The notes under the pieces: model-generated
Told to the model about the DNA's origin: nothing
Database searches by the model: none
Seen by the model: only the letters and a program-made list of their open reading frames with translations
In this document: positions 1 through 64,000 of the stretch, piece by piece
Layout: each line of letters opens with the position of its first letter
Numbering within the stretch: the first letter of the stretch is position 1
From: an uncultured bacterium
GTDB taxonomy: Bacteria > Bacillota > Clostridia > Lachnospirales > Lachnospiraceae
Direction: 5' to 3'
Length of the DNA stretch: 64,000 bases
Assembly: GCA_947383005.1 (NCBI GenBank)
Contig: CANDBT010000011.1
Location: 44,664 to 108,663 of the forward strand
Translations under genes and position numbers: made by a program

Positions 1-756
1 GATTTGGAGATAAAAGGGAAGCAGGAGCGGCAGAAAAACATGGACACCGTAAAGTCATGCCATAGTATTTCTGATATAGAGAAAATTGCGCCATTACTGT
101 ATGGTTCGCAATTAATGGTCAGGGTTAATCCATGGGATGCGGGATCGGAAGAAGAGATTAAAGAAGTTATTCGGGCAGGGGCTCAGATTGTTATGCTGCC
201 GATGTGGAAAACACCAGCGGAGGTTATTTCTTTTATCCGCGCTGTTGGCGGGAAAGCTAAGGTTATGCTCCTGCTGGAAACCAAAGAGGCTGTGGATTGC
301 CTGGATGAAATTTTGCAGATAAGGGGCATAGATGAAATTCATATTGGTCTAAATGATCTTCATTTAAGCTACAAGAAAATATTTATGTTTGAGCTTCTTG
401 CCGACGGGACGGTAGAGCAGATTTGCAGGAAAATAAGCCTATCTGGGATTCCATATGGGTTTGGGGGGATCGCAAGGATTGGGGAAGGGATGATCCCCGC
501 GGAAAAAATTATCTTGGAGCATTATCGGCTGGGTTCGACAAGGGCAATTTTATCCAGGAGCTTTTGCGATACGGATAAAATAGAAGATATTAGCCAAATT
601 GAATCTTTATTTGCGGTAAATATGAAAAAATTAAGGGAATGTGAAGCGTCCGCACAAAAAGCAGGGAGAAAATTATTATGGGAAAATAAAATTGAAGTAG
701 CACGGTGCGTGGAGAATATCGTAAAAATGAAAAGCGGGAGATACTTATGCAGTTAA
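1..756 (+). CDS. HpcH/HpaI aldolase / citrate-lyase-like protein (5' end outside window)
   Basis: The frame is open from the window edge to a TAA at 754, so the N-terminus is probably missing; a TTG at 4 is the only early in-window start and has no visible ribosome binding site. The sequence has the feel of a TIM-barrel phosphoenolpyruvate/pyruvate-type aldolase: MVRVNPWD near residue 38, AGAQIVMLPMWKTP near residue 54, then VMLLLETKEA and IDEIHIGLNDL, which match the strand order and the metal/substrate Glu and Asp positions of the citrate lyase beta / HpcH family. Family members split or join small oxo-acids. It overlaps the next gene by 10 nt, so the two are likely translationally coupled, and the whole run to 8.9 kb is co-directional. 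An amino-acid or oxo-acid substituent for the polysaccharide is a reasonable inference; the substrate is unknown. Confidence 0.7.
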   Translation, partial: DLEIKGKQERQKNMDTVKSCHSISDIEKIAPLLYGSQLMVRVNPWDAGSEEEIKEVIRAGAQIVMLPMWKTPAEVISFIRAVGGKAKVMLLLETKEAVDCLDEILQIRGIDEIHIGLNDLHLSYKKIFMFELLADGTVEQICRKISLSGIPYGFGGIARIGEGMIPAEKIILEHYRLGSTRAILSRSFCDTDKIEDISQIESLFAVNMKKLRECEASAQKAGRKLLWENKIEVARCVENIVKMKSGRYLCS

Positions 757-1964
757 ATAAGGAAATACTGAAAAGTTTACGGGAAGAGTTTGGGGATGCG
801 TTTTACTTGTTGGATTGCGGGCAGGTTAAAAATAATTATATGGAATTAAAAGAGGCGTTTACGGCTGCTTATCATAAAGTGGATATTGCGTATTCTTATA
901 AAACAAATTATATCCCTAAAATATGCAGCATAATTAACCAGCTTGGTGGCTTTGCCGAAGTCGTTTCCGATATGGAAATGGAGATTGCTCTGAAAGCCGG
1001 GGTGTGCCCCAATAAAATCATTTGGAACGGGCCGTATAAAAACCCCCTTAAAGTGGAAGAACTTTTATTGCTTGGCGGAACGGTTAATATGGATTCCATT
1101 AGTGAAGTGGGGCTGGTTCACAATATTGCCAATAGGTACCCTGACAATATATTTAATATTGGGATAAGGGTAAATTTCCCAATTAACGACCATGTCCTGT
1201 CAAGGTTTGGCTTTGATGTAGAAACAGAGGATTTTAAAAAGGCATTGCATCTGATAGAAAATACATCTAACCTCCATTTTGCCAATATCCAGTGCCATTA
1301 TGCAACGAGAAGGCTTGAGACATGGGAACCGCGGGCAAAAGGGATGATTAAGATTTTGGATAAACTGAATATTCTGCCAGATAGGATTGATCTTGGAGGT
1401 GGGTTGTTTGGCAAGATGGAAGAGTCTTTAAAAGAACAATTTGATTCAGAAATCCCTACATATGCGGATTATGCGAACGTAGTAGGTGATGTGCTGGCAA
1501 AAAGATTTACAAATGGTTCTGGCAGTCCATCCCTTATGATTGAACCGGGTACGGCATTGGTTGGTGACTGCATGAAATTTGTATCTACCATTTCAAATAT
1601 AAAAACAGTAAGGAAAAAACCAATTGCGACTTTATTAGGGAGTATTTATAACGTAAATCCTACATTAAATACAAAGAATCCGCCTATTGAGATTTATTCA
1701 ATGGGGAACCCGCAAATATATTATGAAGATTTGGACTTTGGCGGGTTTACCTGTATTGAGTCAGATTATATTTATAAGCATTATTGCGGAAAAGCAGCAG
1801 TTGGTGACATGGCTGTATTCAGTGACGTAGGTTCGTATTCTGTTGTATTAAAGCCGCCATTTATCTTGCCTAATTTTCCTATAATCGGTGTAGGCCATGG
1901 GCAAACCGAAGTGCTGAAACGGGCGGAATGTTTTGATGATTTGTTCTGTACTTACAAATTTTAG
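747..1964 (+). CDS. PLP-dependent decarboxylase, DapDC/ornithine-decarboxylase fold (LysA-like)
   Basis: This 405-residue protein resembles fold-III PLP decarboxylases. AYSYKTNYIPKIC (about residue 47) carries the Schiff-base lysine in the YxxKxN context. GGGLFGKMEES matches the glycine-rich phosphate-binding loop, and MIEPGTALVGD matches the EPGR-like region with Ala replacing Arg/Gly. The C-terminal FSDVGSYSVVL matches the usual GAY substrate and dimer motif. ATG 747 is chosen because CGGGAG lies just upstream; an upstream in-frame start at 705 would overlap the previous gene further. Relatives decarboxylate diaminopimelate or related D-amino acids, or act as carboxynorspermidine-type enzymes. 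In a capsule locus, beside an aldolase and an aminotransferase, it could make an amino-acid-derived decoration rather than lysine. This role is inferred. Confidence 0.75.
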   Translation: MQLNKEILKSLREEFGDAFYLLDCGQVKNNYMELKEAFTAAYHKVDIAYSYKTNYIPKICSIINQLGGFAEVVSDMEMEIALKAGVCPNKIIWNGPYKNPLKVEELLLLGGTVNMDSISEVGLVHNIANRYPDNIFNIGIRVNFPINDHVLSRFGFDVETEDFKKALHLIENTSNLHFANIQCHYATRRLETWEPRAKGMIKILDKLNILPDRIDLGGGLFGKMEESLKEQFDSEIPTYADYANVVGDVLAKRFTNGSGSPSLMIEPGTALVGDCMKFVSTISNIKTVRKKPIATLLGSIYNVNPTLNTKNPPIEIYSMGNPQIYYEDLDFGGFTCIESDYIYKHYCGKAAVGDMAVFSDVGSYSVVLKPPFILPNFPIIGVGHGQTEVLKRAECFDDLFCTYKF

Positions 1965-1976
1965 CGGGGATTAAAG

Positions 1977-2675
1977 ATGTATAAGTTTAATTTAATGCTG
2001 AAAAGGCTATTTGATTTATTGGTTTCTGCACTTGCAGTTGTGGTATTAATACCGTTTTGGATTGGCATATCTGTGGCGGTTAAAAGGGATTCTGAGGGGC
2101 CGGTCCTATTTAAGCAGGAGAGGAGGACTGTGGATGGGAAAATATTTCTTATGTGGAAATTCCGTTCTATGATTCCGGAAGCAGAGAAAATGGGGACAGG
2201 ATTATTTAATTACGAAAATGATCCAAGGGTAACCAAAGTGGGAAGGAAATTGAGAGACACCAGCTTAGATGAACTGCCGCAGCTTTTTAATATATTAAAA
2301 GGGGATATGTCACTGGTAGGGCCACGGCCATGTGTTAAGGATGAATTAGGAGAGTTTAAAACATTAAACAGAAAATACAAAAAAAGGTTTGCTATGAAAG
2401 CCGGGCTGACAGGTCTTGCACAAGTAAATGGACGGAATGACATATCTTGGGAGGAAAAAGTCGAATTTGATGATTTGTATATTGATAAGTTTAAGAATAT
2501 GGGATTGCTCATAGATATACAAATTTTGATAAAGTCAGTTGTTAAAGTATTGAAAAAAGAAGATATTTATGAAGATAAATTAGATGGGGATATGGATAGC
2601 CGGGAAGCAGCAAAAGCGGCAGAACGGGAAATTATAAGAATAGCGCATTTGCCGGATGAAGATGGGAGTTTTTAG
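1977..2675 (+). CDS. Initiating sugar-phosphate transferase (bacterial sugar transferase, PglC/WcaJ C-domain type)
   Basis: A 232-residue monotopic membrane enzyme that loads the first sugar phosphate onto undecaprenyl phosphate. KRLFDLLVSALAVVVLIPFW at residues 9-28 is the re-entrant membrane helix, followed by GPVLFKQERR, WKFRSM, the TSLDELPQLFNILKGDMSLVGPRP block split across residues 97-120, and GLTGLAQVNGRN. These are the signature blocks of PF02397. The length is that of the minimal catalytic form, without the N-terminal four-helix region of WcaJ/WbaP. A charged 25-residue tail follows the catalytic domain. It starts 12 nt after the decarboxylase and its TAG abuts the next ATG, so it sits in the same operon and sets this locus up as a lipid-linked polysaccharide assembly pathway. 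Confidence 0.93.
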   Translation: MYKFNLMLKRLFDLLVSALAVVVLIPFWIGISVAVKRDSEGPVLFKQERRTVDGKIFLMWKFRSMIPEAEKMGTGLFNYENDPRVTKVGRKLRDTSLDELPQLFNILKGDMSLVGPRPCVKDELGEFKTLNRKYKKRFAMKAGLTGLAQVNGRNDISWEEKVEFDDLYIDKFKNMGLLIDIQILIKSVVKVLKKEDIYEDKLDGDMDSREAAKAAEREIIRIAHLPDEDGSF

Positions 2676-3605
2676 ATGAAATATGATGTGGAAAACCGAA
2701 GGGTTTGGTATAAAGGGGAAATTGTTGAGGTAAAAGAGGCTAAAGTAAATATTTTGGCGCCTACAGCACAATTTGGTTTGAATGTATTTGAAGGGATTCC
2801 CTGTTATTGGGAAGAAAATGAGAAACAGATGTATGCTTTCCGATTGGAAGACCATTATGGCCGGCTATTACGGTCGGCAAAATTAATGCAGATGGATTGC
2901 CGATACACAAAGGATAATTTTAAGGAAGCGCTTATAGCAGCAATCCGGGCAAATGAATACTGCGAAAATCTTTCTGTCAGGCAGACATTGTTTGTCGACG
3001 GAAGTGGTTCCTGGGGTTCGGAAGGCCCGGTAGAAATGATTGTAGCGCCGATCCCCAGGAAAAAGACAAGTGCTGAGTATAATAAGAGTGGCCTCCACTG
3101 CTGTTTTACCTCTTGGAGGAGGATTAGTGATGATACGTTTTCCCCCCGTATTAAGTGTGGCGCTAATTATATTAACAGCAGAATGGGGCAAAGGGAAGCT
3201 TTGCGTAATGGTTATGATACCTGCATATTTTTAAATAAAGATGGGAAAGTCGCAGAAGGGCCAGGTTCTTGCTTTTTTATGGTAAGAAATGGGATGGTAC
3301 ATACGCCGCAATTAACAGAAAGTGTATTAGAAAGCATTACAAGGGATACTGTGATAAAGATAGCAGAAGATCTGGGGATACCAGTAATTGAACGGGCTAT
3401 AGACAGGACAGAAGTGTATACATGTGATGAAGCTTTTTTATGTGGGTCGGCAATGGAGATAACACCTATTCTCTCTATAGACAAGTATATAATTGGTGGA
3501 AAAGGGACAAATAGCATTACAGAAAAATTACATACGGCTTATTTAGCCATGGCATATGGAAAAGTGTCAAAATACAGGCATTGGGTAACGCCTATCTATG
3601 AATAG
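2676..3605 (+). CDS. Class IV (branched-chain-type) aminotransferase
   Basis: A 309-residue fold-IV PLP aminotransferase of the IlvE/D-alanine aminotransferase family. FGLNVFEGIPCYW and FRLEDHYGRLLRSAKLM are the N-terminal signature, IKCGANYINSRMGQREA contains the PLP lysine in the K-x(2)-x-NY context, and CIFLNKDGKVAEGPGSCFF with SITRDTVIKIAEDLGI completes the family pattern. The initiating ATG abuts the stop of the sugar transferase. In the usual family role it moves amino groups between branched-chain amino acids and 2-oxoglutarate. Inside a polysaccharide cluster, with an aldolase-like and a PLP decarboxylase gene, it may instead make a dedicated amino-acid or amino-alcohol substituent. 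The gene is not next to ilv or leu genes here, which supports a special role but does not prove it. Confidence 0.85.
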   Translation: MKYDVENRRVWYKGEIVEVKEAKVNILAPTAQFGLNVFEGIPCYWEENEKQMYAFRLEDHYGRLLRSAKLMQMDCRYTKDNFKEALIAAIRANEYCENLSVRQTLFVDGSGSWGSEGPVEMIVAPIPRKKTSAEYNKSGLHCCFTSWRRISDDTFSPRIKCGANYINSRMGQREALRNGYDTCIFLNKDGKVAEGPGSCFFMVRNGMVHTPQLTESVLESITRDTVIKIAEDLGIPVIERAIDRTEVYTCDEAFLCGSAMEITPILSIDKYIIGGKGTNSITEKLHTAYLAMAYGKVSKYRHWVTPIYE

Positions 3606-3618
3606 GAGAATTTAGCGT

Positions 3619-4389
3619 GTGGAAAAATGGTTGGATAATGATTTGGTTTCTGTGATCATACCTGTATACAATTCTGAGAAATATGTGGAAAAAGCAATTT
3701 GTTCGGTTATCAGGCAGGCATATGGCAATATAGAAATAATTGTAATTGATGATGGCTCAACGGATCGTTCTTCCGAAATAATTAAAAAACTGATTTCCCA
3801 AAACTCATTTATAAGATACTACCAAATGGAGAAAAACTCAGGAGTAGCAATTGCAAGGAATACAGGAATTGCACTGGCAAAGGGAAGGTATATTGCTTTT
3901 TTGGACAGTGATGATATGTGGGTTCCTGGAAAATTAAAAGTGCAAATGAAATTATTTGAGCGGTATAAAGGCATCCCTTTTTCCTATACAGCAATTAAAA
4001 TGATAGATGAAAACGATAATGAGTTAAAGGGTATAAGAAGGGTAAAAGAACGGATTACATATCAATATATTTTAAGGAATACGATGATTGCTACATCAAC
4101 AGTGATTATCGACCGCCATGTTGTTCCCCGAATAATTATGCCCAGCAGACGAAGTGCAGAAGATTATTCTTTATGGCTTACAATTTTAAAAAAGCATCAT
4201 GAAGCATATGGGATTAATGAAGCGCTTACTTTATATAGAAAAAGCAATAATTCCGTGTCTGCAAATAAAATAGGGGAAGTTAAGCACTTTTTTGCTGTCC
4301 AGACAGAAGATATGAAGATCAACAAAGTCCAGGCAGGATTTAACACTTGCTGTTATATTATAAATGCAGTAAAAAAACATTTCTTTTAA
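3619..4389 (+). CDS. Glycosyltransferase family 2
   Basis: A 256-residue GT-A fold transferase. VSVIIPVYNSEKYVEKAI, the nucleotide-binding IVIDDGSTDRS, NSGVAIARNTGIALAKG and the metal-binding FLDSDDMW (DxD-like) appear in the normal GT2 order. AEDYSLWLTIL late in the protein is the usual ED catalytic-base region. A GTG start at 3619 is chosen because AGGAG lies about 10 nt upstream and no ATG fits. It probably adds one sugar to the undecaprenyl-linked repeat unit on the cytoplasmic face; donor and acceptor cannot be read from sequence. It follows the aminotransferase by 13 nt. The 129-nt stretch after it holds no gene that I can see. Confidence 0.92.
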   Translation: MEKWLDNDLVSVIIPVYNSEKYVEKAICSVIRQAYGNIEIIVIDDGSTDRSSEIIKKLISQNSFIRYYQMEKNSGVAIARNTGIALAKGRYIAFLDSDDMWVPGKLKVQMKLFERYKGIPFSYTAIKMIDENDNELKGIRRVKERITYQYILRNTMIATSTVIIDRHVVPRIIMPSRRSAEDYSLWLTILKKHHEAYGINEALTLYRKSNNSVSANKIGEVKHFFAVQTEDMKINKVQAGFNTCCYIINAVKKHFF

Positions 4390-4518
4390 TGCAGAAGCTA
4401 TATGCAGAATGACCATAAACGTAATGTTGGGGGAGGAGTTACGGTGTTTATGGGAAAAGTATACAAAGTTAGAGTAATTTATTTATATTGGCATGAATCT
4501 ATTTGGGGGTGTTAGCTG

Positions 4519-5898
4519 ATGGCAAATTCATACGTGAAAAATAGAACAGGGATTGTTAAAACGCCTCATTTTAGCATATCAATAATAGGAATATTAGTAA
4601 TTTTTGTAGTAACTTTTTTTATCTATATGGACTTTGAAATAAGAATGATTTATGGATATGCTCTATTGGGTGTTTGTGTCCTGTTTTATTTATGTGCTAT
4701 TCGTTTTAAGCCTCATTTATCTAAGGAAAAAAGCATATTTTTTTTTCTTGCTATGATGATCTCGCTATTTGTTTTTTGTGGAAGTGATAAAGAAGGCACA
4801 TTACAATATGCAATAGGGATGGATTTGTGCGTGCTTATTGCCGTATTATATGAACCAAGAGAAATACAGTATTTTAAGGCTATGAAAATATTTTGCTTTT
4901 TTTCAACAGCTTTTTCCCTTTATTCAATTCTGGCTTTTGTTTTTCCTGAAATATATCAAATTTTTGTTAAGCCTATTATTTCTGAAGGTTCTGCAATTTA
5001 TAATGAAGAACTTTTACGTTCAGGATATGGTGTTGCATTAGGAGCAAATGTCGCTTTTATCGATTATATTGTTGTAACGGGTTTGATTTTTTCTTTGAGT
5101 TGTTTTTTTGCGAAGCAAAGTATCACAAAATTTAAAATTTTAGATATTTTGAGTATGATTATATGCTTTTTAGGAATGTTATGTGCAAACAGGAAAGGTG
5201 AACTGCTTGCAGCATTAATTACGGTTTATTTTATATATAGGGATCACATGAAGAAAAGCAATAAAATAGAAAAAGCAAAAACAAGACGAATAGTGGGTGT
5301 AATGATAATCTTTACATTACTGTTAGTTGTTTATCTTGCGCAAAAAGGATATCTGTTAAGGTTTTATTTGTTTTTTAACAAAATTGCCCGTAATTTATCA
5401 AATGACAGAGTGGATATATCATCTGGAAGAATTGCAATATGGAAATATGCGTGGAGTGTATTTAAACAAAATCCGGTTTTAGGAATTGGATGGGAAAACT
5501 TTTTTGTCAAAATACCGGAATATGATGTAGATACGGTTAAAGTCCATAATAATTTCCTTCAGCTTCTTTGTGAAACGGGCGTTATCGGGTTTGTTTTAAT
5601 AGCAATACCAATGATAGTATTGTTAATATGGTCTTACCATTATATGAAAAGATATTCCTACAGCAAGCAAAATTATCCTTTAATTAGAATTGCTTATACA
5701 ACTTCCTTCGGCATTCAGTTTTTCTTTTTTGTGTTGGATTTTCTTGATCCATGTATATATAAAATGCACTTTTGGCCAATTTATGCCATATCTATCATGT
5801 CTTTGGTTTTTGCAAGAACTTATGAGAAAAAGTTTATATTATCCCATAATGGGCAATTGAACCGTTATGAAAGCTGTCAATCAGTAAGAATAACATAA
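4519..5898 (+). CDS. wzy: O-antigen/capsule polymerase or ligase-like membrane protein (Wzy/WaaL type)
   Basis: A very hydrophobic 459-residue protein with roughly ten to twelve predicted membrane helices. The key clue is the Wzy_C/WaaL-like periplasmic loop around residues 300-360: SSGRIAIWKYAWSVFKQNP, then GIGWENFF and TVKVHNNFLQLLCETGVIGF. The GxGxxN followed by HNxFLxxLxExGxxGF pattern is characteristic of O-antigen ligases and polymerases. In a Wzx/Wzy-dependent capsule locus it is best read as the repeat-unit polymerase. It lies directly before the flippase in the same direction. Base composition is strongly AT-rich, like the glycosyltransferase before it and unlike the nonulosonate genes downstream. 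The split between polymerase and ligase functions is inferred from context. Confidence 0.82.
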   Translation: MANSYVKNRTGIVKTPHFSISIIGILVIFVVTFFIYMDFEIRMIYGYALLGVCVLFYLCAIRFKPHLSKEKSIFFFLAMMISLFVFCGSDKEGTLQYAIGMDLCVLIAVLYEPREIQYFKAMKIFCFFSTAFSLYSILAFVFPEIYQIFVKPIISEGSAIYNEELLRSGYGVALGANVAFIDYIVVTGLIFSLSCFFAKQSITKFKILDILSMIICFLGMLCANRKGELLAALITVYFIYRDHMKKSNKIEKAKTRRIVGVMIIFTLLLVVYLAQKGYLLRFYLFFNKIARNLSNDRVDISSGRIAIWKYAWSVFKQNPVLGIGWENFFVKIPEYDVDTVKVHNNFLQLLCETGVIGFVLIAIPMIVLLIWSYHYMKRYSYSKQNYPLIRIAYTTSFGIQFFFFVLDFLDPCIYKMHFWPIYAISIMSLVFARTYEKKFILSHNGQLNRYESCQSVRIT

Positions 5899-5909
5899 AG
5901 GTGAATATT

Positions 5910-7337
5910 GTGTCAGGAAAGAATAGAATGAAAAGGAATACTCCTTCTGTAGCTATTAGATCCGGGATGTGGTTTACTGCTTGTAATATTATCACGAAAA
6001 GCATAGGATTTTTTACCACGCCGATTTTTACCAGGTTACTTACAAAATCCGAATTTGGTGATTTTAACAATTTCACTACCTGGACGGGGATTATTTTACT
6101 TGTTACTTCTTTGAATTTAGAATCATCGATGATTCGGGCAAGGTTTGATTTTAAAGATGATTTAGATAGTTATGTTGTTTCAATGGGGTGCCTGAGTGCG
6201 GTTTCGACATTATTTTGGTTTGTTTTAGTCCTAATTTTCATCAGCCCGCTTGAACATTTCTTGATGCTTAATAGAAATGAGATTCTTGCAATGTTTTTAT
6301 ATTTGCTGTTCTATCCGGCAATTCAGTTGTTCCAAACAAGGGAGCGTTTTGCCTACAAGTATAAGAATACTGTGGCAATCACCTTGTTGGTTATCGCCAG
6401 TACCGCTCTTTTATCCGTGGCGTTGGTTTTACTGATGGATAATAAACTTACAGGGCGTATTATTGGCAATGTCCTTCCTATAGTGGTAATTGGGCTGATT
6501 ATCAATTTCCTGATGTTCCATAAATCCCAAAGAATCCGTATCCAATACTGGAAATATGCGATTCCTTTTGCAATCCCATTTATCCCTCATCTGTTGTCCA
6601 TGTATTTGCTTGGCAGTATGGATAAAGTGATGATTAAGCAGATTTGCGGGGCGGAAGATTTAGCATTATATAGCTTAGCCTATACCATGGGAACAATAAT
6701 CACGCTATTCGTTAATTCTATGAATAGTGCGTTCAGCCCGTGGCTAGGTGAAGAATTATCAAAAAGGAATTACCATAAGATTAAAAAAGTTTCTGTTCCT
6801 TATCTTGCTTTTTTTATGTTTTTTTCTGTACTTATTGTACTTATTACTCCTGAAGTCCTGATTTTTATGGGAGGGGAGGGCTATTCTGAGGCAAAGGCAG
6901 TAATGCCGCAGGTTTCTGCCGGCTGCCTGATGCAGTTTATTTATTGTATGTATGTCAATGTTGAACAGTATGAAAAGAAGACAGTGGGAATGGCTATCGC
7001 CAGTGTTACTGCTGCTTTTTTTAATTATTTAACCAATTACATTTTTATTCGCAAATTTGGTTATGTTGCCGCCTCTTATACAACTTTTTTCAGTTATTTA
7101 CTTTTAATGGTTCTTCATGTCTATTTCGTTAAGCGGATTGGCGCAGGCAATGTTTTTGACAATAAGAGAATTCTGTTTTTAGGCGCTGTTGGTTCAATGA
7201 TGCTTATAAGTACGAATTTTTTATTTGAGTATATGATAATCCGATATTTGATTATTGCTTTGTTGTTATTCGCAGCGCTTATTGCTGCGTATAAAAAGAG
7301 AGATTTTATATTAAGATACACCATCAGCAGAAAGTGA
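5910..7337 (+). CDS. wzx: Polysaccharide flippase (Wzx / MATE-like oligosaccharide exporter)
   Basis: About 475 residues with some twelve to fourteen predicted membrane helices. The N-terminal SGMWFTACNIITKSIGFFTT and FTRLLTKSEFGDFNNF are typical of the polysaccharide-biosynthesis family that flips undecaprenyl-diphosphate repeat units outward. MDKVMIKQICGAEDLALYSL near the middle is the equivalent of the usual second-half loop. GTG 5910 is proposed because AAAGGTG sits just upstream; GTG 5901 and ATG 5931 are alternatives. Its TGA overlaps the region just before the next gene's ATG, so the wzy-wzx-neuA run is probably one transcript. Confidence 0.85.
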   Translation: MSGKNRMKRNTPSVAIRSGMWFTACNIITKSIGFFTTPIFTRLLTKSEFGDFNNFTTWTGIILLVTSLNLESSMIRARFDFKDDLDSYVVSMGCLSAVSTLFWFVLVLIFISPLEHFLMLNRNEILAMFLYLLFYPAIQLFQTRERFAYKYKNTVAITLLVIASTALLSVALVLLMDNKLTGRIIGNVLPIVVIGLIINFLMFHKSQRIRIQYWKYAIPFAIPFIPHLLSMYLLGSMDKVMIKQICGAEDLALYSLAYTMGTIITLFVNSMNSAFSPWLGEELSKRNYHKIKKVSVPYLAFFMFFSVLIVLITPEVLIFMGGEGYSEAKAVMPQVSAGCLMQFIYCMYVNVEQYEKKTVGMAIASVTAAFFNYLTNYIFIRKFGYVAASYTTFFSYLLLMVLHVYFVKRIGAGNVFDNKRILFLGAVGSMMLISTNFLFEYMIIRYLIIALLLFAALIAAYKKRDFILRYTISRK

Positions 7338-7345
7338 GTGAAAAT

Positions 7346-8947
7346 ATGCGTATACTGGCAATTATTCCGGCGCGGGCCGGTTCAAAAGGGATACCAAATA
7401 AAAATATCCGGATTGTTGGCGGGCATCCCCTCGTCTACTATTCCCTCCATAATGCCCTGGAATCGAAGTGGATTACGGATGTCCTGGTGTCTACGGATTC
7501 ACCGGAAGTCCGGATTATCGCCCAGCAGATGGGGGTGGGGGTCCACTGGCGTGATGCTTCCCTTTGCGGGGATGAGGTTACCCTGGATGCGGTGGTTGCC
7601 GATGCCGTGCCCCAGGGTTGCGGATGGGATTATATCGTGACCATGCAGCCGACTTCCCCGACTTTGCGGGTGGAAACCCTGGATGCCGCGATCCGCTATA
7701 CCCTGGACGGCGGTTTTGATACGGTGATTTCCGCAATCAATGCCCCGCATCTTTCCTGGGTGGTGAAAGAAGGGCGGAAGGTGCCGGGTTACAGCGAAAG
7801 GCTCAACCGTCAGTACCTGCCCCCCTGTTACCGGGAAACCGGGGCTTTTGTGATTTCCCGGGCTTTGGTCGTGACCCCTGAGACAAGGATTGGACAGAAG
7901 GTGGATGTTTTTGAGGTCCCGGAGGAGGAAGCGCAGGATGTGGATACTTTTGCGGACCTCCGGAGCGTGGCGGCTGCCTTGTCGCAGCAGAAGGTGGCGA
8001 TTTATGTCAATGGGAACAATAAGCGCGGCATTGGCCATATTTACCGGGCGCTTGAACTGGCGGATGAGTTTTATGTCAAGCCCGACATTTATTATGATAT
8101 CAACCAGACAGATCCCGGGGTTTTCGGGGACACGAAGCATAACCTTATCCCGGTCGACGGGATTGCCCAGCTCTACCAGATCTGCAGGGAACAGCCGTAC
8201 ACAATATTTATCAATGACATCCTCACGACATCCATCGATTATATGATTGGCTTGAAATCGGTTATGCCGGAGGCAAAAATCATCAATTTTGAGGATGACG
8301 GGGAAGGGGCGGTTAAGGCAGACCTGGTTTTTAACGCGCTGTTTGGTGAGCAGGACCTTCCGCAGGTAAAAGCAGGGGAAAAATATTATATCAGCGGCAA
8401 GACATTTATGTTTTATGGGCCTGTCCCCATCCGGGACAAGGTAAAACGGGTGTTTATCTCTTTCGGGGGCGCAGACCCCCGGAATTATTCGGACAGGCTG
8501 CTCCATATGGTCTGCAAGCCGGAATACCGGGAATATGAGTTTGTGGTTGTCCTGGGCCGGGCAAAGGCCAATGTGGAAGAACTGATGGGATTCAACGAGT
8601 ATGAAAACATTGAGGTTTTTTATGATGTCGCGAATATGCCGGAGCTGATGTCCGGCTGTGATATCGGCGTCACTTCCCGCGGGAGGACAGGGTATGAGCT
8701 GGCGCTGCTGGGCATCCCGTCAATAGCGATGGCGCAGAACAGACGGGAGGAGAAACATGGTTTTGTCTGCAATGAGAACGGCTTCTCCTATATCGGCCTG
8801 GACCCGGAGGATGAGGTTATTGAAAGCAGCCTGAGGATGTACCTCCATTTATCTCCCAGGGCCAGGAAGGGATTCCAGGACAAGCTCTTAAGCCACGATC
8901 TCCGCGGCGGGCGCAAGAGGGTGATGGGCTTGATTAACAGCCTTTGA
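7346..8947 (+). CDS. Bifunctional CMP-nonulosonate cytidylyltransferase / PseG-like UDP-sugar hydrolase fusion
   Basis: A 533-residue two-domain protein. Residues 1 to about 220 are a CMP-sialic acid synthetase-like domain: ILAIIPARAGSKGIPNKN is the nucleotide-binding signature, followed by VLVSTDSPEV, a TMQPTSPTLR block and YRETGAFVISR. Residues about 225-533 resemble PseG/GT-B-like nucleotide-sugar hydrolases: NNKRGIGHIYRALELADE (the G-x-GH-x-x-R catalytic region), FISFGGADPRNYSDRLL and SRGRTGYELALLGIPSIAMA. PseG removes UDP from the activated precursor before NeuB/PseI condensation, and the cytidylyltransferase activates the finished nonulosonate, so one polypeptide covers two steps on either side of NeuB. 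ATG 7346 fits family N-termini; a GTG at 7334 is also open. The gene is clearly more GC-rich than wzy/wzx upstream, which suggests a separate origin. Pseudaminic, legionaminic or a related sugar are all possible products. Confidence 0.88.
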   Translation: MRILAIIPARAGSKGIPNKNIRIVGGHPLVYYSLHNALESKWITDVLVSTDSPEVRIIAQQMGVGVHWRDASLCGDEVTLDAVVADAVPQGCGWDYIVTMQPTSPTLRVETLDAAIRYTLDGGFDTVISAINAPHLSWVVKEGRKVPGYSERLNRQYLPPCYRETGAFVISRALVVTPETRIGQKVDVFEVPEEEAQDVDTFADLRSVAAALSQQKVAIYVNGNNKRGIGHIYRALELADEFYVKPDIYYDINQTDPGVFGDTKHNLIPVDGIAQLYQICREQPYTIFINDILTTSIDYMIGLKSVMPEAKIINFEDDGEGAVKADLVFNALFGEQDLPQVKAGEKYYISGKTFMFYGPVPIRDKVKRVFISFGGADPRNYSDRLLHMVCKPEYREYEFVVVLGRAKANVEELMGFNEYENIEVFYDVANMPELMSGCDIGVTSRGRTGYELALLGIPSIAMAQNRREEKHGFVCNENGFSYIGLDPEDEVIESSLRMYLHLSPRARKGFQDKLLSHDLRGGRKRVMGLINSL

Positions 8948-8975
8948 TTTTACCGGCAGGAAGGAGGCTGGCGCC

Positions 8976-10208
8976 GTGGTGGGATTAGGGAAGAGAGGAT
9001 TGGGGAAGAAGGAGTTAGGGAAGAAGGGATTAGGGAAGAAAGGATATCGGGGGTTGGCAGTGTCCGGGATAGCGCTGGCTGTAATGGGTGTGGCCGGCTT
9101 GTGCGGGGGAGTGGCTTTTTGGCACAGGGTTCCGGTCCGGTATGGGATTGCCCGACACCCGTGGGAAAATGCGGAAGATACGGTCATTGCCCGTGCAAAA
9201 GATGGCTGTACCGGCCGCTTCCCGGATATTGTAGAGGCGGGCGGGCGTCTGATTGCCGCGTATTATTGGAATGATTCCCATGCGCCTTATGTCCTGGGGG
9301 ACTCCCTGGGGGAGATCCGGATAAATTACGGGGAAAGTGACGGGAGCGGATGGGGCCTGGAGCCGGCCGTGTTTATCGGGGAAGCGTTCCTGGCTGAACA
9401 TGGCCTTGGCTTATGGAAAGGTGACGGGGGGTATTATGATTCCCCGGATGAGGCCAGGGAACATAAGGCCGAATTCTGTGTTGAGGCCAGGGACCCGAAC
9501 TTTGCGGTCCTGGGGGATAAAATCCTCTTTACTTTTTTCACCCGCCTTCCCTGGGACTGCGGGTCCGGGGGGAAGTGTTATGTCCAATATAGCGAAACGT
9601 CGGATTATACCTATGGGAGGACTTATCTGATGTACAGTGAGGATAAGGGGGAAACCTGGGCCCCTCCGGTTGAGGTGGAGTGCCGCTATCTGGACGGGGG
9701 ATGGGAATTTGAAGAGGAATATTGTACCCATCAGGAAGGCGGCGTTTCCGTAGGGGGAGCGTTTGAAACGGGGGTAACCGAGGTTTCCTTTACCACGCTG
9801 GGGGGATATGTCTATGCGTTATGCCGTCCGAACGGAGATATCCTGATGAGCGGGGACCTGGGGAAGACCTGGGAAAAGCTGGATGTCTCCGGGAACGGGG
9901 GGATGGTCCTCCATCAGCCGAGCCTGGGGGTAATCCCGGAAAGCTCGCAGATTTTAGCTTCCTGGTCGGAACCCAACGCGGCCGGGGGGAGGGATATCTA
10001 TTTATATTTGTTTCAGCCAGGGAAGGACAGGGTGTGGGAGTACCAGGAGAAATCCTGCATTTACCATAATGAGAATGCCGGCGACATGGGTGACCCTACC
10101 AGCATACTCCTGCCGGATAAACAGGTATTGACGGTATATTATGATGGGCAGAAAGGGGTTGTCGGCTGTACAAAGACAGCCCTGACTAGTACTGCGTTGC
10201 GGAAATAG
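8976..10208 (+). CDS. Membrane-anchored sialidase-superfamily (Asp-box beta-propeller) protein
   Basis: A 410-residue protein starting at a GTG with GGAGG upstream. The first 24 residues are a basic glycine/leucine/lysine repeat (LGKK recurring four times), then a single hydrophobic helix at about residues 26-47, giving a likely N-terminal anchor with the rest outside the membrane. The outer domain has two clear Asp-boxes (SEDKGETW near residue 220 and SGDLGKTW near residue 292) and an early GRFPDIVEAGGRLIAAYYW that resembles the FRIP/RIP blade of sialidases. This supports a six-bladed propeller; I cannot assign catalytic residues with confidence. It lies between neuA-pseG and neuB, so it may bind, trim or modify the nonulosonate-containing polymer. 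It could also be a non-catalytic propeller lectin. Confidence 0.7.
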   Translation: MVGLGKRGLGKKELGKKGLGKKGYRGLAVSGIALAVMGVAGLCGGVAFWHRVPVRYGIARHPWENAEDTVIARAKDGCTGRFPDIVEAGGRLIAAYYWNDSHAPYVLGDSLGEIRINYGESDGSGWGLEPAVFIGEAFLAEHGLGLWKGDGGYYDSPDEAREHKAEFCVEARDPNFAVLGDKILFTFFTRLPWDCGSGGKCYVQYSETSDYTYGRTYLMYSEDKGETWAPPVEVECRYLDGGWEFEEEYCTHQEGGVSVGGAFETGVTEVSFTTLGGYVYALCRPNGDILMSGDLGKTWEKLDVSGNGGMVLHQPSLGVIPESSQILASWSEPNAAGGRDIYLYLFQPGKDRVWEYQEKSCIYHNENAGDMGDPTSILLPDKQVLTVYYDGQKGVVGCTKTALTSTALRK

Positions 10209-10246
10209 CGAGTGCCGAATTCACCGAAATTTCCGCAAGGCAGTAT
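10197..10246. repeat. Intergenic hairpin repeat, copy 1 (matches 35393-35434)
   Basis: The 42 bases 10205-10246 match 35393-35434 at 40 positions. In this copy the arms TTGCGGAAAT (10197-10206) and ATTTCCGCAA (10229-10238) are perfect inverted repeats, and the element overlaps the TAG stop of the sialidase-like gene. It sits at a gene 3' end, as does the other copy. It may act as a terminator or mRNA 3' stabiliser, but it lacks a clear U-tract. Confidence 0.7.
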
Positions 10247-10344
10247 CAGAGTTAAGCCATGAGCATTAGTGCAGCGGTGCAGGGCAAAAAGCCGCGGGAT
10301 TGAAAATAGAAAACGGAGCAGTTTTAACGCAAGGGAGGCAGGAA

Positions 10345-11388
10345 ATGAAAACGACAAGACCATATGTAATCGCGGAAATGGGCGTTAATTTTTATGATAC
10401 GGCAAGGGTAATGGGGATATCCCCGCTGGAAGCGGCGAAACGCTATATTGACCAGGCGGCGGAAGCGGGGATTGCCTGTGCGAAGTTCCAGTCCTATAAG
10501 GCGGGGACGATTGTTTCAAAAAACTCCCCCGCATATTGGGATACCGCCAAGGAGCCGACGAAGACCCAGTATGAACTGTTTTTGAAGCATGACGGTTTCG
10601 GGGAGGGGGAGTACCGTGAACTGTGTGATTATACCCATGCCCGGGGGATGGATTTTTCCTCTACGCCATTTGACTATGCTTCTGCTGACTATTTGGAGGG
10701 GATGGTTGATTTCTACAAAATTTCCTCATCGGACCTGTCCAACCTCCCGTTTATCCGTCATATCGGGGCGAAGGGAAAACCGGTGGCGCTTTCGGTCGGG
10801 GCGTCTTATCTGTCTGAAGTGGACGAAGCGGTCCGGGCGTTAAAGAGTGCGGGGTGCAAAGCGATTACCCTCCTCCATTGCGTCCTATCCTACCCTACGG
10901 CCCCTGAAAATGCGAATTTGCGCGTCATAGAAACCCTGAAAAAGGATTTCCCGGATGTGCGGGTGGGGTTCAGCGACCATGTTGCGCCGGATGACACGAT
11001 GATGACCCTTGCGGCTGCCTACCTGCTTGGCGCCGAGGTGATAGAAAAGCATTTTACGCTGGATAAGACGCTTCCCGGGAATGACCATTACCATGCCGGT
11101 GATCCGCAGGATTTTAAAAAAGCGATCGCAAATTTCCGGTGGATTGATACGGTGCTGGGGAAAGGGGAAAAGACGGTCCTCGCCTGTGAGGATGTGCCAA
11201 GGAGGGAAGCGAGGCGTTCCCTGGTCCTCACGCGTGACATAAAGGCCGGCGAGGTAATCGCAAAAGAAGATCTTATGCCGAAACGCCCGGGCACGGGGAT
11301 ATCCCCTGTACATATGGATATTGTTGCCGGGCGCAGGGCGGTAAGGGATTTGACCGAAGACACAATCCTTACGTGGGATATGATATAA
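10345..11388 (+). CDS. neuB: N-acetylneuraminate/nonulosonate synthase (NeuB/PseI/LegI family)
   Basis: A 347-residue synthase that condenses phosphoenolpyruvate with an N-acyl amino sugar to give a nine-carbon nonulosonic acid. The N-terminal TIM barrel has YVIAEMGVNF, CAKFQSYKAGT and DFSSTPFDYASADYL; LLHCVLSYPTAPENANL and VGFSDHV are the substrate and metal block. HFTLDKTLPGNDH follows, and a C-terminal SAF antifreeze-like domain occupies about residues 285-347 (RSLVLTRDIKAGEVIAKEDL). ATG 10345 has GGGAGG upstream. With the NeuA-PseG fusion it forms the core of a nonulosonate pathway. The dedicated dehydratase/aminotransferase/N-acyltransferase genes are not obvious here apart from the CapE-type dehydratase, so the precise sugar remains open. 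Confidence 0.93.
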   Translation: MKTTRPYVIAEMGVNFYDTARVMGISPLEAAKRYIDQAAEAGIACAKFQSYKAGTIVSKNSPAYWDTAKEPTKTQYELFLKHDGFGEGEYRELCDYTHARGMDFSSTPFDYASADYLEGMVDFYKISSSDLSNLPFIRHIGAKGKPVALSVGASYLSEVDEAVRALKSAGCKAITLLHCVLSYPTAPENANLRVIETLKKDFPDVRVGFSDHVAPDDTMMTLAAAYLLGAEVIEKHFTLDKTLPGNDHYHAGDPQDFKKAIANFRWIDTVLGKGEKTVLACEDVPRREARRSLVLTRDIKAGEVIAKEDLMPKRPGTGISPVHMDIVAGRRAVRDLTEDTILTWDMI

Positions 11389-11399
11389 CCATGCAGACA

Positions 11400-11617
11400 G
11401 CGGGGAAGCTGGCATGGGGTTGGGCGTCAAGCATGCTTGTAAGCCCAATCCTGTGCCAGCTTCCGCATCGGATGGATATCCGATGCTTCTTGTCCGGCAC
11501 AGAGGGACAAGAAGATGCCGGTCTGAATGATTGAGATAAGTCACCAGACGGCGGGGAAGCTGGTACAGGGTTGGGCGTCAAGTTTGCTTGTAAGCCCAAT
11601 CCTGTGCCAGCTTCCGC
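11400..11617. repeat. Composite palindromic repeat cluster with two copies of a 67-bp hairpin
   Basis: Two near-identical long hairpins (11400-11466 and 11551-11617) have arms of the type GAAGCTGG...GGGTTGGGC and GCCCAATCC...CCAGCTTC around the loop core GGCGTCAAG...CTTGTAAGCC. Between them are a short palindrome (GCATCGGA...TCCGATGC) and a hairpin with arms TTCTTGTCC and GGGACAAGAA. The same modules, rearranged, recur in the element at 28901-29051. The cluster starts 12 nt after neuB. An apparent upstream coding extension of the next gene through this DNA is not real. Confidence 0.8.
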
Positions 11618-11667
11618 ATCATATGGCAATATATTGTAAAGGGAATATACATATAAGGTGGTTTACA

Positions 11668-12489
11668 ATGGGAACGCGGGAAAGCAAACAGAGTATAGCA
11701 ATTTTTGTTGATAGCTTTGATGGATACAACGATTTATGGAATATTTTTTGGGATATATTTGATAAATACTGGCCGGATTGCTCGTATACAAAATATTTAG
11801 TTTCCAATGAACTCAAGTTTGAAAGAGATGGGGTAATCAATGTTCGGACAGGAAAAGAAATAAATTGGTTTGAGAGAACAATTAAAGCAATGGAAAGTAT
11901 TCATGAAGAGTATTTTATTCTATTCTTAGAGGACTATTTTCTTAGTAAGATGATCCATTCTGAAGATATTCCCAGTATTGTAGATAAGATGAAAACGGAT
12001 GATGTATTTTTCTACAGGCTTTCGATGAGAGGCGGATTGCCCCTGAACCAAAGTTTTATTGAACTGCCGGAAGGCAGCGAGTATCCGATTACGTTGCAAT
12101 TAGGGATATGGAAGAAAGATATATTTGTAAGGATTATCCAAGAGCTTCATGACGCAGGCTGTAATTCTCCCTGGGATTTTGAAATTTATTTGAAAAAAAA
12201 TTATCAGTATTGTCCCGCCAAAAATGGAACGCTTTATGGGATCAGATTTGACACAAGAGATATTTTTGGATATAAAAACGGTGTCCTGAGGGGAAAATGG
12301 TTTCCTGATGTAAGAAAATATTATATTCGGGAAGGAATTGATTTTTCTCATTCAAATAGGGAAATTATGTCAGCTTTTCAATTCTTGCGATACAAAGTCA
12401 TCTGTTTTATTTCTTCTCATTTTTCTTCTGCGAATAAAGAGAGATTAGTTAAACTTCTGGCAAAATGTAAAATCAAAAATAAAATATGA
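11668..12489 (+). CDS. Uncharacterised polysaccharide-locus protein, possible glycosyltransferase
   Basis: A 273-residue soluble-looking protein that I do not recognise with certainty. ATG 11668 has AAGGTGG upstream. It begins with a strand IAIFVDSFDGYNDLWNIFWD, followed by WPDCSYTKYLVSN, and has EYFILFLEDYFLSK near residue 88; the LEDY pattern could be the acidic metal site of a GT-A-type transferase. PWDFEIYLKK near residue 170 is another acidic motif seen after the donor site in some GT families. A basic, aromatic C-terminus follows. It overlaps or abuts capE and is surrounded by capsule genes, so a sugar-transfer role is the best guess. Low GC distinguishes it from neuB upstream. Confidence 0.55.
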   Translation: MGTRESKQSIAIFVDSFDGYNDLWNIFWDIFDKYWPDCSYTKYLVSNELKFERDGVINVRTGKEINWFERTIKAMESIHEEYFILFLEDYFLSKMIHSEDIPSIVDKMKTDDVFFYRLSMRGGLPLNQSFIELPEGSEYPITLQLGIWKKDIFVRIIQELHDAGCNSPWDFEIYLKKNYQYCPAKNGTLYGIRFDTRDIFGYKNGVLRGKWFPDVRKYYIREGIDFSHSNREIMSAFQFLRYKVICFISSHFSSANKERLVKLLAKCKIKNKI

Positions 12490-12497
12490 GGTGGAAT

Positions 12498-13547
12498 ATG
12501 GAGATATTAAATTCCGGGTTTAAGGGAAAGACACTGATGATAACCGGCGGTACGGGGTCTTTTGGCAACGCAGTTTTACGGCGTTTTCTGAATACCGATG
12601 TTAAGCAAATCCGGATTTTCTCACGGGATGAGTTAAAACAGGATGATATGCGTCATTTTTATGAAGCGAATTATCCGGAACAGTGCGAGAAAATCCGGTA
12701 TTATATTGGGAATGTAAAGGATATTGAATCTGTACGTAATGCTTTGCATGGCGTGGATTACATTTTTCATGCCGCTGCCCTTAAGCAGGTTCCTTCTTGT
12801 GAGTTTTTTCCTATTGAAGCCGTGAAAACGAATGTTCTTGGGACAGAAAATGTCCTTACATCGGCAATCGAGGAGGGGGTCAAAGCCGTTGTCTGTTTAT
12901 CAACAGACAAAGCAGCCTATCCGGTGAATGCAATGGGTACTTCCAAAGCGATGATGGAGAAGGTAATCGTTGCTAAGAGCCGGACAACGAAGGCAACAAA
13001 GATTTGCTGTACAAGATATGGGAATGTTATGTACAGCCGCGGCAGTGTTTTGCCCTTGTGGGTGAAGCAGATAAAGGCGGGGGAGCAGATGACCCTCACT
13101 GATCCGACGATGACCAGGTTCATTATGTCATTGGATGAAGCGGTGGATCTTGTTTTGTTTGCTTTTGAAAATGGAGAGAGCGGCGATATTCTTGTCCAGA
13201 AAGCTGCCGCTACCACGGTGGATGTCCTGGCGCAGGCGCTGAAAAAGCTTTTTCATTATGACAAGGAAATAAAAGTAATCGGCATCCGTCATGGCGAAAA
13301 GACATATGAGACGCTGCTGACTGATGAAGAATGTTTCCATGCTGTTGATCTGGGGGATTTTTACCGTGTCCCCTGTGATAAACGGGATTTGAATTATGAT
13401 AAATATTTGAGCGAGGGCACGAAAAGGAGCGGGCTTGCGCAGTTTAATAGCAATAATACGAGATTATTATCGGTGGAAGAAACGATGGACAAGCTGATGA
13501 GCATTAGGGAGATCAGGGAGGAAGTCGAACAGTGGAGAAAAGCGTGA
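12498..13547 (+). CDS. capE: UDP-GlcNAc 4,6-dehydratase (5-inverting), CapE/WbjB type
   Basis: A 349-residue extended short-chain dehydrogenase. KTLMITGGTGSFGNAVLRRF is the NAD(P)-binding Rossmann motif. HAAALKQVPSCEFFPIEAV, CLSTDKAAYPVNAMGTSK and CTRYGNVMYSRGSVLPLW match the CapE/FlaA1/PseB family, where the usual YxxxK is replaced by MxxxK (MGTSK). The extended C-terminal segment (about residues 270-349) is the length expected of CapE with its substrate latch. CapE makes UDP-2-acetamido-2,6-dideoxy-arabino-hexos-4-ulose, the first step to UDP-L-FucNAc. CapF lies immediately downstream, which favours CapE over PseB. ATG 12498 is tentative; ATG 12486, overlapping the previous stop as ATGA, is the alternative. 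Confidence 0.92.
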   Translation: MEILNSGFKGKTLMITGGTGSFGNAVLRRFLNTDVKQIRIFSRDELKQDDMRHFYEANYPEQCEKIRYYIGNVKDIESVRNALHGVDYIFHAAALKQVPSCEFFPIEAVKTNVLGTENVLTSAIEEGVKAVVCLSTDKAAYPVNAMGTSKAMMEKVIVAKSRTTKATKICCTRYGNVMYSRGSVLPLWVKQIKAGEQMTLTDPTMTRFIMSLDEAVDLVLFAFENGESGDILVQKAAATTVDVLAQALKKLFHYDKEIKVIGIRHGEKTYETLLTDEECFHAVDLGDFYRVPCDKRDLNYDKYLSEGTKRSGLAQFNSNNTRLLSVEETMDKLMSIREIREEVEQWRKA

Positions 13548-13559
13548 CGCGGAGAATAT

Positions 13560-14798
13560 ATGATGAATATACTTGTTACAGGCTCAGCCGGTTTTGTCGG
13601 GCGCAATTTAGTGGAAAATCTTAAGAATATCCGGGATGGGAAGAACAGAAGCAGACCGGAGATAAGGATTGAAGAGATTTACGAATATGATCACCATAAT
13701 ACCGTAGAAGAGTTGGAGAAGTGGTGCGAAAAGGCGGATTTTGTATTCCATCTTGCTGGAGTAAACAGACCACAAGATCCAAAAGAATTTAAAAAAGGAA
13801 ATTTTGGTTTTGCTTCGCAGTTGCTTAAACTGTTAAAAAAGCAGGGGAATACATGTCCGGTAATGTTAAGCAGCAGTATCCAGGCTGCACTCGCTGGCCG
13901 TTTCGGTACGTCGGAGTATGGCTTGAGCAAACAAAATGGTGAAGAATTGTTTTTTCAGTATGCTGAAGAAACGGGAGCTATAGTGTATGTTTATCGATTT
14001 CCCAATCTTGCCGGTAAATGGATCCGCCCGGACTATAATTCCGCTATTGGGACTTTTTGCTACAATATTGCAAACGATTTACCGATTATCGTAAATGACC
14101 CTTCTGTGGAATTGGAAATGCTTTTTATTGATGATCTTCTTGATGAGATGTACGATATGATGGAAGGAAGGCCCAAACGTTGCGAATATCCGAAAGCAGG
14201 GGAGATAATCGATGGTGTTGAATATGACGGAATGACTCCGAGACCGATAGGAACAGGCCGTTATTGCTATGCCCCGGTTACATATAAAGCAACGTTGGGG
14301 AGAATAACAGAACTTCTCTATATCTTCCATGAGCAGCCAAATAACCTGGTCATGCCGCAGATTGCCCCTGGTTCATTTGAGAAGAAGCTGTACAGTATGT
14401 ATTTGTCTTATTTACCAAAAGAAAAAGTTATTTTTGACCTTCATACGAGTTGTGATGGCCGCGGCAGTTTTACGGAATTGCTGAAAACGGTTGATCATGG
14501 CCAATTCAGTGTCAATATTAGCAAGCCAGGGATGACAAAGGGGCAGCATTGGCATAACCATAAATGGGAGTTTTTTATAGTGGTATCTGGGCATGGCCTT
14601 ATTCAGGAGCGGAAGATTGGTACGGATGAGATATTTGAGTTTGAGGTAAGCGGGGATAAGATTCAGGCGGTACACATGCTGCCAGGATACACACATAATA
14701 TCACTAATTTAAGCAAAACAGAGAACCTTGTCACTTTGATATGGGCTAATGAGATATTTGATTCCGATAACCCGGATACATTTTTTGAAAGGGTATAG
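13560..14798 (+). CDS. capF: Capsular biosynthesis bifunctional epimerase/reductase CapF (WbjC)
   Basis: A 412-residue two-domain enzyme. Residues 1 to about 270 are a Rossmann SDR domain (MNILVTGSAGFVGRNLVENL, FHLAGVNRP, EYGLSKQNGEELFF with the YxxxK-like pair). Residues about 285-412 are a cupin: FDLHTSCDGRGSFTELLK, QHWHNHKWEFFIVVSG and MLPGYTHNITNL supply the metal-binding His cluster. In the S. aureus pathway the cupin epimerises C3 of the CapE product and the SDR reduces C4, leading to UDP-L-FucNAc after the CapG 2-epimerase. No CapG/WecB-like gene is visible in the window; it may lie elsewhere. The gene starts 12 nt after capE. The 285 bp after it shows no coding signal. Confidence 0.92.
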   Translation: MMNILVTGSAGFVGRNLVENLKNIRDGKNRSRPEIRIEEIYEYDHHNTVEELEKWCEKADFVFHLAGVNRPQDPKEFKKGNFGFASQLLKLLKKQGNTCPVMLSSSIQAALAGRFGTSEYGLSKQNGEELFFQYAEETGAIVYVYRFPNLAGKWIRPDYNSAIGTFCYNIANDLPIIVNDPSVELEMLFIDDLLDEMYDMMEGRPKRCEYPKAGEIIDGVEYDGMTPRPIGTGRYCYAPVTYKATLGRITELLYIFHEQPNNLVMPQIAPGSFEKKLYSMYLSYLPKEKVIFDLHTSCDGRGSFTELLKTVDHGQFSVNISKPGMTKGQHWHNHKWEFFIVVSGHGLIQERKIGTDEIFEFEVSGDKIQAVHMLPGYTHNITNLSKTENLVTLIWANEIFDSDNPDTFFERV

Positions 14799-15083
14799 GA
14801 AACTCGAAGATTAATAAGTCAGATAGAAGATAAGGATTATGGAAGACAAAAACAAGATAAGATCCAAAATTCTGGCTTTTTTGCTTGAAAACGGGAAATT
14901 ATCAGCAATATTTTCATAAGAATAAAGCGGAGGTTTAAACCGGAATAAATGCCTTGAAAATATGAAAACAAATGTATGTTGCGGATAGTAATTTTTCGGC
15001 TGTCATCTATTAAAATTTGATGGAAATATTCATAAAAATATGGTAAACTAATGAAAAGAAGCAGAAAGCCAGGTGATGCAGTC

Positions 15084-15949
15084 ATGCAGAGATTGAAGCC
15101 GTTGAATGATTTTATATTTGGAAAGACTTTTGGGGAAAAGGGTGACGAGGAGCAACTGTTATCGCTACTGAATGCTATTTTGGCAAAGGCGAAACACAAG
15201 AGCTGGTCAGGATAGAGATTGTAGAGCATAGGACATTTACAGCGGAGGTTGTCGGGGATAAGACCAGTATACTTGATATCCGTGCAGTAACCGAAGACGG
15301 CACGAGGATTAACATTGAAGTCCAGCTCCGGGATTATGGGAATATGGACAGGCGAAGCCTTTTCTATTGGAGCAGGGAGTTCGCAAGCGGCTTAGATAAG
15401 GGAGATGATTATGGCCAGTTGGCTAATGTAATAGCAATTAACATAGTGAATTTTGAATTTGTGGAAGTGGATGATTTCCATACGGTATTCCATCTCTGGG
15501 AGGATACTCATAAGGATTGCCTTTTGACGGATGCTTTAGAGATCCATTTCATTGATGTAAAGAAGTTCAATGCCCTGCCGGAAAAGGATATTAAGAATGA
15601 TTCGCTGCACAGGTGGCTGACATTTTTCGACCAGAATATTTCCGATGATCTGCTAAAGGAGTTGATGGATATGGATGCTGCGATTTATAAGGCTAATGAA
15701 AAGATGACATTTCTGGCTAATGATAAGGAAGTGCTCCGGCTGTACAATATGCGTGAGATGGCACAGATTGACTACAATAGCGGAATGAAGAAAGCAAGGG
15801 ATGAGGGCAAAATAGAGGGCAAAATAGAGGGTAAGATAGAGGCTAAAATAGAAACAGCCTGGAATATGATAGCAGATGGTGAGCCGATAGAAAAAATTGT
15901 CCGATATACCGGTCTCACGAAAGAGAACATAGAAAATTTGAAAACCTGA
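15084..15949 (+). pseudogene. Rpn/PD-(D/E)XK transposase-like nuclease, frameshifted
   Basis: The first frame starts at ATG 15084 (RLKPLNDFIFGKTFGEKG, a typical Rpn-family N-terminus) and ends early at a TAG near 15213. A second frame carries on with ELVRIEIVEHRTFTAEV, LDIRAVTEDG and INIEVQLRDYGNMDRRSLFYW, where the D...ExQ triad of the PD-(D/E)XK nuclease is visible. Adding one G in the run at about 15188 restores a continuous family-like protein, so a single-base deletion is the likely lesion. The C-terminus has an EGKIEGKIEGKIEAK repeat, common in this family. Such genes move between hosts and promote recombination; here it marks the start of a decayed region. Confidence 0.85.
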
Positions 15950-15978
15950 CCGAATACCACGCCCTCATTATCTTCCGC

Positions 15979-16286
15979 AAGGGTAGTGCAAAATAGTTTG
16001 TGTCTTTGGAAAAAATGGCTCCTTTTTGGTAAGAATTCAGATATGACAATTCTTATCAAAAAGGAGTGTTTTTATGGCAGTAGCTAAGGGGCAAATTCAA
16101 CAGATTATTTCAGATCCCCCCTCTATCCTTTTGTCTTTATGGATTGCATCCATTATAAGGTAAGGGAAGACGGGAGGATTTTTGAGCTGGGCGGCTTATG
16201 TAGTTTTGGATGTCACGACAGAAAGATATAAAAAGATCCTAAATATCACCGTGGAGGCCAATGAGACCAGCAAGTTCTGGCTGAGG
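15979..16286 (+). mobile_element. IS256-family insertion sequence remnant
   Basis: The left end shows an IS256-like terminal stretch (AGTTTGTGTCTTTGG near 15990) and a near-perfect inverted repeat (CTCCTTTTTGGTAAGAATT with AATTCTTATCAAAAAGGAG, 16019-16065) that would protect the transposase from readthrough. A short N-terminal coding piece starts at ATG 16074 (MAVAKGQIQQIIS). It then jumps by deletion into the catalytic core in another frame (YPFVFMDCIHYKVREDGR at 16114), with a further frame change to AAYVVLDVTTE and ANETSKFWL. The D in FMDCIHYK is one of the IS256 DDE residues. The rest is missing, so the element is dead. Confidence 0.8.
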
Positions 16287-16327
16287 ATAAATATTGAAGA
16301 AATCTACGAATATGACCATTATAATAC
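16287..16327 (+). pseudogene. Scrap of a capF-like gene
   Basis: These 41 bases match capF positions 13662-13702 at 34 positions and encode INIEEIYEYDHYNT, against IRIEEIYEYDHHNT in the intact gene. The scrap is fused directly to the broken end of the IS256 transposase. Differences are mostly at third positions, so it came from a divergent capF homologue and not from a recent duplication of the local one. It suggests an older capsule cassette once occupied this site. Confidence 0.65.
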
Positions 16328-16362
16328 ATTTCTGATAAGTTATACCATGAGGAGGGTTTGCA

Positions 16363-17514
16363 TTGGAAGAAATAAAATATAATAAGATATCTGATATTAA
16401 ATCAAAATTATTATATATAGAAGGCATGCGGGGGATAGCTGCCATAATGGTAGTTTTTTGTCATTGGTCATGTGTATTTGCCAGTGACTATTATTATATT
16501 ACCGAGAATAGTACATCTTTTGAAAAATTTTGGATTAATTCACCACTTAATATTATCAATAATGGAAATGCACCCGTACAATTCTTTTTTCTGATTTCAG
16601 CATATTTGAGCGCAAGGAATATTTCTGTAGGAAAAGGCTGTATTGCAGATGGATTTAAATATATATGCAGAAAATATATAAGATTAATTCAAGTAGTGCT
16701 TCCGGGAATATTGTTCGCATATTTTCTACTAAAATATGCTTTTATGTTTCACATAAAAGCATATCAATTGTATTCAAAACTGGTATTTGTAACAGATTAT
16801 TATGATTTTCAACCTGGTCTGGCAAATTTAGTAGCTGATTTTTTTAATACTTTCATTCAGGGAAGCATTTATGTGGGGCCGTTTTGGACAATTAGGTTTG
16901 AACTGTTAGGAGTGTTGATTATAACGGTAATCAATTCCTATGCATATGCAACGTGTCAATCTAATGTAAAGAAAGTATTGCTTCTTATACTGTTTTATAT
17001 TCCTGTGTTTTATTTTAATGAACAGTTGTCAATATTCGTGCTGGGAACTCTTTTTTATTATGTGGAAGCAGTTTTAGAAGAGAACAAAAAATTACGTGTA
17101 CATTTTGTGGGGTGGTTATTTGTTCTTATTTTGGGTATTTATCTGGCGTCGATAAACCGATGGTGGACAGGAATTTGGAGTTGGATAAAAAATATATTTC
17201 CTCATCAGAGTACGATTAGAGCTATGGGAATTGGCCTATGTCTGATTAGCATTAGGAAAATTTCCTTGTTAAAACATATTTTGTCTAACAAATATTTTGT
17301 ATGGTTAGGAAAAATATCACCGTTTATTTATGCGTTTCATTGGCCAATAATTCTTTCGTTAGGATGTTTTCTGTTTGTATGCGGCTATACGAATATGGGA
17401 TATATTGAATTAACTGTTGGTATTTTGTGTATTTGTTTATTGGCCACGATAGTTGTAAGCTGTGTATATATAAAAATATTTAGCGGCATATCTTGCTGTT
17501 TTCAGAAAAAATAA
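16363..17514 (+). CDS. Acyltransferase family 3 membrane protein
   Basis: A 383-residue integral membrane protein with about ten helices. YIEGMRGIAAIMVVFCHWS near residue 18 is the acyltransferase-3 signature, with the catalytic-type His in the CHW motif. FFLISAYLSARNISVGKG and PFWTIRFELLGVLI are also typical, as is the C-terminal PFIYAFHWPII. These enzymes move acetyl or other acyl groups across the membrane onto cell-surface polysaccharide. A TTG start at 16363 is chosen because GAGGAGG lies about 8 nt upstream and the first internal ATG would cut into the signature. It probably O-acetylates the polymer made by this locus. It is low GC and stands alone after the IS remnant. Confidence 0.88.
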   Translation: MEEIKYNKISDIKSKLLYIEGMRGIAAIMVVFCHWSCVFASDYYYITENSTSFEKFWINSPLNIINNGNAPVQFFFLISAYLSARNISVGKGCIADGFKYICRKYIRLIQVVLPGILFAYFLLKYAFMFHIKAYQLYSKLVFVTDYYDFQPGLANLVADFFNTFIQGSIYVGPFWTIRFELLGVLIITVINSYAYATCQSNVKKVLLLILFYIPVFYFNEQLSIFVLGTLFYYVEAVLEENKKLRVHFVGWLFVLILGIYLASINRWWTGIWSWIKNIFPHQSTIRAMGIGLCLISIRKISLLKHILSNKYFVWLGKISPFIYAFHWPIILSLGCFLFVCGYTNMGYIELTVGILCICLLATIVVSCVYIKIFSGISCCFQKK

Positions 17515-17647
17515 TGTTTTAATTGAAATCAGGCTGGATATTATGGGTGTTATATTTTCCTGGATTGATGCAGTTCGGCAGGATTGAGGAGGATGTACTG
17601 TACTAATTGAAAATGCAAGTTTTGTGGTGCCATTACTGGTTAGATTT

Positions 17648-17702
17648 TCACCTACTCGGCGCGCGGCCCGAATGCCGCTTTAGCGGCATATTTCTCAGTT
17701 CG
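17648..17702. repeat. Palindromic repeat module (inverted copy of 44076-44132)
   Basis: Read on the minus strand this is CCCGAAC...ATATGCCGCTAAAGCGGC...CGGGCCGCGCG and then CGAGTAGG, which matches the module after carB at 44076-44132 closely in both order and sequence. The core GCCGCTTTAGCGGC is a 14-bp palindrome nested in CCCGA/TCGGG-type arms. It sits in the intergenic DNA after the acyltransferase, in front of a run of dead genes. Confidence 0.75.
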
Positions 17703-17737
17703 GGTTATGCCCTCCTGTGGATTGGCTGAATTCAGCC

Positions 17738-17956
17738 TTATCTTGTATGGCTGGCATTAAGTAGTTGTATAAGTCCATCCTGGAGAACCTGGGAGCAGTT
17801 TACTCCGCGCTTTTTCGCAAGGGTGGCCATCCATGCAGGAAGTGAGACATTTTTACGAACAACCCTGGTGTCGGTTGCCGCCCGGTATGCGAATGTATCA
17901 ATGCGGATGATGGAGCAGGTGGCATTTTCCGGAATATCCAGTTTTCCACCTCTAAG
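17738..17956 (-). pseudogene. HicB-family antitoxin C-terminal fragment
   Basis: On the minus strand an open stretch ending at a TAA (17738-17740) encodes LDIPENATCSIIRIDTFAYR, then VVRKNVSLPAWMATLAKKRG and VNCSQVLQDGLIQLLN. That is the C-terminal ribbon-helix-helix-like part of HicB antitoxins: the RKNVSLPAWM...NCSQVLQ signature is clear. The N-terminal HicB fold and any HicA toxin partner are absent, and the frame is closed upstream by a TGA, so this is a remnant. Confidence 0.75.
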
Positions 17957-18300
17957 TCAAATACATCAAAATCCAAAAAACTCTCATCTCATCCAGCAAA
18001 AAATCATAAACACTCATAACCAACACCCCGTCGTCATTGTAATACGGTGTTGGTGCGTCTTTCGTGATGATAATCTTCTTGAAGAAATCGCCGGTCAGCA
18101 TCAGGGAGCGCTGCTTCTGTTCCATTTTTGTCCGATCCGGGATTGCATAGGCTGACTGGATATAATAACGTTTAGAACTTTTATTACAAACAAAATCAAT
18201 TTCCAACTGTTTGCGGATTCCGTGACCTTTCTCGTTGGTTTTATTCAGAGTAACAACTCCCACATTCACGTTGAAGCCCCGTATCTTCAACTCATGTTTC
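17952..18300 (-). pseudogene. DUF4143-type ATPase C-terminal fragment, copy 1
   Basis: The minus strand encodes ELKIRGFNVNVGVVTLNKTN, then RKQLEIDFVCNKSSKRYYIQ, KMEQKQRSLMLTGDFFKKI and APTPYYNDDGVLVMSVYDFL. This is the C-terminal nuclease-like region of the AAA plus DUF4143 ATPases that are common mobile-gene cargo in Lachnospiraceae. Everything upstream of the ELKIRG motif has been replaced by the HsdR remnant in another frame. A second copy of the same C-terminal piece lies at 20280-20475, on the far side of hsdR. Confidence 0.75.
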
Positions 18301-19770
18301 CTGTTTATCTGTCCAATGATCCAATTCCGAAATCTTTGCTTTGATTTTCTGAAGCAATGTAGCTGCAACCTCTTTCAATTCAGAATAATGATTTACAAAA
18401 TCACGAGCAATCGATTTTAATCTCGGCTCTGCTGTCAGCAGATGTATCTCTTTCGCAAATTCCGCTTCCAGTTTATCCTGCTGATCTACATCAAGACCAG
18501 CATTCTCAATGGCATCCAGAATCTGTTCTGTAATTTTCGGGTTATGTAAGTCCGCAATCTTTTCACCGCGATTTTCATAATACAGCGGAACCGTAGCGCC
18601 ATCTTCTACCGCTCTTTTGAAATCATAAACAGATACATAGCCGCCAAATGTACGAGCGGTAATATTGTCACTGGACAGAAGCGGCGTTCCGGTAAATCCG
18701 ATACGTGCTGCAGTAGGTAGTAATTTCATCATATGATCTGCAAAAATGCCATACTGGCTGCGGTGAGCTTCGTCAGACATTATGATGATATCATGGTCCG
18801 GATAGATCGGATCTGCACTTGGTTTGTTAAACTTCTGAATAAGCGTAAAGATAAAACCTGGATTGCCTTTCAGTTTCTGCACAAGGTCATCCCCGCTTGT
18901 GGCAATAAACTTTGCCGCTTTTGTCTTACCAAGCAAGCCACAGTTTTCAAACGTATCACTAATCTGGGAGTTCAATTCTTCACGGTCAGTAAGAATCACA
19001 AACGTTGGAGAACCTTCAAATTTTCTGCGCACTTTCTGCGCAAGGAATACCATAGAATAACTCTTGCCTAAGCCTTGTGTATGCCAAAATACACCCAGTT
19101 TCCCATCGTTCAGTTTCCTTGCGGCATAGGTTTTCATTGCTTCATTTACACCGAGATACTGGTGGTTACGGGCAAGAATTTTAGCTGTATGTCCGCCGGA
19201 ATGGTCATATAAAATAAAGTTTTCAAACAAATCAAGGAAGTTCTCTTTCCTGCAAATACCACGAAGCATTGTTTCAAGAGCTACACTCCCTTGTTCCTCT
19301 TCTGCAAGACGTTTCCACTCATGGAAAAACTCATATTTACTGCCAAGAGTGCCAATCTTTGCTTCCGTACCGTTAGACAACATAAGAAACGCATTATAAT
19401 AGAACAGGTGTGGGATGGTATCTTGATAATCTGAATAGTTATCATCATATGTGTTCTGCACATCAACCGTATCCTTTTTCAGTTCCACAAAAAGCAATGG
19501 AATACCATTCACAAAACCCACAATATCTGTTCTGCGGCGATATAAAGCACCGTGAATTTTCAATTCTTTCACAGCAAGGAAATAGTTGTTATCCGGATTT
19601 TGGAAGTCAATTACAGCCGCTTTCTTTGCCAAAAGTGCCATCTTTTCCTAAAACTTCTGTATTGTAAGCAAACCGGACATTCCAGCCTAGTTCGTCACGG
19701 AGCAGATTACCGGCACTTTCTTGAACGAGTATATTTTCGGAATAATCGTAGCTTATACCATTTCTCCTCT
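18292..19770 (-). pseudogene. hsdR: Type I restriction endonuclease subunit R (HsdR), multiply deleted
   Basis: Three pieces of HsdR survive in order on the minus strand. The N-terminus (about 19627-19770) reads YSENILVQESAGNLLRDELG and AYNTEVLGKDGTFGKES. The frame then changes by deletion into KKAAVIDFQNPDNNYF and the nuclease core IVGFVNGIPLLFVELKK (D...ExK), followed by the first helicase half with GLGKSYSMVFLAQKV (Walker A), IIIMSDEAHRSQYG (DEAH) and RIGFTGTPL. After RDFVNHYS the second RecA domain is deleted and the sequence jumps in frame to the C-terminal helical region (VAATLLQKIKAKISELDHWT), then stops. No HsdM or HsdS is present. It is a dead restriction gene. Confidence 0.88.
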
Positions 19771-19777
19771 TTGGTTC

Positions 19778-19997
19778 CTACAATTTTTTTAATTTCACAT
19801 TAGAAAAATTAAATTGCTTTTCTAAATAATTGATTATCTTGTCAGATAAATTATGTAAAGCTGGCAAATAATCATGGGCTTTTAGCCCAAAAATTCGTTG
19901 CCTGAATAATCGGATTTTTATCAGTGTCAAATTCACATATAGGATATGTATTCCTCAATACCACGTCTTTTACCTCCTGATTTGTCAATGGATCCAT
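19778..19997 (-). pseudogene. Small frameshifted protein, unrecognised
   Basis: A minus-strand ATG at 19997 opens MDPLTNQEVKDVVLRNTYPI, CEFDTDKNPIIQATNFW and soon stops. The neighbouring frame continues IFGLKAHDYLPALHNLSDKI and INYLEKQFNFSNVKLKKL to a TAG at 19778. Both halves look like genuine protein, and one frameshift near 19885 would join them. A nucleoside-phosphorylase-like N-terminus is possible but not secure. It lies directly upstream of the broken hsdR. Confidence 0.5.
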
Positions 19998-20054
19998 TAT
20001 ACTGCAATCACTTTCCAGAGGAAATAGACTTTACAAAAAATCCATTTAGTTCCC

Positions 20055-20276
20055 CTACAAAAGAATATGCGGCAGCAATTTTTTGAAAGCGCCACACCCA
20101 TTATAAACGGTCAGTTTACAGTCGTCCATCCGTCCCCTTTCCCGTTGCCTTCCGACATACGATTTCAAATAAAGCAGGTTCCGGGCTTTCAGTCCCTCAG
20201 TCACTCCCTCGGCGGCTTTTATCTGCTCGATGATTAAGTCCAGCCGTTCCTCTGCCTGTTCGTTCAGGTTGGCCCC
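20055..20276 (-). pseudogene. TnpV-like transposon protein fragment
   Basis: The minus strand encodes LNEQAEERLDLIIEQIKAAE and GVTEGLKARNLLYLKSYVGR. The pattern ERxDxIIxQxxxAEGVTExLKA matches the C-terminal half of TnpV proteins found on Lachnospiraceae mobile elements. It is joined out of frame to the second DUF4143 fragment, without its own N-terminus. The assignment rests on this one motif. Confidence 0.45.
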
Positions 20277-20279
20277 TAT

Positions 20280-20475
20280 CGTCATTGTAATATGGCGCAG
20301 GTGCGTCTTTCGCGATAATGATCTTCTTGAAGAAATCGCCGGTCAGCATCAAAGAACGTTGCTCCTGTTCCATCTTGGCATGATCTGGAATTTCATAGGC
20401 ACACTGGATATAATAACGCCTGGAATTTTTATTGCAAACGAAATCAATTTCCAATTTTTTGCGGATTCCGTTTAT
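20280..20475 (-). pseudogene. DUF4143-type ATPase C-terminal fragment, copy 2
   Basis: The minus strand encodes GIRKKLEIDFVCNKNSRRYY, AYEIPDHAKMEQEQRSLM and LTGDFFKKIIIAKDAPAPYY, close to but not identical with the copy at 17952-18300. It is truncated on both sides. Together with copy 1 it brackets the HsdR remnant in the same orientation, which would fit recombination between related ATPase genes. Confidence 0.7.
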
Positions 20476-20612
20476 CAAATGCTCCCGTGAAGTCACACAA
20501 AAAAATGGTTTTTATGTCATTTATCTTCTCAAAAATATCAGCATTTTAACCAAAGAGAAAAGATACTACCCCTATACACTTATTGTCTGATCCGTCTGCG
20601 CCTTGGTACAAT

Positions 20613-20800
20613 TTAGAAAGAATCACTGGTCACAACCTCCAGACTATTCAGATCAGAAAAAATGGACTCTTTTCCCACTCGGGTTATTCCTGTTAAAATA
20701 GCCCTTTCCAAACAGGGGTTTGTTTTAAAAGCAGCATGGAAAAGCCCGCGGATGAATCCTGTTAATTCCTGCTTTCTTGCCCGCACATGCCGGACAAGAG
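20613..20800 (-). pseudogene. AAA-ATPase-like (PF09820-type) fragment
   Basis: The minus strand encodes ELTGFIRGLFHAAFKTNPCL, ERAILTGITRVGKESIFSDL and NSLEVVTSDSF before a TAA at 20613. The LERAILTGITRVxKESIFSDLN pattern is a hallmark of the predicted AAA-ATPase family with a C-terminal nuclease domain, expanded in gut Clostridia. No Walker A and no C-terminal part are present. It adds to the run of mobile-gene debris between 15 and 21 kb. Confidence 0.7.
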
Positions 20801-20927
20801 GTGTAAGCTTGGCGTTTCCAATTCATGTCAAATTCTCTGCCGTCTGAATGGTTCTTTGATTACATGTTTTTGATTCTGGCTCCTGATATTTATGTCCATT
20901 ATACAAGGAATAGACGGGGGTTGCAAG

Positions 20928-21119
20928 GTACTGTTCACGGCCCGGTTGTTCACTACGCTGAACAGTTGTTGCTGTTCACACCATGACTAATCACTACGCT
21001 GATTAGTCATGAGCCAATACAGTTAAGGGGCCAAAGCATATGCCCCGGTCTACACTCCGTTTTGGCCGGTTCAGAATAAGCGCCACTGGCGCTTAGAACC
21101 CGAAGGTGATTCAAAAAGG
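20928..21119. repeat. Palindromic element of the GTTACTGTTCACA family, degenerate copy
   Basis: Read left to right it matches the reverse complement of the element at 31501-31693: a CTGTTCACACC end, the hairpin CCATGACTAATCA / TGATTAGTCATG, GCATATGCCCC, a CCGGTCTACAC...CCGTT stretch, the hairpin around GCGCCACTGGCGC with GGTTC / GAACC arms, and then CCCGAAGG. The far terminal repeat is lost. An extra TGTTCA / TGAACA hairpin precedes it. From 20801 to 20927 I see no gene. The element ends about 130 bp before the carboxypeptidase gene. Confidence 0.8.
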
Positions 21120-21246
21120 TTTCGGCGTGCAAATGTAAGAAATATGTTATTCTTTTTACAGGGAAAATATGTTATACTTTTGTCTGATACAAAATCAGCT
21201 AACCGATTTTCCTGAAAAACAGAATGATTGATTAGGAGAAGTATTG

Positions 21247-23064
21247 ATGAAAACATGGATGAAAAGAAAGAATAATAAAAGGATACTGGGTTTGGCTTTA
21301 GGGTTTGGCCTGGCTTTTACCCAGATTGCTTATGGGGAGATTGATGTCCCGCCGCATCCGTCTGAAGCGGCAAATCCTGTCAGTACAGCGCCTTCCGGTG
21401 TTTCTCCAGATACTGCCGCTCCGACAGCTACAACTCCTGTGGGCTATCCGGATACGGCCACTCCGACAGCTCCTGTGAATGCTCCTGATGCTGCCGGGGT
21501 GGAAGAACCGACAAACCAGCCAAGTACGGCTGACCCAGCGAATGCAGCGAATCCTGTTCCTGATGTGCCGGATACAGATGGTTCATCGTCTGCTTTGCAG
21601 GAACCGCAGGTGGCGGCGCAGGGCGCTGTGGTAGTGGATGCTGCGGGGAGGGTTTTGTATGGCAAAAACCAGGATCAGCAGTTCTATCCGGCCAGCATCA
21701 CGAAAGTGATGACAGCGCTTTTGGTGTTGGAAAGGTGTAATTTAAATGATGTGGTGACTTTTTCGGCATCAGCAACGACAAATCTCGAATCAGGCGCGGT
21801 CACTTTGGATATCGTGGAAGGGGACCAGCTCACGGTGGAACAGTGTTTGTATGGCTTGATGATAAAATCGGCTAATGAGATTGGCAACGGCCTGGCGGAG
21901 CATGTAGCGGGGAGTGTCAGCGCTTTTGCGGATTTGATGAATGCCAGGGCGGCGCAGTTGGGGTGTAAGAATACGCATTTTGTCAATCCTCATGGATTGA
22001 ATAATGCGGAACATAAGACTACCCCTTATGATATGGCTTTGATTATGCAGGCGGCTTTACAGAATGAGGTTTTCCGACGGATTGATTCTACGGTTACGTA
22101 TGAGTTTCCGGCTACGAAGAATGCCGGGGCGCGTACGATTACCATGGGCCATAAAATGCTGAATCCTTCGGATTCCCGCTATTATGAGGGGATTATCGGG
22201 GGGAAGACAGGCTATACGAGCCTGGCTGGGAATACGCTGGTAACTGGTGTGGAACGGGACGGAGTGCGTTTGGTAGCGGTTGTGATGAAAGCGCAGGGAA
22301 GCCATTATACAGATACGAAAGCAATGCTGGATTATGCTTTTGCCAATTACGGAAGGCTGACCGGCAAAGCGGATTCACGGCAGCCGGAGGGTTCACCGGC
22401 AAGTCCGGAAAAGCAGACACCAGTTGGCCCTGGCGTATCAAATCCGACAGGCGGACAAAATCCGGCCGGTCCTGGCACGCCGAATCCTTCAGGTGGGCAA
22501 AATCCGGCCGGTTCCGGCACGCCGAATCATTCAGGCGGGCAAAATCCGGCCGGTTCCGGTACGCCGAATCCTTCGGGCGGGCAAAATCCGGCTGGTTCTG
22601 GTACGCCGAATCCTTCGGGCGGGCAAAATCCGGCCGGTTCCGATACGCCGAATCCGACGGGCGGGCAAAATCCGGCCGGTCCTGGCATGCCTGTTCCCTC
22701 CGAAGCAAACTCACCGGATACGGGTACAGCAAATCCCAATGGAACTGCGGCCGGAAGCTGGAAAAGGGATGGCATCGGCTGGTATTATGTAAAAGCTGAC
22801 GGAAGCCGGGCGGTAAATGAATGGCAGTCGGTTGACGGATTGGATTATTGGTTTGACAGCCGCGGTTATATGGCGGAGGGCTGGCAGGAATTGTCCGCCG
22901 GTCATTGGTATTTCTTTATGCCTTCAGTGGGGTGTGTGCTTAAGGGACAATGGGTGCAGGATGGCGGTATTTGGTATTATCTGGGAAATGACGGTGTGAT
23001 GCTGACCAACACAACGACTCCTGACGGATATCGGGTGGACGGCAAAGGGGCCTGGATTAAATAA
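21247..23064 (+). CDS. D-alanyl-D-alanine carboxypeptidase with Gly/Pro repeat linker and cell-wall-binding repeats
   Basis: A 605-residue secreted class A penicillin-binding protein. A signal peptide covers about residues 1-30 (Lys/Arg-rich, then LGLALGFGLAFTQIAYG). A Pro/Ala/Thr linker leads to the peptidase domain at about 125-375. Its three active-site motifs are visible: SITK in FYPASITKVMTALLVLE, SANEIGN, and KTG in IGGKTGYTSLAGN. These enzymes trim the terminal D-Ala of peptidoglycan stem peptides. A tandem PNPSGGQNPAGSGT-type linker follows, then three aromatic choline-binding-like repeats (GWYYVKADGSRAVNEW, GHWYFF, GIWYYLGNDGVM) ending in TTTPDGYRV. ATG 21247 is chosen over TTG 21244 because AGGAG lies 8 nt before it. 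The gene at 61001 shares the same wall-binding ending. Confidence 0.93.
   Translation: MKTWMKRKNNKRILGLALGFGLAFTQIAYGEIDVPPHPSEAANPVSTAPSGVSPDTAAPTATTPVGYPDTATPTAPVNAPDAAGVEEPTNQPSTADPANAANPVPDVPDTDGSSSALQEPQVAAQGAVVVDAAGRVLYGKNQDQQFYPASITKVMTALLVLERCNLNDVVTFSASATTNLESGAVTLDIVEGDQLTVEQCLYGLMIKSANEIGNGLAEHVAGSVSAFADLMNARAAQLGCKNTHFVNPHGLNNAEHKTTPYDMALIMQAALQNEVFRRIDSTVTYEFPATKNAGARTITMGHKMLNPSDSRYYEGIIGGKTGYTSLAGNTLVTGVERDGVRLVAVVMKAQGSHYTDTKAMLDYAFANYGRLTGKADSRQPEGSPASPEKQTPVGPGVSNPTGGQNPAGPGTPNPSGGQNPAGSGTPNHSGGQNPAGSGTPNPSGGQNPAGSGTPNPSGGQNPAGSDTPNPTGGQNPAGPGMPVPSEANSPDTGTANPNGTAAGSWKRDGIGWYYVKADGSRAVNEWQSVDGLDYWFDSRGYMAEGWQELSAGHWYFFMPSVGCVLKGQWVQDGGIWYYLGNDGVMLTNTTTPDGYRVDGKGAWIK
22438..22695 (+). 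repeat. In-frame tandem repeat, about 39 bp per unit
   Basis: About six units encode NP(S/T)GGQNPAG(S/P)GTP within the carboxypeptidase. Units differ by few bases (NHSGG, NPTGG and GSDTP variants). The repeat length is a multiple of three, so slippage would change linker length without breaking the frame. It makes the other frames on both strands look open, which is an artefact. Confidence 0.9.
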
Positions 23065-23108
23065 GAGAAAACGATGGACAATTGCTATGGATTATGGAGG
23101 AAAGCGTT

Positions 23109-23705
23109 GTGGCAAAGAAAAATGCCCGCAATACCCGCAGCAAAATTGTCAATGCTGCATGGAAGCTGTTTTACGAGCAAGGATATGAGGATACGACAGT
23201 CGAGGAGATCATAGAAGTATCCCATACTTCCAAAGGTTCTTTTTATCATTATTTTGATGGAAAGGATGCGCTTCTGGGCACATTGAGCTCCCTGTTTGAT
23301 GAAAAGTACCAGGAGCTGGCTTTGTGTCTGAAACCGGAACAGACGGCAATGGAAAAATTGCTGTTTCTAAACAGTGAGCTGTTTGGGATGATTGAGGACA
23401 GGGTTTCTTTGGAATTGCTGGCCCGGCTTTTGTCTACTCAGTTGGTGACTAGCGGGGAAAAGCATTTGCTGGATCGGAACAGGACCTATTATAAATTGCT
23501 GCGGAAGATTATCGGAGAAGGTGTGGAGAAAGGAGAGTTGAATTCCTGTTTTGGGATTAGTGAGATGGTGAAAATTTATGCTCTCAGCGAACGGGCGCTG
23601 ATGTATGACTGGTGCTTGTGTGGCGGGGAGTATTCGCTGAAACAGTACAGCGCGTTGATGCTGCCGTCTTTTTTGGGCGTGTTTTGTGAGCGGCGGGAAC
23701 AGTAG
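23109..23705 (+). CDS. TetR/AcrR-family transcriptional regulator
   Basis: About 198 residues. The N-terminal helix-turn-helix is clear: RSKIVNAAWKLFYEQGYEDT, TVEEIIEVSHTSKGSFYHYF and DGKDALLGTL match the TetR DNA-binding domain. The C-terminal ligand-binding domain is helical and variable. A GTG start at 23109 is preferred because GGAGG lies 8 nt upstream; earlier in-frame starts lack a site. It lies between the carboxypeptidase and a sodium/solute symporter and has its own terminator. It may control either neighbour; no operator can be assigned with confidence. Confidence 0.9.
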   Translation: MAKKNARNTRSKIVNAAWKLFYEQGYEDTTVEEIIEVSHTSKGSFYHYFDGKDALLGTLSSLFDEKYQELALCLKPEQTAMEKLLFLNSELFGMIEDRVSLELLARLLSTQLVTSGEKHLLDRNRTYYKLLRKIIGEGVEKGELNSCFGISEMVKIYALSERALMYDWCLCGGEYSLKQYSALMLPSFLGVFCERREQ

Positions 23706-23743
23706 CAGTTTGAACAATGTACTTAATAAGATACAATTTCTCT

Positions 23744-23783
23744 AAAATCCGTACGGAAATATTTTGTTATCCGTACGGATTTT
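23744..23783. terminator. Rho-independent terminator after the TetR gene
   Basis: Perfect 14-bp arms AAAATCCGTACGGA (23744-23757) and TCCGTACGGATTTT (23770-23783) with a 12-nt loop. Flanking A and T runs would let it work in both directions. The arm core CCGTACGG is itself a palindrome. Confidence 0.85.
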
Positions 23784-23900
23784 AATTTGCGTTGATACAG
23801 AAAAAATGTCTTAATAAATAGGAATAAATTGATTTCTTGTAAGAGCCTGCAACAATATATTTTAAAATAGTACGGTATTTAGTCTATAATATAGTCTGTA

Positions 23901-23929
23901 TTGTGTTCTGTTTTTCGTTATGCTATAAT
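23901..23929 (+). promoter_or_regulatory. Likely sigma-A promoter for putP
   Basis: TTGTGT at 23901-23906 and TATAAT at 23924-23929 with a 17-bp spacer, ending 26 nt before the putP start codon. Confidence 0.65.
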
Positions 23930-23955
23930 ATTGCCATTATGCGTTCAGGAGGATA

Positions 23956-25494
23956 ATGATGAATACAGGACAGGCAGGAATTTTGGCGGCCATTGTGGCT
24001 TATTTGGTGTTGATGGTGTATATCGGTTATTACTATAGCAGGAAAGGTGACAGTTCCGCAGAAGGTTTTTATCTTGGCGGCAGGAAATTGGGGCCTTTAG
24101 TGGCCGCAATGAGTGCAGAGGCATCGGATATGAGCAGTTGGCTGTTGATGGGGCTTCCCGGGGTGGCTTATCTGTCGGGTGTTGCCGATGCGGGCTGGAC
24201 GGCTATCGGATTGGCAGCGGGAACGTATTTGAACTGGCTGGTGGTAGCGAAAAGATTGAGAAGATACTCCATAGCTTGTGATGCAATTACCATCCCGGAT
24301 TTCTTTTCCCGGCGTTATCGGGACAAGAAAAATATTCTGATGTGTATTGCCGCGATAATTATTTTAATCTTTTTTATTCCTTATACGGCTTCCGGTTTTA
24401 AAGCTGTAGGTACGTTGTTTTCCAGTTTGTTTGGCGTGGATTATCATATGGCGATGCTGCTGGGAGCTCTGGTTATCGTGGGATATACGGTTATGGGCGG
24501 ATTTATGGCGGTTTCGACAACAGATTTGCTGCAAAGCATAGTGATGACGATTGCTCTTGTTGTGATTGTCCTTTTTGGGGTAAGTGTGGCTGGCGGCTGG
24601 TCGGCTGTGGCGGATAATGCCAGTTCCCTGGCGGGATATTTAAGCTTATCGAATATTCATGACCGGGCTACCGGGACGGCGGCTCCTTATGGTGTGCTGA
24701 ATATGGTGTCCATGTGTGCGTGGGGGTTGGGATATTTTGGCATGCCGCATATTTTGCTGCGTTTTATGGCGATTCGCGATGAAAAAGAATTGAAGCTTTC
24801 ACGGCGTATTGCTTCCGTTTGGGTGACGATTTCCATGTTTGTGGCTATTTTAATCGGGATCATTGGCTATAGTGTTTCTGTTACCGGAAAAATCCCTATG
24901 TTTACATCCAGCGCCCAGTCGGAGACGGTAATTATTCAGTTGTCCGGACTTTTGGGGCAGTATGGTTTGCTGGCCTCGGTTATTGCAGGAGTGGTGTTGG
25001 CGGGAATTCTGGCTTGTACGATGTCTACGGCAGATTCTCAGCTTTTGACGGCGGCTTCCGGCGTGTCCCAGAACCTTTTGCAGGACTTCTTTAAAATTAA
25101 GCTCAGCGATAAAGCTTCGATGATGGCTGCCCGTCTGACCGTAGCGGGAGTGGCGGTGGTTAGCCTGGCGCTGGCCTGGAATCCGGACAGCTCGGTATTC
25201 AATATTGTATCTTTTGCCTGGGCAGGTTTCGGGGCTTCTTTCGGGCCGGTGATGCTGGCGGCTCTGTTTTGGAAGCGCAGTAATTTCAATGGCGCTTTAG
25301 CCGGTATGATTGCCGGAGGTGTTATGGTTTTTGTGTGGAAGTATCTGGTGCGTCCTTTGGGGGGAGCCTGGAATGTATATGAATTGCTTCCGGCATTTTT
25401 GGTGGCATGCGCGGCCATTGTAGTTGTATCGCTGGCTACGGCAGCGCCGTCGAAGGAGATTGTGAACGAGTTTGATTCTATCGGGAAAAATTAA
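23956..25494 (+). CDS. putP: Sodium/proline symporter-type transporter (SSS family)
   Basis: A 512-residue integral membrane protein with thirteen or so helices. YIGYYYSRKGDSSAEGFYLG and GRKLGPLVAAMSAEASDMSS are the SSS-family N-terminal signature; the DMSSWLLMGLPG stretch matches the PutP sodium and proline site. AGILACTMSTADSQLLTAAS near residue 350 is the conserved TM8 sodium-site region, again as in PutP. Length and motifs agree with sodium/proline symporters, though substrate swaps (pantothenate, other amino acids) occur in the family. It stands alone between a terminator and promoter upstream and a terminator downstream, so it is likely a single-gene transcript. The start is ATG 23956 with AGGAGG upstream. 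Confidence 0.92.
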   Translation: MMNTGQAGILAAIVAYLVLMVYIGYYYSRKGDSSAEGFYLGGRKLGPLVAAMSAEASDMSSWLLMGLPGVAYLSGVADAGWTAIGLAAGTYLNWLVVAKRLRRYSIACDAITIPDFFSRRYRDKKNILMCIAAIIILIFFIPYTASGFKAVGTLFSSLFGVDYHMAMLLGALVIVGYTVMGGFMAVSTTDLLQSIVMTIALVVIVLFGVSVAGGWSAVADNASSLAGYLSLSNIHDRATGTAAPYGVLNMVSMCAWGLGYFGMPHILLRFMAIRDEKELKLSRRIASVWVTISMFVAILIGIIGYSVSVTGKIPMFTSSAQSETVIIQLSGLLGQYGLLASVIAGVVLAGILACTMSTADSQLLTAASGVSQNLLQDFFKIKLSDKASMMAARLTVAGVAVVSLALAWNPDSSVFNIVSFAWAGFGASFGPVMLAALFWKRSNFNGALAGMIAGGVMVFVWKYLVRPLGGAWNVYELLPAFLVACAAIVVVSLATAAPSKEIVNEFDSIGKN

Positions 25495-25580
25495 AGGAAC
25501 CGTTTTAATTTTACATTGAAATTGAAAACAGAAACTGAAAATGGAAAACGGAAAAACCAAAAAGAAGCAGGTGAAGAGCG

Positions 25581-25611
25581 GGTAAGGTATTAATCCTTGC
25601 CTGCTTTTTAT
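25581..25611 (+). terminator. Rho-independent terminator after putP
   Basis: GGTAAGG (25581-25587) pairs with CCTTGCC (25595-25601) around a TATTAAT loop, followed by TGCTTTTTATTT. An outer AAGCAGG / CCTGCTT pairing is an alternative. Confidence 0.65.
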
Positions 25612-25691
25612 TTCCGCGAGCAATGAGCCTGGTACAGCGTGCATTAATTCTCGAATAATCTGTACTTGATTATATAGGTTATTTTTAGTAC

Positions 25692-25720
25692 TTGACATTG
25701 CATAGTAGTAGGTGTAATAT
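25692..25720 (+). promoter_or_regulatory. Strong sigma-A promoter for the PadR operon
   Basis: Consensus TTGACA at 25692-25697 and TAATAT at 25715-25720 with a 17-bp spacer, 69 nt before the padR ATG. PadR regulators often repress their own promoter, so an operator may overlap this site; no convincing palindrome was picked out. Confidence 0.8.
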
Positions 25721-25788
25721 AGTATTGGTCAATGCAGCATTGTGCCGACAGGGCTTATGTCCGGAGGCGTTTGAAAGGTGTGAAGATT

Positions 25789-26109
25789 ATGAATGCGCAG
25801 TTTAAGAAAGGAGTGCTGGAGCTGATTGTATTAGAATCTGTCCGCCAGCGGGATATGTACGGTTATGAACTGGTGGAGGAAGTATCCAAGGTGGTGGATG
25901 TGAACGAGGGTACCATTTATCCATTGCTGAAGCGCCTGACTAATGAGCATTATTTTGAAACCTATTTGCGGGAATCTACAGAGGGTCCGCCCCGAAAATA
26001 TTACCATCTGACAGCGGCGGGCGTACTTTACAGAGATTCTTTGGAAGAAGAATGGAATGAGTTGACGGAAAAAGTGGGAAGTTTCTTGAAGGAGAGCCAA
26101 CATGGATAA
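25789..26109 (+). CDS. PadR-family transcriptional regulator
   Basis: A 106-residue PadR-s1 type winged-helix regulator. MNAQFKKGVLELIVLESVRQ and DMYGYELVEEVSKVVDVNEG are the family start, TIYPLLKRLTNEHYFETYLR is the recognition helix and wing, and PPRKYYHLTAAG is the hallmark C-terminal block. ATG 25789 is chosen because AAAGGTG lies 8 nt upstream and homologues begin MNAQFKKG. It overlaps the next gene by 8 nt, and that gene overlaps the third in the same way, so the three form a tightly coupled operon. PadR plus DUF1700 pairs often respond to envelope stress or antimicrobial peptides; that role is inferred here. Confidence 0.94.
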   Translation: MNAQFKKGVLELIVLESVRQRDMYGYELVEEVSKVVDVNEGTIYPLLKRLTNEHYFETYLRESTEGPPRKYYHLTAAGVLYRDSLEEEWNELTEKVGSFLKESQHG

Positions 26110-27055
26110 GAAAACGTTTATCAGGGAGCTGAAGCAGGCGTTGTCCGTGCTTCAGGAAGAGGAGCTGGATGATATTGTCAGCGAGTATGAACAGCATATT
26201 GATATGAAACAGGCCAGCGGGCTTACCGAGGAGGAGGCGATTGCCGATTTTGGAAGTTTGAATAAACTGGCGGCAGATATCTTGGAGGCGTATCATGTGC
26301 GTGCGGATTATGCCGCAGCGAGGGAAGGACAGGAAAGCTCCTTGGGCGAACATAGGAGGAGAAAAGTTTTTGCTAAGACAAAAGAAATTTGCGCACGGTT
26401 CGGAAATTTGCTTGGGGCAGGAATGAGAAAAATGTGCGGGTGGGTCAAAAACTCATGGCATGGGACAAAACGGTTTTTGGCTGGCAGCATCCGATGGATG
26501 TCCGGGCTTTTGCCTGACAAAACCGGGGAAAAGTGCAGGGAAGCGACAGAAGGGATAAGCCAGGCAGGAGAAAAGGCTGACGGAAGGAAAAGACGGGGCA
26601 GGACAGCGGGCAACCAGGAGAAGGGAGGTTTGCAGACCGGTATGTTTGAGAGGACAGGAAAGCTGATGGGAAGGATTATCCTTTTTTGCTGTGAGATGTC
26701 ATTATGGATGATCGGCATCCTTTGGAATGGCATATGTATTGTTGGCGTCTTATGTTGTAGCTTGTTTGGCGGGTGCTGCCTGTTTGGTTTGGGAATATTG
26801 GCCGTGTTGCTTTTGCAAGGATATCCTCTGGCGGGTGTTACTTTGGCATGCCTGGGAGTGGCAATCAGCTCATTTTCTGCAGCGTGGCTGGGGATGACGC
26901 TTTTGTGGCGGAGAAAAAACCCAGAAGAGACGGAAAAACCGGTTAGCGGGAATGACAAACCGAGCAGGCCGCTGATGGGATCCGGACAAAATGATGAGTT
27001 CGGACAAAACAAAGAGGATGGTTATGGGAAAATGGAGGCCAGACAACATGCGTAA
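26102..27055 (+). CDS. DUF1700 / HAAS-domain membrane protein
   Basis: A 317-residue protein. Residues 1-65 are the HAAS-type helical domain usual beside PadR: KKTFIRELKQALSVLQEEEL, DDIVSEYEQHIDMKQASG and LTEEEAIADFGSLNKLAADI. A basic central region of about 120 residues follows. Then come two or three hydrophobic helices (WMIGILWNGICIVGVLCCSL and FGLGILAVLLLQGYPLAGVT). The C-terminal tail is polar. In DUF1700 proteins the N-terminal domain is thought to sense or transmit a signal on the cytoplasmic side. The central basic insert is longer than in most family members that I know. Start and stop each overlap the neighbouring gene by 8 nt. Confidence 0.88.
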   Translation: MDKKTFIRELKQALSVLQEEELDDIVSEYEQHIDMKQASGLTEEEAIADFGSLNKLAADILEAYHVRADYAAAREGQESSLGEHRRRKVFAKTKEICARFGNLLGAGMRKMCGWVKNSWHGTKRFLAGSIRWMSGLLPDKTGEKCREATEGISQAGEKADGRKRRGRTAGNQEKGGLQTGMFERTGKLMGRIILFCCEMSLWMIGILWNGICIVGVLCCSLFGGCCLFGLGILAVLLLQGYPLAGVTLACLGVAISSFSAAWLGMTLLWRRKNPEETEKPVSGNDKPSRPLMGSGQNDEFGQNKEDGYGKMEARQHA

Positions 27056-27833
27056 AGTGCAAAAGATTTTGACAGGAGTATTTTTGAGCGGTATACTTTT
27101 AGGGGGAATCGGAACGGGGATTGCGCTGGTGGAATATTCTTCTCTTGCTTACGGAGGAGAAAAAAGAATCGGCGAAGAAAATTTGGTCACAAAGGAGCTG
27201 GATTATGTCTTTGATCCGGAAAAAGAACGGATAAATATTTTAGGGAATTATTGGACGAAATCGATTGAGGTGGATGAGAGCGTTCCAACGGGGACGGTCC
27301 GGTATGAGGTTACCTATAATGAAAAGCGTGTGGAACCTGATTTATGTTTTTGGGAGGCCAGCGCGGACGAACGGGAAGACTGGGCGCCCCTGTGGCAGGA
27401 ACAGCAGGCGGATGAAGAAATAGGACAAGGAGCAGTACCGGATGGGGAGGGAAAGCAAGAAGAAGGGAGCCGAAAAGAAGGAAGCCAAGAAGAAGGAGAC
27501 CGAGAAGAAGAAAGCCAAGAAGAAGGAGATTTGCGGGAAAAAGGGGAAAATCAAGAAGAGGAGATTGATGCCGGACGAAAGAATGAATCAAATCGAATAC
27601 CGGCAGACAATGGTCATCGGGGTATCCGGCAGACCTGTTTGAAGTTTGCCCTGGACGATCTGTCAGGTGATTTTGCCTTGTTGATGGAATACAAAGACGA
27701 TATCCTTACCGCTTTGAAACAAAAACAGATTTACAGTTACGATGTGCTTTATATAACCGATGTGAAAATTAAGATAAATCCGGAAACTATGCCATATGTT
27801 CGCAGCAATAACGAAAAATATTCCCTGAATTAA
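27048..27833 (+). CDS. Exported or membrane-anchored protein with E/K-rich repeat, third gene of the PadR operon
   Basis: A 261-residue protein that I do not recognise. Residues about 7-30 (ILTGVFLSGILLGGIGTGIA) form one hydrophobic segment, a signal or anchor, so most of the chain is outside the membrane. VEYSSLAYGGEKRIGEENLV and the following strand-rich part resemble the DUF4097-like proteins that often follow PadR-DUF1700 pairs, but I cannot confirm it. Residues about 140-185 are a low-complexity EEGSRKEGSQEEGDREEE stretch. The C-terminal part has DVLYITDVKIKINPETMPYV. ATG 27048 has GGAGG 9 nt upstream and overlaps the previous stop by 8 nt. Confidence 0.65.
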   Translation: MRKVQKILTGVFLSGILLGGIGTGIALVEYSSLAYGGEKRIGEENLVTKELDYVFDPEKERINILGNYWTKSIEVDESVPTGTVRYEVTYNEKRVEPDLCFWEASADEREDWAPLWQEQQADEEIGQGAVPDGEGKQEEGSRKEGSQEEGDREEESQEEGDLREKGENQEEEIDAGRKNESNRIPADNGHRGIRQTCLKFALDDLSGDFALLMEYKDDILTALKQKQIYSYDVLYITDVKIKINPETMPYVRSNNEKYSLN

Positions 27834-27883
27834 GGTATATGCCATGTGTGCCATATGCTTTTGTATACATCTGAGGAAAGCCG

Positions 27884-27965
27884 TCTCACAAATCCAGGTA
27901 CAAAGATACTTCGGAAGTACAGATTAGTGTACTTTCGGAGTCTCTTTGTGCCTGGATTTGTGAGA
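27884..27965 (+). terminator. Long hairpin terminator after the PadR operon
   Basis: Arms of 23 bp (TCTCACAAATCCAGG... and ...CCTGGATTTGTGAGA) pair with one mismatch, and an inner TACTTCGGAAGTA-type hairpin adds a second stem. AAGGTTTTTTGTC follows the 3' arm. The stem is much longer than a usual terminator and the inner part could form an alternative structure. Confidence 0.8.
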
Positions 27966-28111
27966 AGGTTTTTTGTCAAATGTGAATAAACTTATGAGGC
28001 GTACGTGGAACGTACATTGATTAGATTCAGGTGCATATGACGGAAAATCAGCCACAAAGGCAGGTGCAGGAGGGATTCCGAAAGTACATATTAAAAAGTG
28101 GAGGAAAAAGC

Positions 28112-28882
28112 ATGAAGGAAAAATTATATACGATAGAATTGGCGGATGCGGTAAAATCCGGTGATGAGTGTATGTTTTGCTGGCTGGAAAGGAAATTGGA
28201 ACAGGAAAATCTGGAATTTGCATTGGGTTCCTCTTATATGGAAGGAGATATCCGGGAGCAGACCAGCCGGAAAGGCTTTTGCCGTTATCATACAAAGAAG
28301 ATGTTTGATTATGGCAACACATTGGGGAATGCCTGGATTTTAAAATCCCGTTTGGAATATGTGAACCGGGAGCTGAGACAGATTATGGGACATGAGCAGC
28401 CGGGAAAGGGCGGCGGTATTTTGGGGCATTTTTCCCGGGCAGACAGGAGGAGGGCGGAAGGGTGTTCCGCGGCAGAAAGCTGGATCCGTCGGGAGGAGAA
28501 GCATTGTTATATATGTGAGCGGATGGAAGTGATTGCCGGGCGGATGTTGGACACTTTTGTCTATATGCTGAAAAATGATGCGGAATTTGGACGGATGCTG
28601 ATGGAATCCAAAGGTTTTTGCCTCCACCATTTTGCCGATGTACGGATGATTTGCGAAGAAAAATTGAAACCAGGGGAAAAGGAGGAGTGGATTCCCAAGC
28701 TTGGGGAATTGATGGGCAAAAACCTGGATCGGGTTCAGGAAGACATTGATTGGCTTATTGAGAAATATGATTATCGCAATAAAGATGCAGATTGGAAACA
28801 ATCGAAGGATGCAGTACCAAGGACTATGCAGAAACTGGTCGGCGGCCATCCGGCCGATCCGCCGTTTAAAGGGAAAAAGTAG
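28112..28882 (+). CDS. DUF6062-family cysteine-rich protein
   Basis: A 256-residue soluble protein of the DUF6062 type. Cys/His clusters are spread along it: DECMFCWLERK near residue 19, GFCRYHTKKMFDYGN near residue 57, HCYICERMEVIAGRMLDTF near residue 135 and GFCLHHFADVRMI near residue 170. The two CxxC plus CxxH sets suggest a metal site, probably zinc or an iron-sulfur cluster, built from two similar halves. The function is unknown. ATG 28112 has GGAGG 7 nt upstream. It is followed by a large palindromic element and then the rubrerythrin promoter. Confidence 0.75.
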   Translation: MKEKLYTIELADAVKSGDECMFCWLERKLEQENLEFALGSSYMEGDIREQTSRKGFCRYHTKKMFDYGNTLGNAWILKSRLEYVNRELRQIMGHEQPGKGGGILGHFSRADRRRAEGCSAAESWIRREEKHCYICERMEVIAGRMLDTFVYMLKNDAEFGRMLMESKGFCLHHFADVRMICEEKLKPGEKEEWIPKLGELMGKNLDRVQEDIDWLIEKYDYRNKDADWKQSKDAVPRTMQKLVGGHPADPPFKGKK

Positions 28883-28900
28883 TGGCCATTTGTTACTGCT

Positions 28901-29051
28901 GTTACTGTTCGCAGGGGCGCATCTTCTTATCCGGCTACGCCGGACAAGAAGCATCGGGCGTTCGCCCGATGGGAAAACCGGATGAAAACAGTCTTACAAG
29001 CAAGTTTGACGCCTGTTTTCATTCGGTTTTCCCCGCCCCGTGAACGGTAAC
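28901..29051. repeat. Composite palindromic element, GTTACTGTTC-type ends with nested hairpins
   Basis: Outer arms GTTACTGTTCGCAGGGGC (28901-28918) and GCCCCGTGAACGGTAAC (29035-29051) are imperfect inverted repeats. Inside are three hairpins in a row: CTTCTTATCCGGC / GCCGGACAAGAAG, CATCGGGCG / CGCCCGATG, and GGAAAACCGGATGAAAAC / GTTTTCATTCGGTTTTCC around a CTTACAAGCAAGTTTGACGC loop. The inner modules match those of the 11400-11617 cluster and the ends match the 31501-31693 family, so it is a hybrid of two families. It lies 18 nt after the DUF6062 stop. Confidence 0.85.
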
Positions 29052-29086
29052 GTTAAGGCTGTTGCAAAAATAGTGTAATCAAGTTC

Positions 29087-29115
29087 TTGAAAGATTGGCA
29101 GGGAAATAGTATAAT
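29087..29115 (+). promoter_or_regulatory. Likely sigma-A promoter for rubrerythrin
   Basis: TTGAAA at 29087-29092 and TATAAT at 29110-29115, 17-bp spacer, 67 nt before the rbr ATG and just outside the palindromic element. Confidence 0.75.
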
Positions 29116-29182
29116 TTGCCTCAAAAGAGAAATACTAGTGGAAAGCAATAAACCATAAAGATTATTATGAAGGAGGCTTTCC

Positions 29183-29779
29183 ATGATTGAGTTTAAAAAT
29201 AGTGAGACAGCAAAAAACCTGATGCGTGCTTTTGCCGGTGAGAGCCAGGCCAGAAACCGTTATACGATTGCTGCGGGCCAGGCAAGGAAAGAGGGGCTCC
29301 CGGTGATCCAGTCTGTATTTCTCTTTACAGCAGGGCAGGAGAAAGAGCATGCCGAGATTTTTTATAATCATTTAAAAACGTTAAATAAGCAAAATATTAG
29401 AATCGACGGCGCTTATCCGGTGGATAATTATGACCGCAGCCTGGATTTGCTTAAGGCGGCGCGGCATAACGAATATGAAGAGTATGAGGATGTTTATCAG
29501 AAATTTGCGCAGATTGCCAGGGAAGAAGGATTCGATCCTATCGCCAGTTCATTTCAGATGATTGGGGAAATCGAAAAAATTCACGGTGACCGTTTTCAGC
29601 TTTTTGCGGATTACCTGGAGAAAAACCAGTTGTTTATTTCTGATGTGGAAGTGGCCTGGATGTGTTTGAACTGCGGCCATGTCCATTATGGCACGAAAGC
29701 TCCTAATATTTGCCCGGTTTGCCATCATGAACAGGGGTATTTCGTTCGGTTGGAACTGGCGCCGTATACGTTGGCTTGA
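29183..29779 (+). CDS. rbr: Rubrerythrin
   Basis: A 198-residue non-haem diiron peroxidase of anaerobes that reduces hydrogen peroxide. The N-terminal ferritin-like domain shows FAGESQARNRYTIAAGQARK with the first ExxR, TAGQEKEHAEIFYNHL with the ExxH, and FQMIGEIEKIHGDRFQLFAD with the last Glu ligands. The C-terminal rubredoxin-like domain has WMCLNCGHVHYG and CPVCHHEQGYF, giving the Cys4 iron site. Domain order and length are standard. AAGGAGG lies 7 nt before the ATG. A perfect-spacing promoter precedes it, so it is probably transcribed alone or with the metallophosphoesterase, whose ATG is 82 nt downstream. Confidence 0.96.
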   Translation: MIEFKNSETAKNLMRAFAGESQARNRYTIAAGQARKEGLPVIQSVFLFTAGQEKEHAEIFYNHLKTLNKQNIRIDGAYPVDNYDRSLDLLKAARHNEYEEYEDVYQKFAQIAREEGFDPIASSFQMIGEIEKIHGDRFQLFADYLEKNQLFISDVEVAWMCLNCGHVHYGTKAPNICPVCHHEQGYFVRLELAPYTLA

Positions 29780-29861
29780 TTTTCGGGTACGCATTGGGGC
29801 ATATGCCGGTTATATCCGCAGGATATCTGCAGGGGTGACCGATTTACGGAGGATAACTTTG

Positions 29862-30800
29862 ATGAATGCAGGAATATGGCTGGCCTCAGCGCTGGCAATA
29901 TGTGCGTCAGGCGGCCTTGCCCGGTCACAATATGAGCGAGGCCGTTTTGTGGTGGAGAAAAACAAGATTCAGTCGCCCCAAGTTAAGCGGCCGAGGACTT
30001 TGGTGTTTCTCACGGATTTACATGATAAGGAATTTGGAGAAGGGAATAACCGGCTGCTGTCGGCTATTCGTCGTATTCATCCCGATATGGTGTTGATTGG
30101 CGGTGATACTATGATTGTCAAGGAAGGCATGGCAAAGCTGGATGTGACAAAACGGCTTCTTGCCGGTCTTGTCTCCATATGTCCGGTTTATTACGGAAAT
30201 GGCAATCATGAACAGCGGATGTGGCAAAAAAAGAGCTTGTATGGAAATATGTATCAGGATTTTCGTAAACTTCTGCAGAAGTTTGCGGTGACGTATCTGT
30301 CGGATTCTTTTGTTGATGTGGATGAGGATATTCGTATCAGCGGTTTGAATATCCATCAGAGTTTTTATAAGGATTTGTTCCCGGCTAAAATGAGTCCTGA
30401 GTATATACAGGCACATTTAGGAGCGGCAAATACAAAACGTTATCAGATATTGCTGGCCCATTCTCCTCTGTTTTTGAACGCTTATGCAGAGTGGGGCGCC
30501 GATTTGGTTTTGTCCGGGCATTTCCATGGCGGGACAGTGCGGATTCCCGGATTGGGCGGGGTGATGACACCGCAATACCAGTTTTTTATGCCTTATTGTG
30601 CAGGAGTATTTGAGCGGGAAGGATGTTGCATGATTGTCGGCCGGGGATTGGGAACGCATTCCATTAATATCCGGTTTTGCAATAAGCCTCAAGTGGTGGT
30701 CGTGGAGCTGCAGCCTGCTTTTGCAGCGGTTCGGAGCGAACACGGCAGACAAAAGTTTAGAACAGAATGGGATGGAAAAAAGGATGGAAGCGAGGATTGA
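29862..30800 (+). CDS. Metallophosphoesterase with N-terminal membrane anchor (YkuE-like)
   Basis: About 312 residues. A hydrophobic N-terminus (IWLASALAICASGGL) is a signal or anchor. The calcineurin-like core follows: LVFLTDLHDKEFG (DxH), VLIGGDTMI (GDxx), PVYYGNGNHEQR (GNHE), LAHSPLFLNAY and VLSGHFHGGTVR (GHxH) are all present, so the dimetal site is intact. Family members include YkuE and YaeI, which act on membrane-linked phosphate esters outside the membrane. ATG 29862 has GGAGG 9 nt upstream; a longer open frame extends back into rbr and is ignored. The gene overlaps the next by 29 nt. Confidence 0.9.
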   Translation: MNAGIWLASALAICASGGLARSQYERGRFVVEKNKIQSPQVKRPRTLVFLTDLHDKEFGEGNNRLLSAIRRIHPDMVLIGGDTMIVKEGMAKLDVTKRLLAGLVSICPVYYGNGNHEQRMWQKKSLYGNMYQDFRKLLQKFAVTYLSDSFVDVDEDIRISGLNIHQSFYKDLFPAKMSPEYIQAHLGAANTKRYQILLAHSPLFLNAYAEWGADLVLSGHFHGGTVRIPGLGGVMTPQYQFFMPYCAGVFEREGCCMIVGRGLGTHSINIRFCNKPQVVVVELQPAFAAVRSEHGRQKFRTEWDGKKDGSED

Positions 30801-31473
30801 AATAGAAAACGGAAGACAGAGAAGGAAAAGCTGGCTGAGGGAACACCGATATGCCTATGCAATGGGATATCTTCTGATTTTTTTGGCGATGTTTTTTATT
30901 ACGGAGCGTATGGTAGAGCCTGAATATATGATATCCTGCAGGATAGATAGTTGGATTCCTTTTTGTGAACCGTTTATTCTTTTGTATTTTTTATGGTTTT
31001 TGCTGCTGCCCGCTTCCTGGATTTATACATTAAGCACCAGCAAAGAAGATTTTCAGGAGTTGTTTTTAATTATGTTTGGCGGGATGACAATAAGCATTGG
31101 ATTGTATTGGCTGTTCCCTAACGGCTTGGATCTGCGTCCGGGCCAGGTGAGCAGGGGCGTATTTGGCCAGATGGTTAGTTGGCTTCATTCAATAGACACC
31201 CCGGGTAACGTATGCCCGTCAATCCATGTGTCTTCTTCTACGGCTGTGGCGCTAACCGCGTATCATTCCCGGTTTTTGCGGGATAAGCGGAAAATCCGGT
31301 GGGTCGTTTACCTGGCGGTAGGGGGAATATGTGTTTCCACCCTGTTTTTAAAACAGCATTCGGTAATCGATGTGGTTTGCGGCTTTTTGCTGACGCTTGT
31401 GTTGGCCTGGGCCGTGTACACCCTGCCTTGGCAAAGATGGATGAAAGGAACCTGGATGGAATTCTTTTTGTAA
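30772..31473 (+). CDS. PAP2-superfamily membrane phosphatase
   Basis: A 233-residue protein with about six membrane helices. The lipid-phosphate phosphatase signature is visible, though its first motif is weak: VCPSIHVSSSTAVALTAYHS is the PSxH motif and LKQHSVIDVVCGFLL is the SxxxxH/D motif with the final His and Asp. It probably removes phosphate from a lipid such as undecaprenyl diphosphate or phosphatidate, or from a related head group. Inositol phosphorylceramide synthase-like relatives use the same fold. ATG 30772 is tentative (ATG 30784 is close by) because no strong ribosome site is seen; overlap with the preceding gene suggests coupled translation. Confidence 0.85.
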   Translation: MEKRMEARIEIENGRQRRKSWLREHRYAYAMGYLLIFLAMFFITERMVEPEYMISCRIDSWIPFCEPFILLYFLWFLLLPASWIYTLSTSKEDFQELFLIMFGGMTISIGLYWLFPNGLDLRPGQVSRGVFGQMVSWLHSIDTPGNVCPSIHVSSSTAVALTAYHSRFLRDKRKIRWVVYLAVGGICVSTLFLKQHSVIDVVCGFLLTLVLAWAVYTLPWQRWMKGTWMEFFL

Positions 31474-31500
31474 GATAAAGTGCGGCGGGCAAAGGAATTT

Positions 31501-31693
31501 GTTACTGTTCACAGGTACCCTGTGAAGGTAACCGCATATGCCTATATTAAATTGCCTTCGGGTTCTAAGCGCCAGTGGCGTTTGGTTAGAACCGACCGGA
31601 ACGGGGTGTAGACGGGGGCATATGCTTTGCTCCCATAATGATATTTGCCCATGGTTAATCAGCGGAGTGATTAGCCATGGTGTGAACAGTAAC
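31501..31693. mobile_element. MITE-like palindromic element with perfect 13-bp ends and 8-bp direct repeat
   Basis: The ends GTTACTGTTCACA (31501-31513) and TGTGAACAGTAAC (31681-31693) are perfect inverted repeats. AGGAATTT flanks it directly on both sides (31493-31500 and 31694-31701), as expected of a target-site duplication. Inside are three hairpins: the left end folds on itself (GTTCACAGG / CCCTGTGAA), GGTTCTAA...GCCAGTGGC...TTAGAACC, and CCATGGTTAATCA / TGATTAGCCATGG, separated by CATATG motifs. There is no reading frame of note. It sits 27 nt after the PAP2 stop and 16 nt before the scpA promoter. Confidence 0.85.
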
Positions 31694-31716
31694 AGGAATT
31701 TCCCCTTACTCAATTG

Positions 31717-31745
31717 TTTACAGGGAGGGGATTTTTTGTTATACT
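31717..31745 (+). promoter_or_regulatory. Likely sigma-A promoter for scpAB
   Basis: TTTACA at 31717-31722 and TATACT at 31740-31745 with a 17-bp spacer, 46 nt before the scpA ATG. It lies just outside the palindromic element. Confidence 0.65.
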
Positions 31746-31791
31746 GATGAATAGTCTTGGAAAAAAGACAGGGGAAAAAGGCGGGGAAAAT

Positions 31792-32580
31792 ATGGCGATT
31801 TCTTTTGTGCTGGATAAATTTGAAGGCCCGTTGGATTTGCTTCTTCATTTGATTGAGAAGAACAAGGTGGATATTTATGATATTCCGATTGTAGAGATTA
31901 CCCGGCAGTATTTGGATTATGTCAACCAGATGGAAAAGGAAGATTTGAATATTGTCAGCGATTTCCTGGTGATGGCGGCAACCCTTTTGGATATTAAATC
32001 CCGGATGCTGTTGCCGGTGGAGATCAATGAAGAGGGTGAGGAAGAGGACCCGCGTGCAGAGTTGGTGGCCCGTTTGCTGGAATATAAGAAATATAAGGCT
32101 ATGGCTCAGGAATTGCAGGATATGGAGACAGGCGCCCGGGGACTTTTATTCAAATTGCCTACGGTTCCCAAAGAGGTGGCAAAATACGAGCCGCCGATAG
32201 ACTTGGACAAGCTGTTGGACGGAGTGACATTGGCGAAGCTGCAGCGGGTTTTTGATTCCGTGATGAAGCGGCAGCGGGATAAAGTGGACCCTATCCGAAG
32301 CAATTTTGGAACGATTAAAAGAGAACCGATCAGTCTCGAAAACAGGATTAGGGAAGTGATGCGGTTTGCCAGGCAGCACCGCAGGTTTTGTTTTCGCCAG
32401 ATGCTGGAACAGCAAGGGGATCGTCTGGAAATTGTTGTTACGTTTTTAGCGGTTTTGGAACTGATGAAAATGGGGAAGATTTGTTTGACGCAAGAATCAA
32501 TTTTTGATGAAATGAATATTGAAACCATAGAAGAAGAGGGATCTGAAACCGAGTTGGAACTGGATTTGGAAGAATTTTAG
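31792..32580 (+). CDS. scpA: Segregation and condensation protein A
   Basis: A 262-residue kleisin subunit of the bacterial condensin SMC-ScpAB, which organises and helps segregate chromosomes. The N-terminal SMC-neck-binding domain is clear: FEGPLDLLLHLIEKNKVDIY, DIPIVEITRQYLDYVNQME and LVMAATLLDIKSRMLLP. The middle binds ScpB and the C-terminal winged helix (FLAVLELMKMGKICLTQES) contacts the SMC head. Length is normal. ATG 31792 gives the family N-terminus; an upstream start at 31747 would add a charged tail not seen in homologues. scpB follows after 66 nt. Confidence 0.97.
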   Translation: MAISFVLDKFEGPLDLLLHLIEKNKVDIYDIPIVEITRQYLDYVNQMEKEDLNIVSDFLVMAATLLDIKSRMLLPVEINEEGEEEDPRAELVARLLEYKKYKAMAQELQDMETGARGLLFKLPTVPKEVAKYEPPIDLDKLLDGVTLAKLQRVFDSVMKRQRDKVDPIRSNFGTIKREPISLENRIREVMRFARQHRRFCFRQMLEQQGDRLEIVVTFLAVLELMKMGKICLTQESIFDEMNIETIEEEGSETELELDLEEF

Positions 32581-32646
32581 TTCGTTATTGAGCGCCGGAT
32601 TTATTAAACAAAGCAGCAGGATAAGATAAAAATGGGTGGGATTTGC

Positions 32647-33354
32647 ATGGATGATCGATTTGATGACAGGGATGAGGAAATTGATATAAAAGCTGCAGGG
32701 AAGCCGCCGGGCGAGGCATGGCAGCAGATGGAAATAGAAATCGGGCAGCCGGAAACGGAAGAGGAGGTTCATGAAGGGGATTATCCGGCCGGCGACTGGG
32801 AGGCGATTGTGGAAGCCGTGCTTTTTACCATGGGAAATTCCGTAGAGCTTCGGCAACTGGCAGCAGCGATTGATCAGAGTGAGCGGATAGCCAGGCGGGT
32901 GGTGGAAAGCTTGCAGAAACGCTATCAGGCAGAGAACCGTGGGATACAGATTATCGAATTGGACAATTCTTTTCAAATGAGTACAAAAGCAAAATATTAT
33001 GAAAATCTGATTCGGGTGGCGGCAGCGCCGAAAAAACATGTGCTTACTGAGGTAGTATTGGAAACTTTATCAATTATTGCGTATAAACAGCCTGTGACAA
33101 AGATTGAGATTTCCAAAATACGGGGTGTTTCTTCAGATCATGCGGTGAACCGGCTTGTGGAATATGGTCTGGTTTATGAAGTCGGCCGTCTCGATGCGCC
33201 GGGAAGACCGGCATTGTTTGCCACCACGGAAGAATTTTTGCGGAGGTTTGGTGTCGGCTCGCTGGTTGATCTGCCAAGTATGAACCCGGAACAGGAAGAA
33301 GAGATTGCGCAGGAAGTAGAACAGGAGCTTCAGATGAAGCTGGTTTTGCCATGA
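32647..33354 (+). CDS. scpB: Segregation and condensation protein B
   Basis: About 235 residues. After a 45-residue acidic leader come the tandem winged helices of ScpB: EAVLFTMGNSVELRQLAAAI, GIQIIELDNSFQMSTKAKYY, and LTEVVLETLSIIAYKQPVTK with IEISKIRGVSSDHAVNRLVE and GRLDAPGRPALFATTEEFLR. ScpB dimers bind ScpA and regulate the SMC ATPase. ATG 32647 is favoured because GGTGGG lies just upstream. The last codons and stop overlap a 31-bp sequence that is repeated after the inserted palindrome at 33493, so the insertion left the protein end unchanged. Confidence 0.96.
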   Translation: MDDRFDDRDEEIDIKAAGKPPGEAWQQMEIEIGQPETEEEVHEGDYPAGDWEAIVEAVLFTMGNSVELRQLAAAIDQSERIARRVVESLQKRYQAENRGIQIIELDNSFQMSTKAKYYENLIRVAAAPKKHVLTEVVLETLSIIAYKQPVTKIEISKIRGVSSDHAVNRLVEYGLVYEVGRLDAPGRPALFATTEEFLRRFGVGSLVDLPSMNPEQEEEIAQEVEQELQMKLVLP

Positions 33355-33492
33355 CTAATCACTTGCTGATTAGTCATGGGCCAGAATAGTTACGGGGCAA
33401 GGCATATGCCTCATCGCCGTAGGCGATTTTAAATAGGCATATGCTGTTGCGTTGCTACATTCACAAGGCACCTGTGAATGTAGCAACGCAAC
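33351..33492. mobile_element. MITE-like palindromic element inserted at the 3' end of scpB, with 31-bp flanking duplication
   Basis: The segment is a variant of the 31501-31693 family: hairpin ATGACTAATCA / TGATTAGTCAT, GGCATATGCC, a short ATCGCC / GGCGAT hairpin in place of the longer middle hairpin, AGGCATATGC, and a terminal hairpin GTTGCTACATTCACA / TGTGAATGTAGCAAC. It is flanked by a perfect 31-bp direct repeat (33320-33350 and 33493-33523) that encodes the last residues of ScpB. After one differing base the match continues for TGAC, so both copies provide a stop codon. Confidence 0.85.
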
Positions 33493-33523
33493 AACAGGAG
33501 CTTCAGATGAAGCTGGTTTTGCC

Positions 33524-33553
33524 TTGACATTGGCTGGAATAACATGTTACTAT
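33524..33553 (+). promoter_or_regulatory. Likely sigma-A promoter for dut
   Basis: TTGACA at 33524-33529 and TACTAT at 33548-33553 with an 18-bp spacer, 33 nt before the dut ATG. The -35 box starts exactly where the duplicated scpB end stops, so the promoter survives on the right-hand side of the insertion. Confidence 0.65.
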
Positions 33554-33586
33554 TCAATTACAGCAAATCTGAAGGAACAAGGACAG

Positions 33587-34021
33587 ATGGTAAAGATAAA
33601 GGTTAAGTATTTAAGTACTCATACGGAAAAATTGACTTATATTGAGGGAAAATCCGACTGGATTGACCTGCGGGCTTCGGAAGATGTGGAATTGACGGCA
33701 GGGGAGTTTCGTTTGATTCCTCTGGGAATTGCTATGGAGCTTCCCCGGGGATATGAGGCTCATATCGTTCCGCGAAGCAGTACTTATAAAAATTTTGGAA
33801 TTATTCAGACAAATCATATGGGGATTATTGATGAAAGCTATTGTGGGGATCATGATCAGTGGTTTTTCCCGGCATATGCGTTGAGGGATACCCGGATTTG
33901 TGCAGGGGATCGGATATGTCAGTTCCGCATTATGGAACATCAGCCTACGATCCGGTTTGAGGAAGTGGAAAGTCTGGGACATGAAGACCGGGGCGGTTTT
34001 GGAAGCACCGGCAGAAAGTGA
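33587..34021 (+). CDS. dut: dUTP diphosphatase (trimeric dUTPase)
   Basis: A 144-residue enzyme that hydrolyses dUTP to dUMP, keeping uracil out of DNA and feeding dTMP synthesis. The conserved motifs of trimeric dUTPases are visible: [13 protein letters not shown] (motif 1), [13 protein letters not shown] (motif 2), [17 protein letters not shown] (motif 3 with the catalytic Asp), RICQFRIM (motif 4) and the C-terminal RGGFGSTG arm (motif 5). Length is normal. ATG 33587 is preceded by AAGGA-type sites. An upstream open extension passes through the inserted palindrome and is not real. The next gene starts 9 nt after the stop. Confidence 0.95.
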
Positions 34022-34030
34022 TGGGGAGAT

Positions 34031-35377
34031 GTGAACGAATACGGAAGGTATAGAGGAGGAAGTAAAACCGGTGCGGACAAAAGAAGTACGGGAACTGCCC
34101 GTGAGGCTTCGTCACGCCGGGGGCAGGCAGGCGGCCGGAGAGATACTTCCGGGACAATAATCGGATATGAACAGATGAAATCAACGGTTCGGGAGAGAGC
34201 CAGGGCGGCGGATTGGCAGGAAGGCGCCAAGACGGTGGCCAGGCGAACGCAAAATGAGATGGCTGACAGCAGGGGGCAGACAGTGGCCGGTACATCTCAG
34301 GCCGCGTCGGCGGCGAGAGCTTCCCAGGGTGCGTCGGCGGGAGATTTACGAAGGACGTCATCGGCTAAAGCCGTCCAGGCTTCAGCCCGCAAAAGCATGT
34401 CTGTTGACGCCAGACGAAGGCAGCAGCCGACAAAGAGAGCCGCATCGCAGTCCGCCAGGAGAAGTTACAGCCAGGGGATCAAAACAGGTTCCCGCTATGT
34501 CGGCAGCGAAGACAGGGCAAGGGCGAGAGCAAAAGCACGAAAGAAAAAATGGCGCAGGCAAAGAAGAATGCTGTTAAGTGTACTTTTTTTGTTGGTCTTA
34601 GTTGTCGCAGGCGCTGTTTTGTTTAACATGGTGCGGAGCCGGCAACGGGAAAGAGAAAAACAAGAGCTGTTGGCGGCGGGCATTGAACAGTTGAAAAGCG
34701 GCAGCTATGAGGAAGCTATAGTAAGCCTGGATAATGCGCTTCAGTGGTCGGGCGAGAATATAGGGGATTTTGAAAAGGAAGCGCTTTTGCACCGGGCGGA
34801 AGCCGAGTGCCATCTGCAGGATTACGATGCCGCCTTGCATACGTATGAGCTTTTGAGGACATCAGATGAGGAAAATTCCGAATACAAGACCGGAGCGGCT
34901 ATCTGTATGCTGGCCAAAGGAGATACGGCTTCTGCGTTGGCTTTGGGAGTGATTGACGGACATGTATACAACCACATGGCAGTAGAAAAGATCCGCAGCG
35001 AAGAATATGATGCTGCGTTGGAACTGATTGATAAAGGTATGGCTGCCGGAAATGAGGAGGCAAATCAATATTTGCTGTATAATCAGGCGATTGCCTGGGA
35101 AAGCAAAGGGGATTTTGTCAAAGCGCTGGAATTATTTGAGTCTTATACGGCACAGTATGGTCCGGATGAACAGGCGGAACGGGAGATTACTTTCTTAAAA
35201 AGCCGTCAGGGGAATAGTGCGGCTGCTGGTCAGGAAAGCACGTCTGCGCAGGAAAGCGTTGCCAGTCAGGAAAGCACGTCTGCGCAGGAAAGCGCTGCCG
35301 GTCAGGAAAGCGTGTCTGCGCAGGAGAGCACATCCGCACAGGAGAGTTCTTCTGCCCAGGAAGGCGCAGCCGGTTAG
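34031..35377 (+). CDS. Membrane-anchored TPR protein with basic N-terminus and SAQES repeat tail
   Basis: A 448-residue protein beginning at a GTG with GGGAG just upstream. Residues 1 to about 175 are low-complexity and basic (Arg, Ala, Ser, Gln), probably disordered and cytoplasmic. A single membrane helix follows at about 183-203 (LLSVLFLLVLVVAGAVLFNM). Residues about 215-395 form tetratricopeptide-type helix pairs: AGIEQLKSGSYEEAIVSLDN, LHRAEAECHLQDYDAALHTY, EEYDAALELIDKGMAAGNEE and WESKGDFVKALELFESYTAQ. The last 50 residues are Ser/Gln/Glu repeats of the SAQES type. It is probably a scaffold on the outer face of the membrane; partner and role are unknown. The dut gene lies 9 nt upstream. 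Confidence 0.8.
   Translation: MNEYGRYRGGSKTGADKRSTGTAREASSRRGQAGGRRDTSGTIIGYEQMKSTVRERARAADWQEGAKTVARRTQNEMADSRGQTVAGTSQAASAARASQGASAGDLRRTSSAKAVQASARKSMSVDARRRQQPTKRAASQSARRSYSQGIKTGSRYVGSEDRARARAKARKKKWRRQRRMLLSVLFLLVLVVAGAVLFNMVRSRQREREKQELLAAGIEQLKSGSYEEAIVSLDNALQWSGENIGDFEKEALLHRAEAECHLQDYDAALHTYELLRTSDEENSEYKTGAAICMLAKGDTASALALGVIDGHVYNHMAVEKIRSEEYDAALELIDKGMAAGNEEANQYLLYNQAIAWESKGDFVKALELFESYTAQYGPDEQAEREITFLKSRQGNSAAAGQESTSAQESVASQESTSAQESAAGQESVSAQESTSAQESSSAQEGAAG
35235..35365 (+). repeat. In-frame tandem repeat encoding SAQES-type units
   Basis: Short units of about 15 to 30 bp (CAGGAAAGC, GCGTCTGCG and variants) repeat through the 3' end of the TPR gene and encode alternating AxQES and SAQES. 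All steps are multiples of three, so copy-number change would leave the frame intact. Confidence 0.8.
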
Positions 35378-35392
35378 TGCTGTTCTGTGGGA

Positions 35393-35434
35393 ATAGCGAG
35401 TGCCGAATTCACCGGAATTTGCGCAAGGCAGTAT
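35393..35434. repeat. Intergenic repeat, copy 2 (matches 10205-10246)
   Basis: Forty of 42 bases agree with the copy at 10205-10246, including GAGTGCCGAATTCACCG and CGCAAGGCAGTAT. Like copy 1 it lies just after a stop codon (35377). AATTC / GAATT can pair around ACCG; the longer arms seen in copy 1 are not preserved here. Confidence 0.75.
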
Positions 35435-35530
35435 ACTGGCAGTGGAGTCCCGGATAGAAAAGCGAATTTGATATGCCATAATTACGGACAACCGGATTGG
35501 AATGCAGCAGATGGATTGACAGGAGAGGGA

Positions 35531-36781
35531 ATGGCAGAATTGATTGAAATTAAAGAGGTTGAAGAAAGGGTAATTCTTATCGTTGTAGATACCGGAACAG
35601 GAAATGAAGCGGCAGGTTCTTTGGATGAATTGGAAGAGTTGGTGGATACGGCGGGCGCCGTGACGGTGGACAAAATCATTCAGAACCGGGAAAATATCCA
35701 TCCGGCTACTTATTTAGGCAGGGGAAAAATCGAAGAAGTAAAAGAGCGGATTTGGGAGCTGAATGCTACGGGGGTAGTCTGTGACGATGAACTGTCACCG
35801 GCACAGCTCAGAAATCTGGAAAATGCGTTAGATACGAAGATAATGGATCGAACTATGGTGATTTTGGATATTTTTGCTTCCCGGGCAGTCACCAGTGAGG
35901 GGAAGATTCAAGTGGAGCTGGCACAGCTCAGATACAGAGCGGCCCGTTTGGTAGGGATGCGCCAGTCTTTATCACGGCTTGGGGGCGGCATCGGAACCCG
36001 TGGCCCCGGTGAGAAAAAGCTGGAGATGGATCGCCGCCTGATTCATGAGCGGATTGGCCAATTGAAAGCGGAATTGGAAGAAGTGAAACGCCACCGGGAT
36101 GTAGTGAGAAAGCAAAGAGAACGTACGCATATGCCTGTGGCGGCTATTGTCGGTTATACCAATGCTGGCAAGTCCACTTTGCTGAATCGTCTGACTGATG
36201 CGGGGATTTTGGCGGAAGACAAGCTGTTTGCCACTTTGGATCCAACTACCAGGGGATTGGAGCTGGAGGGCGGACAGAAGATACTGCTGACGGATACGGT
36301 TGGTTTTATTCGTAAATTGCCTCATCATTTGGTGGAAGCATTCAAAAGTACGCTGGAGGAGGCGAAATACAGTGATATTATCCTGCATGTGGTAGACTGT
36401 TCTAATCCGCAGATGGATATGCAGATGCACGTGGTTTATCAGACCTTGCGTGATTTGGAGGTCGAGGACAAGATTGTCGTTACGGTGTTTAACAAAATGG
36501 ACCGTCTGGTGGATGGCCAGTTGCCCCGGGATATTCATTCGGATTATCAGGTGCGGATATCGGCGAAGACTGGTGAGGGTTTGGATAGGCTGAAAAAAAC
36601 GCTGGAGATTATTTTGCGCAATCAGAATGTATATCTGGAGCGGGTATTTCCTTATCAACAAGCGGGGAAGATTCAAAATATACGTAAGTATGGTGAACTG
36701 TTGGAGGAGAACTATCAAGAGGAAGGGATTGCCGTGAAAGCCTATGTACCGGCTGGTTTGTTTGAGAGTTTGATAAAGTAA
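35531..36781 (+). CDS. hflX: Ribosome-dissociating GTPase HflX
   Basis: A 416-residue GTPase that splits stalled or hibernating ribosomes. The N-terminal HflX domain shows NRENIHPATYLGRGKIEEVK and CDDELSPAQLRNLENALDTK, with LDIFASRAVTSEGKIQVELA and GIGTRGPGEKKLEMDRR. The G domain follows with VGYTNAGKSTLLNRL (G1), DPTTRG (G2), DTVGFI (G3), NKMD (G4) and SAKTGEG (G5). ATG 35531 has AGGAGAGGG upstream; an extension further back crosses an intergenic repeat and is ignored. It is likely its own transcript, ending at the hairpin that follows. Confidence 0.97.
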   Translation: MAELIEIKEVEERVILIVVDTGTGNEAAGSLDELEELVDTAGAVTVDKIIQNRENIHPATYLGRGKIEEVKERIWELNATGVVCDDELSPAQLRNLENALDTKIMDRTMVILDIFASRAVTSEGKIQVELAQLRYRAARLVGMRQSLSRLGGGIGTRGPGEKKLEMDRRLIHERIGQLKAELEEVKRHRDVVRKQRERTHMPVAAIVGYTNAGKSTLLNRLTDAGILAEDKLFATLDPTTRGLELEGGQKILLTDTVGFIRKLPHHLVEAFKSTLEEAKYSDIILHVVDCSNPQMDMQMHVVYQTLRDLEVEDKIVVTVFNKMDRLVDGQLPRDIHSDYQVRISAKTGEGLDRLKKTLEIILRNQNVYLERVFPYQQAGKIQNIRKYGELLEENYQEEGIAVKAYVPAGLFESLIK

Positions 36782-36794
36782 AAGATTATGGTTG

Positions 36795-36836
36795 GCCGTC
36801 AGACAGATCTCGATGTAGAGAAATTTGTCTGACGGC
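36795..36836. terminator. Hairpin between hflX and the convergent GntR gene
   Basis: Perfect arms GCCGTCAGACA (36795-36805) and TGTCTGACGGC (36826-36836). The poly-U tract is poor on the plus strand; the position between two convergent genes supports a shared terminator. Confidence 0.7.
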
Positions 36837-36885
36837 TAATTCATTGAAGGCACACAATGTTTGGCAAGTTTGTTGCAACAGTTTG

Positions 36886-37596
36886 TTATCCTCCGATTCC
36901 CGCAATATGGTTCAGCATACTTGTCATGGCTTCGCTGGGACTTTGGTTGCGGATTGCGTCTAAAATACCCTGATGCATGGAAATCAAATGATCCAGGGAG
37001 TCCAGGACGGAGTCATTGTCGGAAAAAGCTTCCTTGGTCTGCATCTCGCAGGTTTCCGCGATGGCAGTCATCGACGCGATCATCAGAGGATTGTGGGTGT
37101 AAGCGGCAATAGAATTATGGAACTTTCGGTCAAGAGGAGCGACTTGTTCATAATCACGGCTGAAACGGATTTCTACCAGTTCCGTATGGAGCTTTCTCAG
37201 TTCCTGGATTTCATCAGGGGTCGCCCGTTCCGCAGCCAGAGCGGCAGTTTGCCCTTCCAGCATCAGCCGGAATTCCAGGAAAGATTCTTCGTCTGCATTG
37301 CAGACGAAAGCTTTTAGCGGAGTAGCTTCTAAAATCGTAGAAGTGCTGTTGACCATTGTGCCTCGCTTGGTGCGGGTTACGTATCCGGCCAGCTCCAAAG
37401 CCTTGTAGGCTTCCCGGATAGTGCTCCGTCCGATAGAAAGCTGTTCACATAAGACAGCTTCATTGGGAAATACATAACCTTCCGGGAACTCACCACTTTG
37501 AATCAGTTGACTGATTTTTTCATATACCATGTCAGACATATTTTTGTGAGGCCGTGTATTCAGTAAATCTTGCAACTGACTTAAAGGGGTAGACAT
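36886..37596 (-). CDS. FadR-subfamily GntR transcriptional regulator
   Basis: About 236 residues. The N-terminal winged helix is typical (SDMVYEKISQLIQSGEFPEG, NEAVLCEQLSIGRSTIREAY, KALELAGYVTRTKRGTMVN). The C-terminal FCD domain is helical with family-like pieces FLEFRLMLEGQTAALAAERA, DRKFHNSIAAYTHNPLM and LDHLISMHQGILDAIRNQSP, which include the Asp/His ligands of the FCD metal site (DxxFH, and His in SMHQ). ATG 37596 has AGGAGG about 11 nt upstream; a GTG at 37608 overlaps that site. FCD regulators usually sense small organic acids. No target can be assigned because its neighbours are not metabolic genes. Confidence 0.9.
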   Translation of the reverse strand: MSTPLSQLQDLLNTRPHKNMSDMVYEKISQLIQSGEFPEGYVFPNEAVLCEQLSIGRSTIREAYKALELAGYVTRTKRGTMVNSTSTILEATPLKAFVCNADEESFLEFRLMLEGQTAALAAERATPDEIQELRKLHTELVEIRFSRDYEQVAPLDRKFHNSIAAYTHNPLMIASMTAIAETCEMQTKEAFSDNDSVLDSLDHLISMHQGILDAIRNQSPSEAMTSMLNHIAGIGG

Positions 37597-37678
37597 AGAG
37601 ACAGGCACCTCCTGATAGGGCGTGGTCGGTAAAAAGTATACATACGGGTTAGATCGGTTTGCGTATTTATCATTATAG

Positions 37679-37823
37679 TATAACTTATCAGAATTTGCAA
37701 AGCAAATTTTGATAAAAGGCGCGTCCTTTGCGCCGTAAATCCGATTACAGGGTTCGCGGAGCGGTTCCTGTAATATAACTTATCAGAATTTGCAAAGCAA
37801 ATTTTGATAAAAGGCGCGTCCTT
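37679..37823. repeat. Three-hairpin palindromic element (about 99 bp) plus a truncated tandem second copy
   Basis: Unit one (37679-37777) contains three hairpins: TATCAGAATTTGC / GCAAATTTTGATA, AAGGCGC / GCGCC, and ATTACAGG...CCTGTAAT. Its first 50 bases are repeated exactly at 37774-37823, overlapping the end of unit one by four bases (TATA). The same 99-bp unit occurs in reverse orientation at 60686-60784 with compensating changes in the first hairpin. A 32-base piece recurs at 62312-62343. The region 37609-37939 holds no gene. Confidence 0.85.
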
Positions 37824-37894
37824 AGTAATAATAATGTTCTATTCGCGGGGGAGCTGTGAATAGCAACAGTCCATGGAACATTCTGGATATATTT

Positions 37895-37933
37895 ATAGTC
37901 AACACTACCGGCTAAGCCGGTGGTGTTGACTAT
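37895..37933 (-). terminator. Hairpin at the 3' end of the SpoIID-like gene
   Basis: ATAGTCAACAC...ACCGGCT and AGCCGGT...GTGTTGACTAT pair along about 19 bp with one mismatch and a one-base loop. It lies just after the minus-strand stop at 37940. There is no U-tract, so it may be an exact palindrome of other origin doing terminator duty. Confidence 0.6.
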
Positions 37934-37939
37934 TGTGTA

Positions 37940-39214
37940 TCATCCATACAATTCCCCAATTCCGGATACTCCCACATAAATGTGGGAGATCTTGAACCAG
38001 GTAGCAAAATCGATTACCCCTGTTTGGGGAAGACCGAATACGGATTGAAACTCCCGTACAGCGGCTTCTGTAGCTGGTCCATAGATACCATCCGGCGTAA
38101 CGCGGGGAATAGCTGTATAGACCGTAGCGATGGCATCAAGCTGCTGCTGGGCCTGCTGTACTTTCTGGCCTGAACTTCCCAGATTGAGATTGTATCCGGG
38201 CCAGGAGGAAGGAATACCGGAAATTTCTTCGGCAGTATTGATATACATGTCATCTCCATAAAAATCCCGCAGGATGTCGATGGGATTGTATCCTTGTTTT
38301 CCCAGTTCACAAGATCCCCATTGGGTCATCCATCCGCGATGGAGGCATTGGACTTGCTTTCCGTCGCAATATTGAGTCAGGATAGGCTGCCGCACTTCCG
38401 GGCGGGACAGGTAATTGTCAAATATTTCATCTACTGTCAGAGAAATGTTTTCGTAGATATTTCTGCCGTAAATCCATTTATGGTCAAAAGCGGTAGAGGA
38501 GGTAATGGTAAAATCGTATCCGCGGTTTCGGTAATGTTCCGTGTATACCCGGTTTAGCGTAAAACTCATAATGGCCAGCACATTGGCTGTAATGGTTGCC
38601 TGCGGCCAGGTAGCGTAGATTTCGCTGGAAGCTACATTTTTGATGTAATCCCGGTAAGGAACATAGTAATTCTGAGCCGTGGTATCTGTAGGCACTCCGT
38701 CATGAACAACGATAGTCTGAGGGACAACTACCCGGCTTAACACGATTTCTCCGCTTTCTCCCACAGGCTGGATTTCTGCCTCGGCAATTTTAGGCGGATA
38801 GTTTCCGTATAAAGTATGTTCGGGTATGATAATCGGATTTTCCGTGGGAGCCGGATCGTTTTCCGGTTCCAGGCGTACCGGCTGGATGGCCGTAGCGTCG
38901 GGAAGGATTTCCGTTCCGGTAATATAAGCGGTCTTGTACCCGGGAGCGGAAATCTGGAGTTGGTATTCGGAATAAGGGCGTTGACTTCCCGGTGTCAGGC
39001 TGTATTCCAAAGGCGGCGCGTCCAATGAAACCTGCTCGGTCTGTCCGGAGCGGTTAGTGGTAATTTGTTCCAAAGGGCGGTCGGGGGATTCCGGATAAGA
39101 AATGGAAACAGAGGCATTCGTAATGGGAAAATTATTTTCAATGTTGACTACATTGACTTGCAGAAATCCCTGGGAGGAAGATTCGGCGGCAGTAGCAGAA
39201 ATGGTTTTGTTCAT
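37940..39214 (-). CDS. SpoIID-like / peptidoglycan-binding envelope protein
   Basis: About 424 residues. N-terminal residues 15-130 look like beta-sandwich carboxypeptidase-regulatory modules (GFLQVNVVNIENNFPITNAS, GYKTAYITGTEILPDATAI). The middle (about 200-330) resembles the SpoIID/LytB domain: YVPYRDYIKNVASSEIYATW, VLAIMSFTLNRVYTEHY, YDFTITSSTAFDHKWIYGRN and EIFDNYLSRPE. The C-terminal 75 residues are a PG_binding_1 domain (LGSSGQKVQQAQQQLDAIAT, DGIYGPATEAAVREFQSVFG). No classical signal peptide is seen. ATG 39214 is preferred because AAGGA sits about 8 nt upstream; longer frames to 39415 are open. Relatives occur in Clostridia spores or vegetative envelope; the exact role is uncertain. 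Confidence 0.75.
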   Translation of the reverse strand: MNKTISATAAESSSQGFLQVNVVNIENNFPITNASVSISYPESPDRPLEQITTNRSGQTEQVSLDAPPLEYSLTPGSQRPYSEYQLQISAPGYKTAYITGTEILPDATAIQPVRLEPENDPAPTENPIIIPEHTLYGNYPPKIAEAEIQPVGESGEIVLSRVVVPQTIVVHDGVPTDTTAQNYYVPYRDYIKNVASSEIYATWPQATITANVLAIMSFTLNRVYTEHYRNRGYDFTITSSTAFDHKWIYGRNIYENISLTVDEIFDNYLSRPEVRQPILTQYCDGKQVQCLHRGWMTQWGSCELGKQGYNPIDILRDFYGDDMYINTAEEISGIPSSWPGYNLNLGSSGQKVQQAQQQLDAIATVYTAIPRVTPDGIYGPATEAAVREFQSVFGLPQTGVIDFATWFKISHIYVGVSGIGELYG

Positions 39215-39333
39215 AGCCAATCCTTGATTATTATGCTTATGTTCAATATATTCATTTTTTCCTGACATATGACCACGAAGTAATGCCTTAAGTTCTGTAA
39301 ATGGGGCATACGTAGCTGTTGCGGAAAAACTGC

Positions 39334-39362
39334 TTGAAATACCATAGGAAATCATGTATAAT
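39334..39362 (+). promoter_or_regulatory. Likely sigma-A promoter for carAB, with a long leader
   Basis: TTGAAA at 39334-39339 and TATAAT at 39357-39362 with a 17-bp spacer. This would give a carA leader of about 205 nt. The leader holds a CAGTAAC / GTTACTG hairpin (39532-39550) just before the ribosome site, and possible longer pairings, so attenuation by arginine or pyrimidines is possible. I do not recognise a known riboswitch or PyrR site. The rest of 39215-39574 shows no gene. Confidence 0.6.
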
Positions 39363-39574
39363 CGGTAACGGTTTAATGATAAATATACATTTTTACGCAA
39401 CCATTCAGATGGCACGGCACGGATAGAGAGTGTGGTTTACTCGAGAATTATGCAATGCTGTACTGGTTTGAACACAGGTTTTGCAGCGCCTGGTAAAGAT
39501 TTCTGCCGGGAAGTGCAAAGCCCACGCTGAGCAGTAACTATGAGTTACTGGGAAAGAAAGGATGGCCCCCACCT

Positions 39575-40663
39575 ATGAAAGCATTTCTCATCCTGGAAGA
39601 CGGAACCATATTTGAAGGGACAAGTATCGGTTCTGCCAAAGAAGTTATCAGTGAAATTGTATTTAATACATCAATGACCGGATATTTGGAAATTCTTACC
39701 GACCCTTCTTATGCGGGGCAGGCTGTGGCGATGACTTATCCGTTAATTGGCAATTATGGTATTTGCAGCGAGGATAAGGAATCCGGCAGACCTTGGCTTG
39801 ACGGGTATATTGTCCGTGAATTATCCAGAATTCCCAGCAATTTCCGCAGTGAGGATACAATTCAGCATTTCTTGCAGCAGTATGACATTCCTGGTATCAG
39901 TGGTATCGATACAAGAGCCCTTACAAAAATTTTGAGAGAAAAAGGCACCATGAACGGCATGATTACGACCAATGTTTATGGTGATTTGGCCGAACCGATA
40001 AGCCGGATGAAAAAGTATCAGGTATCCGGTGTGGTAAGGAGAGTTTCTTGTAAGGAAAAATATGTCCTTAATCCAAAAGATTCTTTGAATTGCGGGAAAA
40101 GAGTAGCGCTTCTGGATTTGGGAGAAAAGAAAAATATTGCCCGTTCCCTGCTGCAGCGCGGCTGTCAGGTGACGGTTTTCCCCTGTGACGCTTCTGCCGA
40201 GGAAATACTGGCGGAAAGCCCCGATGGGATTATGCTTTCAAACGGGCCGGGAGATCCCAAGGAGAATCGGGAGATTATTCAGGAAATACAGAAACTGTAT
40301 AAGTCGGACATACCGATATTTGCCATTTGCCTGGGCCATCAACTGATGGCATTGGCAAACGGTGCGGATACATATAAACTGAAATATGGGCACAGGGGCG
40401 GTAATCATCCGGTGAAGGATCTAACAACCGGGCGGGTGTATATTTCTTCGCAGAACCATGGCTATGCCGTAGATGCAAAGAGCCTGGATCCGGAGATAGC
40501 AACGCCGGCTTTTGTCAATGTCAATGACGGCACGAATGAGGGATTGATATATAAGGGAAAGAATATTTTTACCGTACAGTATCATCCGGAAGCTTGTCCG
40601 GGTCCACAGGATTCCCGTTATTTGTTCGATCGGTTTATGGAGATGATGGGAGGGATAAAATAA
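39575..40663 (+). CDS. carA: Carbamoyl-phosphate synthase small subunit
   Basis: A 362-residue glutaminase subunit that supplies ammonia to CarB for carbamoyl phosphate, used in pyrimidine and arginine synthesis. The N-terminal CarA domain (LEDGTIFEGTSIGSAKEVIS, EIVFNTSMTGYLEILTDPSY, PLIGNYGI) is complete. The class I amidotransferase domain has ICLGHQLMALANG with the catalytic Cys, SSQNHGYAVD and FTVQYHPEACPGPQDS with the His and Glu. Length is standard. The TAA and the carB ATG overlap as TAATG, so the two subunits are translationally coupled. Confidence 0.97.
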   Translation: MKAFLILEDGTIFEGTSIGSAKEVISEIVFNTSMTGYLEILTDPSYAGQAVAMTYPLIGNYGICSEDKESGRPWLDGYIVRELSRIPSNFRSEDTIQHFLQQYDIPGISGIDTRALTKILREKGTMNGMITTNVYGDLAEPISRMKKYQVSGVVRRVSCKEKYVLNPKDSLNCGKRVALLDLGEKKNIARSLLQRGCQVTVFPCDASAEEILAESPDGIMLSNGPGDPKENREIIQEIQKLYKSDIPIFAICLGHQLMALANGADTYKLKYGHRGGNHPVKDLTTGRVYISSQNHGYAVDAKSLDPEIATPAFVNVNDGTNEGLIYKGKNIFTVQYHPEACPGPQDSRYLFDRFMEMMGGIK

Positions 40664-43600
40664 TGCCGAAAAATCCGCAAATTAAGAAGGTATTGGTTCT
40701 TGGCTCCGGCCCTATTGTTATCGGCCAGGCGGCAGAATTTGACTATGCGGGGACTCAGGCGTGCCGTTCCCTTAAGGAAGAAGGAATAGAAGTAGTGCTT
40801 CTGAATTCCAACCCGGCTACAATCATGACCGATAAAGATATTGCTGACCGGGTGTATATCGAGCCTTTGACGGTGGAAGTCGTGGAACAGTTGGTCCGCA
40901 AGGAAAAGCCCGACAGTATTTTGCCTACCCTGGGCGGCCAGGCGGGCCTAAATTTAGCTATGGAGCTGGAAGAATCAGGGTTTTTAAGGGAAAAGCATGT
41001 GCGTCTTATCGGAACTTCCGCTTTGACGATCAAAAAGGCGGAAGACCGCGAGATGTTTAAGGAAACTATGGAAAAGATCGGTGAGCCGGTAGCCCCTTCC
41101 GATATTGTGGAAACAGTGGAGGACGGATTGCGGATTGCCGGCCATATTGGTTATCCGGTAGTGCTGCGTCCGGCTTATACGCTGGGCGGAAGCGGTGGCG
41201 GTATAGCAAAAAATCCGGAAGAGTGCCGGGAAATACTGGAAAATGGCTTGCGCCTTTCCCGGGTAGGTCAGGTGTTGGTGGAACGGTGTATCGCCGGATG
41301 GAAAGAAATCGAGTACGAGGTGATGCGGGATGGCGCCGGAAATGTGATTACCGTATGCAATATGGAAAATATTGACCCGGTAGGCGTTCACACCGGAGAC
41401 AGCATTGTGGTAGCGCCTTCTCAGACTTTGGGGGACAAGGAATACCAGATGCTTAGAAGCTCCGCGCTGAATATCATCACGGAACTGGGGATTACCGGCG
41501 GGTGCAATGTACAGTACGCTCTTCATCCTTCCAGTTTTGAATATTGTGTAATCGAGGTCAATCCCCGGGTCAGCCGTTCTTCGGCGTTGGCTTCCAAGGC
41601 AACAGGATATCCCATTGCCAAAGTTGCCGCTAAGATTGCTTTGGGATATACTTTGGATGAGATTAAAAATGCCGTGACCGGAAAAACTTATGCCAGTTTT
41701 GAGCCTATGCTGGATTATTGCGTGGTGAAAATGCCGCGGCTGCCTTTTGATAAATTTATCAGCGCCAAGCGGACTCTCGGGACACAGATGAAAGCTACAG
41801 GCGAGGTCATGAGTATCTGCACGAATTTTGAAGGGGCTTTGATGAAAGCGATCCGTTCCCTGGAACAGCATATAGACAGCCTGCTCGCGAACACTCTTCC
41901 CCGCAGCGGTGATAAAAAGCCTGCTAAAGGGACGGGAGTGGAGAAAAGCCCGAACGGATATGATTTTAGCGGTTTGGATGACGAAGCGTTGTTAAAGCAG
42001 TTGGAAAAGGCCGACGATCGGAGAATTTGGGTGATTGCGGAGGCGTTGCGCCGGAAGATGTCCGAAGAGAGCATTCATGAAATCACACAGATAGATCGCT
42101 GGTTTATTGACAAGCTGGCGGTTTTGGTAGAGATGGAACAGGCGTTGGCGGACGGGCCGCTGACCGAGGGACTTTTGCGGGAGGCTAAGCGGCTGGAATT
42201 TCCCGACCAGGTCATTTCCCGGCTGACAGGCATTTCGCCGGAAGAAATCAAAGCTATGCGTCATGCAGGCGGCATTCGGGCGGCGTACAAAATGGTAGAT
42301 ACCTGTGCGGCAGAATTTGCGGCAGAAACGCCGTATTACTATTCTTGTTTTGACGGGTACGACGAGGCGCGGACGGAGAATATTCAAAGCAAAAAGAAAG
42401 TCTTAGTGCTGGGTTCCGGTCCTATACGCATTGGCCAGGGGATTGAATTCGACTTTTGTTCCGTTCACAGCACATGGGCGTTTTCCCGGGAAGGCTATGA
42501 AACGATTATCGTCAATAATAACCCGGAGACAGTCAGCACGGATTTCGATATTGCGGATAGACTGTATTTTGAACCGCTGACGCCGGAGGATGTTGAGTCC
42601 ATTGTCGACAGGGAAAAACCTGACGGGGCAGTAGTGCAGTTTGGCGGCCAGACGGCAATTAAACTGACCGAGTCGCTGATGAAGATGGGTGTGCCCATTT
42701 TGGGGACAGCCGCAGAAGATGTGGATGCGGCTGAGGACAGGGAACGTTTTGATGAGATTTTGGAACGGTGCCGGATTCCCAGACCTGCAGGCCATACCGT
42801 ATTTACGGCCGAGGAGGCAAAGCGGGCAGCAAACGATTTGGGATATCCGGTCCTGGTCAGGCCCTCTTACGTGCTGGGCGGCCAAGGGATGCAAATTTGT
42901 ATCAGTGATGAAGACATTGATGAATTTATCGGGATCATTAACCAGATTGCCCAGGACCATCCGATTTTGGTAGATAAATATATTGTAGGCAAAGAGATTG
43001 AAGTGGACGCGGTTTGTGATGGGCAGGATATTTTGATTCCTGGTATTATGGAACATATCGAGCGGACAGGGGTTCATTCCGGCGACAGTATTTCCGTATA
43101 TCCGGCTTCCAGCATTACTCCGGAAACGGAGGCAACACTGGTGGATTACACAGAGCGTCTTGCTCGTGCCCTGCATGTAAAGGGTATGATTAATATACAG
43201 TTTATTGTGGCAGGAGAGCAGGTTTACATTATTGAGGTTAATCCCCGTTCTTCCCGGACGGTGCCTTATATCAGTAAGGTCACGGGGATCCCTATTGTGT
43301 CTCTGGCGACACAGGTGATTTGCGGACATAAGCTGAGAGAGTTGGGCTATACGCCGGGGCTTCAGAAAAAATCTGAGTATGTTGCCATCAAAATGCCGGT
43401 TTTTTCCTTTGAGAAAATTCGCGGTGCAGATATCAGCCTTGGTCCGGAGATGAAATCTACCGGAGAGTGCCTGGGTATTGCCAAAACGTTCAACGAAGCG
43501 CTTTATAAGGCATTTGAAGGCGCGGGTATAAAATTGCCTAAATATAAAAATATGATCATAACCGTACGGGAGTCAGAGCATCAGGAAGCGGTGGAAATCG

Positions 43601-43941
43601 CCCGCAGGTTCCAGCAGGCAGGTTATAAGATTTTTGCGACCAGAGGGACGGCAAGGACGTTGAATGCCAATGGAGTGAAAGCGTATCCGGTGCGGAAATT
43701 AGAGCAGGAGACGCCCAATATTCTCGATTTGATCTTGGGCCATCAAATTGATTTGGTCATTGACATTCCTCAGCAGGGGGCGGAACGCAGCCACGATGGG
43801 TTTGTCATCCGGCGCAATGCCATAGAGACAGGCGTCCATGTGCTTACCAGCTTAGATACGGCAAAGGCTTTGGCCACCAGTCTGGAAAACCGGGCAAAGG
43901 AGCTGACGCTTATTGATATTGCCCAGGTAAAAACGGTTTAA
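40663..43941 (+). CDS. carB: Carbamoyl-phosphate synthase large subunit
   Basis: A 1092-residue subunit that builds carbamoyl phosphate from bicarbonate, ammonia and two ATP. Both ATP-grasp halves are visible. The first has [32 protein letters not shown] and [14 protein letters not shown]; the second has [34 protein letters not shown] and [13 protein letters not shown]. A C-terminal MGS-like allosteric domain ends the chain (about 945-1092: [20 protein letters not shown]). There is a polar insert after the first half ([15 protein letters not shown], about residue 425), making it slightly longer than many homologues. GGAGGG precedes the ATG. A hairpin follows 5 nt after the stop. Confidence 0.98.
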   Translation: [1092 protein letters not shown]

Positions 43942-43946
43942 TTATA

Positions 43947-44153
43947 CAGTCCATCCGGACTGTTATGCTTAATTTATGACAATAGAAAATTCGCGAAGCG
44001 TATTTTTTATATCATAGGAAATTGCGTCCTATGATACAAAACGCTCCGTGGAGATGCACACTTTTTTATGTACAGGCCCGCACAGAGGAATATGCCGCTA
44101 AAGCGGCGTGCGGGTCGCGCGGCGAGTAGGGGAAGATGGCTCTTCCCTACTCG
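43947..44153. repeat. Tandem array of palindromic modules between carB and fabV
   Basis: Three structures follow in order. First is ACAGTCC / GGACTGT (43947-43964), which can serve as the carB terminator. Then comes a nested hairpin AGCGT...ATATCATAGGA / TCCTATGATAC...ACGCT (about 43997-44045). The third is a composite with CCCGCAC / GTGCGGG around GCCGCTAAAGCGGC (44076-44115), followed by CGAGTAGGGGAAGA / TCTTCCCTACTCG (44123-44153). The third module recurs inverted at 17648-17702. No reading frame is supported. Confidence 0.8.
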
Positions 44154-44178
44154 ATTGTTGGCGGAGGGATTGATTTAT

Positions 44179-45360
44179 ATGGTTATTACACCAAAAGTAA
44201 AGAATTTTATATGTCTGACCGCGCATCCGGAAGGGTGCAAAGAAAGCGTATATCGTCAGATAGAGTATACCAAGAGCCAGGCTTCGGAAAAATCCGGAAA
44301 GCGGACTTTGGTCATCGGATCTTCCACAGGATATGGCTTGTCTTCGAGAATCAGCGCGGCATGGGTGGACGGCGCGCCTACGATTGGAGTCTGTTATGAG
44401 CGGCCCGCAGTAAAGAGCCGTACGGCTACTGCCGGATGGTACAATACGGCTGCTTTTGAGGAATTCGCAAACCGGGATGGCTTATATGCCCGGACGGTAA
44501 ACGGAGATGCATATTCGACGGAAGTAAAGAGAAAGGTAATGGAACTGATTCGTAAAGATTTGGGACAGATTGATTTGCTGGTTTATTCTTTGGCAGCACC
44601 CAGGCGTGCCATGCCGGACGGAACCGTATATACTTCTGTGCTGAAAACGGTAAAAGAGCCGTTTTCCAGCAAAAGCCTGAATCTTGATAAAAATGTATTG
44701 TCCCAAACCACGGTAGAGCCGGCTACATCGGAAGAAATTGAGTCAACCATCCGGGTCATGGGAGGTGAAGACTGGAAAGATTGGATAGATGCGCTGAAGG
44801 CGGAAAACCTTTTATCAGAAAGCGCACGGACGGTGGCTTATTCTTACATAGGCCCTCAGATGACGTATCCCATCTATACGGAGGGGACTATCGGCCAGGC
44901 GAAAAACCACCTTTACCAGACGGCGCTTGCGCTGAACAGGGAAGGGATTTCTGCTTACGTTTCCGTAAATAAAGCGGTGGTGACGCAGGCAAGCGCGGCT
45001 ATTCCTGCCGTCCCTCTTTATATTGCCATTTTATACAGGGTAATGAAAGAAATGGGTAATCATGAAAATACGATTCAGCAGATGTGCCGGCTGTGGAATA
45101 CGTCTCTTTTAAAAGAAGAGCCGGCAACGGACATAGAGAGAAGGATTCGTATGGATGATTGGGAGATGCGTCCCGACGTTCAGGAAAAGGTAAAACAGTA
45201 TTGGGATAAAATTACGGATGAAACATTGAACCAATATGCGGATATTGACGGGTACTGGCAGGAGTTTTATCAGATGTTTGGCTTTGGCTATCATAATGTT
45301 GATTACCTGTCGGATTTGCCTGCAGAAAAACCGATTCCCAGCCTGGGTTTGATTCAGTAA
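44179..45360 (+). CDS. fabV: Trans-2-enoyl-ACP/CoA reductase FabV (Ter family)
   Basis: A 393-residue NADH-dependent reductase. MVITPKVKNFICLTAHPEGC is the family start, TLVIGSSTGYGLSSRISAAW is the Rossmann loop and GVCYERPAVKSRTATAGWYN follows. The catalytic stretch YSYIGPQMTYPIYTEGTIGQ, with AK directly after it, is the extended YX8K-type signature of FabV/Ter. FabV finishes the elongation cycle of fatty-acid synthesis; Ter from anaerobes reduces crotonyl-CoA to butyryl-CoA. In this host either role is possible. ATG 44179 has GGAGGG about 10 nt upstream; longer frames cross palindromic DNA and are not real. Confidence 0.95.
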   Translation: MVITPKVKNFICLTAHPEGCKESVYRQIEYTKSQASEKSGKRTLVIGSSTGYGLSSRISAAWVDGAPTIGVCYERPAVKSRTATAGWYNTAAFEEFANRDGLYARTVNGDAYSTEVKRKVMELIRKDLGQIDLLVYSLAAPRRAMPDGTVYTSVLKTVKEPFSSKSLNLDKNVLSQTTVEPATSEEIESTIRVMGGEDWKDWIDALKAENLLSESARTVAYSYIGPQMTYPIYTEGTIGQAKNHLYQTALALNREGISAYVSVNKAVVTQASAAIPAVPLYIAILYRVMKEMGNHENTIQQMCRLWNTSLLKEEPATDIERRIRMDDWEMRPDVQEKVKQYWDKITDETLNQYADIDGYWQEFYQMFGFGYHNVDYLSDLPAEKPIPSLGLIQ

Positions 45361-45387
45361 ACCGGTAACAGTCCGGAGGGAGGTTTT

Positions 45388-46059
45388 ATGCTGGAAGTTA
45401 AATCCGTATGCAAGGCATACGCCAAACATACCGTGCTGAGCGATATTACTTTTACGGTTTCTCCCGGTGAATGTGTGGGGATTGTGGGCGCTAACGGCTG
45501 TGGAAAAACCACGCTGCTTTCTATTTTGGCAGGAGCTGTCCGGGCGGATGGAGGAAGTATCCGCTATCATGGCCGGGAGGCTGTAGGATCACCAAGGGTA
45601 TTTGACGAAGAGGCGGCTTATGTCCCGCAAGAGAATCCGCTGATAGAAGAGCTTACGGTAAGGGACAATTTGTCCCTTTGGTACCGGGGAAGCAAAAAAC
45701 GGATGGCGGAGGACTTGGAGCATGGCCCTGCGGCGATGCTGGGTATAGGGGAAATGGGGAAAAAACCGGTGCGGACATTATCAGGCGGGATGAAAAAGAG
45801 GCTGAGTATCGCCTGTGCTTTATCCAACCATGCCTCGGTATTGATTCTTGATGAACCGGGGGCGGCGCTGGATATGGAATGTAAGGCCGATATCCGTCAC
45901 TATCTGGAAGAATATAAGAAAGCGGGGAAATCGATTATCCTGACTTCTCATGAAATGCAGGAGCTTTCATTATGTACGGTGATGTATGTGCTGAAACAGG
46001 GAAAGCTGCATCAGGTCAGGACGGGGACAGACGAGCGGGAGCTTATGGGATTGTTTTAG
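45388..46059 (+). CDS. ABC transporter ATP-binding protein
   Basis: A 223-residue ATPase. GIVGANGCGKTTLLSILAGA is Walker A, TLSGGMKKRLSIACAL holds the ABC signature, VLILDEPGAALDM is Walker B and ILTSHEMQELS contains the switch His. The size and the absence of a long helical insert point to an export-type or ABC-2 ATPase. It is followed by a zinc-ribbon membrane protein and two ABC-2-like permeases in the same direction with short gaps, so the four genes probably form one transporter unit. GGAGGG lies upstream of the ATG. Confidence 0.93.
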   Translation: MLEVKSVCKAYAKHTVLSDITFTVSPGECVGIVGANGCGKTTLLSILAGAVRADGGSIRYHGREAVGSPRVFDEEAAYVPQENPLIEELTVRDNLSLWYRGSKKRMAEDLEHGPAAMLGIGEMGKKPVRTLSGGMKKRLSIACALSNHASVLILDEPGAALDMECKADIRHYLEEYKKAGKSIILTSHEMQELSLCTVMYVLKQGKLHQVRTGTDERELMGLF

Positions 46060-46084
46060 AAGCGGTAAGAGAGGAAAATAGAAG

Positions 46085-48316
46085 ATGAAATGTGAACATT
46101 GCGGAAAGGAAATCGGGAGTGAAAAATTGGTCTGCCCTTTTTGCCAGACGCCGATATTGGCCGCTAAAGGATTGGACAGTTTAGCAGAGCAGCCGGAAAA
46201 GCCGGATGGAGGACAGGAAGGGAAAACTTCGGCAGAACCGGGACAGGAGGATACGGTTCCGGCGGAGCCGGAGAAGAAGGAAGAATCTTTGGCAAATCCG
46301 GGACAGGAGGATACGGTTTTGGCGGAGCCGGAGAAGAAGGATGAAGCTTCGGCAAATCCGGAACAGGAGGATACGGTTTTGGCGGAGCCGGAGAAGAAGG
46401 ATGAAGCTTCGGCAAATCCGGAACAGGAGGATACGGTTTTGGCGGAGCCGGAGAAGAAGGATGAGGCTCCGGCAAATCCGGGACAGGAGGATACGGTTTT
46501 GGCGGAGCCGGAGAAGAAGGATAAGGATAAGGCTCCGGCAAATCCGGGACAGGAGGATACAGTTCCGGCAGAACCGTCAGAGGAAGGAGAAGCTGTGGCG
46601 GTGGCGGTTTCGGATATGGTTCCGGTAAAGCCAAAGAAAGGCAGGAAAACCGCGATTGTGGCAGGAGTGGTTGCAGCAGGGCTGGCGGCCGTGATAGGAA
46701 TAGGTGTTTTGGCAGCGGGAAGGTTGAATGAGAAAGATCCCAAGGAAGTGGTTATTCGTGCATTTCAGAATATTTATACGGATGATCAGGTAAAACCTAT
46801 GGAGGAGCTTTTCGGTATTTCCCAGTTCCAACAGAATGCAGGGGGCAGTCGGCAGACAGCGATAGAGCTGATGCTGGAGGATTCTACAAATGAGGATTTG
46901 CGTTCGCTGGCCGGCGGGGGAATCCGTATGGAATATAAAGGCGATCCGGAAAACGATACCGTTCGGGGGGATTTGGGGCTCCAAATGAATAATATGGATG
47001 TGATGAACCTGAATGTGTATTATGGAGGAGAGACATTGATGGTAGCTGTGCCGGAATTGAGCAGCAGGGTATTTATGCTGGATGTCAGCGAGGGAGTAGC
47101 CGAACGCATGCAGGCGTCGCCGGTGTTGGGGCCGATGCTTGAAGAGTCAGATGTCGATGTGGAGGAGCTGACCAGCTTTTTCACCGAATATGCGGAATGG
47201 ATGCAGGAACAGGCACAGATGGCTTCCGACCCGGAAACGATGGAAGGAGTTTACGGCCTTTGGAACCGTTACAAAAAGGGCTGCCAGGCCAGAGAAGATT
47301 TCAAAGCGGTCCTGACTGTGGAGAAAGGGGACAAAGCAAAGTTTGAGATAGACGGGAAAACCGTATCCTGTAAAGGATACCGGGTCCATGTGAGCAAAGA
47401 TTCCATGATTTCTTTTTTGCGGACTACGTCGGATTTCTTTTTGGAAGATGAAGGTTTAAGGCAGTATTATCTTGAGAGTCTGAAAATGAGCTATCAGGCG
47501 GCCGGCTTGGGCAGCGGCGTGAGTGGGAGCATTTGGGATGATCTCTCGCCGGAGGAGATGCTGCAGCGGTATTATGACGAGGCAGAAAAGACTGCAGAGG
47601 AAATGATCAATCAGTTGGATAAAGTTTTGAACGACGCGGATATGATGGTTTATGTGGATAAAAAGGGCCGCCTGGCTGCCGTTGAGGGAACTACTGATTT
47701 GAATGCTATCTATAGCGGAGACGATTCTCCAATTCAGGTCAGTTTCGGGATGAATCTGCGGGGCGGAAGCTATTTGACACAAAATGCAGGAATAAACATT
47801 GAATTGAAGGATGAGAAAAGCCAGGAATCCGTGGTATTGGATATAGCCAAGACGGGGAGCTACGACGGAAAAACGCTCACGGGCAATATGATGTTCAATT
47901 TTCAGATGACTGGCCAGGAGCCGGTGACGCTGGAGCTTGACGGAAATTATCATGCGGACGGCGGAGATTTTGCCATGAAGGCGGATTTAAAGAAAGACCA
48001 GCAAAGTCTTTTTCTTTTGTCTATGGATGGTATAGTAAGCGAGTTGGAAAAAGGATCGGTATTCCATACGGATGTGGACGAATTGAAGCTGACCCTGGCT
48101 AATGAATTGGCAGAGGGGATTATATGGGATGAAGAATTTTCCCTGAGTGTCAGCGGCAGTTATGATGTGCGGCCTTTGTCCGGGCCGGTTGAAGAACCGG
48201 AAGGAGAGAAATTTGATATCGTAGCGGCTACTGAGGATGAATGGAGCATGGTGCAAATGGAATTTTATTTTAAATTCTTTGATTTAGCCAACCGTTGGCA
48301 GTCCATTTTATCTTAA
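46085..48316 (+). CDS. Zinc-ribbon, repeat-linker, single-pass membrane protein of the ABC unit
   Basis: A 743-residue protein. Residues 1-22 form a zinc ribbon (MKCEHCGKEIGSEKLVCPFC). Residues about 45-175 are about six tandem 20-residue units of the QEDTVLAEPEKKDEASANPE type. A single membrane helix at about 190-212 (IVAGVVAAGLAAVIGIGVLA) splits it into a cytoplasmic N-terminus and a large outer domain of about 530 residues that I do not recognise. The outer part starts with DPKEVVIRAFQNIYTDDQVK, a pattern seen in lipoprotein-like and NTF2-like outer domains, and is rich in strands. It lies between the ATPase and two permeases and may be a sensor or accessory subunit. Function is inferred from position only. 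Confidence 0.7.
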   Translation: MKCEHCGKEIGSEKLVCPFCQTPILAAKGLDSLAEQPEKPDGGQEGKTSAEPGQEDTVPAEPEKKEESLANPGQEDTVLAEPEKKDEASANPEQEDTVLAEPEKKDEASANPEQEDTVLAEPEKKDEAPANPGQEDTVLAEPEKKDKDKAPANPGQEDTVPAEPSEEGEAVAVAVSDMVPVKPKKGRKTAIVAGVVAAGLAAVIGIGVLAAGRLNEKDPKEVVIRAFQNIYTDDQVKPMEELFGISQFQQNAGGSRQTAIELMLEDSTNEDLRSLAGGGIRMEYKGDPENDTVRGDLGLQMNNMDVMNLNVYYGGETLMVAVPELSSRVFMLDVSEGVAERMQASPVLGPMLEESDVDVEELTSFFTEYAEWMQEQAQMASDPETMEGVYGLWNRYKKGCQAREDFKAVLTVEKGDKAKFEIDGKTVSCKGYRVHVSKDSMISFLRTTSDFFLEDEGLRQYYLESLKMSYQAAGLGSGVSGSIWDDLSPEEMLQRYYDEAEKTAEEMINQLDKVLNDADMMVYVDKKGRLAAVEGTTDLNAIYSGDDSPIQVSFGMNLRGGSYLTQNAGINIELKDEKSQESVVLDIAKTGSYDGKTLTGNMMFNFQMTGQEPVTLELDGNYHADGGDFAMKADLKKDQQSLFLLSMDGIVSELEKGSVFHTDVDELKLTLANELAEGIIWDEEFSLSVSGSYDVRPLSGPVEEPEGEKFDIVAATEDEWSMVQMEFYFKFFDLANRWQSILS
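46246..46566 (+). repeat. In-frame 60-bp tandem repeat
   Basis: Roughly five to six copies of a 60-bp unit (CAGGAGGATACGG, TTTTGGCGGAGCCGGAG, AAGAAGGATGAAGC) lie end to end inside the zinc-ribbon gene. Two successive units are identical over most of their length, which suggests recent expansion. The unit is divisible by three, and the repeat keeps other frames open on both strands. Confidence 0.92.
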
Positions 48317-48368
48317 GGACAACGGCGGCAGACAGGATTTAAAAGTAAGAATAGGGGAACAAGGTCTT

Positions 48369-49586
48369 ATGTCAGTACATCTGATTTTTTGGAAATTGGA
48401 GCTGAAAAGGGCATTTCTCAGGTTCCCACAGATGGTTGCGGGAGCAACCGTACTGCTGTTTCTGGCGAGTGCGGTTGCTCTTTTAGCCAGCCGGGCATTA
48501 TATGACGATGCGGCGGTGGGGCGGGTTGCCGTGGGTGTGGTGATGCCGGAGGATGATTTGCTGGCCAGACAGATGGTTACTATGGTCAGCTCGCTGGACA
48601 GTGTGAAAAGTATTTGCGATTTTCAGTATATTGAGCGGCCGGAGGGCCTGAAAAAACTGCAGGCGGGGGAGCTTTATGCCGTGATGGACATGCCGGAAGG
48701 GCTTTTGCAGGGGATTATGGACGGAAGCAACCCGTCCGTGAGGATTTTATTTCCGTCTGACGCCGGGCCGGAGAGCCGGATTTTCAGGGAGCTGACCGAG
48801 GCGGGCGCGAGGACTTTAAGTGCGGCTCAGGCGGGAATTTATGGAGGAAACGAATTGTGCCGCCGCTTGGGACGGGAGGGGGAAATCCCGGAAATGGAGA
48901 GAGAGCTGAACGAGATTTTTTTGTCTTACAGCCTTCCCAGGGAACATTATTTTCGTCATATGCTTGTCAAGGCTACCGGGGATGTGGAAACGAAAATTTT
49001 TTATGCAATCAGTGTTTTTGTATTGTTTCTCCTGCTGTTGGCGATTCCTGCCTCCGATTACCTTCTGCCCTTTTCCCCGGTGATGAAAAAGAAACTTAAA
49101 CTTGCCGGTATCGGGGGGATGAGCCGGGCGGCAGGAAGGATAGCCGGTCTGGGAAGCCTGTTTTTTGCCGTGTCGCTGTTGATGGGCGTGGTGGCATGGG
49201 GAGTAAAAGAATGCTTTTTCGCTGCAGCGGGATACGGGGAGCTTAGCAGCCTGATAACAGGATGGCCAATGCTGCTGCTTGTCTGTTTGGCTGCTGCTTC
49301 CTTTGTATCGGTTCTGTACCAGATAGCGGGAAGCTTGCTGGGCGGAACAATGTTGTTGGTATTGGCGGCTACGGCGCAGCATTTTTTGGCAGGAGGATTT
49401 CTTCCGGCAGTATTTTTGCCTTCCGTGCTGCAAAAACTGGCGCCGGTGATGCCGTCGGCTATTTTGATCGACGGCATAAAAGTGATGTTAACCGCGGATT
49501 GGGAACTGATGGCCTGCGGGAAAGTATTGCTGCTTCTGGCCGTTGGTTTTGTCCTTACGGCGGTGATGGAAGGGAGGGAAACATGA
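48369..49586 (+). CDS. ABC-2-type permease subunit 1
   Basis: A 405-residue membrane protein. One helix near the N-terminus (MVAGATVLLFLASAVALLAS) is followed by a long outer loop of about 180 residues (VGVVMPEDDLLARQMVTMVS onward). A cluster of five or so helices at about residues 215-400 then closes the protein. That one-plus-five layout is typical of ABC-2 exporters of the YhgE/Pip or ABC2_membrane_3 kind. The stop overlaps the next ATG as ATGA, so the two permeases are coupled. It probably pairs with the ATPase at 45388 as an exporter of unknown cargo. Confidence 0.8.
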   Translation: MSVHLIFWKLELKRAFLRFPQMVAGATVLLFLASAVALLASRALYDDAAVGRVAVGVVMPEDDLLARQMVTMVSSLDSVKSICDFQYIERPEGLKKLQAGELYAVMDMPEGLLQGIMDGSNPSVRILFPSDAGPESRIFRELTEAGARTLSAAQAGIYGGNELCRRLGREGEIPEMERELNEIFLSYSLPREHYFRHMLVKATGDVETKIFYAISVFVLFLLLLAIPASDYLLPFSPVMKKKLKLAGIGGMSRAAGRIAGLGSLFFAVSLLMGVVAWGVKECFFAAAGYGELSSLITGWPMLLLVCLAAASFVSVLYQIAGSLLGGTMLLVLAATAQHFLAGGFLPAVFLPSVLQKLAPVMPSAILIDGIKVMLTADWELMACGKVLLLLAVGFVLTAVMEGRET

Positions 49587-50836
49587 GAAGGGGGTGGCTT
49601 TGGTTTTGGCTTTCGCTTAAGCGTTGTTTATACCGGCCAGCGTTTTTGGGGATACTGTTTTTGCTTCCCCTGGGCACATTTTTCATTCACAGCCAGGAAC
49701 GGCAAAGTCCGGCAGAAATCCGTATTGCCGTATTTGCGGAAGGGCAGGAGGCGGGTTCCGGCAGGGAAATCCCTTCGGGGCAGGAGGCAGGCTCAGGGAG
49801 GGAAGCTCCTTTGGGGCAGGAAGTGGGTTCCGGCAGGGAAATTTTTTCAGGGCAAGCGGCAGGCGCGGGAAGGGAAGCTCCTTTGGGGCAGGAAGTAGGT
49901 TCCGGCAGGGAAATCTCTTCAGGGCAAGCGGCAGGCGCGGGGAGGGAAATTCCTTTGGAACAGGAGCTGAGAGATGCACTGGTTATCCGTGAGACAGGGG
50001 ACAGCCTTTTTCGTTTTTATGAATGCGGGAGTGAAGAACAGCTAAAAGACGAGGTGGCTTCCCGCCGGGCAGAATGTGGGTATGTGTTCGGCAAAGGGCT
50101 GAGAGACAGGCTGAACCGGAAAGATTTCAAACGTTGTATACGGGTTTATTCGGCTCCGTCCACAGTTACAGCCAAGCTTTCCTCCGAAACGGTTTTTGCG
50201 GCAATGATTGAATTATACGACCGGGAGTTGTTCCGGAATTATGCTTTCGGCGCTTGGGAGACAGATGAGAAATTGTCTGGCGGGATTTATGACCAGTGGA
50301 AGGAAAACGGCAGTACCTTTCGGTTTGTTTACGAAATTGTTGATGGGAAGGAATTGGCGGAAAAGGCATTTCCGGATCAGTCTTTGCCCGTGTTTCCGGT
50401 AAGGGGTATCGTGGCAGTTTACGTATTTGTGATTGGCCTTTACGGGGCGGTAATAAGCCTGGAAGACGAAAAACGGGGACTGTTTTTGTCTGTCCCATAT
50501 GGGAGAAGGAGTTTGTGCCGATTGGCGGCCATGACGGCTCCGGTTGCTTTGGCGGCGGTATCCGGGCTGGCGGCTTTGTGGACGGGGAAGTGCCAACAAG
50601 GAGCGGTAAAGGAAATTTCGGTTATGGCCGGATATGTGGCAGCAGTAGTCCTGTTTTCCTGGGCGATTCGTCTGCTTGGCCGCCGTCAGGGAATTGTTTG
50701 TTGCCTGATTCCTTTTTTTCTGATCGGAAGTTTGATTTTTTGTCCGGTGTTTTTCGATGTGGGCCGGTATCTGCCAGAGTTTGGCATGTGGGGGAAATTT
50801 TTCCTTCCGGGGTATTATCTGCGTTTTTTTTCATGA
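49583..50836 (+). CDS. ABC-2-type permease subunit 2 with repeat-containing outer loop
   Basis: A 417-residue membrane protein with the same plan as its partner: an N-terminal helix (FLGILFLLPLGTFFI), a long outer loop, then about five helices at 270-417. The loop starts AEIRIAVFAEGQEAGSGREI, and residues about 52-130 consist of six tandem 12-residue units of the type SGREIPSGQEAG. After the repeat the usual ABC-2 loop resumes (ELRDALVIRETGDSLFRFYE). The repeat insert is unlike the partner permease and looks acquired by slippage. A GTTACTGTTCACA-family half element follows and may end the transcript. Confidence 0.8.
   Translation: MRRGWLWFWLSLKRCLYRPAFLGILFLLPLGTFFIHSQERQSPAEIRIAVFAEGQEAGSGREIPSGQEAGSGREAPLGQEVGSGREIFSGQAAGAGREAPLGQEVGSGREISSGQAAGAGREIPLEQELRDALVIRETGDSLFRFYECGSEEQLKDEVASRRAECGYVFGKGLRDRLNRKDFKRCIRVYSAPSTVTAKLSSETVFAAMIELYDRELFRNYAFGAWETDEKLSGGIYDQWKENGSTFRFVYEIVDGKELAEKAFPDQSLPVFPVRGIVAVYVFVIGLYGAVISLEDEKRGLFLSVPYGRRSLCRLAAMTAPVALAAVSGLAALWTGKCQQGAVKEISVMAGYVAAVVLFSWAIRLLGRRQGIVCCLIPFFLIGSLIFCPVFFDVGRYLPEFGMWGKFFLPGYYLRFFS
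49743..49958 (+). repeat. In-frame 36-bp tandem repeat in the permease loop
   Basis: About six units of 36 bp (CAGGAGGCGGGTTCCGG, CAGGGAAATCCCTTC and variants) lie back to back and encode GQEAGSGREIPS and relatives. Units alternate between two subtypes, so the array probably grew by duplicating pairs. Confidence 0.9.
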
Positions 50837-50875
50837 ATTTATGGCGGTGCCGGAAAACCGCATGGGGATTTACTG

Positions 50876-50908
50876 GTTACTGTTCACAGGCGCCCTGTGA
50901 ACGCCTTT
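50876..50908 (+). terminator. Half element of the GTTACTGTTCACA family acting as terminator
   Basis: GTTACTGTTCACAGG starts at 50876, and GTTCACAGGCG pairs with CCCTGTGAAC, followed by GCCTTTTTAAC. This equals the left terminal hairpin of the 31501 element without the rest. It lies 40 nt after the permease stop and just before the antiporter promoter, so it may end the upstream transcript. Confidence 0.75.
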
Positions 50909-50924
50909 TTAACAATGTGTAAAC

Positions 50925-50953
50925 TTGCATTTTCTGATTATCGGAGTTATAAT
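50925..50953 (+). promoter_or_regulatory. Likely sigma-A promoter for the antiporter operon
   Basis: TTGCAT at 50925-50930 and TATAAT at 50948-50953 with a 17-bp spacer, 36 nt before the first ATG of the operon. Confidence 0.75.
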
Positions 50954-50989
50954 TAGCCTCGAAATTTGGGACAGATAAGGGGGAGTTGG

Positions 50990-51466
50990 ATGTTTTTTCT
51001 GATATTCGCCGTCTGGCTGATTCTCAATGGCAAGATAACCGTGGAAATTTGTCTTTTTGGATTAGCTATTTCGGCCGCGATTTTTTATTTTATGTGCCGG
51101 TTTATGGATTATAACGGCAAAAAGGAGCTTATGCTGTTTCGGCTGGCGCCTTTTTTTATAAAATATTTGTGGGTGTTGGTAAAAGAGATTGTCAAAGCGA
51201 ATGTATGTGTGTTAAAACTTATTTTATCGCCAAAACTGCAGCCGGAACCGGCGCTTTTGTATTTTAATACCACATTGAGGACCGGCCTGGCCAAAATGAT
51301 GCTGGCCAATTCCATTACCCTGACACCGGGTACGATTACCATATCGGTGGAGGGAAATCGATTTTGTGTTCACTGTTTGGATAAGGAACTGGCTGATGGT
51401 ATGGAAGATTCGGTATTTGTTGAGTTATTGGAGGAGATGGAGGCGAAAGAAGCAAGATGGAGTTAA
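50990..51466 (+). CDS. mnhE: Na+/H+ antiporter subunit E (MnhE/MrpE/MbhA-like)
   Basis: A 158-residue membrane protein. Hydrophobic N-terminal helices (LIFAVWLILNGKITVEICLF, GLAISAAIFYFMCRFM) and the family blocks KYLWVLVKEIVKANVCVLKL and MLANSITLTPGTITISVEG are present; the LxNSITLTPGT motif is diagnostic. MrpE is a small accessory subunit of cation/proton antiporters and matches MbhA of membrane-bound hydrogenases. It is the first gene of a ten-gene run. AAGGGGGAG precedes the ATG. It overlaps mnhF by 10 nt. Confidence 0.95.
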   Translation: MFFLIFAVWLILNGKITVEICLFGLAISAAIFYFMCRFMDYNGKKELMLFRLAPFFIKYLWVLVKEIVKANVCVLKLILSPKLQPEPALLYFNTTLRTGLAKMMLANSITLTPGTITISVEGNRFCVHCLDKELADGMEDSVFVELLEEMEAKEARWS

Positions 51467-51855
51467 TCGGAGTAGCTGGCGGAAGGCTGATGATTGGTGC
51501 GGTAATTGTGCTGGCGGTGTTGATTATCCTGAGTATCATTCGCTCTGTGCTGGGGCCCAGGATTGCCGACAGGATCATTGCCGTCAATATGACCGGAACC
51601 ATGATTATTATGATTATTGCCATATTATCCGTGTATTTGGATGAAAATTATCTGGTGGATGTGTGTCTGATTTATGCCATGATCAGTTTCCTGGGCGTGG
51701 TGGTATTGTGTAAGGTTTACACGGGCGTATACCTGCAGAAAAAGCATATGAGGGCAGATTTGACAGCAGTGGAAGATAACCTGGGCCATCAGGAAAAGAG
51801 CCTGGAGGGAAAAGAAGTAAAGGAGGTGAGGGAGGATGCTTCTTGCATGGATTAG
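51457..51855 (+). CDS. mnhF: Antiporter subunit F (MnhF/MbhB-like)
   Basis: A 132-residue protein. Three membrane helices are followed by a charged tail of about 40 residues. The family signature VLGPRIADRIIAVNMTGTMI is clear. The C-terminal extension (RADLTAVEDNLGHQEKSLEG) is longer than usual for MnhF, which is normally 85-95 residues. The gene overlaps both neighbours, which supports fixed co-expression. Confidence 0.93.
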   Translation: MELIGVAGGRLMIGAVIVLAVLIILSIIRSVLGPRIADRIIAVNMTGTMIIMIIAILSVYLDENYLVDVCLIYAMISFLGVVVLCKVYTGVYLQKKHMRADLTAVEDNLGHQEKSLEGKEVKEVREDASCMD

Positions 51856-52213
51856 AGTGGTGATTTTTGTCATATTTCTGATTACAGGCCTGGTGTTTAT
51901 GGCGTTGGCAGTTTTTGGCGTCAACCGTTACAGACGGGCACTGGTCCGCATGCACTCTGCTGCGCTGGGAGATACCTTGGGGATTTTGTTTGTGATGATG
52001 AGCCTTATGGTTTTGCGGGGATTATCTATGGATACGTTAAAGCTGGCTTTGGTCATTGCTTTTTTTTGGATAGCATCCCCGGTATCAGGCCATATGATTT
52101 CCCGGCTGGAGGCCATGACCAATGACGATTTGGGGGAATTAACCGTTATTCATAAGGATGATATAGAGAAAGAGGAAAGGAAAAGCATAGACAAGGGGGA
52201 AAAGGGCAGATGA
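51836..52213 (+). CDS. mnhG: Antiporter subunit G (MnhG/MbhC-like)
   Basis: A 125-residue protein with three helices. RVVIFVIFLITGLVFMALAV, HSAALGDTLGILFVMMSLMV and ISRLEAMTNDDL match subunit G, where the AxxLGDTLG block is the conserved segment. The C-terminal tail is charged. AAGGAGGTGA lies upstream of ATG 51836, within the end of mnhF. It overlaps the next gene as ATGA. Confidence 0.92.
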   Translation: MLLAWIRVVIFVIFLITGLVFMALAVFGVNRYRRALVRMHSAALGDTLGILFVMMSLMVLRGLSMDTLKLALVIAFFWIASPVSGHMISRLEAMTNDDLGELTVIHKDDIEKEERKSIDKGEKGR

Positions 52214-52476
52214 GATTTTTTGAGATGATTTTGCTGTTAAGTTTGATTGTCTGTGCGGTATCCGTGGGGCTTACGAAGGATTTGTTGACATCGATTGTAA
52301 TTTTCATGTCTTACAGCCTGATTATGTGTGTGATATGGGTCCTTCTCCAGTCTCCGGATTTGGCAATCACGGAGGCGGCAGTAGGTGCAGGAGTGACCAG
52401 TATTTTGTTTTTTGTCACATTGAAGAAGATACGGGCAATTCGGAGGGAGGGGCGGCATGAGCAGGATAAGGGATAA
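52210..52476 (+). CDS. DUF4040 / MbhD-like small subunit
   Basis: An 88-residue protein with two to three helices. LQSPDLAITEAAVGAGVTSI is the diagnostic block of MbhD and of the C-terminal part of MrpA (DUF4040). In classical Mrp operons this domain is fused to the large MrpA subunit; here it is a separate gene, as in Mbh-type hydrogenases and related complexes. It overlaps both neighbours (4 nt and 20 nt). Confidence 0.9.
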   Translation: MRFFEMILLLSLIVCAVSVGLTKDLLTSIVIFMSYSLIMCVIWVLLQSPDLAITEAAVGAGVTSILFFVTLKKIRAIRREGRHEQDKG

Positions 52477-53449
52477 TTATGAAAACAGCCGCTGTCTGAA
52501 GATAAAAAAGTGGATTGACGGAGAAGTGGATCTGTTGGCTTCCGGTGTGGAGATTGAGGCGCCGGAAGAGGCAAAAGAAGCGGCTTTGCCCGAATCGGAT
52601 TTACCAAATCCCGCCTGGCAGCCGGGGATGAGGAGGCCAAAAGCAGCCAAGCGGCGCAGGCGCAACCGGGACGGCCGGGATATCCGGTATTTTCGCAGGA
52701 TATATCAATTGATGTCGGTATTTTTGTGCCTCGCTATTATTTTTATCCTTTTGTGGACGGTCTCCTATTTGCCGGCTTTTGGAAATGCCGGGAATCCGGA
52801 TAACAATGAAGTGTCTGCCCGCTATATAGAGAGTGGCTTGCAGGAAACAGGTGCGGTGAATATTGTTACCGGGATGATTTTGGATTACCGGGCTTTCGAT
52901 ACTTTTGGTGAGTCCTGTGTGTTGTTTATCGCATCCTGTTGTGTGCTGGTGCTTTTGCGGATTGATGCGGCTGATGGAGACGCACGGGCCAGAAAACGGC
53001 TGCGAGAGGCTGATGACCGGGTTTTTGAACCTAAAAATGATGTTATTTTACAGCGCTGTGCCTGCGTGATGGTGCCGTTGATTATGGTATTTGGGATTTA
53101 TATTATTCTCAATGGCCATTTGTCGCCGGGCGGAGGTTTTTCCGGAGGGGCAGTACTGGGTTCCGGTTTGATTCTTTACCTCAATGCGTTTGGCTTTAAA
53201 GAAACAGAACGTTTTTTTACCGAAAAGGTTTATCGGCGAGTGACTTTATCTGCCCTCACTTTTTACTGTCTGGCAAAAAGTTATTCGTTTTTTACTGGCG
53301 CTAATCATCTGCACAGCGGGATTCCTCTGGGGACTCCCGGTGCGATCCTCAGCAGCGGCCTGATTTTGCCGCTGAATATCTGCGTCGGCCTGGTAGTGGC
53401 TTGTACGATGTATGCGTTTTATACGTTATTCAGGAAAGGAGGCATGTAG
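52457..53449 (+). CDS. mnhB: Fused MbhE-MnhB antiporter subunit
   Basis: A 330-residue protein, over twice the usual MnhB size. Residues 1-78 are charged and cytoplasmic. Residues about 85-170 look like MbhE: one helix (MSVFLCLAIIFILLWTVSYL), then VNIVTGMILDYRAFDTFGES, where TxxxLDYRAxDTxGE is the conserved MbhE/MrpA C-terminal motif. Residues about 200-330 are MnhB with YIILNGHLSPGGGFSGGAVL, the GHxxPGGGFxGG signature. So two subunits that are separate in Mbh appear joined here. The ATG lies within the end of the DUF4040 gene. Confidence 0.88.
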   Translation: MSRIRDNYENSRCLKIKKWIDGEVDLLASGVEIEAPEEAKEAALPESDLPNPAWQPGMRRPKAAKRRRRNRDGRDIRYFRRIYQLMSVFLCLAIIFILLWTVSYLPAFGNAGNPDNNEVSARYIESGLQETGAVNIVTGMILDYRAFDTFGESCVLFIASCCVLVLLRIDAADGDARARKRLREADDRVFEPKNDVILQRCACVMVPLIMVFGIYIILNGHLSPGGGFSGGAVLGSGLILYLNAFGFKETERFFTEKVYRRVTLSALTFYCLAKSYSFFTGANHLHSGIPLGTPGAILSSGLILPLNICVGLVVACTMYAFYTLFRKGGM

Positions 53450-53450
53450 C

Positions 53451-53828
53451 ATGGGGGCGCCATTGTTTGTTAATATGGAAGAAACCATATCGATTATTCT
53501 GTTTGGAATTGGCTTTACCATGCTGCTGCTGCATCGGAACCTGATTAAAAAAATCATGGGGATGAATATTATGGATACGGCGGTCTATCTGTTTTTGGCG
53601 GTAAAAGGATATATAAACGGCCGGATGGTACCGATTGTGGTGGATGGCATACAGGATGTCTCGGCATATATTAATCCGGTACCCAGCGGGTTGGTATTGA
53701 CGGGAATAGTGGTATCCGTAAGCACGACAGCTCTTATGCTGGCGTTGACCATCCGCCTGTACGAGCGGTATGGTTCCCTGGATTTGGATGAAATTTTGAT
53801 TAGGATGAAGGAGGAAGAAAGACCATGA
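53451..53828 (+). CDS. mnhC: Antiporter subunit C (MnhC/MbhG/NuoK-like)
   Basis: A 125-residue protein with three helices, related to NuoK. LFGIGFTMLLLHRNLIKKIM, GMNIMDTAVYLFLAVKGYIN and NPVPSGLVLTGIVVSVSTTA match the family, with the ALxLTxIVVS-type motif of MnhC/NuoK in slightly changed form (GLVLTGIVVS). ATG 53451 has AAAGGAGG 8 nt upstream. It overlaps the next gene as ATGA. Confidence 0.93.
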   Translation: MGAPLFVNMEETISIILFGIGFTMLLLHRNLIKKIMGMNIMDTAVYLFLAVKGYINGRMVPIVVDGIQDVSAYINPVPSGLVLTGIVVSVSTTALMLALTIRLYERYGSLDLDEILIRMKEEERP

Positions 53829-55342
53829 GTTTTGTTCAGAATTTTCCTTTCTTCTCCATCATTATCGCTATGTTTTCCGGGATAATTTCCTCGGTGCTGG
53901 ACGCGAAAAAAGCCAGGAATCTGAGCCTTGCGGCTATTATGGTGACGACAGGGATGTCGGCGGCAGTACTCGTTTTCTGCTTGCGGACAGGGGAGAGTTA
54001 TACGTATATGATGGGGCATTTCCCTGCGCCCTGGGGAAATGAGATCCGGGCAGGGGTGCTGGAAGGGCTGACGGCGTTTTTTTTCGGCGTGGTAATGCTT
54101 TTATCTGTGGTCGGCGGTTTGGATCATACGGCTAAAGATGTGGAGAAGACAAAACAAAATCTTTTCTTTATTATGATCGATCTGATGCTTAGCTCTCTGT
54201 TGGCGTTAATTTACACCAATGACTTGTTTACGGCTTATGTATTCGTGGAAATCAATACGATTGCCGGATGCGGGCTGATTATGATTCGGCAAATCGGACG
54301 CAGTTTACTGGCGGCTATCCGTTATATGATTATGAGCCAGTTGGGTTCCGGCCTGTTTCTTATCGGTCTCAGCCTTCTGTATGATGTGACCGGCCATCTG
54401 CTGATGAGCCCGGCAAAGGAGGCAGTAGCCGGCATTGAAGCGGCAGGGATTTATGCGCTCCCTATGTTGGTTATCGTGGCGGTAATCAGCGTGGGCCTGG
54501 CTATTAAAAGCGGCCTTTATCCTTTTCATTCCTGGATACCAGATACTTACGGATATGCGACGCCGACAGCCAGCGCCATATTGTCAGGCTTGGTGTCCAA
54601 AGGATATATTTTTTTGTTGATTAAGATTTTTTATCGTGTTTTGGGGCGGGAAAACGTAGTGGCCAGCCAGATAGTCAATGTGCTGTTTATGTTTGGTCTG
54701 GCGGGAATGATGCTGGGCTCCGTCCATGCGATTATGCAGAAGGATACCCGTCGGATGATTGCCTATTCATCGGTGGCCCAAATCGGTTATATTTATATGG
54801 GTATTGGTTTGGGAACCACGGCCGGCATGGTGGCCGCCGTATTTCATATATTTACTCATTCGGCGACAAAGGCCCTTTTGTTTATCAGTGCTGTCGGGCT
54901 GTATGAGGTGTCGGATGATAAGAAGGATTTCCGCAGCCTGCGGGGCGCCGGATACAGAAATCCGTTGGCCGGCATCGGATTTTCCGTGGGATCGCTGTCC
55001 ATGGTGGGTTTTCCTATGCTGGCTGGCTTTATTTCCAAGCTGCTGTTTGCAACCTCAGCTTTGCAAAGCCCTCATAAAATGCTGCCGACAGTGATTGCTT
55101 TGGCTATCAGTACGATTCTTAATGCCGTGTATTTTTTGCGGTTGGTGATTACTTTGTATTCCATACCGGAAAAAGGTTTGGAGAAGCCATTGGACAATGG
55201 CAGCAAAGAAAAACCGCCGATACACAGTTCATGGAAACTGCGGCTGGCTGTATTGAGCTTCATTTTGCTGAATCTGTTTTTGGGGCTGTACTCACAGCCG
55301 ATAGTAGGAGCCATTGAAAACGGGCTGGCAATGTTTGCGTAA
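53825..55342 (+). CDS. Proton-translocating antiporter subunit 1 (MnhD/NuoL-M-N family)
   Basis: A 505-residue protein with about fourteen helices. The TM5 glutamate is in YVFVEINTIAGCGLIMIRQI, and the TM7-TM8 block is KSGLYPFHSWIPDTYGYATP with TASAILSGLVSKGYIFLLIK, giving the two key lysines. MQKDTRRMIAYSSVAQIGYI and HIFTHSATKALLFISAVGLY match the later half-channel. This copy has YGYATPTASA where the others have HPVAPAPASA or similar, so it differs from its three neighbours. It is the first of four homologues in a row. Confidence 0.92.
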   Translation: MSFVQNFPFFSIIIAMFSGIISSVLDAKKARNLSLAAIMVTTGMSAAVLVFCLRTGESYTYMMGHFPAPWGNEIRAGVLEGLTAFFFGVVMLLSVVGGLDHTAKDVEKTKQNLFFIMIDLMLSSLLALIYTNDLFTAYVFVEINTIAGCGLIMIRQIGRSLLAAIRYMIMSQLGSGLFLIGLSLLYDVTGHLLMSPAKEAVAGIEAAGIYALPMLVIVAVISVGLAIKSGLYPFHSWIPDTYGYATPTASAILSGLVSKGYIFLLIKIFYRVLGRENVVASQIVNVLFMFGLAGMMLGSVHAIMQKDTRRMIAYSSVAQIGYIYMGIGLGTTAGMVAAVFHIFTHSATKALLFISAVGLYEVSDDKKDFRSLRGAGYRNPLAGIGFSVGSLSMVGFPMLAGFISKLLFATSALQSPHKMLPTVIALAISTILNAVYFLRLVITLYSIPEKGLEKPLDNGSKEKPPIHSSWKLRLAVLSFILLNLFLGLYSQPIVGAIENGLAMFA

Positions 55343-55357
55343 AGGAGAATCGGAATC

Positions 55358-56869
55358 ATGAATGTGATGGAAGGACAGTTGGTTTTGCTGCTGCCAGTGA
55401 TTGTTCCCATAGGGGCAGGGCTGTTGATTCTGCTGGCAAAGGCATTCGGGCAAAACAGAAGCTTATTGGCTGGTACCGTGGTTCTGGCTTTGGCAGCGGA
55501 AATGGTATTGGTGCTTGTGGCTTTGGGGAATGGCAAGAGCTTGGCCGTCTGGCGGATGACGGATATGCTGACATTGGATTTTCAGATCGATAGCGTAAGC
55601 AGGATATTTGCTTCACTGACCGTGACCGTCTGGTTTTTGGTAGGTCTTTATGCCATTTCCTATATGTCCCATGAGCAGGAGGAACAGCGGTTTTTCGGGT
55701 TTTATCTGATTGTGCTGGGCGTACTTATCGGTTTGGATTTTTCGGGGAATTTGATCACGCTGTATGTGTTTTATGAGTTGATGACTCTGACTTCCCTGCC
55801 TTTAGTGCTTCATGAGCGTACTCGGGAAGCTTCCATGGCGGGGCTGAAATATCTGTTTTACTCGGTTGCCGGCGCGTTTCTGGCGCTGTTCGGCATACTT
55901 TTTTTGGCAGGTACAGCGAATAATCTGACTTTTGTTCCGGGAGGCATGCCCGGTGTACAGAATGCAGTTTTTTCCGGAAAAGAAGGGCTGCTTTTGGCAG
56001 CGGTATTTTGTCTGTTGATCGGTTTTGGGGCAAAGGCAGGAATGTTCCCTCTTCACGGATGGCTGCCCACGGCCCACCCGGTAGCGCCGGCTCCGGCCAG
56101 CGCCCTGATGTCCGGTGTGATTACCAAGGCAGGTGTGCTGGCGGTAATCCGGGTGGTTTATTTTGTCGTGGGGCCGGAAGCGATCCGTGGCACCTGGGTG
56201 CAGGACGGCTGGATTTTTTTGAGCCTGCTGACCGTGTTTATGGGTTCGCTGCTTGCTTACAAGGAGCCTTTGCTGAAAAAACGTCTGGCGTATTCGACGG
56301 TCAGCCAGGTGTCTTATATTTTATTCGGGCTTGGTATGCTGCAGCCAACGGCTTTTGTGGGTGCACTTTCCCATGTGGTCTTTCACTCGCTGATTAAAAA
56401 TGCTCTGTTTCTCTGTGCGGGAGCGATGATTTTGCATACAGGAAAAACGAAGGTGAAGGATATGGCTGGCCTGGGAAAAGATATGCCGGTTACGCTGAGC
56501 TGCTTCACCATAGTTTCATTGGCCCTTATCGGGATTCCTCCGGCCAGCGGGTTTGTCAGCAAATGGTATCTGGCGACGGGGGCTTTGGCTTCCGGCACAG
56601 GGGCCTGGGCGTGGATTGGACCGGTAATGCTGCTGGTCAGCGCACTTTTGACGGCAGGTTATTTACTCCCGTTGACAATCCAGGGGTTTTTTCCGGGAGC
56701 GGATTTAGCCGATGGCCGGCCGGAAAAGGGAGAGCGGGTAACAAAGCCGGAACTTTCAGCATGGATGCTGGTTCCTGTTTTGGCGCTGACGGCGGGTTCT
56801 CTGCTCCTTGGCTGTTTTCCCGGCGGGATTCTTGCTATGTTGAAAACCATTGCATCTGCAGTGCTTTGA
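55358..56869 (+). CDS. Proton-translocating antiporter subunit 2 (MnhD-like)
   Basis: A 503-residue protein of the same family. It shows LYVFYELMTLTSLPLVLHER (TM5 Glu), KAGMFPLHGWLPTAHPVAPA with PASALMSGVITKAGVLAVIR (both Lys) and LLKKRLAYSTVSQVSYILFG. It lies 15 nt after subunit 1. It is closest in feel to MnhD. Sequence between the conserved blocks is distinct from the other three copies, so the set is not a recent tandem duplication. Confidence 0.93.
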   Translation: MNVMEGQLVLLLPVIVPIGAGLLILLAKAFGQNRSLLAGTVVLALAAEMVLVLVALGNGKSLAVWRMTDMLTLDFQIDSVSRIFASLTVTVWFLVGLYAISYMSHEQEEQRFFGFYLIVLGVLIGLDFSGNLITLYVFYELMTLTSLPLVLHERTREASMAGLKYLFYSVAGAFLALFGILFLAGTANNLTFVPGGMPGVQNAVFSGKEGLLLAAVFCLLIGFGAKAGMFPLHGWLPTAHPVAPAPASALMSGVITKAGVLAVIRVVYFVVGPEAIRGTWVQDGWIFLSLLTVFMGSLLAYKEPLLKKRLAYSTVSQVSYILFGLGMLQPTAFVGALSHVVFHSLIKNALFLCAGAMILHTGKTKVKDMAGLGKDMPVTLSCFTIVSLALIGIPPASGFVSKWYLATGALASGTGAWAWIGPVMLLVSALLTAGYLLPLTIQGFFPGADLADGRPEKGERVTKPELSAWMLVPVLALTAGSLLLGCFPGGILAMLKTIASAVL

Positions 56870-56882
56870 CGGAGGAATTGCT

Positions 56883-58439
56883 ATGAGCGATATGATATTG
56901 GCGGTGCCTGTGCTGCTGCCTATTCTCGGCGGTGCGGGGATACTGATCCGGCAGTTGCGGGCGAAGGAAAAGGAGGCCGGGCGTCAGTTGGCATTTATTG
57001 CCGAAGGGCTGGTTTTAATAAACAGTTTGGTGATTTTTTGGCTGTTAGGGAACAAGATGGGCGGCAGCCTGGTGCTGTTCCGGCTGTTTGGAAATTTGAC
57101 TGTCCGATTTAAGCTGGATTTGATGGGCGGCGTATTTGCCGGGATGATTGCCTTTTTATGGCCGCTGGCGACGCTGTATGCCTGGGAATATATGATTCAT
57201 GAGGAGCGAAAAAGGACGTTTTTTGCTTATTATGTCATGACTTATGGTGTGACTTCCGGGATTGCCCTTGCAGGAAATCTGGTGACTATGTATTTGTGCT
57301 ATGAAATGCTGACGCTGGTTACTTTTCCTTTGGTGCTTTATCCGATGACGAAGGAAGCTAAGACGGCCAGCCGGAGATATCTGTATTATTCTATCGGCGG
57401 CGCGGCGTTTGCTTTTATCGGGCTGGTGTTTGTTCTTAGCTTTTCTGCCACAGGTAATACAGATTTCCTTCCGGGCGGGATTTTAAACCTGTCTCTTGCG
57501 CAAGAGAGGAAGAATCTGCTGCTGTTTGTTTATTTGCTGGCGTTTTTCGGTTTTGGCGTTAAAGCGGCATTGTTTCCTCTCCATCGATGGCTGCCCCGGG
57601 CGGCGGTAGCGCCTACCCCGGTGACGGCTTTGCTCCATGCGGTAGCCGTAGTAAAATCCGGTGCGTTTGCCATTTTGCGTTTGACCTATTTTTGTTTCGG
57701 GGTTTCGTTTTTGCGCGGGACCTGGGTTCAAGGCGTGGTAATAACGGCTGCCCTGGTGACGATTGTTTTCGGTTCTACCATGGCTGTGCGGGAGATACAT
57801 TGGAAAAGGCGGCTGGCTTATTCCACTATCAGCAATCTGTCTTATATTTTGTTTGGGGCGGCGGTGATGACGCCTTTGGGGCTGACAGCGGCCCTCAGCC
57901 ATATGCTCATCCATGCTTTTATGAAAATATGTTCTTTTTTCTGTGCCGGGGCAGTCATGCACCAGACAGGAAAAACCTATGTCTATGAGCTGGACGGTTT
58001 AGGGCGGCGGATGCCGCTGACTTTCGGTTGTCTGACGGTTGCCAGTTTGTCGCTTATGGGAATGCCTTTGCTTGGAGGGTTTATCAGCAAATGGAATCTG
58101 GCCCAGGCGGCTTTCGGGGCAATGGGGATGACAGGGAGCGGAACTTTAAGTGATAAAATTATCAGCGGCCTTCTCTGCGCCGGAGTGGCGGTGATTTTAT
58201 ATTCGGCGTTGATGACGGGGATTTATATGATGACTGTCATTGTGAGAGCGTATTTTCCCCGGCGGGAGCAGCCGGCTGAGGAAACCGAAGGCGGAGGAGA
58301 AGGATTTGCGGCCAGCCTCGATCCCAATTGGATGATGCTGTTCCCGCTGGTGGTTTTTGCGGTGATGATTATTTTGCTGGGGATGTGCCCGGCGCCGGTA
58401 ATGGCAGTCCTGACAGCGATAGGAGGTGAGGCAGGTTGA
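56883..58439 (+). CDS. Proton-translocating antiporter subunit 3 (MnhD/MnhA-like)
   Basis: A 518-residue protein with about fourteen helices. TM5 has MYLCYEMLTLVTFPLVLYPM. The TM7-TM8 block is KAALFPLHRWLPRAAVAPTP with VTALLHAVAVVKSGAFAILR, where ALLHAVAVVKxGAF is the version typical of NuoL/MrpA and contrasts with ALLSGxxxKxGxF in the other copies. WKRRLAYSTISNLSYILFGA and HMLIHAFMKICSFFCAGAVM follow. ATG 56883 has GGAGG upstream. It ends four bases past the next start. Confidence 0.92.
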   Translation: MSDMILAVPVLLPILGGAGILIRQLRAKEKEAGRQLAFIAEGLVLINSLVIFWLLGNKMGGSLVLFRLFGNLTVRFKLDLMGGVFAGMIAFLWPLATLYAWEYMIHEERKRTFFAYYVMTYGVTSGIALAGNLVTMYLCYEMLTLVTFPLVLYPMTKEAKTASRRYLYYSIGGAAFAFIGLVFVLSFSATGNTDFLPGGILNLSLAQERKNLLLFVYLLAFFGFGVKAALFPLHRWLPRAAVAPTPVTALLHAVAVVKSGAFAILRLTYFCFGVSFLRGTWVQGVVITAALVTIVFGSTMAVREIHWKRRLAYSTISNLSYILFGAAVMTPLGLTAALSHMLIHAFMKICSFFCAGAVMHQTGKTYVYELDGLGRRMPLTFGCLTVASLSLMGMPLLGGFISKWNLAQAAFGAMGMTGSGTLSDKIISGLLCAGVAVILYSALMTGIYMMTVIVRAYFPRREQPAEETEGGGEGFAASLDPNWMMLFPLVVFAVMIILLGMCPAPVMAVLTAIGGEAG

Positions 58440-60379
58440 AGGAGATGGATTGGATGATTCCGGAGATATGCGCGATGGGACTGCATTTTCGCCTTGATGG
58501 TTTCCGCCTGGTTTATCTGTGTATTGCTGTGTTGATGTGGACGGTAAGCGGCGTGTTCTCTCTGGAGTACATGGCTCATTATAAGAAAAAGCGGCGTTAT
58601 TACCTGTTTTTCTGGGCTACATTTATTGCTACGGCGGGGGTGTTTTTATCGGCGGATTTTTATACTACCTTTATCTTTTTTGAGATTATGTCTTTTACTT
58701 CCTACGTCTGGGTGGCTTTTGATGAGAGGAAAGAAAGTTTGAGAGCGGCGGAAACGTATTTGGCGGTAGCGGTAATCGGCGGTATGGTTATGCTGATGGG
58801 GCTGTTTTTGCTGGATAATCTTTTTGGTACTTTGGCTTTTGACGAGCTGGGGACGGAGGCAGGGAAAATCCTCCGGGGCGAGTTGGGAATCCGGCAGCAG
58901 GCATGCGCCCTGGGTTCGCCGCGGACGCAGCTTTATGTAGCTTCCGGGCTGCTGCTTTTTGGGTTTGGCGCCAAAGCGGGCTGCTTCCCGCTTCATATCT
59001 GGCTGCCGAAAGCCCACCCGGTGGCGCCGGCGCCAGCCAGTGCGTTGCTGTCGGGGATTTTGACCAAAGCAGGTGTTTTCGGGGTGATTGTAGTGTCTTG
59101 CGTTATGCTGGGCACGAGCGGGGAATGGGGAATGCTGGTTGCCTGCCTGGGGTTGGTTACTATGTTTTTGGGCGGTTTGCTGGCGTTGTTTTCCATTAAT
59201 CTGAAACGTACGTTGGCTTGCTCTTCCGTCTCGCAGATTGGTTTTATCCTGACGGGAATCGGGATGAGCTGTCTGCTGAGATATGCCGGGAAGGATATTG
59301 GGCTGGCTGTGGAAGGGACGTTTCTGCATATGGTGAACCACTCCCTGTTTAAACTGGTTTTGTTTTTATGTGCGGCAGCGGTATTCATGAACCTGCATCA
59401 GCTTGATTTGAATGATATCCGGGGGTTCGGCCGGAAGAAACCGATGCTTTTGTTTTGTTATTTGATGGGGGCGTTGGGAATAAGCGGCGTGCCCTTGTGG
59501 AGCGGCTATATCAGCAAAACCCTGATTCATGAGAGTATTGTGGAATATGCGGAGGCTGTAAATGAAGCAGGGCCGGCTGCAGGGCAGCTCATGGCCGGCC
59601 CTGCCTTTTGGCGGGGGGCAGAATGGCTGTTTTTGCTGAGCGGCGGGCTGACTGTGGCGTATATGCTGAAATTGTTTTTTGTCCTGTTTATCGATATCCA
59701 TCCTACCCGCCAAAAGGAATTTGACGATATGTCGGGAAGTTATATGCGCCCTTTGAGCGGCTTTGTGCTGGCTTTGCCGTCAGTCATTATCCTGGCGTTG
59801 GGTGTTATTGCCTCTTCGAAAATGGATCGGCTGGCGTATCTGGGACGGGAATTTTTCCGCTGGGAAGGCCAGGGGAGCCTGGAAGCCTATTTTTCCCCGG
59901 GAAATTTAAGCGGCGGCATGATTTCCCTTGGCATAGGCATGGTTCTATATAGCCTGGTTGTCCGGCTTTGGATGATGGACAAAGGAAGCGGGAGGTATGT
60001 GGACCGGTGGCCTGCATGGATGGATTTGGAGGAGGTACTTTACCGCCCGGCAATCCGGCTGATGGTGGTGATTTCGCTGGTAGCCTGCCGTATTCTGGAA
60101 CACATGACGGACGGGCTGATCTTGGCTGCCCGGAAGACTACGCACAGGCAAATTCCGTCTGTTCCGTCAACGGCCGGCAAGGGAAAGGTCTATGGAAAAA
60201 GGCGGAGATGGCATTGGATGCGGCCGTCGTGGACGACGCAGTTTTTACTTTTGTCAGTTGGACGCCTCCGGAGGAGCGGGCGGCTGGTGGAAGAGAGCTT
60301 TTCTTACGGATTGATGCTGGTTTGTATCGGGCTTTGCCTGACGCTGGGATATTTGCTGCTGGCGTTTCTTCGGGGGTAG
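58436..60379 (+). CDS. Proton-translocating antiporter subunit 4, long form (MnhA/NuoL-like)
   Basis: A 647-residue protein, the longest of the four. It has TFIFFEIMSFTSYVWVAFDE, KAGCFPLHIWLPKAHPVAPA with PASALLSGILTKAGVFGVIV and LKRTLACSSVSQIGFILTGI. A C-terminal extension of about 130 residues includes two extra helices (FSYGLMLVCIGLCLTLGYLL) and a basic stretch, recalling the lateral-helix region of NuoL but shorter. A TTG start at 58436 is used because AGGAGGTGA lies 6 nt upstream; ATG 58445 is the alternative. No hydrogenase or NADH-dehydrogenase catalytic subunit follows. Confidence 0.9.
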   Translation: MKEMDWMIPEICAMGLHFRLDGFRLVYLCIAVLMWTVSGVFSLEYMAHYKKKRRYYLFFWATFIATAGVFLSADFYTTFIFFEIMSFTSYVWVAFDERKESLRAAETYLAVAVIGGMVMLMGLFLLDNLFGTLAFDELGTEAGKILRGELGIRQQACALGSPRTQLYVASGLLLFGFGAKAGCFPLHIWLPKAHPVAPAPASALLSGILTKAGVFGVIVVSCVMLGTSGEWGMLVACLGLVTMFLGGLLALFSINLKRTLACSSVSQIGFILTGIGMSCLLRYAGKDIGLAVEGTFLHMVNHSLFKLVLFLCAAAVFMNLHQLDLNDIRGFGRKKPMLLFCYLMGALGISGVPLWSGYISKTLIHESIVEYAEAVNEAGPAAGQLMAGPAFWRGAEWLFLLSGGLTVAYMLKLFFVLFIDIHPTRQKEFDDMSGSYMRPLSGFVLALPSVIILALGVIASSKMDRLAYLGREFFRWEGQGSLEAYFSPGNLSGGMISLGIGMVLYSLVVRLWMMDKGSGRYVDRWPAWMDLEEVLYRPAIRLMVVISLVACRILEHMTDGLILAARKTTHRQIPSVPSTAGKGKVYGKRRRWHWMRPSWTTQFLLLSVGRLRRSGRLVEESFSYGLMLVCIGLCLTLGYLLLAFLRG

Positions 60380-60685
60380 GGGATATCCCGGAGGGTATTC
60401 TGAGGTAACCGCTCAGGCATATCTGCGAGTTTACCGCGTTGGTTGTTCGGTATCGGGTCTTTGAGTAAAAGGTTATGGCAGCCAGGTATCTGACTGATGG
60501 CTGATTGGCCGGTGCAGGCGGGCAAGAAGATAGGCTGTCTGCGCTGTTACGGAAAAAGATTATGTTGCATCCTGGATGATCCGCAGGGGATTAGCCAGAA
60601 TATTGCTGTCTGGGTTGCTGCGTTTTATAAGTGCATTGTATGGGAAAATACACAAAGTATACTTTTACAAAATGGCCTGGTTCTT
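60380..60685. other. Intergenic stretch with no gene seen
   Basis: I see no supported gene. The three forward frames contain short open stretches without family patterns or ribosome sites. Palindrome-rich DNA starts at 60686. No clear U-tract terminator for the antiporter operon is evident. Confidence 0.5.
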
Positions 60686-60784
60686 TATATTACAGGAACC
60701 GCTTCGCGAACCCTGTAATCGGATTTACGGCGCAAAAGCATGCGCCTTTTATGAGAATCAAAAGCGTGATTCTCATAAGTTATA
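60686..60784. repeat. Three-hairpin palindromic element, inverted copy of 37679-37777
   Basis: Read on the minus strand it starts TATAACTTATGAG and ends CTGTAATATA, with the same order of hairpins as 37679-37777. The second and third hairpins are nearly identical (AAGGCGC / GCGCC; ATTACAGGGTTCGCG / CGGTTCCTGTAAT). The first differs in sequence (TGAGAATCA...TGATTCTCA versus TATCAGAATTTGC...) but still pairs. Confidence 0.85.
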
Positions 60785-60961
60785 TTAAGCCATTTAATTC
60801 GTTGAAAAATCAACATTTTTATGCTATAGTAAAAAAGAAATTATGGCAAATTTTTGTAGTTTGTGAAAGGATATTTTGATCAAAAGGATATGTTACCTGG
60901 CTGGTAAGCTATAGAGATTACTAAGATGAAAAAGCATGGGTTGTACAGAATTGTTAGATTT

Positions 60962-60976
60962 AAATGATTATCATTT
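60962..60976. promoter_or_regulatory. Fur-like palindrome upstream of the wall-binding protein
   Basis: AAATGATTATCATTT is a near-perfect palindrome resembling half of a Fur box and lies 25 nt before the start codon at 61001, next to a possible TATTAT -10 box. Iron control is only a suggestion; AT-rich palindromes occur by chance. Confidence 0.3.
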
Positions 60977-61000
60977 TATTATACGAGGGAGGATTTCAAG

Positions 61001-61861
61001 ATGAAAAAAAGCAGCAAAATTATGGCATGTGCAGTTGTGTTTACTCTGTTGAGCGGGGTAATGACTTCTTACGCTGGTGAGTGGAAGTCGGATGCGAAGG
61101 GCTGGTGGTATGCTAAGGATGGTGGTTATGCGGCAGGTGAATGGATTGAGGATAAGGGGAAATGGTATTATTTTGACGGGGAAGGGTATATGGTTTCGAA
61201 CGCCTGGATAGGGAATTACTATTTAGGGTCGGACGGGGCTATGCTCGTGGATACGACGACGCCAGACGGCTACCGGGTCGGGGCGGATGGGGCTTGGATC
61301 CAGGATGGAGGTACGCAGGATACGGGGTATTTGGAAAAGTATGCGGAGGTGCTGCGCAATGTGATGAATGGGGTTCCGCAGTTTGAATATGATTTCGGGG
61401 ATTATGATCATAAATTCCAGCTTGTATATGTGGATGGCGATACAGTGCCTGAACTTGTTATTTTCGGGTCAGGTTCACATAGTTATCATAACAGTATTTG
61501 TTTATATACCTATTATCAGGGGAATGTGTGTATGCTGAGGGGATTTGACACGATAGGTTTTTCTTATGTGCATCAGGAAAATTGGATTAAATCCCAATAT
61601 ATAGGCAGCGGCAGTTCGATAGGCGACGAGAGCTTCCATACGATCAATGAGGGAAAGTTAGTTACCACAGCAGCGTTTTCTGGTGCAAATTATGGTCAAC
61701 ACCGTATTAATAATAATAAGGTATCAAGGTCAGAATATGAAAGCCAACTGAATGCGATGAAAAGCGGGCGTTCTTTTATAGAGGTAAATCGTGATACAAC
61801 CCATGAATTAAATGAAGAAAATATCCAGAAAATGCTTTCCGATATGAATTCGGCAATGTAA
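61001..61861 (+). CDS. Secreted cell-wall-binding repeat protein
   Basis: A 286-residue secreted protein. A signal peptide covers residues 1-25 (KKSSKIMACAVVFTLLSGVM, TSYAG). Choline-binding-like aromatic repeats follow at about 27-100 (GWWYAKDGGYAAGEWIEDKG, KWYYFDGEGYMVSNAWIG) ending in TTTPDGYRVGADGAWIQ, almost the same ending as the carboxypeptidase at 21247. The remaining 180 residues (FEYDFGDYDHKFQLVYVDGD, TVPELVIFGSGSHSYHNSIC) form an FG-GAP/VCBS-like or unknown outer domain seen in Lachnospiraceae proteins. The placement of wall-binding repeats at the N-terminus is the reverse of the carboxypeptidase. Its ribosome site is GGGAGGA. Confidence 0.88.
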   Translation: MKKSSKIMACAVVFTLLSGVMTSYAGEWKSDAKGWWYAKDGGYAAGEWIEDKGKWYYFDGEGYMVSNAWIGNYYLGSDGAMLVDTTTPDGYRVGADGAWIQDGGTQDTGYLEKYAEVLRNVMNGVPQFEYDFGDYDHKFQLVYVDGDTVPELVIFGSGSHSYHNSICLYTYYQGNVCMLRGFDTIGFSYVHQENWIKSQYIGSGSSIGDESFHTINEGKLVTTAAFSGANYGQHRINNNKVSRSEYESQLNAMKSGRSFIEVNRDTTHELNEENIQKMLSDMNSAM

Positions 61862-61893
61862 AACCAAATTAATACTATATGTCCATGAAGAGG

Positions 61894-61929
61894 AATGCCC
61901 TGGCGGCGTCTGCATCCTGCCAGGGCATT
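61894..61929 (+). terminator. Rho-independent terminator
   Basis: AATGCCCTGGC and GCCAGGGCATT pair perfectly (61894-61904 with 61919-61929), followed by TTGTTGTGTT. It ends the cell-wall-binding gene. Confidence 0.8.
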
Positions 61930-62105
61930 TGTTGTGTTAAATCCGCAAAAAGAAATTTAAACAAATAATGGATAGAATATTTCTCCCTATTATATATGGT
62001 TTTCCGCTTATTCATGAAGAATACCCATGATCCCAAAATGTTTCATCTTGATAGCTCCCAGTATTTCAGTTATACTAAAGCCAGAAGAGGAAGGGGAGTC
62101 CCAAT

Positions 62106-62618
62106 ATGGCGAAGAAAATACAGGATTTAAAACCAGATATCATACTGAAGAATTATTGGAACAATAAAGAGCAGTTTGCCGATCTTTTTAACGCAGTGTT
62201 GTTTCAGGGAAGGACCGTCATCCGGGCGGAGGAGCTGGAGGATATGGACACGGAGGAATCTTCCCTATTAGAGCACCGGGAATATACAGAAAGCATCCAG
62301 GCATCCCGAGATAATATAACTTATCAGAATTTGCAAAGCAAATCAGGATATTTTAGGCCATTTGCAGAAAAAGCTGAATATCCCTTTACAGAAGGCCCAA
62401 GAGTATTTTCAGATGTTTGGAAAGCAGGCATGATAAATTGTGTGAAAAAGTCATCGGAAAAAGCTTTGCCGGAGACGCTAAGTGAGAACCGGATTTTGCA
62501 GGTAAAGAAAAAGACGGCGGTAAAATCTTTGATTCTATATAGATCTGTAGGGACAAAGAAATTAGAATTAATAAGGGAAAGCGGGTACAGGAAATTTCCT
62601 CGCAGGCTGCCGGATTAG
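62106..62618 (+). pseudogene. Rpn-family nuclease/transposase-like gene, interrupted by a palindromic repeat
   Basis: The first 70 residues are a good Rpn/PD-(D/E)XK family N-terminus: DLKPDIILKNYWNNKEQFAD, LFNAVLFQGRTVIRAEELED and EYTESIQASRDNI. The frame then runs into TYQNLQSKSGYF, encoded by the three-hairpin repeat module (62312-62343), and the remaining 95 residues (RPFAEKAEYPFTEGPRVFSD onward) have no family resemblance. The family normally continues with a CKKSTAYG-type block that is missing. The gene was therefore truncated at the repeat and fused by chance to an open tail; it is unlikely to be functional. Confidence 0.75.
62312..62343 (+). repeat. Piece of the three-hairpin repeat inside a reading frame
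   Basis: These 32 bases are identical to 37771-37802 (TAATATAACTTATCAG and ATTTGCAAAGCAAAT joined). Only the first part of the module is present. It marks the exact point where the Rpn-like protein stops matching its family. Confidence 0.85.
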
Positions 62619-62727
62619 CCTATTTTTATATCATGGAAAACCCCGTCCCAAGCGCCTTCCAGGTTGATTGCGGAAAAGCCGGAACTGCGGGTTTATATCG
62701 AGAGTTTCAGGAAAAGGGGACATGGAA

Positions 62728-63051
62728 ATGGAAGAAAACACATGGGGATTTGTAATGTGGTGTGTGGTGGGAGGATTGTTTTTGTGCCTGGCTGTGTATA
62801 CGTGGTTTGCCAGGAAACCGGTGGGATTTTGGGCTAACGTGGAGATGTTTGAGGTTACGGACGTGAAGAAGTATAACCGGGAGGTGGGCGGGCTTTTCGG
62901 TGTTTATGGACTAGTGATGATTGGCCTGGGGATTCCCATTCTTGTGGGAAATTCGGCATGGGTGATGCTATCAGTTGTGGGAGTTATGGCGGAAAGTATT
63001 GGAGCTATGGTATTTTATACTCTTGTGATTGAGAAAAAATATCGAAAATAG
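62728..63051 (+). CDS. Small membrane protein, DUF3784-like
   Basis: A 107-residue protein with three predicted helices (GFVMWCVVGGLFLCLAVYTW, YGLVMIGLGIPILV, WVMLSVVGVMAESIGAMVFY). The segment RKPVGFWANVEMFEVTDVKK and YNREVGGLFGVYGLVM between helices one and two resembles DUF3784-type proteins. Function unknown. ATG 62728 fits because AAGGGGA lies 7 nt upstream; ATG 62722 is too close to that site. No operon partner is visible. Confidence 0.7.
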   Translation: MEENTWGFVMWCVVGGLFLCLAVYTWFARKPVGFWANVEMFEVTDVKKYNREVGGLFGVYGLVMIGLGIPILVGNSAWVMLSVVGVMAESIGAMVFYTLVIEKKYRK

Positions 63052-63143
63052 TTTCAATGTCATTAAGACAATCGTTTCTATGACAAAGAGTAGCAAAATA
63101 TCCTGAAAATATAAAAACAGTCTGTTAAAAACGGAATCTTTAA

Positions 63144-63235
63144 GGTATAATAAGCGGTAGATACAAACTCATCTCTTTTCGTGTAGATTTTTGTTTGGAC
63201 GCTTAAATTATACCGCAAAGAGACCGAGTTTGTAT
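63144..63235. repeat. Interlocking inverted repeats (A-B-A'-B' order)
   Basis: A, GGTATAATAAGCG (63144-63156), pairs with A', CGCTTAAATTATACC (63200-63214), leaving a two-base bulge. B, ATACAAACTC...TCTCTTT (63161-63179), pairs with B', AAAGAGA...GAGTTTGTAT (63217-63235). The two pairings cross, so they are either mutually exclusive or a pseudoknot. The whole interval 63052-63390 holds no gene that I can support. Confidence 0.65.
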
Positions 63236-63390
63236 TTAAAAAAATCAAAAAGTTGTAAACTGGTGTATTATAGGTTATGGATATTTCCAAATTCTTTTTC
63301 ATGTTCCCAATGTCTTTACAGCAATGAATGTTTATCTGTCAGTACTTTCGGAACAGTTGGCAAATTGATTTATAAATTGGAATCTGCATT

Positions 63391-63840
63391 TTATAATTTT
63401 TCTTTTTCTTTCAATGCTTTTTGGATATCCTTATAAACTAATGGTTGCATACTATCATCATAAATACATATATTAGTTTTATGAAGTGCGGAAAGAACAT
63501 CATTCCTCAATTCTGGTTTATCCTTTGCAATAAGCGGCAACAGCTTAATACATTGCCTTGCTGTAATGGGTTTAATATCTGTTATGTGCTTTAAATAGTT
63601 ATCAATGATTTCATCAATTTTACAATCTTTATTTCATTTTGCATTATAGGTAATCAATGTAAGCCCTCTTGTACGAATGTAAGTATTATCACTGTCAAGC
63701 ATATTGCTTAATCTATCCATATAAGGATAAACACAATCTGTTTCAATGCTTTCTTTTTGCAATTTCTGTAATGCTTTATATGCGACATTATTATTTTTGT
63801 CGAATAATAATTCAAATGTTTCTGTTGTATTGAGTGGCAC
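63391..63840 (-). pseudogene. HEAT-like/SufBD-type repeat protein broken by one in-frame stop
   Basis: On the minus strand a GTG at 63840, with AGGGAGG about 5 nt upstream, opens MPLNTTETFELLFDKNNNVA and YKALQKLQKESIETDCVYPY, then MLDSDNTYIRTRGLTLITYN. A TGA at 63634-63636 interrupts it. The same frame then continues NKDCKIDEIIDNYLKHITDI, KPITARQCIKLLPLIAKDKP and DSMQPLVYKDIQKALKEKEK to a TAA at 63391. Reading the TGA as TGG (Trp) gives a family-like AKW continuation, so a single base change killed the gene. The pattern of helical pairs recalls small HEAT-repeat proteins of Clostridia. Confidence 0.75.
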
Positions 63841-63876
63841 AATATCCTCCCTTTGCAAATTTGAAGCTGTCTTTAT

Positions 63877-64000
63877 CTATACCCCAACAATTTCTTTTGC
63901 TATTTCGTAAACTGTTTTGTCCTTCGCTAAAACAATAAACCGACGTCTCCATAAATACAGATGCGAAGCACTCCAATGAAAATCAAATGGATTGGATAAT
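63877..64000 (-). CDS. C-terminal part of an unrecognised protein (rest outside window)
   Basis: The minus-strand frame is open from the window edge and encodes LSNPFDFHWSASHLYLWRRR, FIVLAKDKTVYEIAKEIVGV to a TAG at 63877. I do not recognise the family from 41 residues. It ends 36 nt before the GTG of the HEAT-like gene, so the two may once have been one operon. Confidence 0.5.
   Translation of the reverse strand, partial: LSNPFDFHWSASHLYLWRRRFIVLAKDKTVYEIAKEIVGV

Follow-up and report, generated by a model that had tools for sequence, protein, structure and literature searches.

A remodelled MITE-like element between scpB and dut of a Lachnospiraceae genome: an insertion scar with a possible in-place repair of the scpB end

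The window, i.e. the whole stretch of 64,000 nucleotides that was analysed, carries scpB (32632..33354, forward strand, 240 aa) followed by dut, which codes for dUTPase (33587..34021, forward strand, 144 aa). The named relatives of this ScpB are, among the matches listed, mostly from Lachnospiraceae and from related gut isolates and MAGs. The junction between the two genes contains two identical 31-mers in direct orientation (33320-33350 and 33493-33523, with a start-to-start spacing of 173), which enclose a hairpin-rich insert of 142 bp (33351-33492). This confirms the arrangement that had been described in the original prediction. When a 20-mer of the repeat was searched with up to 3 mismatches, three sites were found in the genome; two are exact and both of these are at the scpB-dut junction, and the third has 3 mismatches. 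Other repeats occur elsewhere in the window. Exact 36-bp repeats (11434-11469 / 11585-11620) are found within two hairpin-bearing units of 95 nt, which are 85% alike and represent another repeat family, and there is an exact 50-bp direct repeat (37679-37728 / 37774-37823) with copies 95 bp apart.

ScpB ends with ...LQMKLVLP*. The stop codon TGA (33352-33354) is outside the 31-mer and is provided by the inserted element, within a CCATGAC that is similar to the CCTTGAC of the dut -35 region. Because of this resemblance between element and target, the repeat can be extended over CC[A/T]TGAC to 36 nt at 97% identity (one mismatch). The right 31-mer ends one base ahead of TTGACA (33524-33529), the first hexamer of a promoter-like site TTGACA-18-TACTAT (33524..33553, forward strand) with 10 of 12 matches and an extended -10, there being a TG before the second hexamer. 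The promoter scan alone is weak (1 site versus 0.7 expected in shuffles), but a TTGAC block recurs upstream of dut in 9 of 22 relatives from the same genus. The promoter-like site is intact to the right of the element and dut keeps a candidate promoter. Thus, the earlier claims that ScpB retains its end and that the dut promoter is spared both hold, with the refinement that the stop codon does not belong to the 31-mer. A terminator scan gave 2 sites versus 0.3 expected; both correspond to the same small palindrome of the right 31-mer, read once on each strand, and were given no weight.

A search of the genome with the insert resulted in 47 matches, including its own place and a palindromic self-match. 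The copies share terminal inverted repeats of 13 bp, and the family ends are GTTACTGTTCACA ... TGTGAACAGTAAC. The exact 13-mer GTTACTGTTCACA occurs 108 times in the genome (57 forward, 51 reverse), and its reversed control does not occur at all. Allowing up to 2 mismatches and including nested alternatives, 58 end pairs were obtained from the fetched loci, a set that includes only part of the ends. Of these 58 pairs, 44 are flanked by a target duplication of 8 bp with no more than one mismatch (exact in 30 cases), and these 44 duplications represent 44 different 8-mers. The remaining 14 pairs include nested alternatives, one 7-bp repeat, and pairs without any duplication. In clean copies, the terminal GTAAC directly abuts the 8-bp duplication. 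The commonest forms of the family have about 144 and 193 bp, and the end pairs with 8-bp duplications span 28-239 bp and hold no transposase. Because of the shared ends and of the 8-bp duplications in 44 of 58 pairs, the family is MITE-like (non-autonomous) and follows an 8-bp duplication rule. According to the available part of PMC10969869, bacterial MITEs are short and non-coding and have terminal inverted repeats and internal hairpins; the family resembles them in being short and non-coding, with inverted terminal repeats, a fixed 8-bp duplication, many copies and hairpins. An element has indeed inserted at scpB-dut, and 31 bp is too long for the normal target duplication of this family, as had been suspected.

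A clean 193-bp copy with an exact 8-bp duplication (AGGAATTT) is found within the window 5′ of scpA (31501-31693). The pair scpA-scpB is flanked by two family copies, this one upstream of scpA and the scpB-dut copy downstream. Further family ends in the window (20968-20980, 28901-29051, 50876-50888) have 0-2 mismatches, and 28901-29051 is a degraded end pair without an 8-bp duplication. In a wider search, with at most 2 candidates scored per genome, the family was detected in at least 5 of 397 genomes, the own genome included. When viral_contigs was scanned with an 18-base piece of the element and a 27-base piece of the 31-mer, neither gave a match.

Among the fetched loci of the own genome, there is no end pair 330-3300 bp apart that has an 8-bp duplication. 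Two loci of IS66 transposases (PF03050), the only transposase family examined, do not carry the family ends, with 4-mismatch matches at best. A 2.6-kb region between two ends (C12:28318-30933) was rejected as an autonomous partner, its longer ORFs being judged by eye to be resident genes. In genome G022, elements of about 338-340 bp (L273, L274) have the same ends, continuing GGCAATGTCAG, and no transposase was identified with them. Similar ends occur near the starts of several contigs of G022, suggesting a collapsed repeat; these elements and ends may lead to the parent IS.

The scpB-dut copy (33351..33492, forward strand) departs from its family in several respects. The left terminal repeat is absent: GTTACTGTTCACA is found at the left end of the other 20 aligned copies, either exact or degraded, and in the scpB-dut copy family sequence begins only with CCATGAC, where the left 31-mer ends. 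The place of the missing repeat is taken by 23 bp of the scpB 3′ end (33328..33350, forward strand). The right end reads ...GCAAC where the family has GTAAC and directly abuts AACAGGAG, the 8 bases with which the 31-mer starts. GCAAC is opposite GTAAC in two alignments, one of which had mixed copy orientations and was replaced by a third, in which the family end is shifted to the right by a few bases. It is likely that GCAAC is an altered GTAAC, a reading of five bases with one change at a rearranged right end. Compared with the bacterial MITEs of PMC10969869, as far as covered by the available text, the scpB-dut copy differs in having lost one end and in its 31-bp flanking repeat, and the parent IS was not found. 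At those fetched loci of the own genome that contain one of six exact core strings, a comparable flanking repeat is not present in any other copy. The longest flanking repeat there is a single 13-mer in L073, with copies 150 bp apart, which resembles the family's own interior. Thus, the 31-bp repeat is peculiar to the scpB-dut locus and is not a property of the family.

The copy is identical to the consensus in 107 of 129 positions (17% off). Among 17 aligned short-form copies, none is more than 86% identical to it, and partial matches to others reach 89% over 62 bp. As the element has diverged while the 31-mers are identical, the element looks old and the repeat looks young. Either the element is old at scpB-dut and the copying is recent or the source copy had already diverged.

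When treated as RNA, the region 33320-33523 forms a much more stable structure than 200 shuffled versions of it (z -10.1). A first hairpin (CCATGACTAATCA/TGATTAGTCATGG, 33349..33379) has perfect arms of 13 bp (33349-33361/33367-33379), and its initial two bases also belong to the left 31-mer. A further hairpin is found around GCATATGCCT/AGGCATATGC. The right hairpin (33442..33496) has arms of 24 bp (33442-33465/33473-33496) which pair to 96% and is private to the scpB-dut copy. It contains extra, mutually complementary 8-bp blocks, TTGCTACA and TGTAGCAA, one in each arm, which among 21 aligned copies are found in the scpB-dut copy but in none of the other 20. A 15-mer holding the right-hairpin block was exact only in the scpB-dut copy when 24 genus genomes were searched, and one other genome has a single match with 1 mismatch. 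From Rfam, ten matches were obtained, all below threshold, of which nine are to microRNA models and one is to a snoRNA.

In a pairing structure drawn from the scpB-dut copy itself, all Watson-Crick pairs (35 of 35) are retained by this copy although it is 83% identical to the consensus; such full pairing is not special as five other copies also have 35 of 35. Covariation was analysed in an alignment without the 143-bp subfamily (L235, L259, L260) and without the 193-bp form. Cells changed on both sides are in excess over shuffles (13 versus 4.4, 0/500), the numbers for pairs changed on both sides are 4 versus 2.5 (36/500 shuffles) and those for pair types 16 versus 15.3 (197/500 shuffles). Thus, family-wide covariation is mixed and is above shuffles only in part. 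One pair of the central stem is C-G in most copies, T-G in two and T-A in the scpB-dut copy alone. This change from C-G to T-A may represent two ordinary steps, and the clearer mark of palindrome correction by template switching is the 8-bp block present in both arms. Private complementary changes in both arms are what is expected of a quasi-palindrome product, and, as in the cases treated in the available parts of PMC7202029 and PMC8794818, imperfect hairpin arms have become better complements by complementary blocks in both. The scpB-dut case differs from these in that a terminal hairpin of a mobile element is affected, beside a second inferred switch which spans the target duplication.

The junction was compared between related genomes, as had been suggested for a test of the insertion. 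Of the 23 other genus genomes, each representing one species, 22 gave scpB (G001 gave none), with ScpB proteins that are 68-84% identical to that of the window. All 22 junctions lack the element, with matches of 10 bases at the longest, and none has a second repeat copy. A search for the terminal repeat at the junctions, with G013 left out and blind to copies without a left end, also gave none. Direct repeats of 13-27 bp do occur in the scpB-dut stretch of G018, G007, G004, G002 and G015, and these have other sequence. While the relatives' junctions are free of the element, the empty site with a single 31-mer that had been named as proof of an insertion was not encountered, as the 31-mer is not present as one block in any of the 22.

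Its parts do exist in relatives. In G005, G008 and G013 (loci L200, L208 and L221), the scpB end and GGTTTTGCC, which precedes the -35 box, are both present but are kept apart by a variable scpB tail. In the window, the LQMKL end and GGTTTTGCC are fused at 33340-33350. As the parts are separate in relatives, the fused 31-mer must have arisen first in the lineage of the window, where the variable tail was probably lost before the present structure formed. LQ(M/L/I)KL ends the shared part of ScpB in 14 of the 22 relatives, and its loss may have a fitness cost.

In six relatives (L200, L205, L208, L211, L212, L221), the 3′ part of the scpB coding region reaches into the TTGAC block upstream of dut. 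In three of these genomes, the scpB stop codon is inside the block (G005, G008, G021), and in the other three scpB is read through it (G016, G023, G013). In 10 of the 13 relatives without a TTGAC block, scpB appears from the alignment to extend past the dut start. G013, which is among the nine with the block, has a dut that looks truncated (L221, G013:C19:49700-50900); only the C-terminal 20 residues match, and the promoter looks intact.

We give an even chance to a scenario in which an ordinary, 8-bp-duplicating insertion of the MITE-like element at AACAGGAG was followed by a template switch or conversion that restored the scpB end. The about 144-bp form of the element would have inserted in the last codons of scpB after GAG, duplicating AACAGGAG. 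The proposed left duplication (33320..33327, forward strand) is inside scpB and ends, by a frame check, at a codon boundary, and the proposed right one (33493..33500, forward strand) is directly 3′ of the terminal GCAAC. The insertion would have parted scpB from its last eight codons, leaving these codons and the overlapping dut -35 box beyond the element. A single template switch or conversion would then have copied the displaced 23 bp (CTTCAGATGAAGCTGGTTTTGCC, 33501..33523, forward strand, upstream of the dut -35) back to the left side. The template would have been either within the replicating chromosome (slippage) or an empty-site sister (recombination). Copying would have entered via the identical 8-bp duplication AACAGGAG and left via the microhomology CC(T/A)TGAC, shared by the dut -35 region and the element, and the left terminal repeat would thereby have been removed. 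The left junction falls on this 6-of-7 match (CCTTGAC/CCATGAC), and such matches are found for 5 of 3948 position pairs. ScpB would so have regained LQMKLVLP*, with a stop codon that is now derived from the element, and dut would have kept its own promoter on the right. The 31 bp would then be the sum of a normal duplication and the copied stretch (8 + 23). Separately, the right hairpin would have turned into a palindrome with hardly any mismatch, for which the known quasi-palindrome template switch is the most likely cause.

The family, its terminal repeats and its 8-bp rule, the absence of the left end, a right end in keeping with the family, and the element-free junctions of the relatives are all directly observed. 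We infer the order of events, the switch and the initial interruption of scpB, as neither a true empty site nor a same-species intermediate was seen. Of the three mechanisms that the original prediction had offered, slippage or template switching at the hairpin comes nearest to the anatomy. An insertion at the overlap would part scpB from its end unless that end were present on both sides, and in the window both sides carry it. We tentatively propose that, after an insertion into the end of an important gene, the damage was mended with the element still in place, the 8-bp duplication serving replication as entry and a chance 7-bp near-match inside the element as exit. It is conceivable, if somewhat short of probable, that the lost codons were copied back and that the element was disarmed by losing one of its ends.

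A one-step templated capture without any transposase is an unlikely alternative. A fork stalled at scpB-dut would have switched at CC(A/T)TGAC to a MITE located elsewhere, copied through its right hairpin, folded back, and re-entered the locus 31 bp behind its exit. The missing left terminal repeat, the lack of a duplication of 8 bp only and the perfection of the right hairpin would then result from one event, and the 6-of-7 match at the left junction fits this as well. However, no donor is seen, as the best of the 17 aligned short-form copies is 86% identical and the private 15-mer of the right hairpin is exact in the scpB-dut copy alone among 24 genomes. Capture also gives no reason for the right 31-mer to begin precisely behind the terminal GCAAC, and the overlap at the right junction was judged by eye to be about 1 clear base.

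We consider it quite unlikely that the element inserted at GTTTTGCC, ahead of the -35 box, with the left terminal repeat being lost between CC repeats and the upstream 23 bp being copied rightward. This agrees with the 8-bp rule of the family, and a deletion of 15 bp between CC repeats could account for the left part (GTTTTGCC/ATGAC), but two changes at opposite ends are required. In addition, the right end must lose its GTAAC-GTTTTGCC border and gain 23 bp that by chance start after GCAAC. In a profile of the target sites, AACAGGAG scores 1.25 and GTTTTGCC -0.13; the median is 1.37 for the 44 sites that built the profile, and hence is inflated, and 12% of the window positions reach 1.25. The profile thus weakly favours AACAGGAG.

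A true transposition with an abnormally long, 31-bp staggered cut of the target is improbable. There is precedent in elements of the IS1202 group, for which target duplications of 16-28 bp are reported in the available text of PMC10132070, and which share with the scpB-dut element the flanking by long direct repeats. However, the long duplication is a property of that group, while at scpB-dut it concerns one copy of a family that makes 8 bp and has flanking repeats of at most 13 bp at the other own-genome loci scanned; moreover, one terminal repeat is missing. More improbable still is a tandem duplication of the 31-mer with a later insertion between its copies, which was another of the earlier proposals. 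With the element landing on the border, the parts would come to stand in the order observed, but an insertion exactly there would be expected to add a further repeat of 8 bp, which is missing, and none of the 22 relatives has a second copy without the palindrome, a comparison that is limited by their ScpB identities of 68-84% and by the 31-mer not being one block. An element that targets gene 3′ ends and carries such an end to regenerate its target, which had also been proposed, would preserve the gene end and stop codon but is hardly credible, as the element does not include the 31-mer, whose 20-mer core has exact matches at scpB-dut only, and as the 8-bp duplications of clean copies all differ.

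In the literature, no mention of GTTACTGTTCACA was found, and titles and abstract starts on MITEs in Lachnospiraceae yielded nothing related. Among the matches listed for MITEs, long duplications and template switching, the titles and abstract starts describe no such repair, which is not proof of its absence.

In summary, the scpB-dut structure is a real and legible insertion scar of an ordinary MITE-like family, its mechanism combines known processes, and the in-place repair is interesting but unproven. A puzzling 31-bp duplication becomes readable as a short, normal target duplication joined to a copied stretch of the gene's own end. A gene end which overlaps the -35 box of the next gene, as it does in 6 of the 9 relatives that have a TTGAC block, can withstand an insertion into the overlap, and after the insertion the functions of scpB end and dut -35 box reside on separate copies. 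If this is general, insertion followed by flank-templated repair would be a route to the fixation of MITEs at gene ends that would be marked by overlong flanking repeats. MITE-rich genomes can be screened for this signature, a repeat above the family rule together with one missing terminal repeat and junction microhomology.
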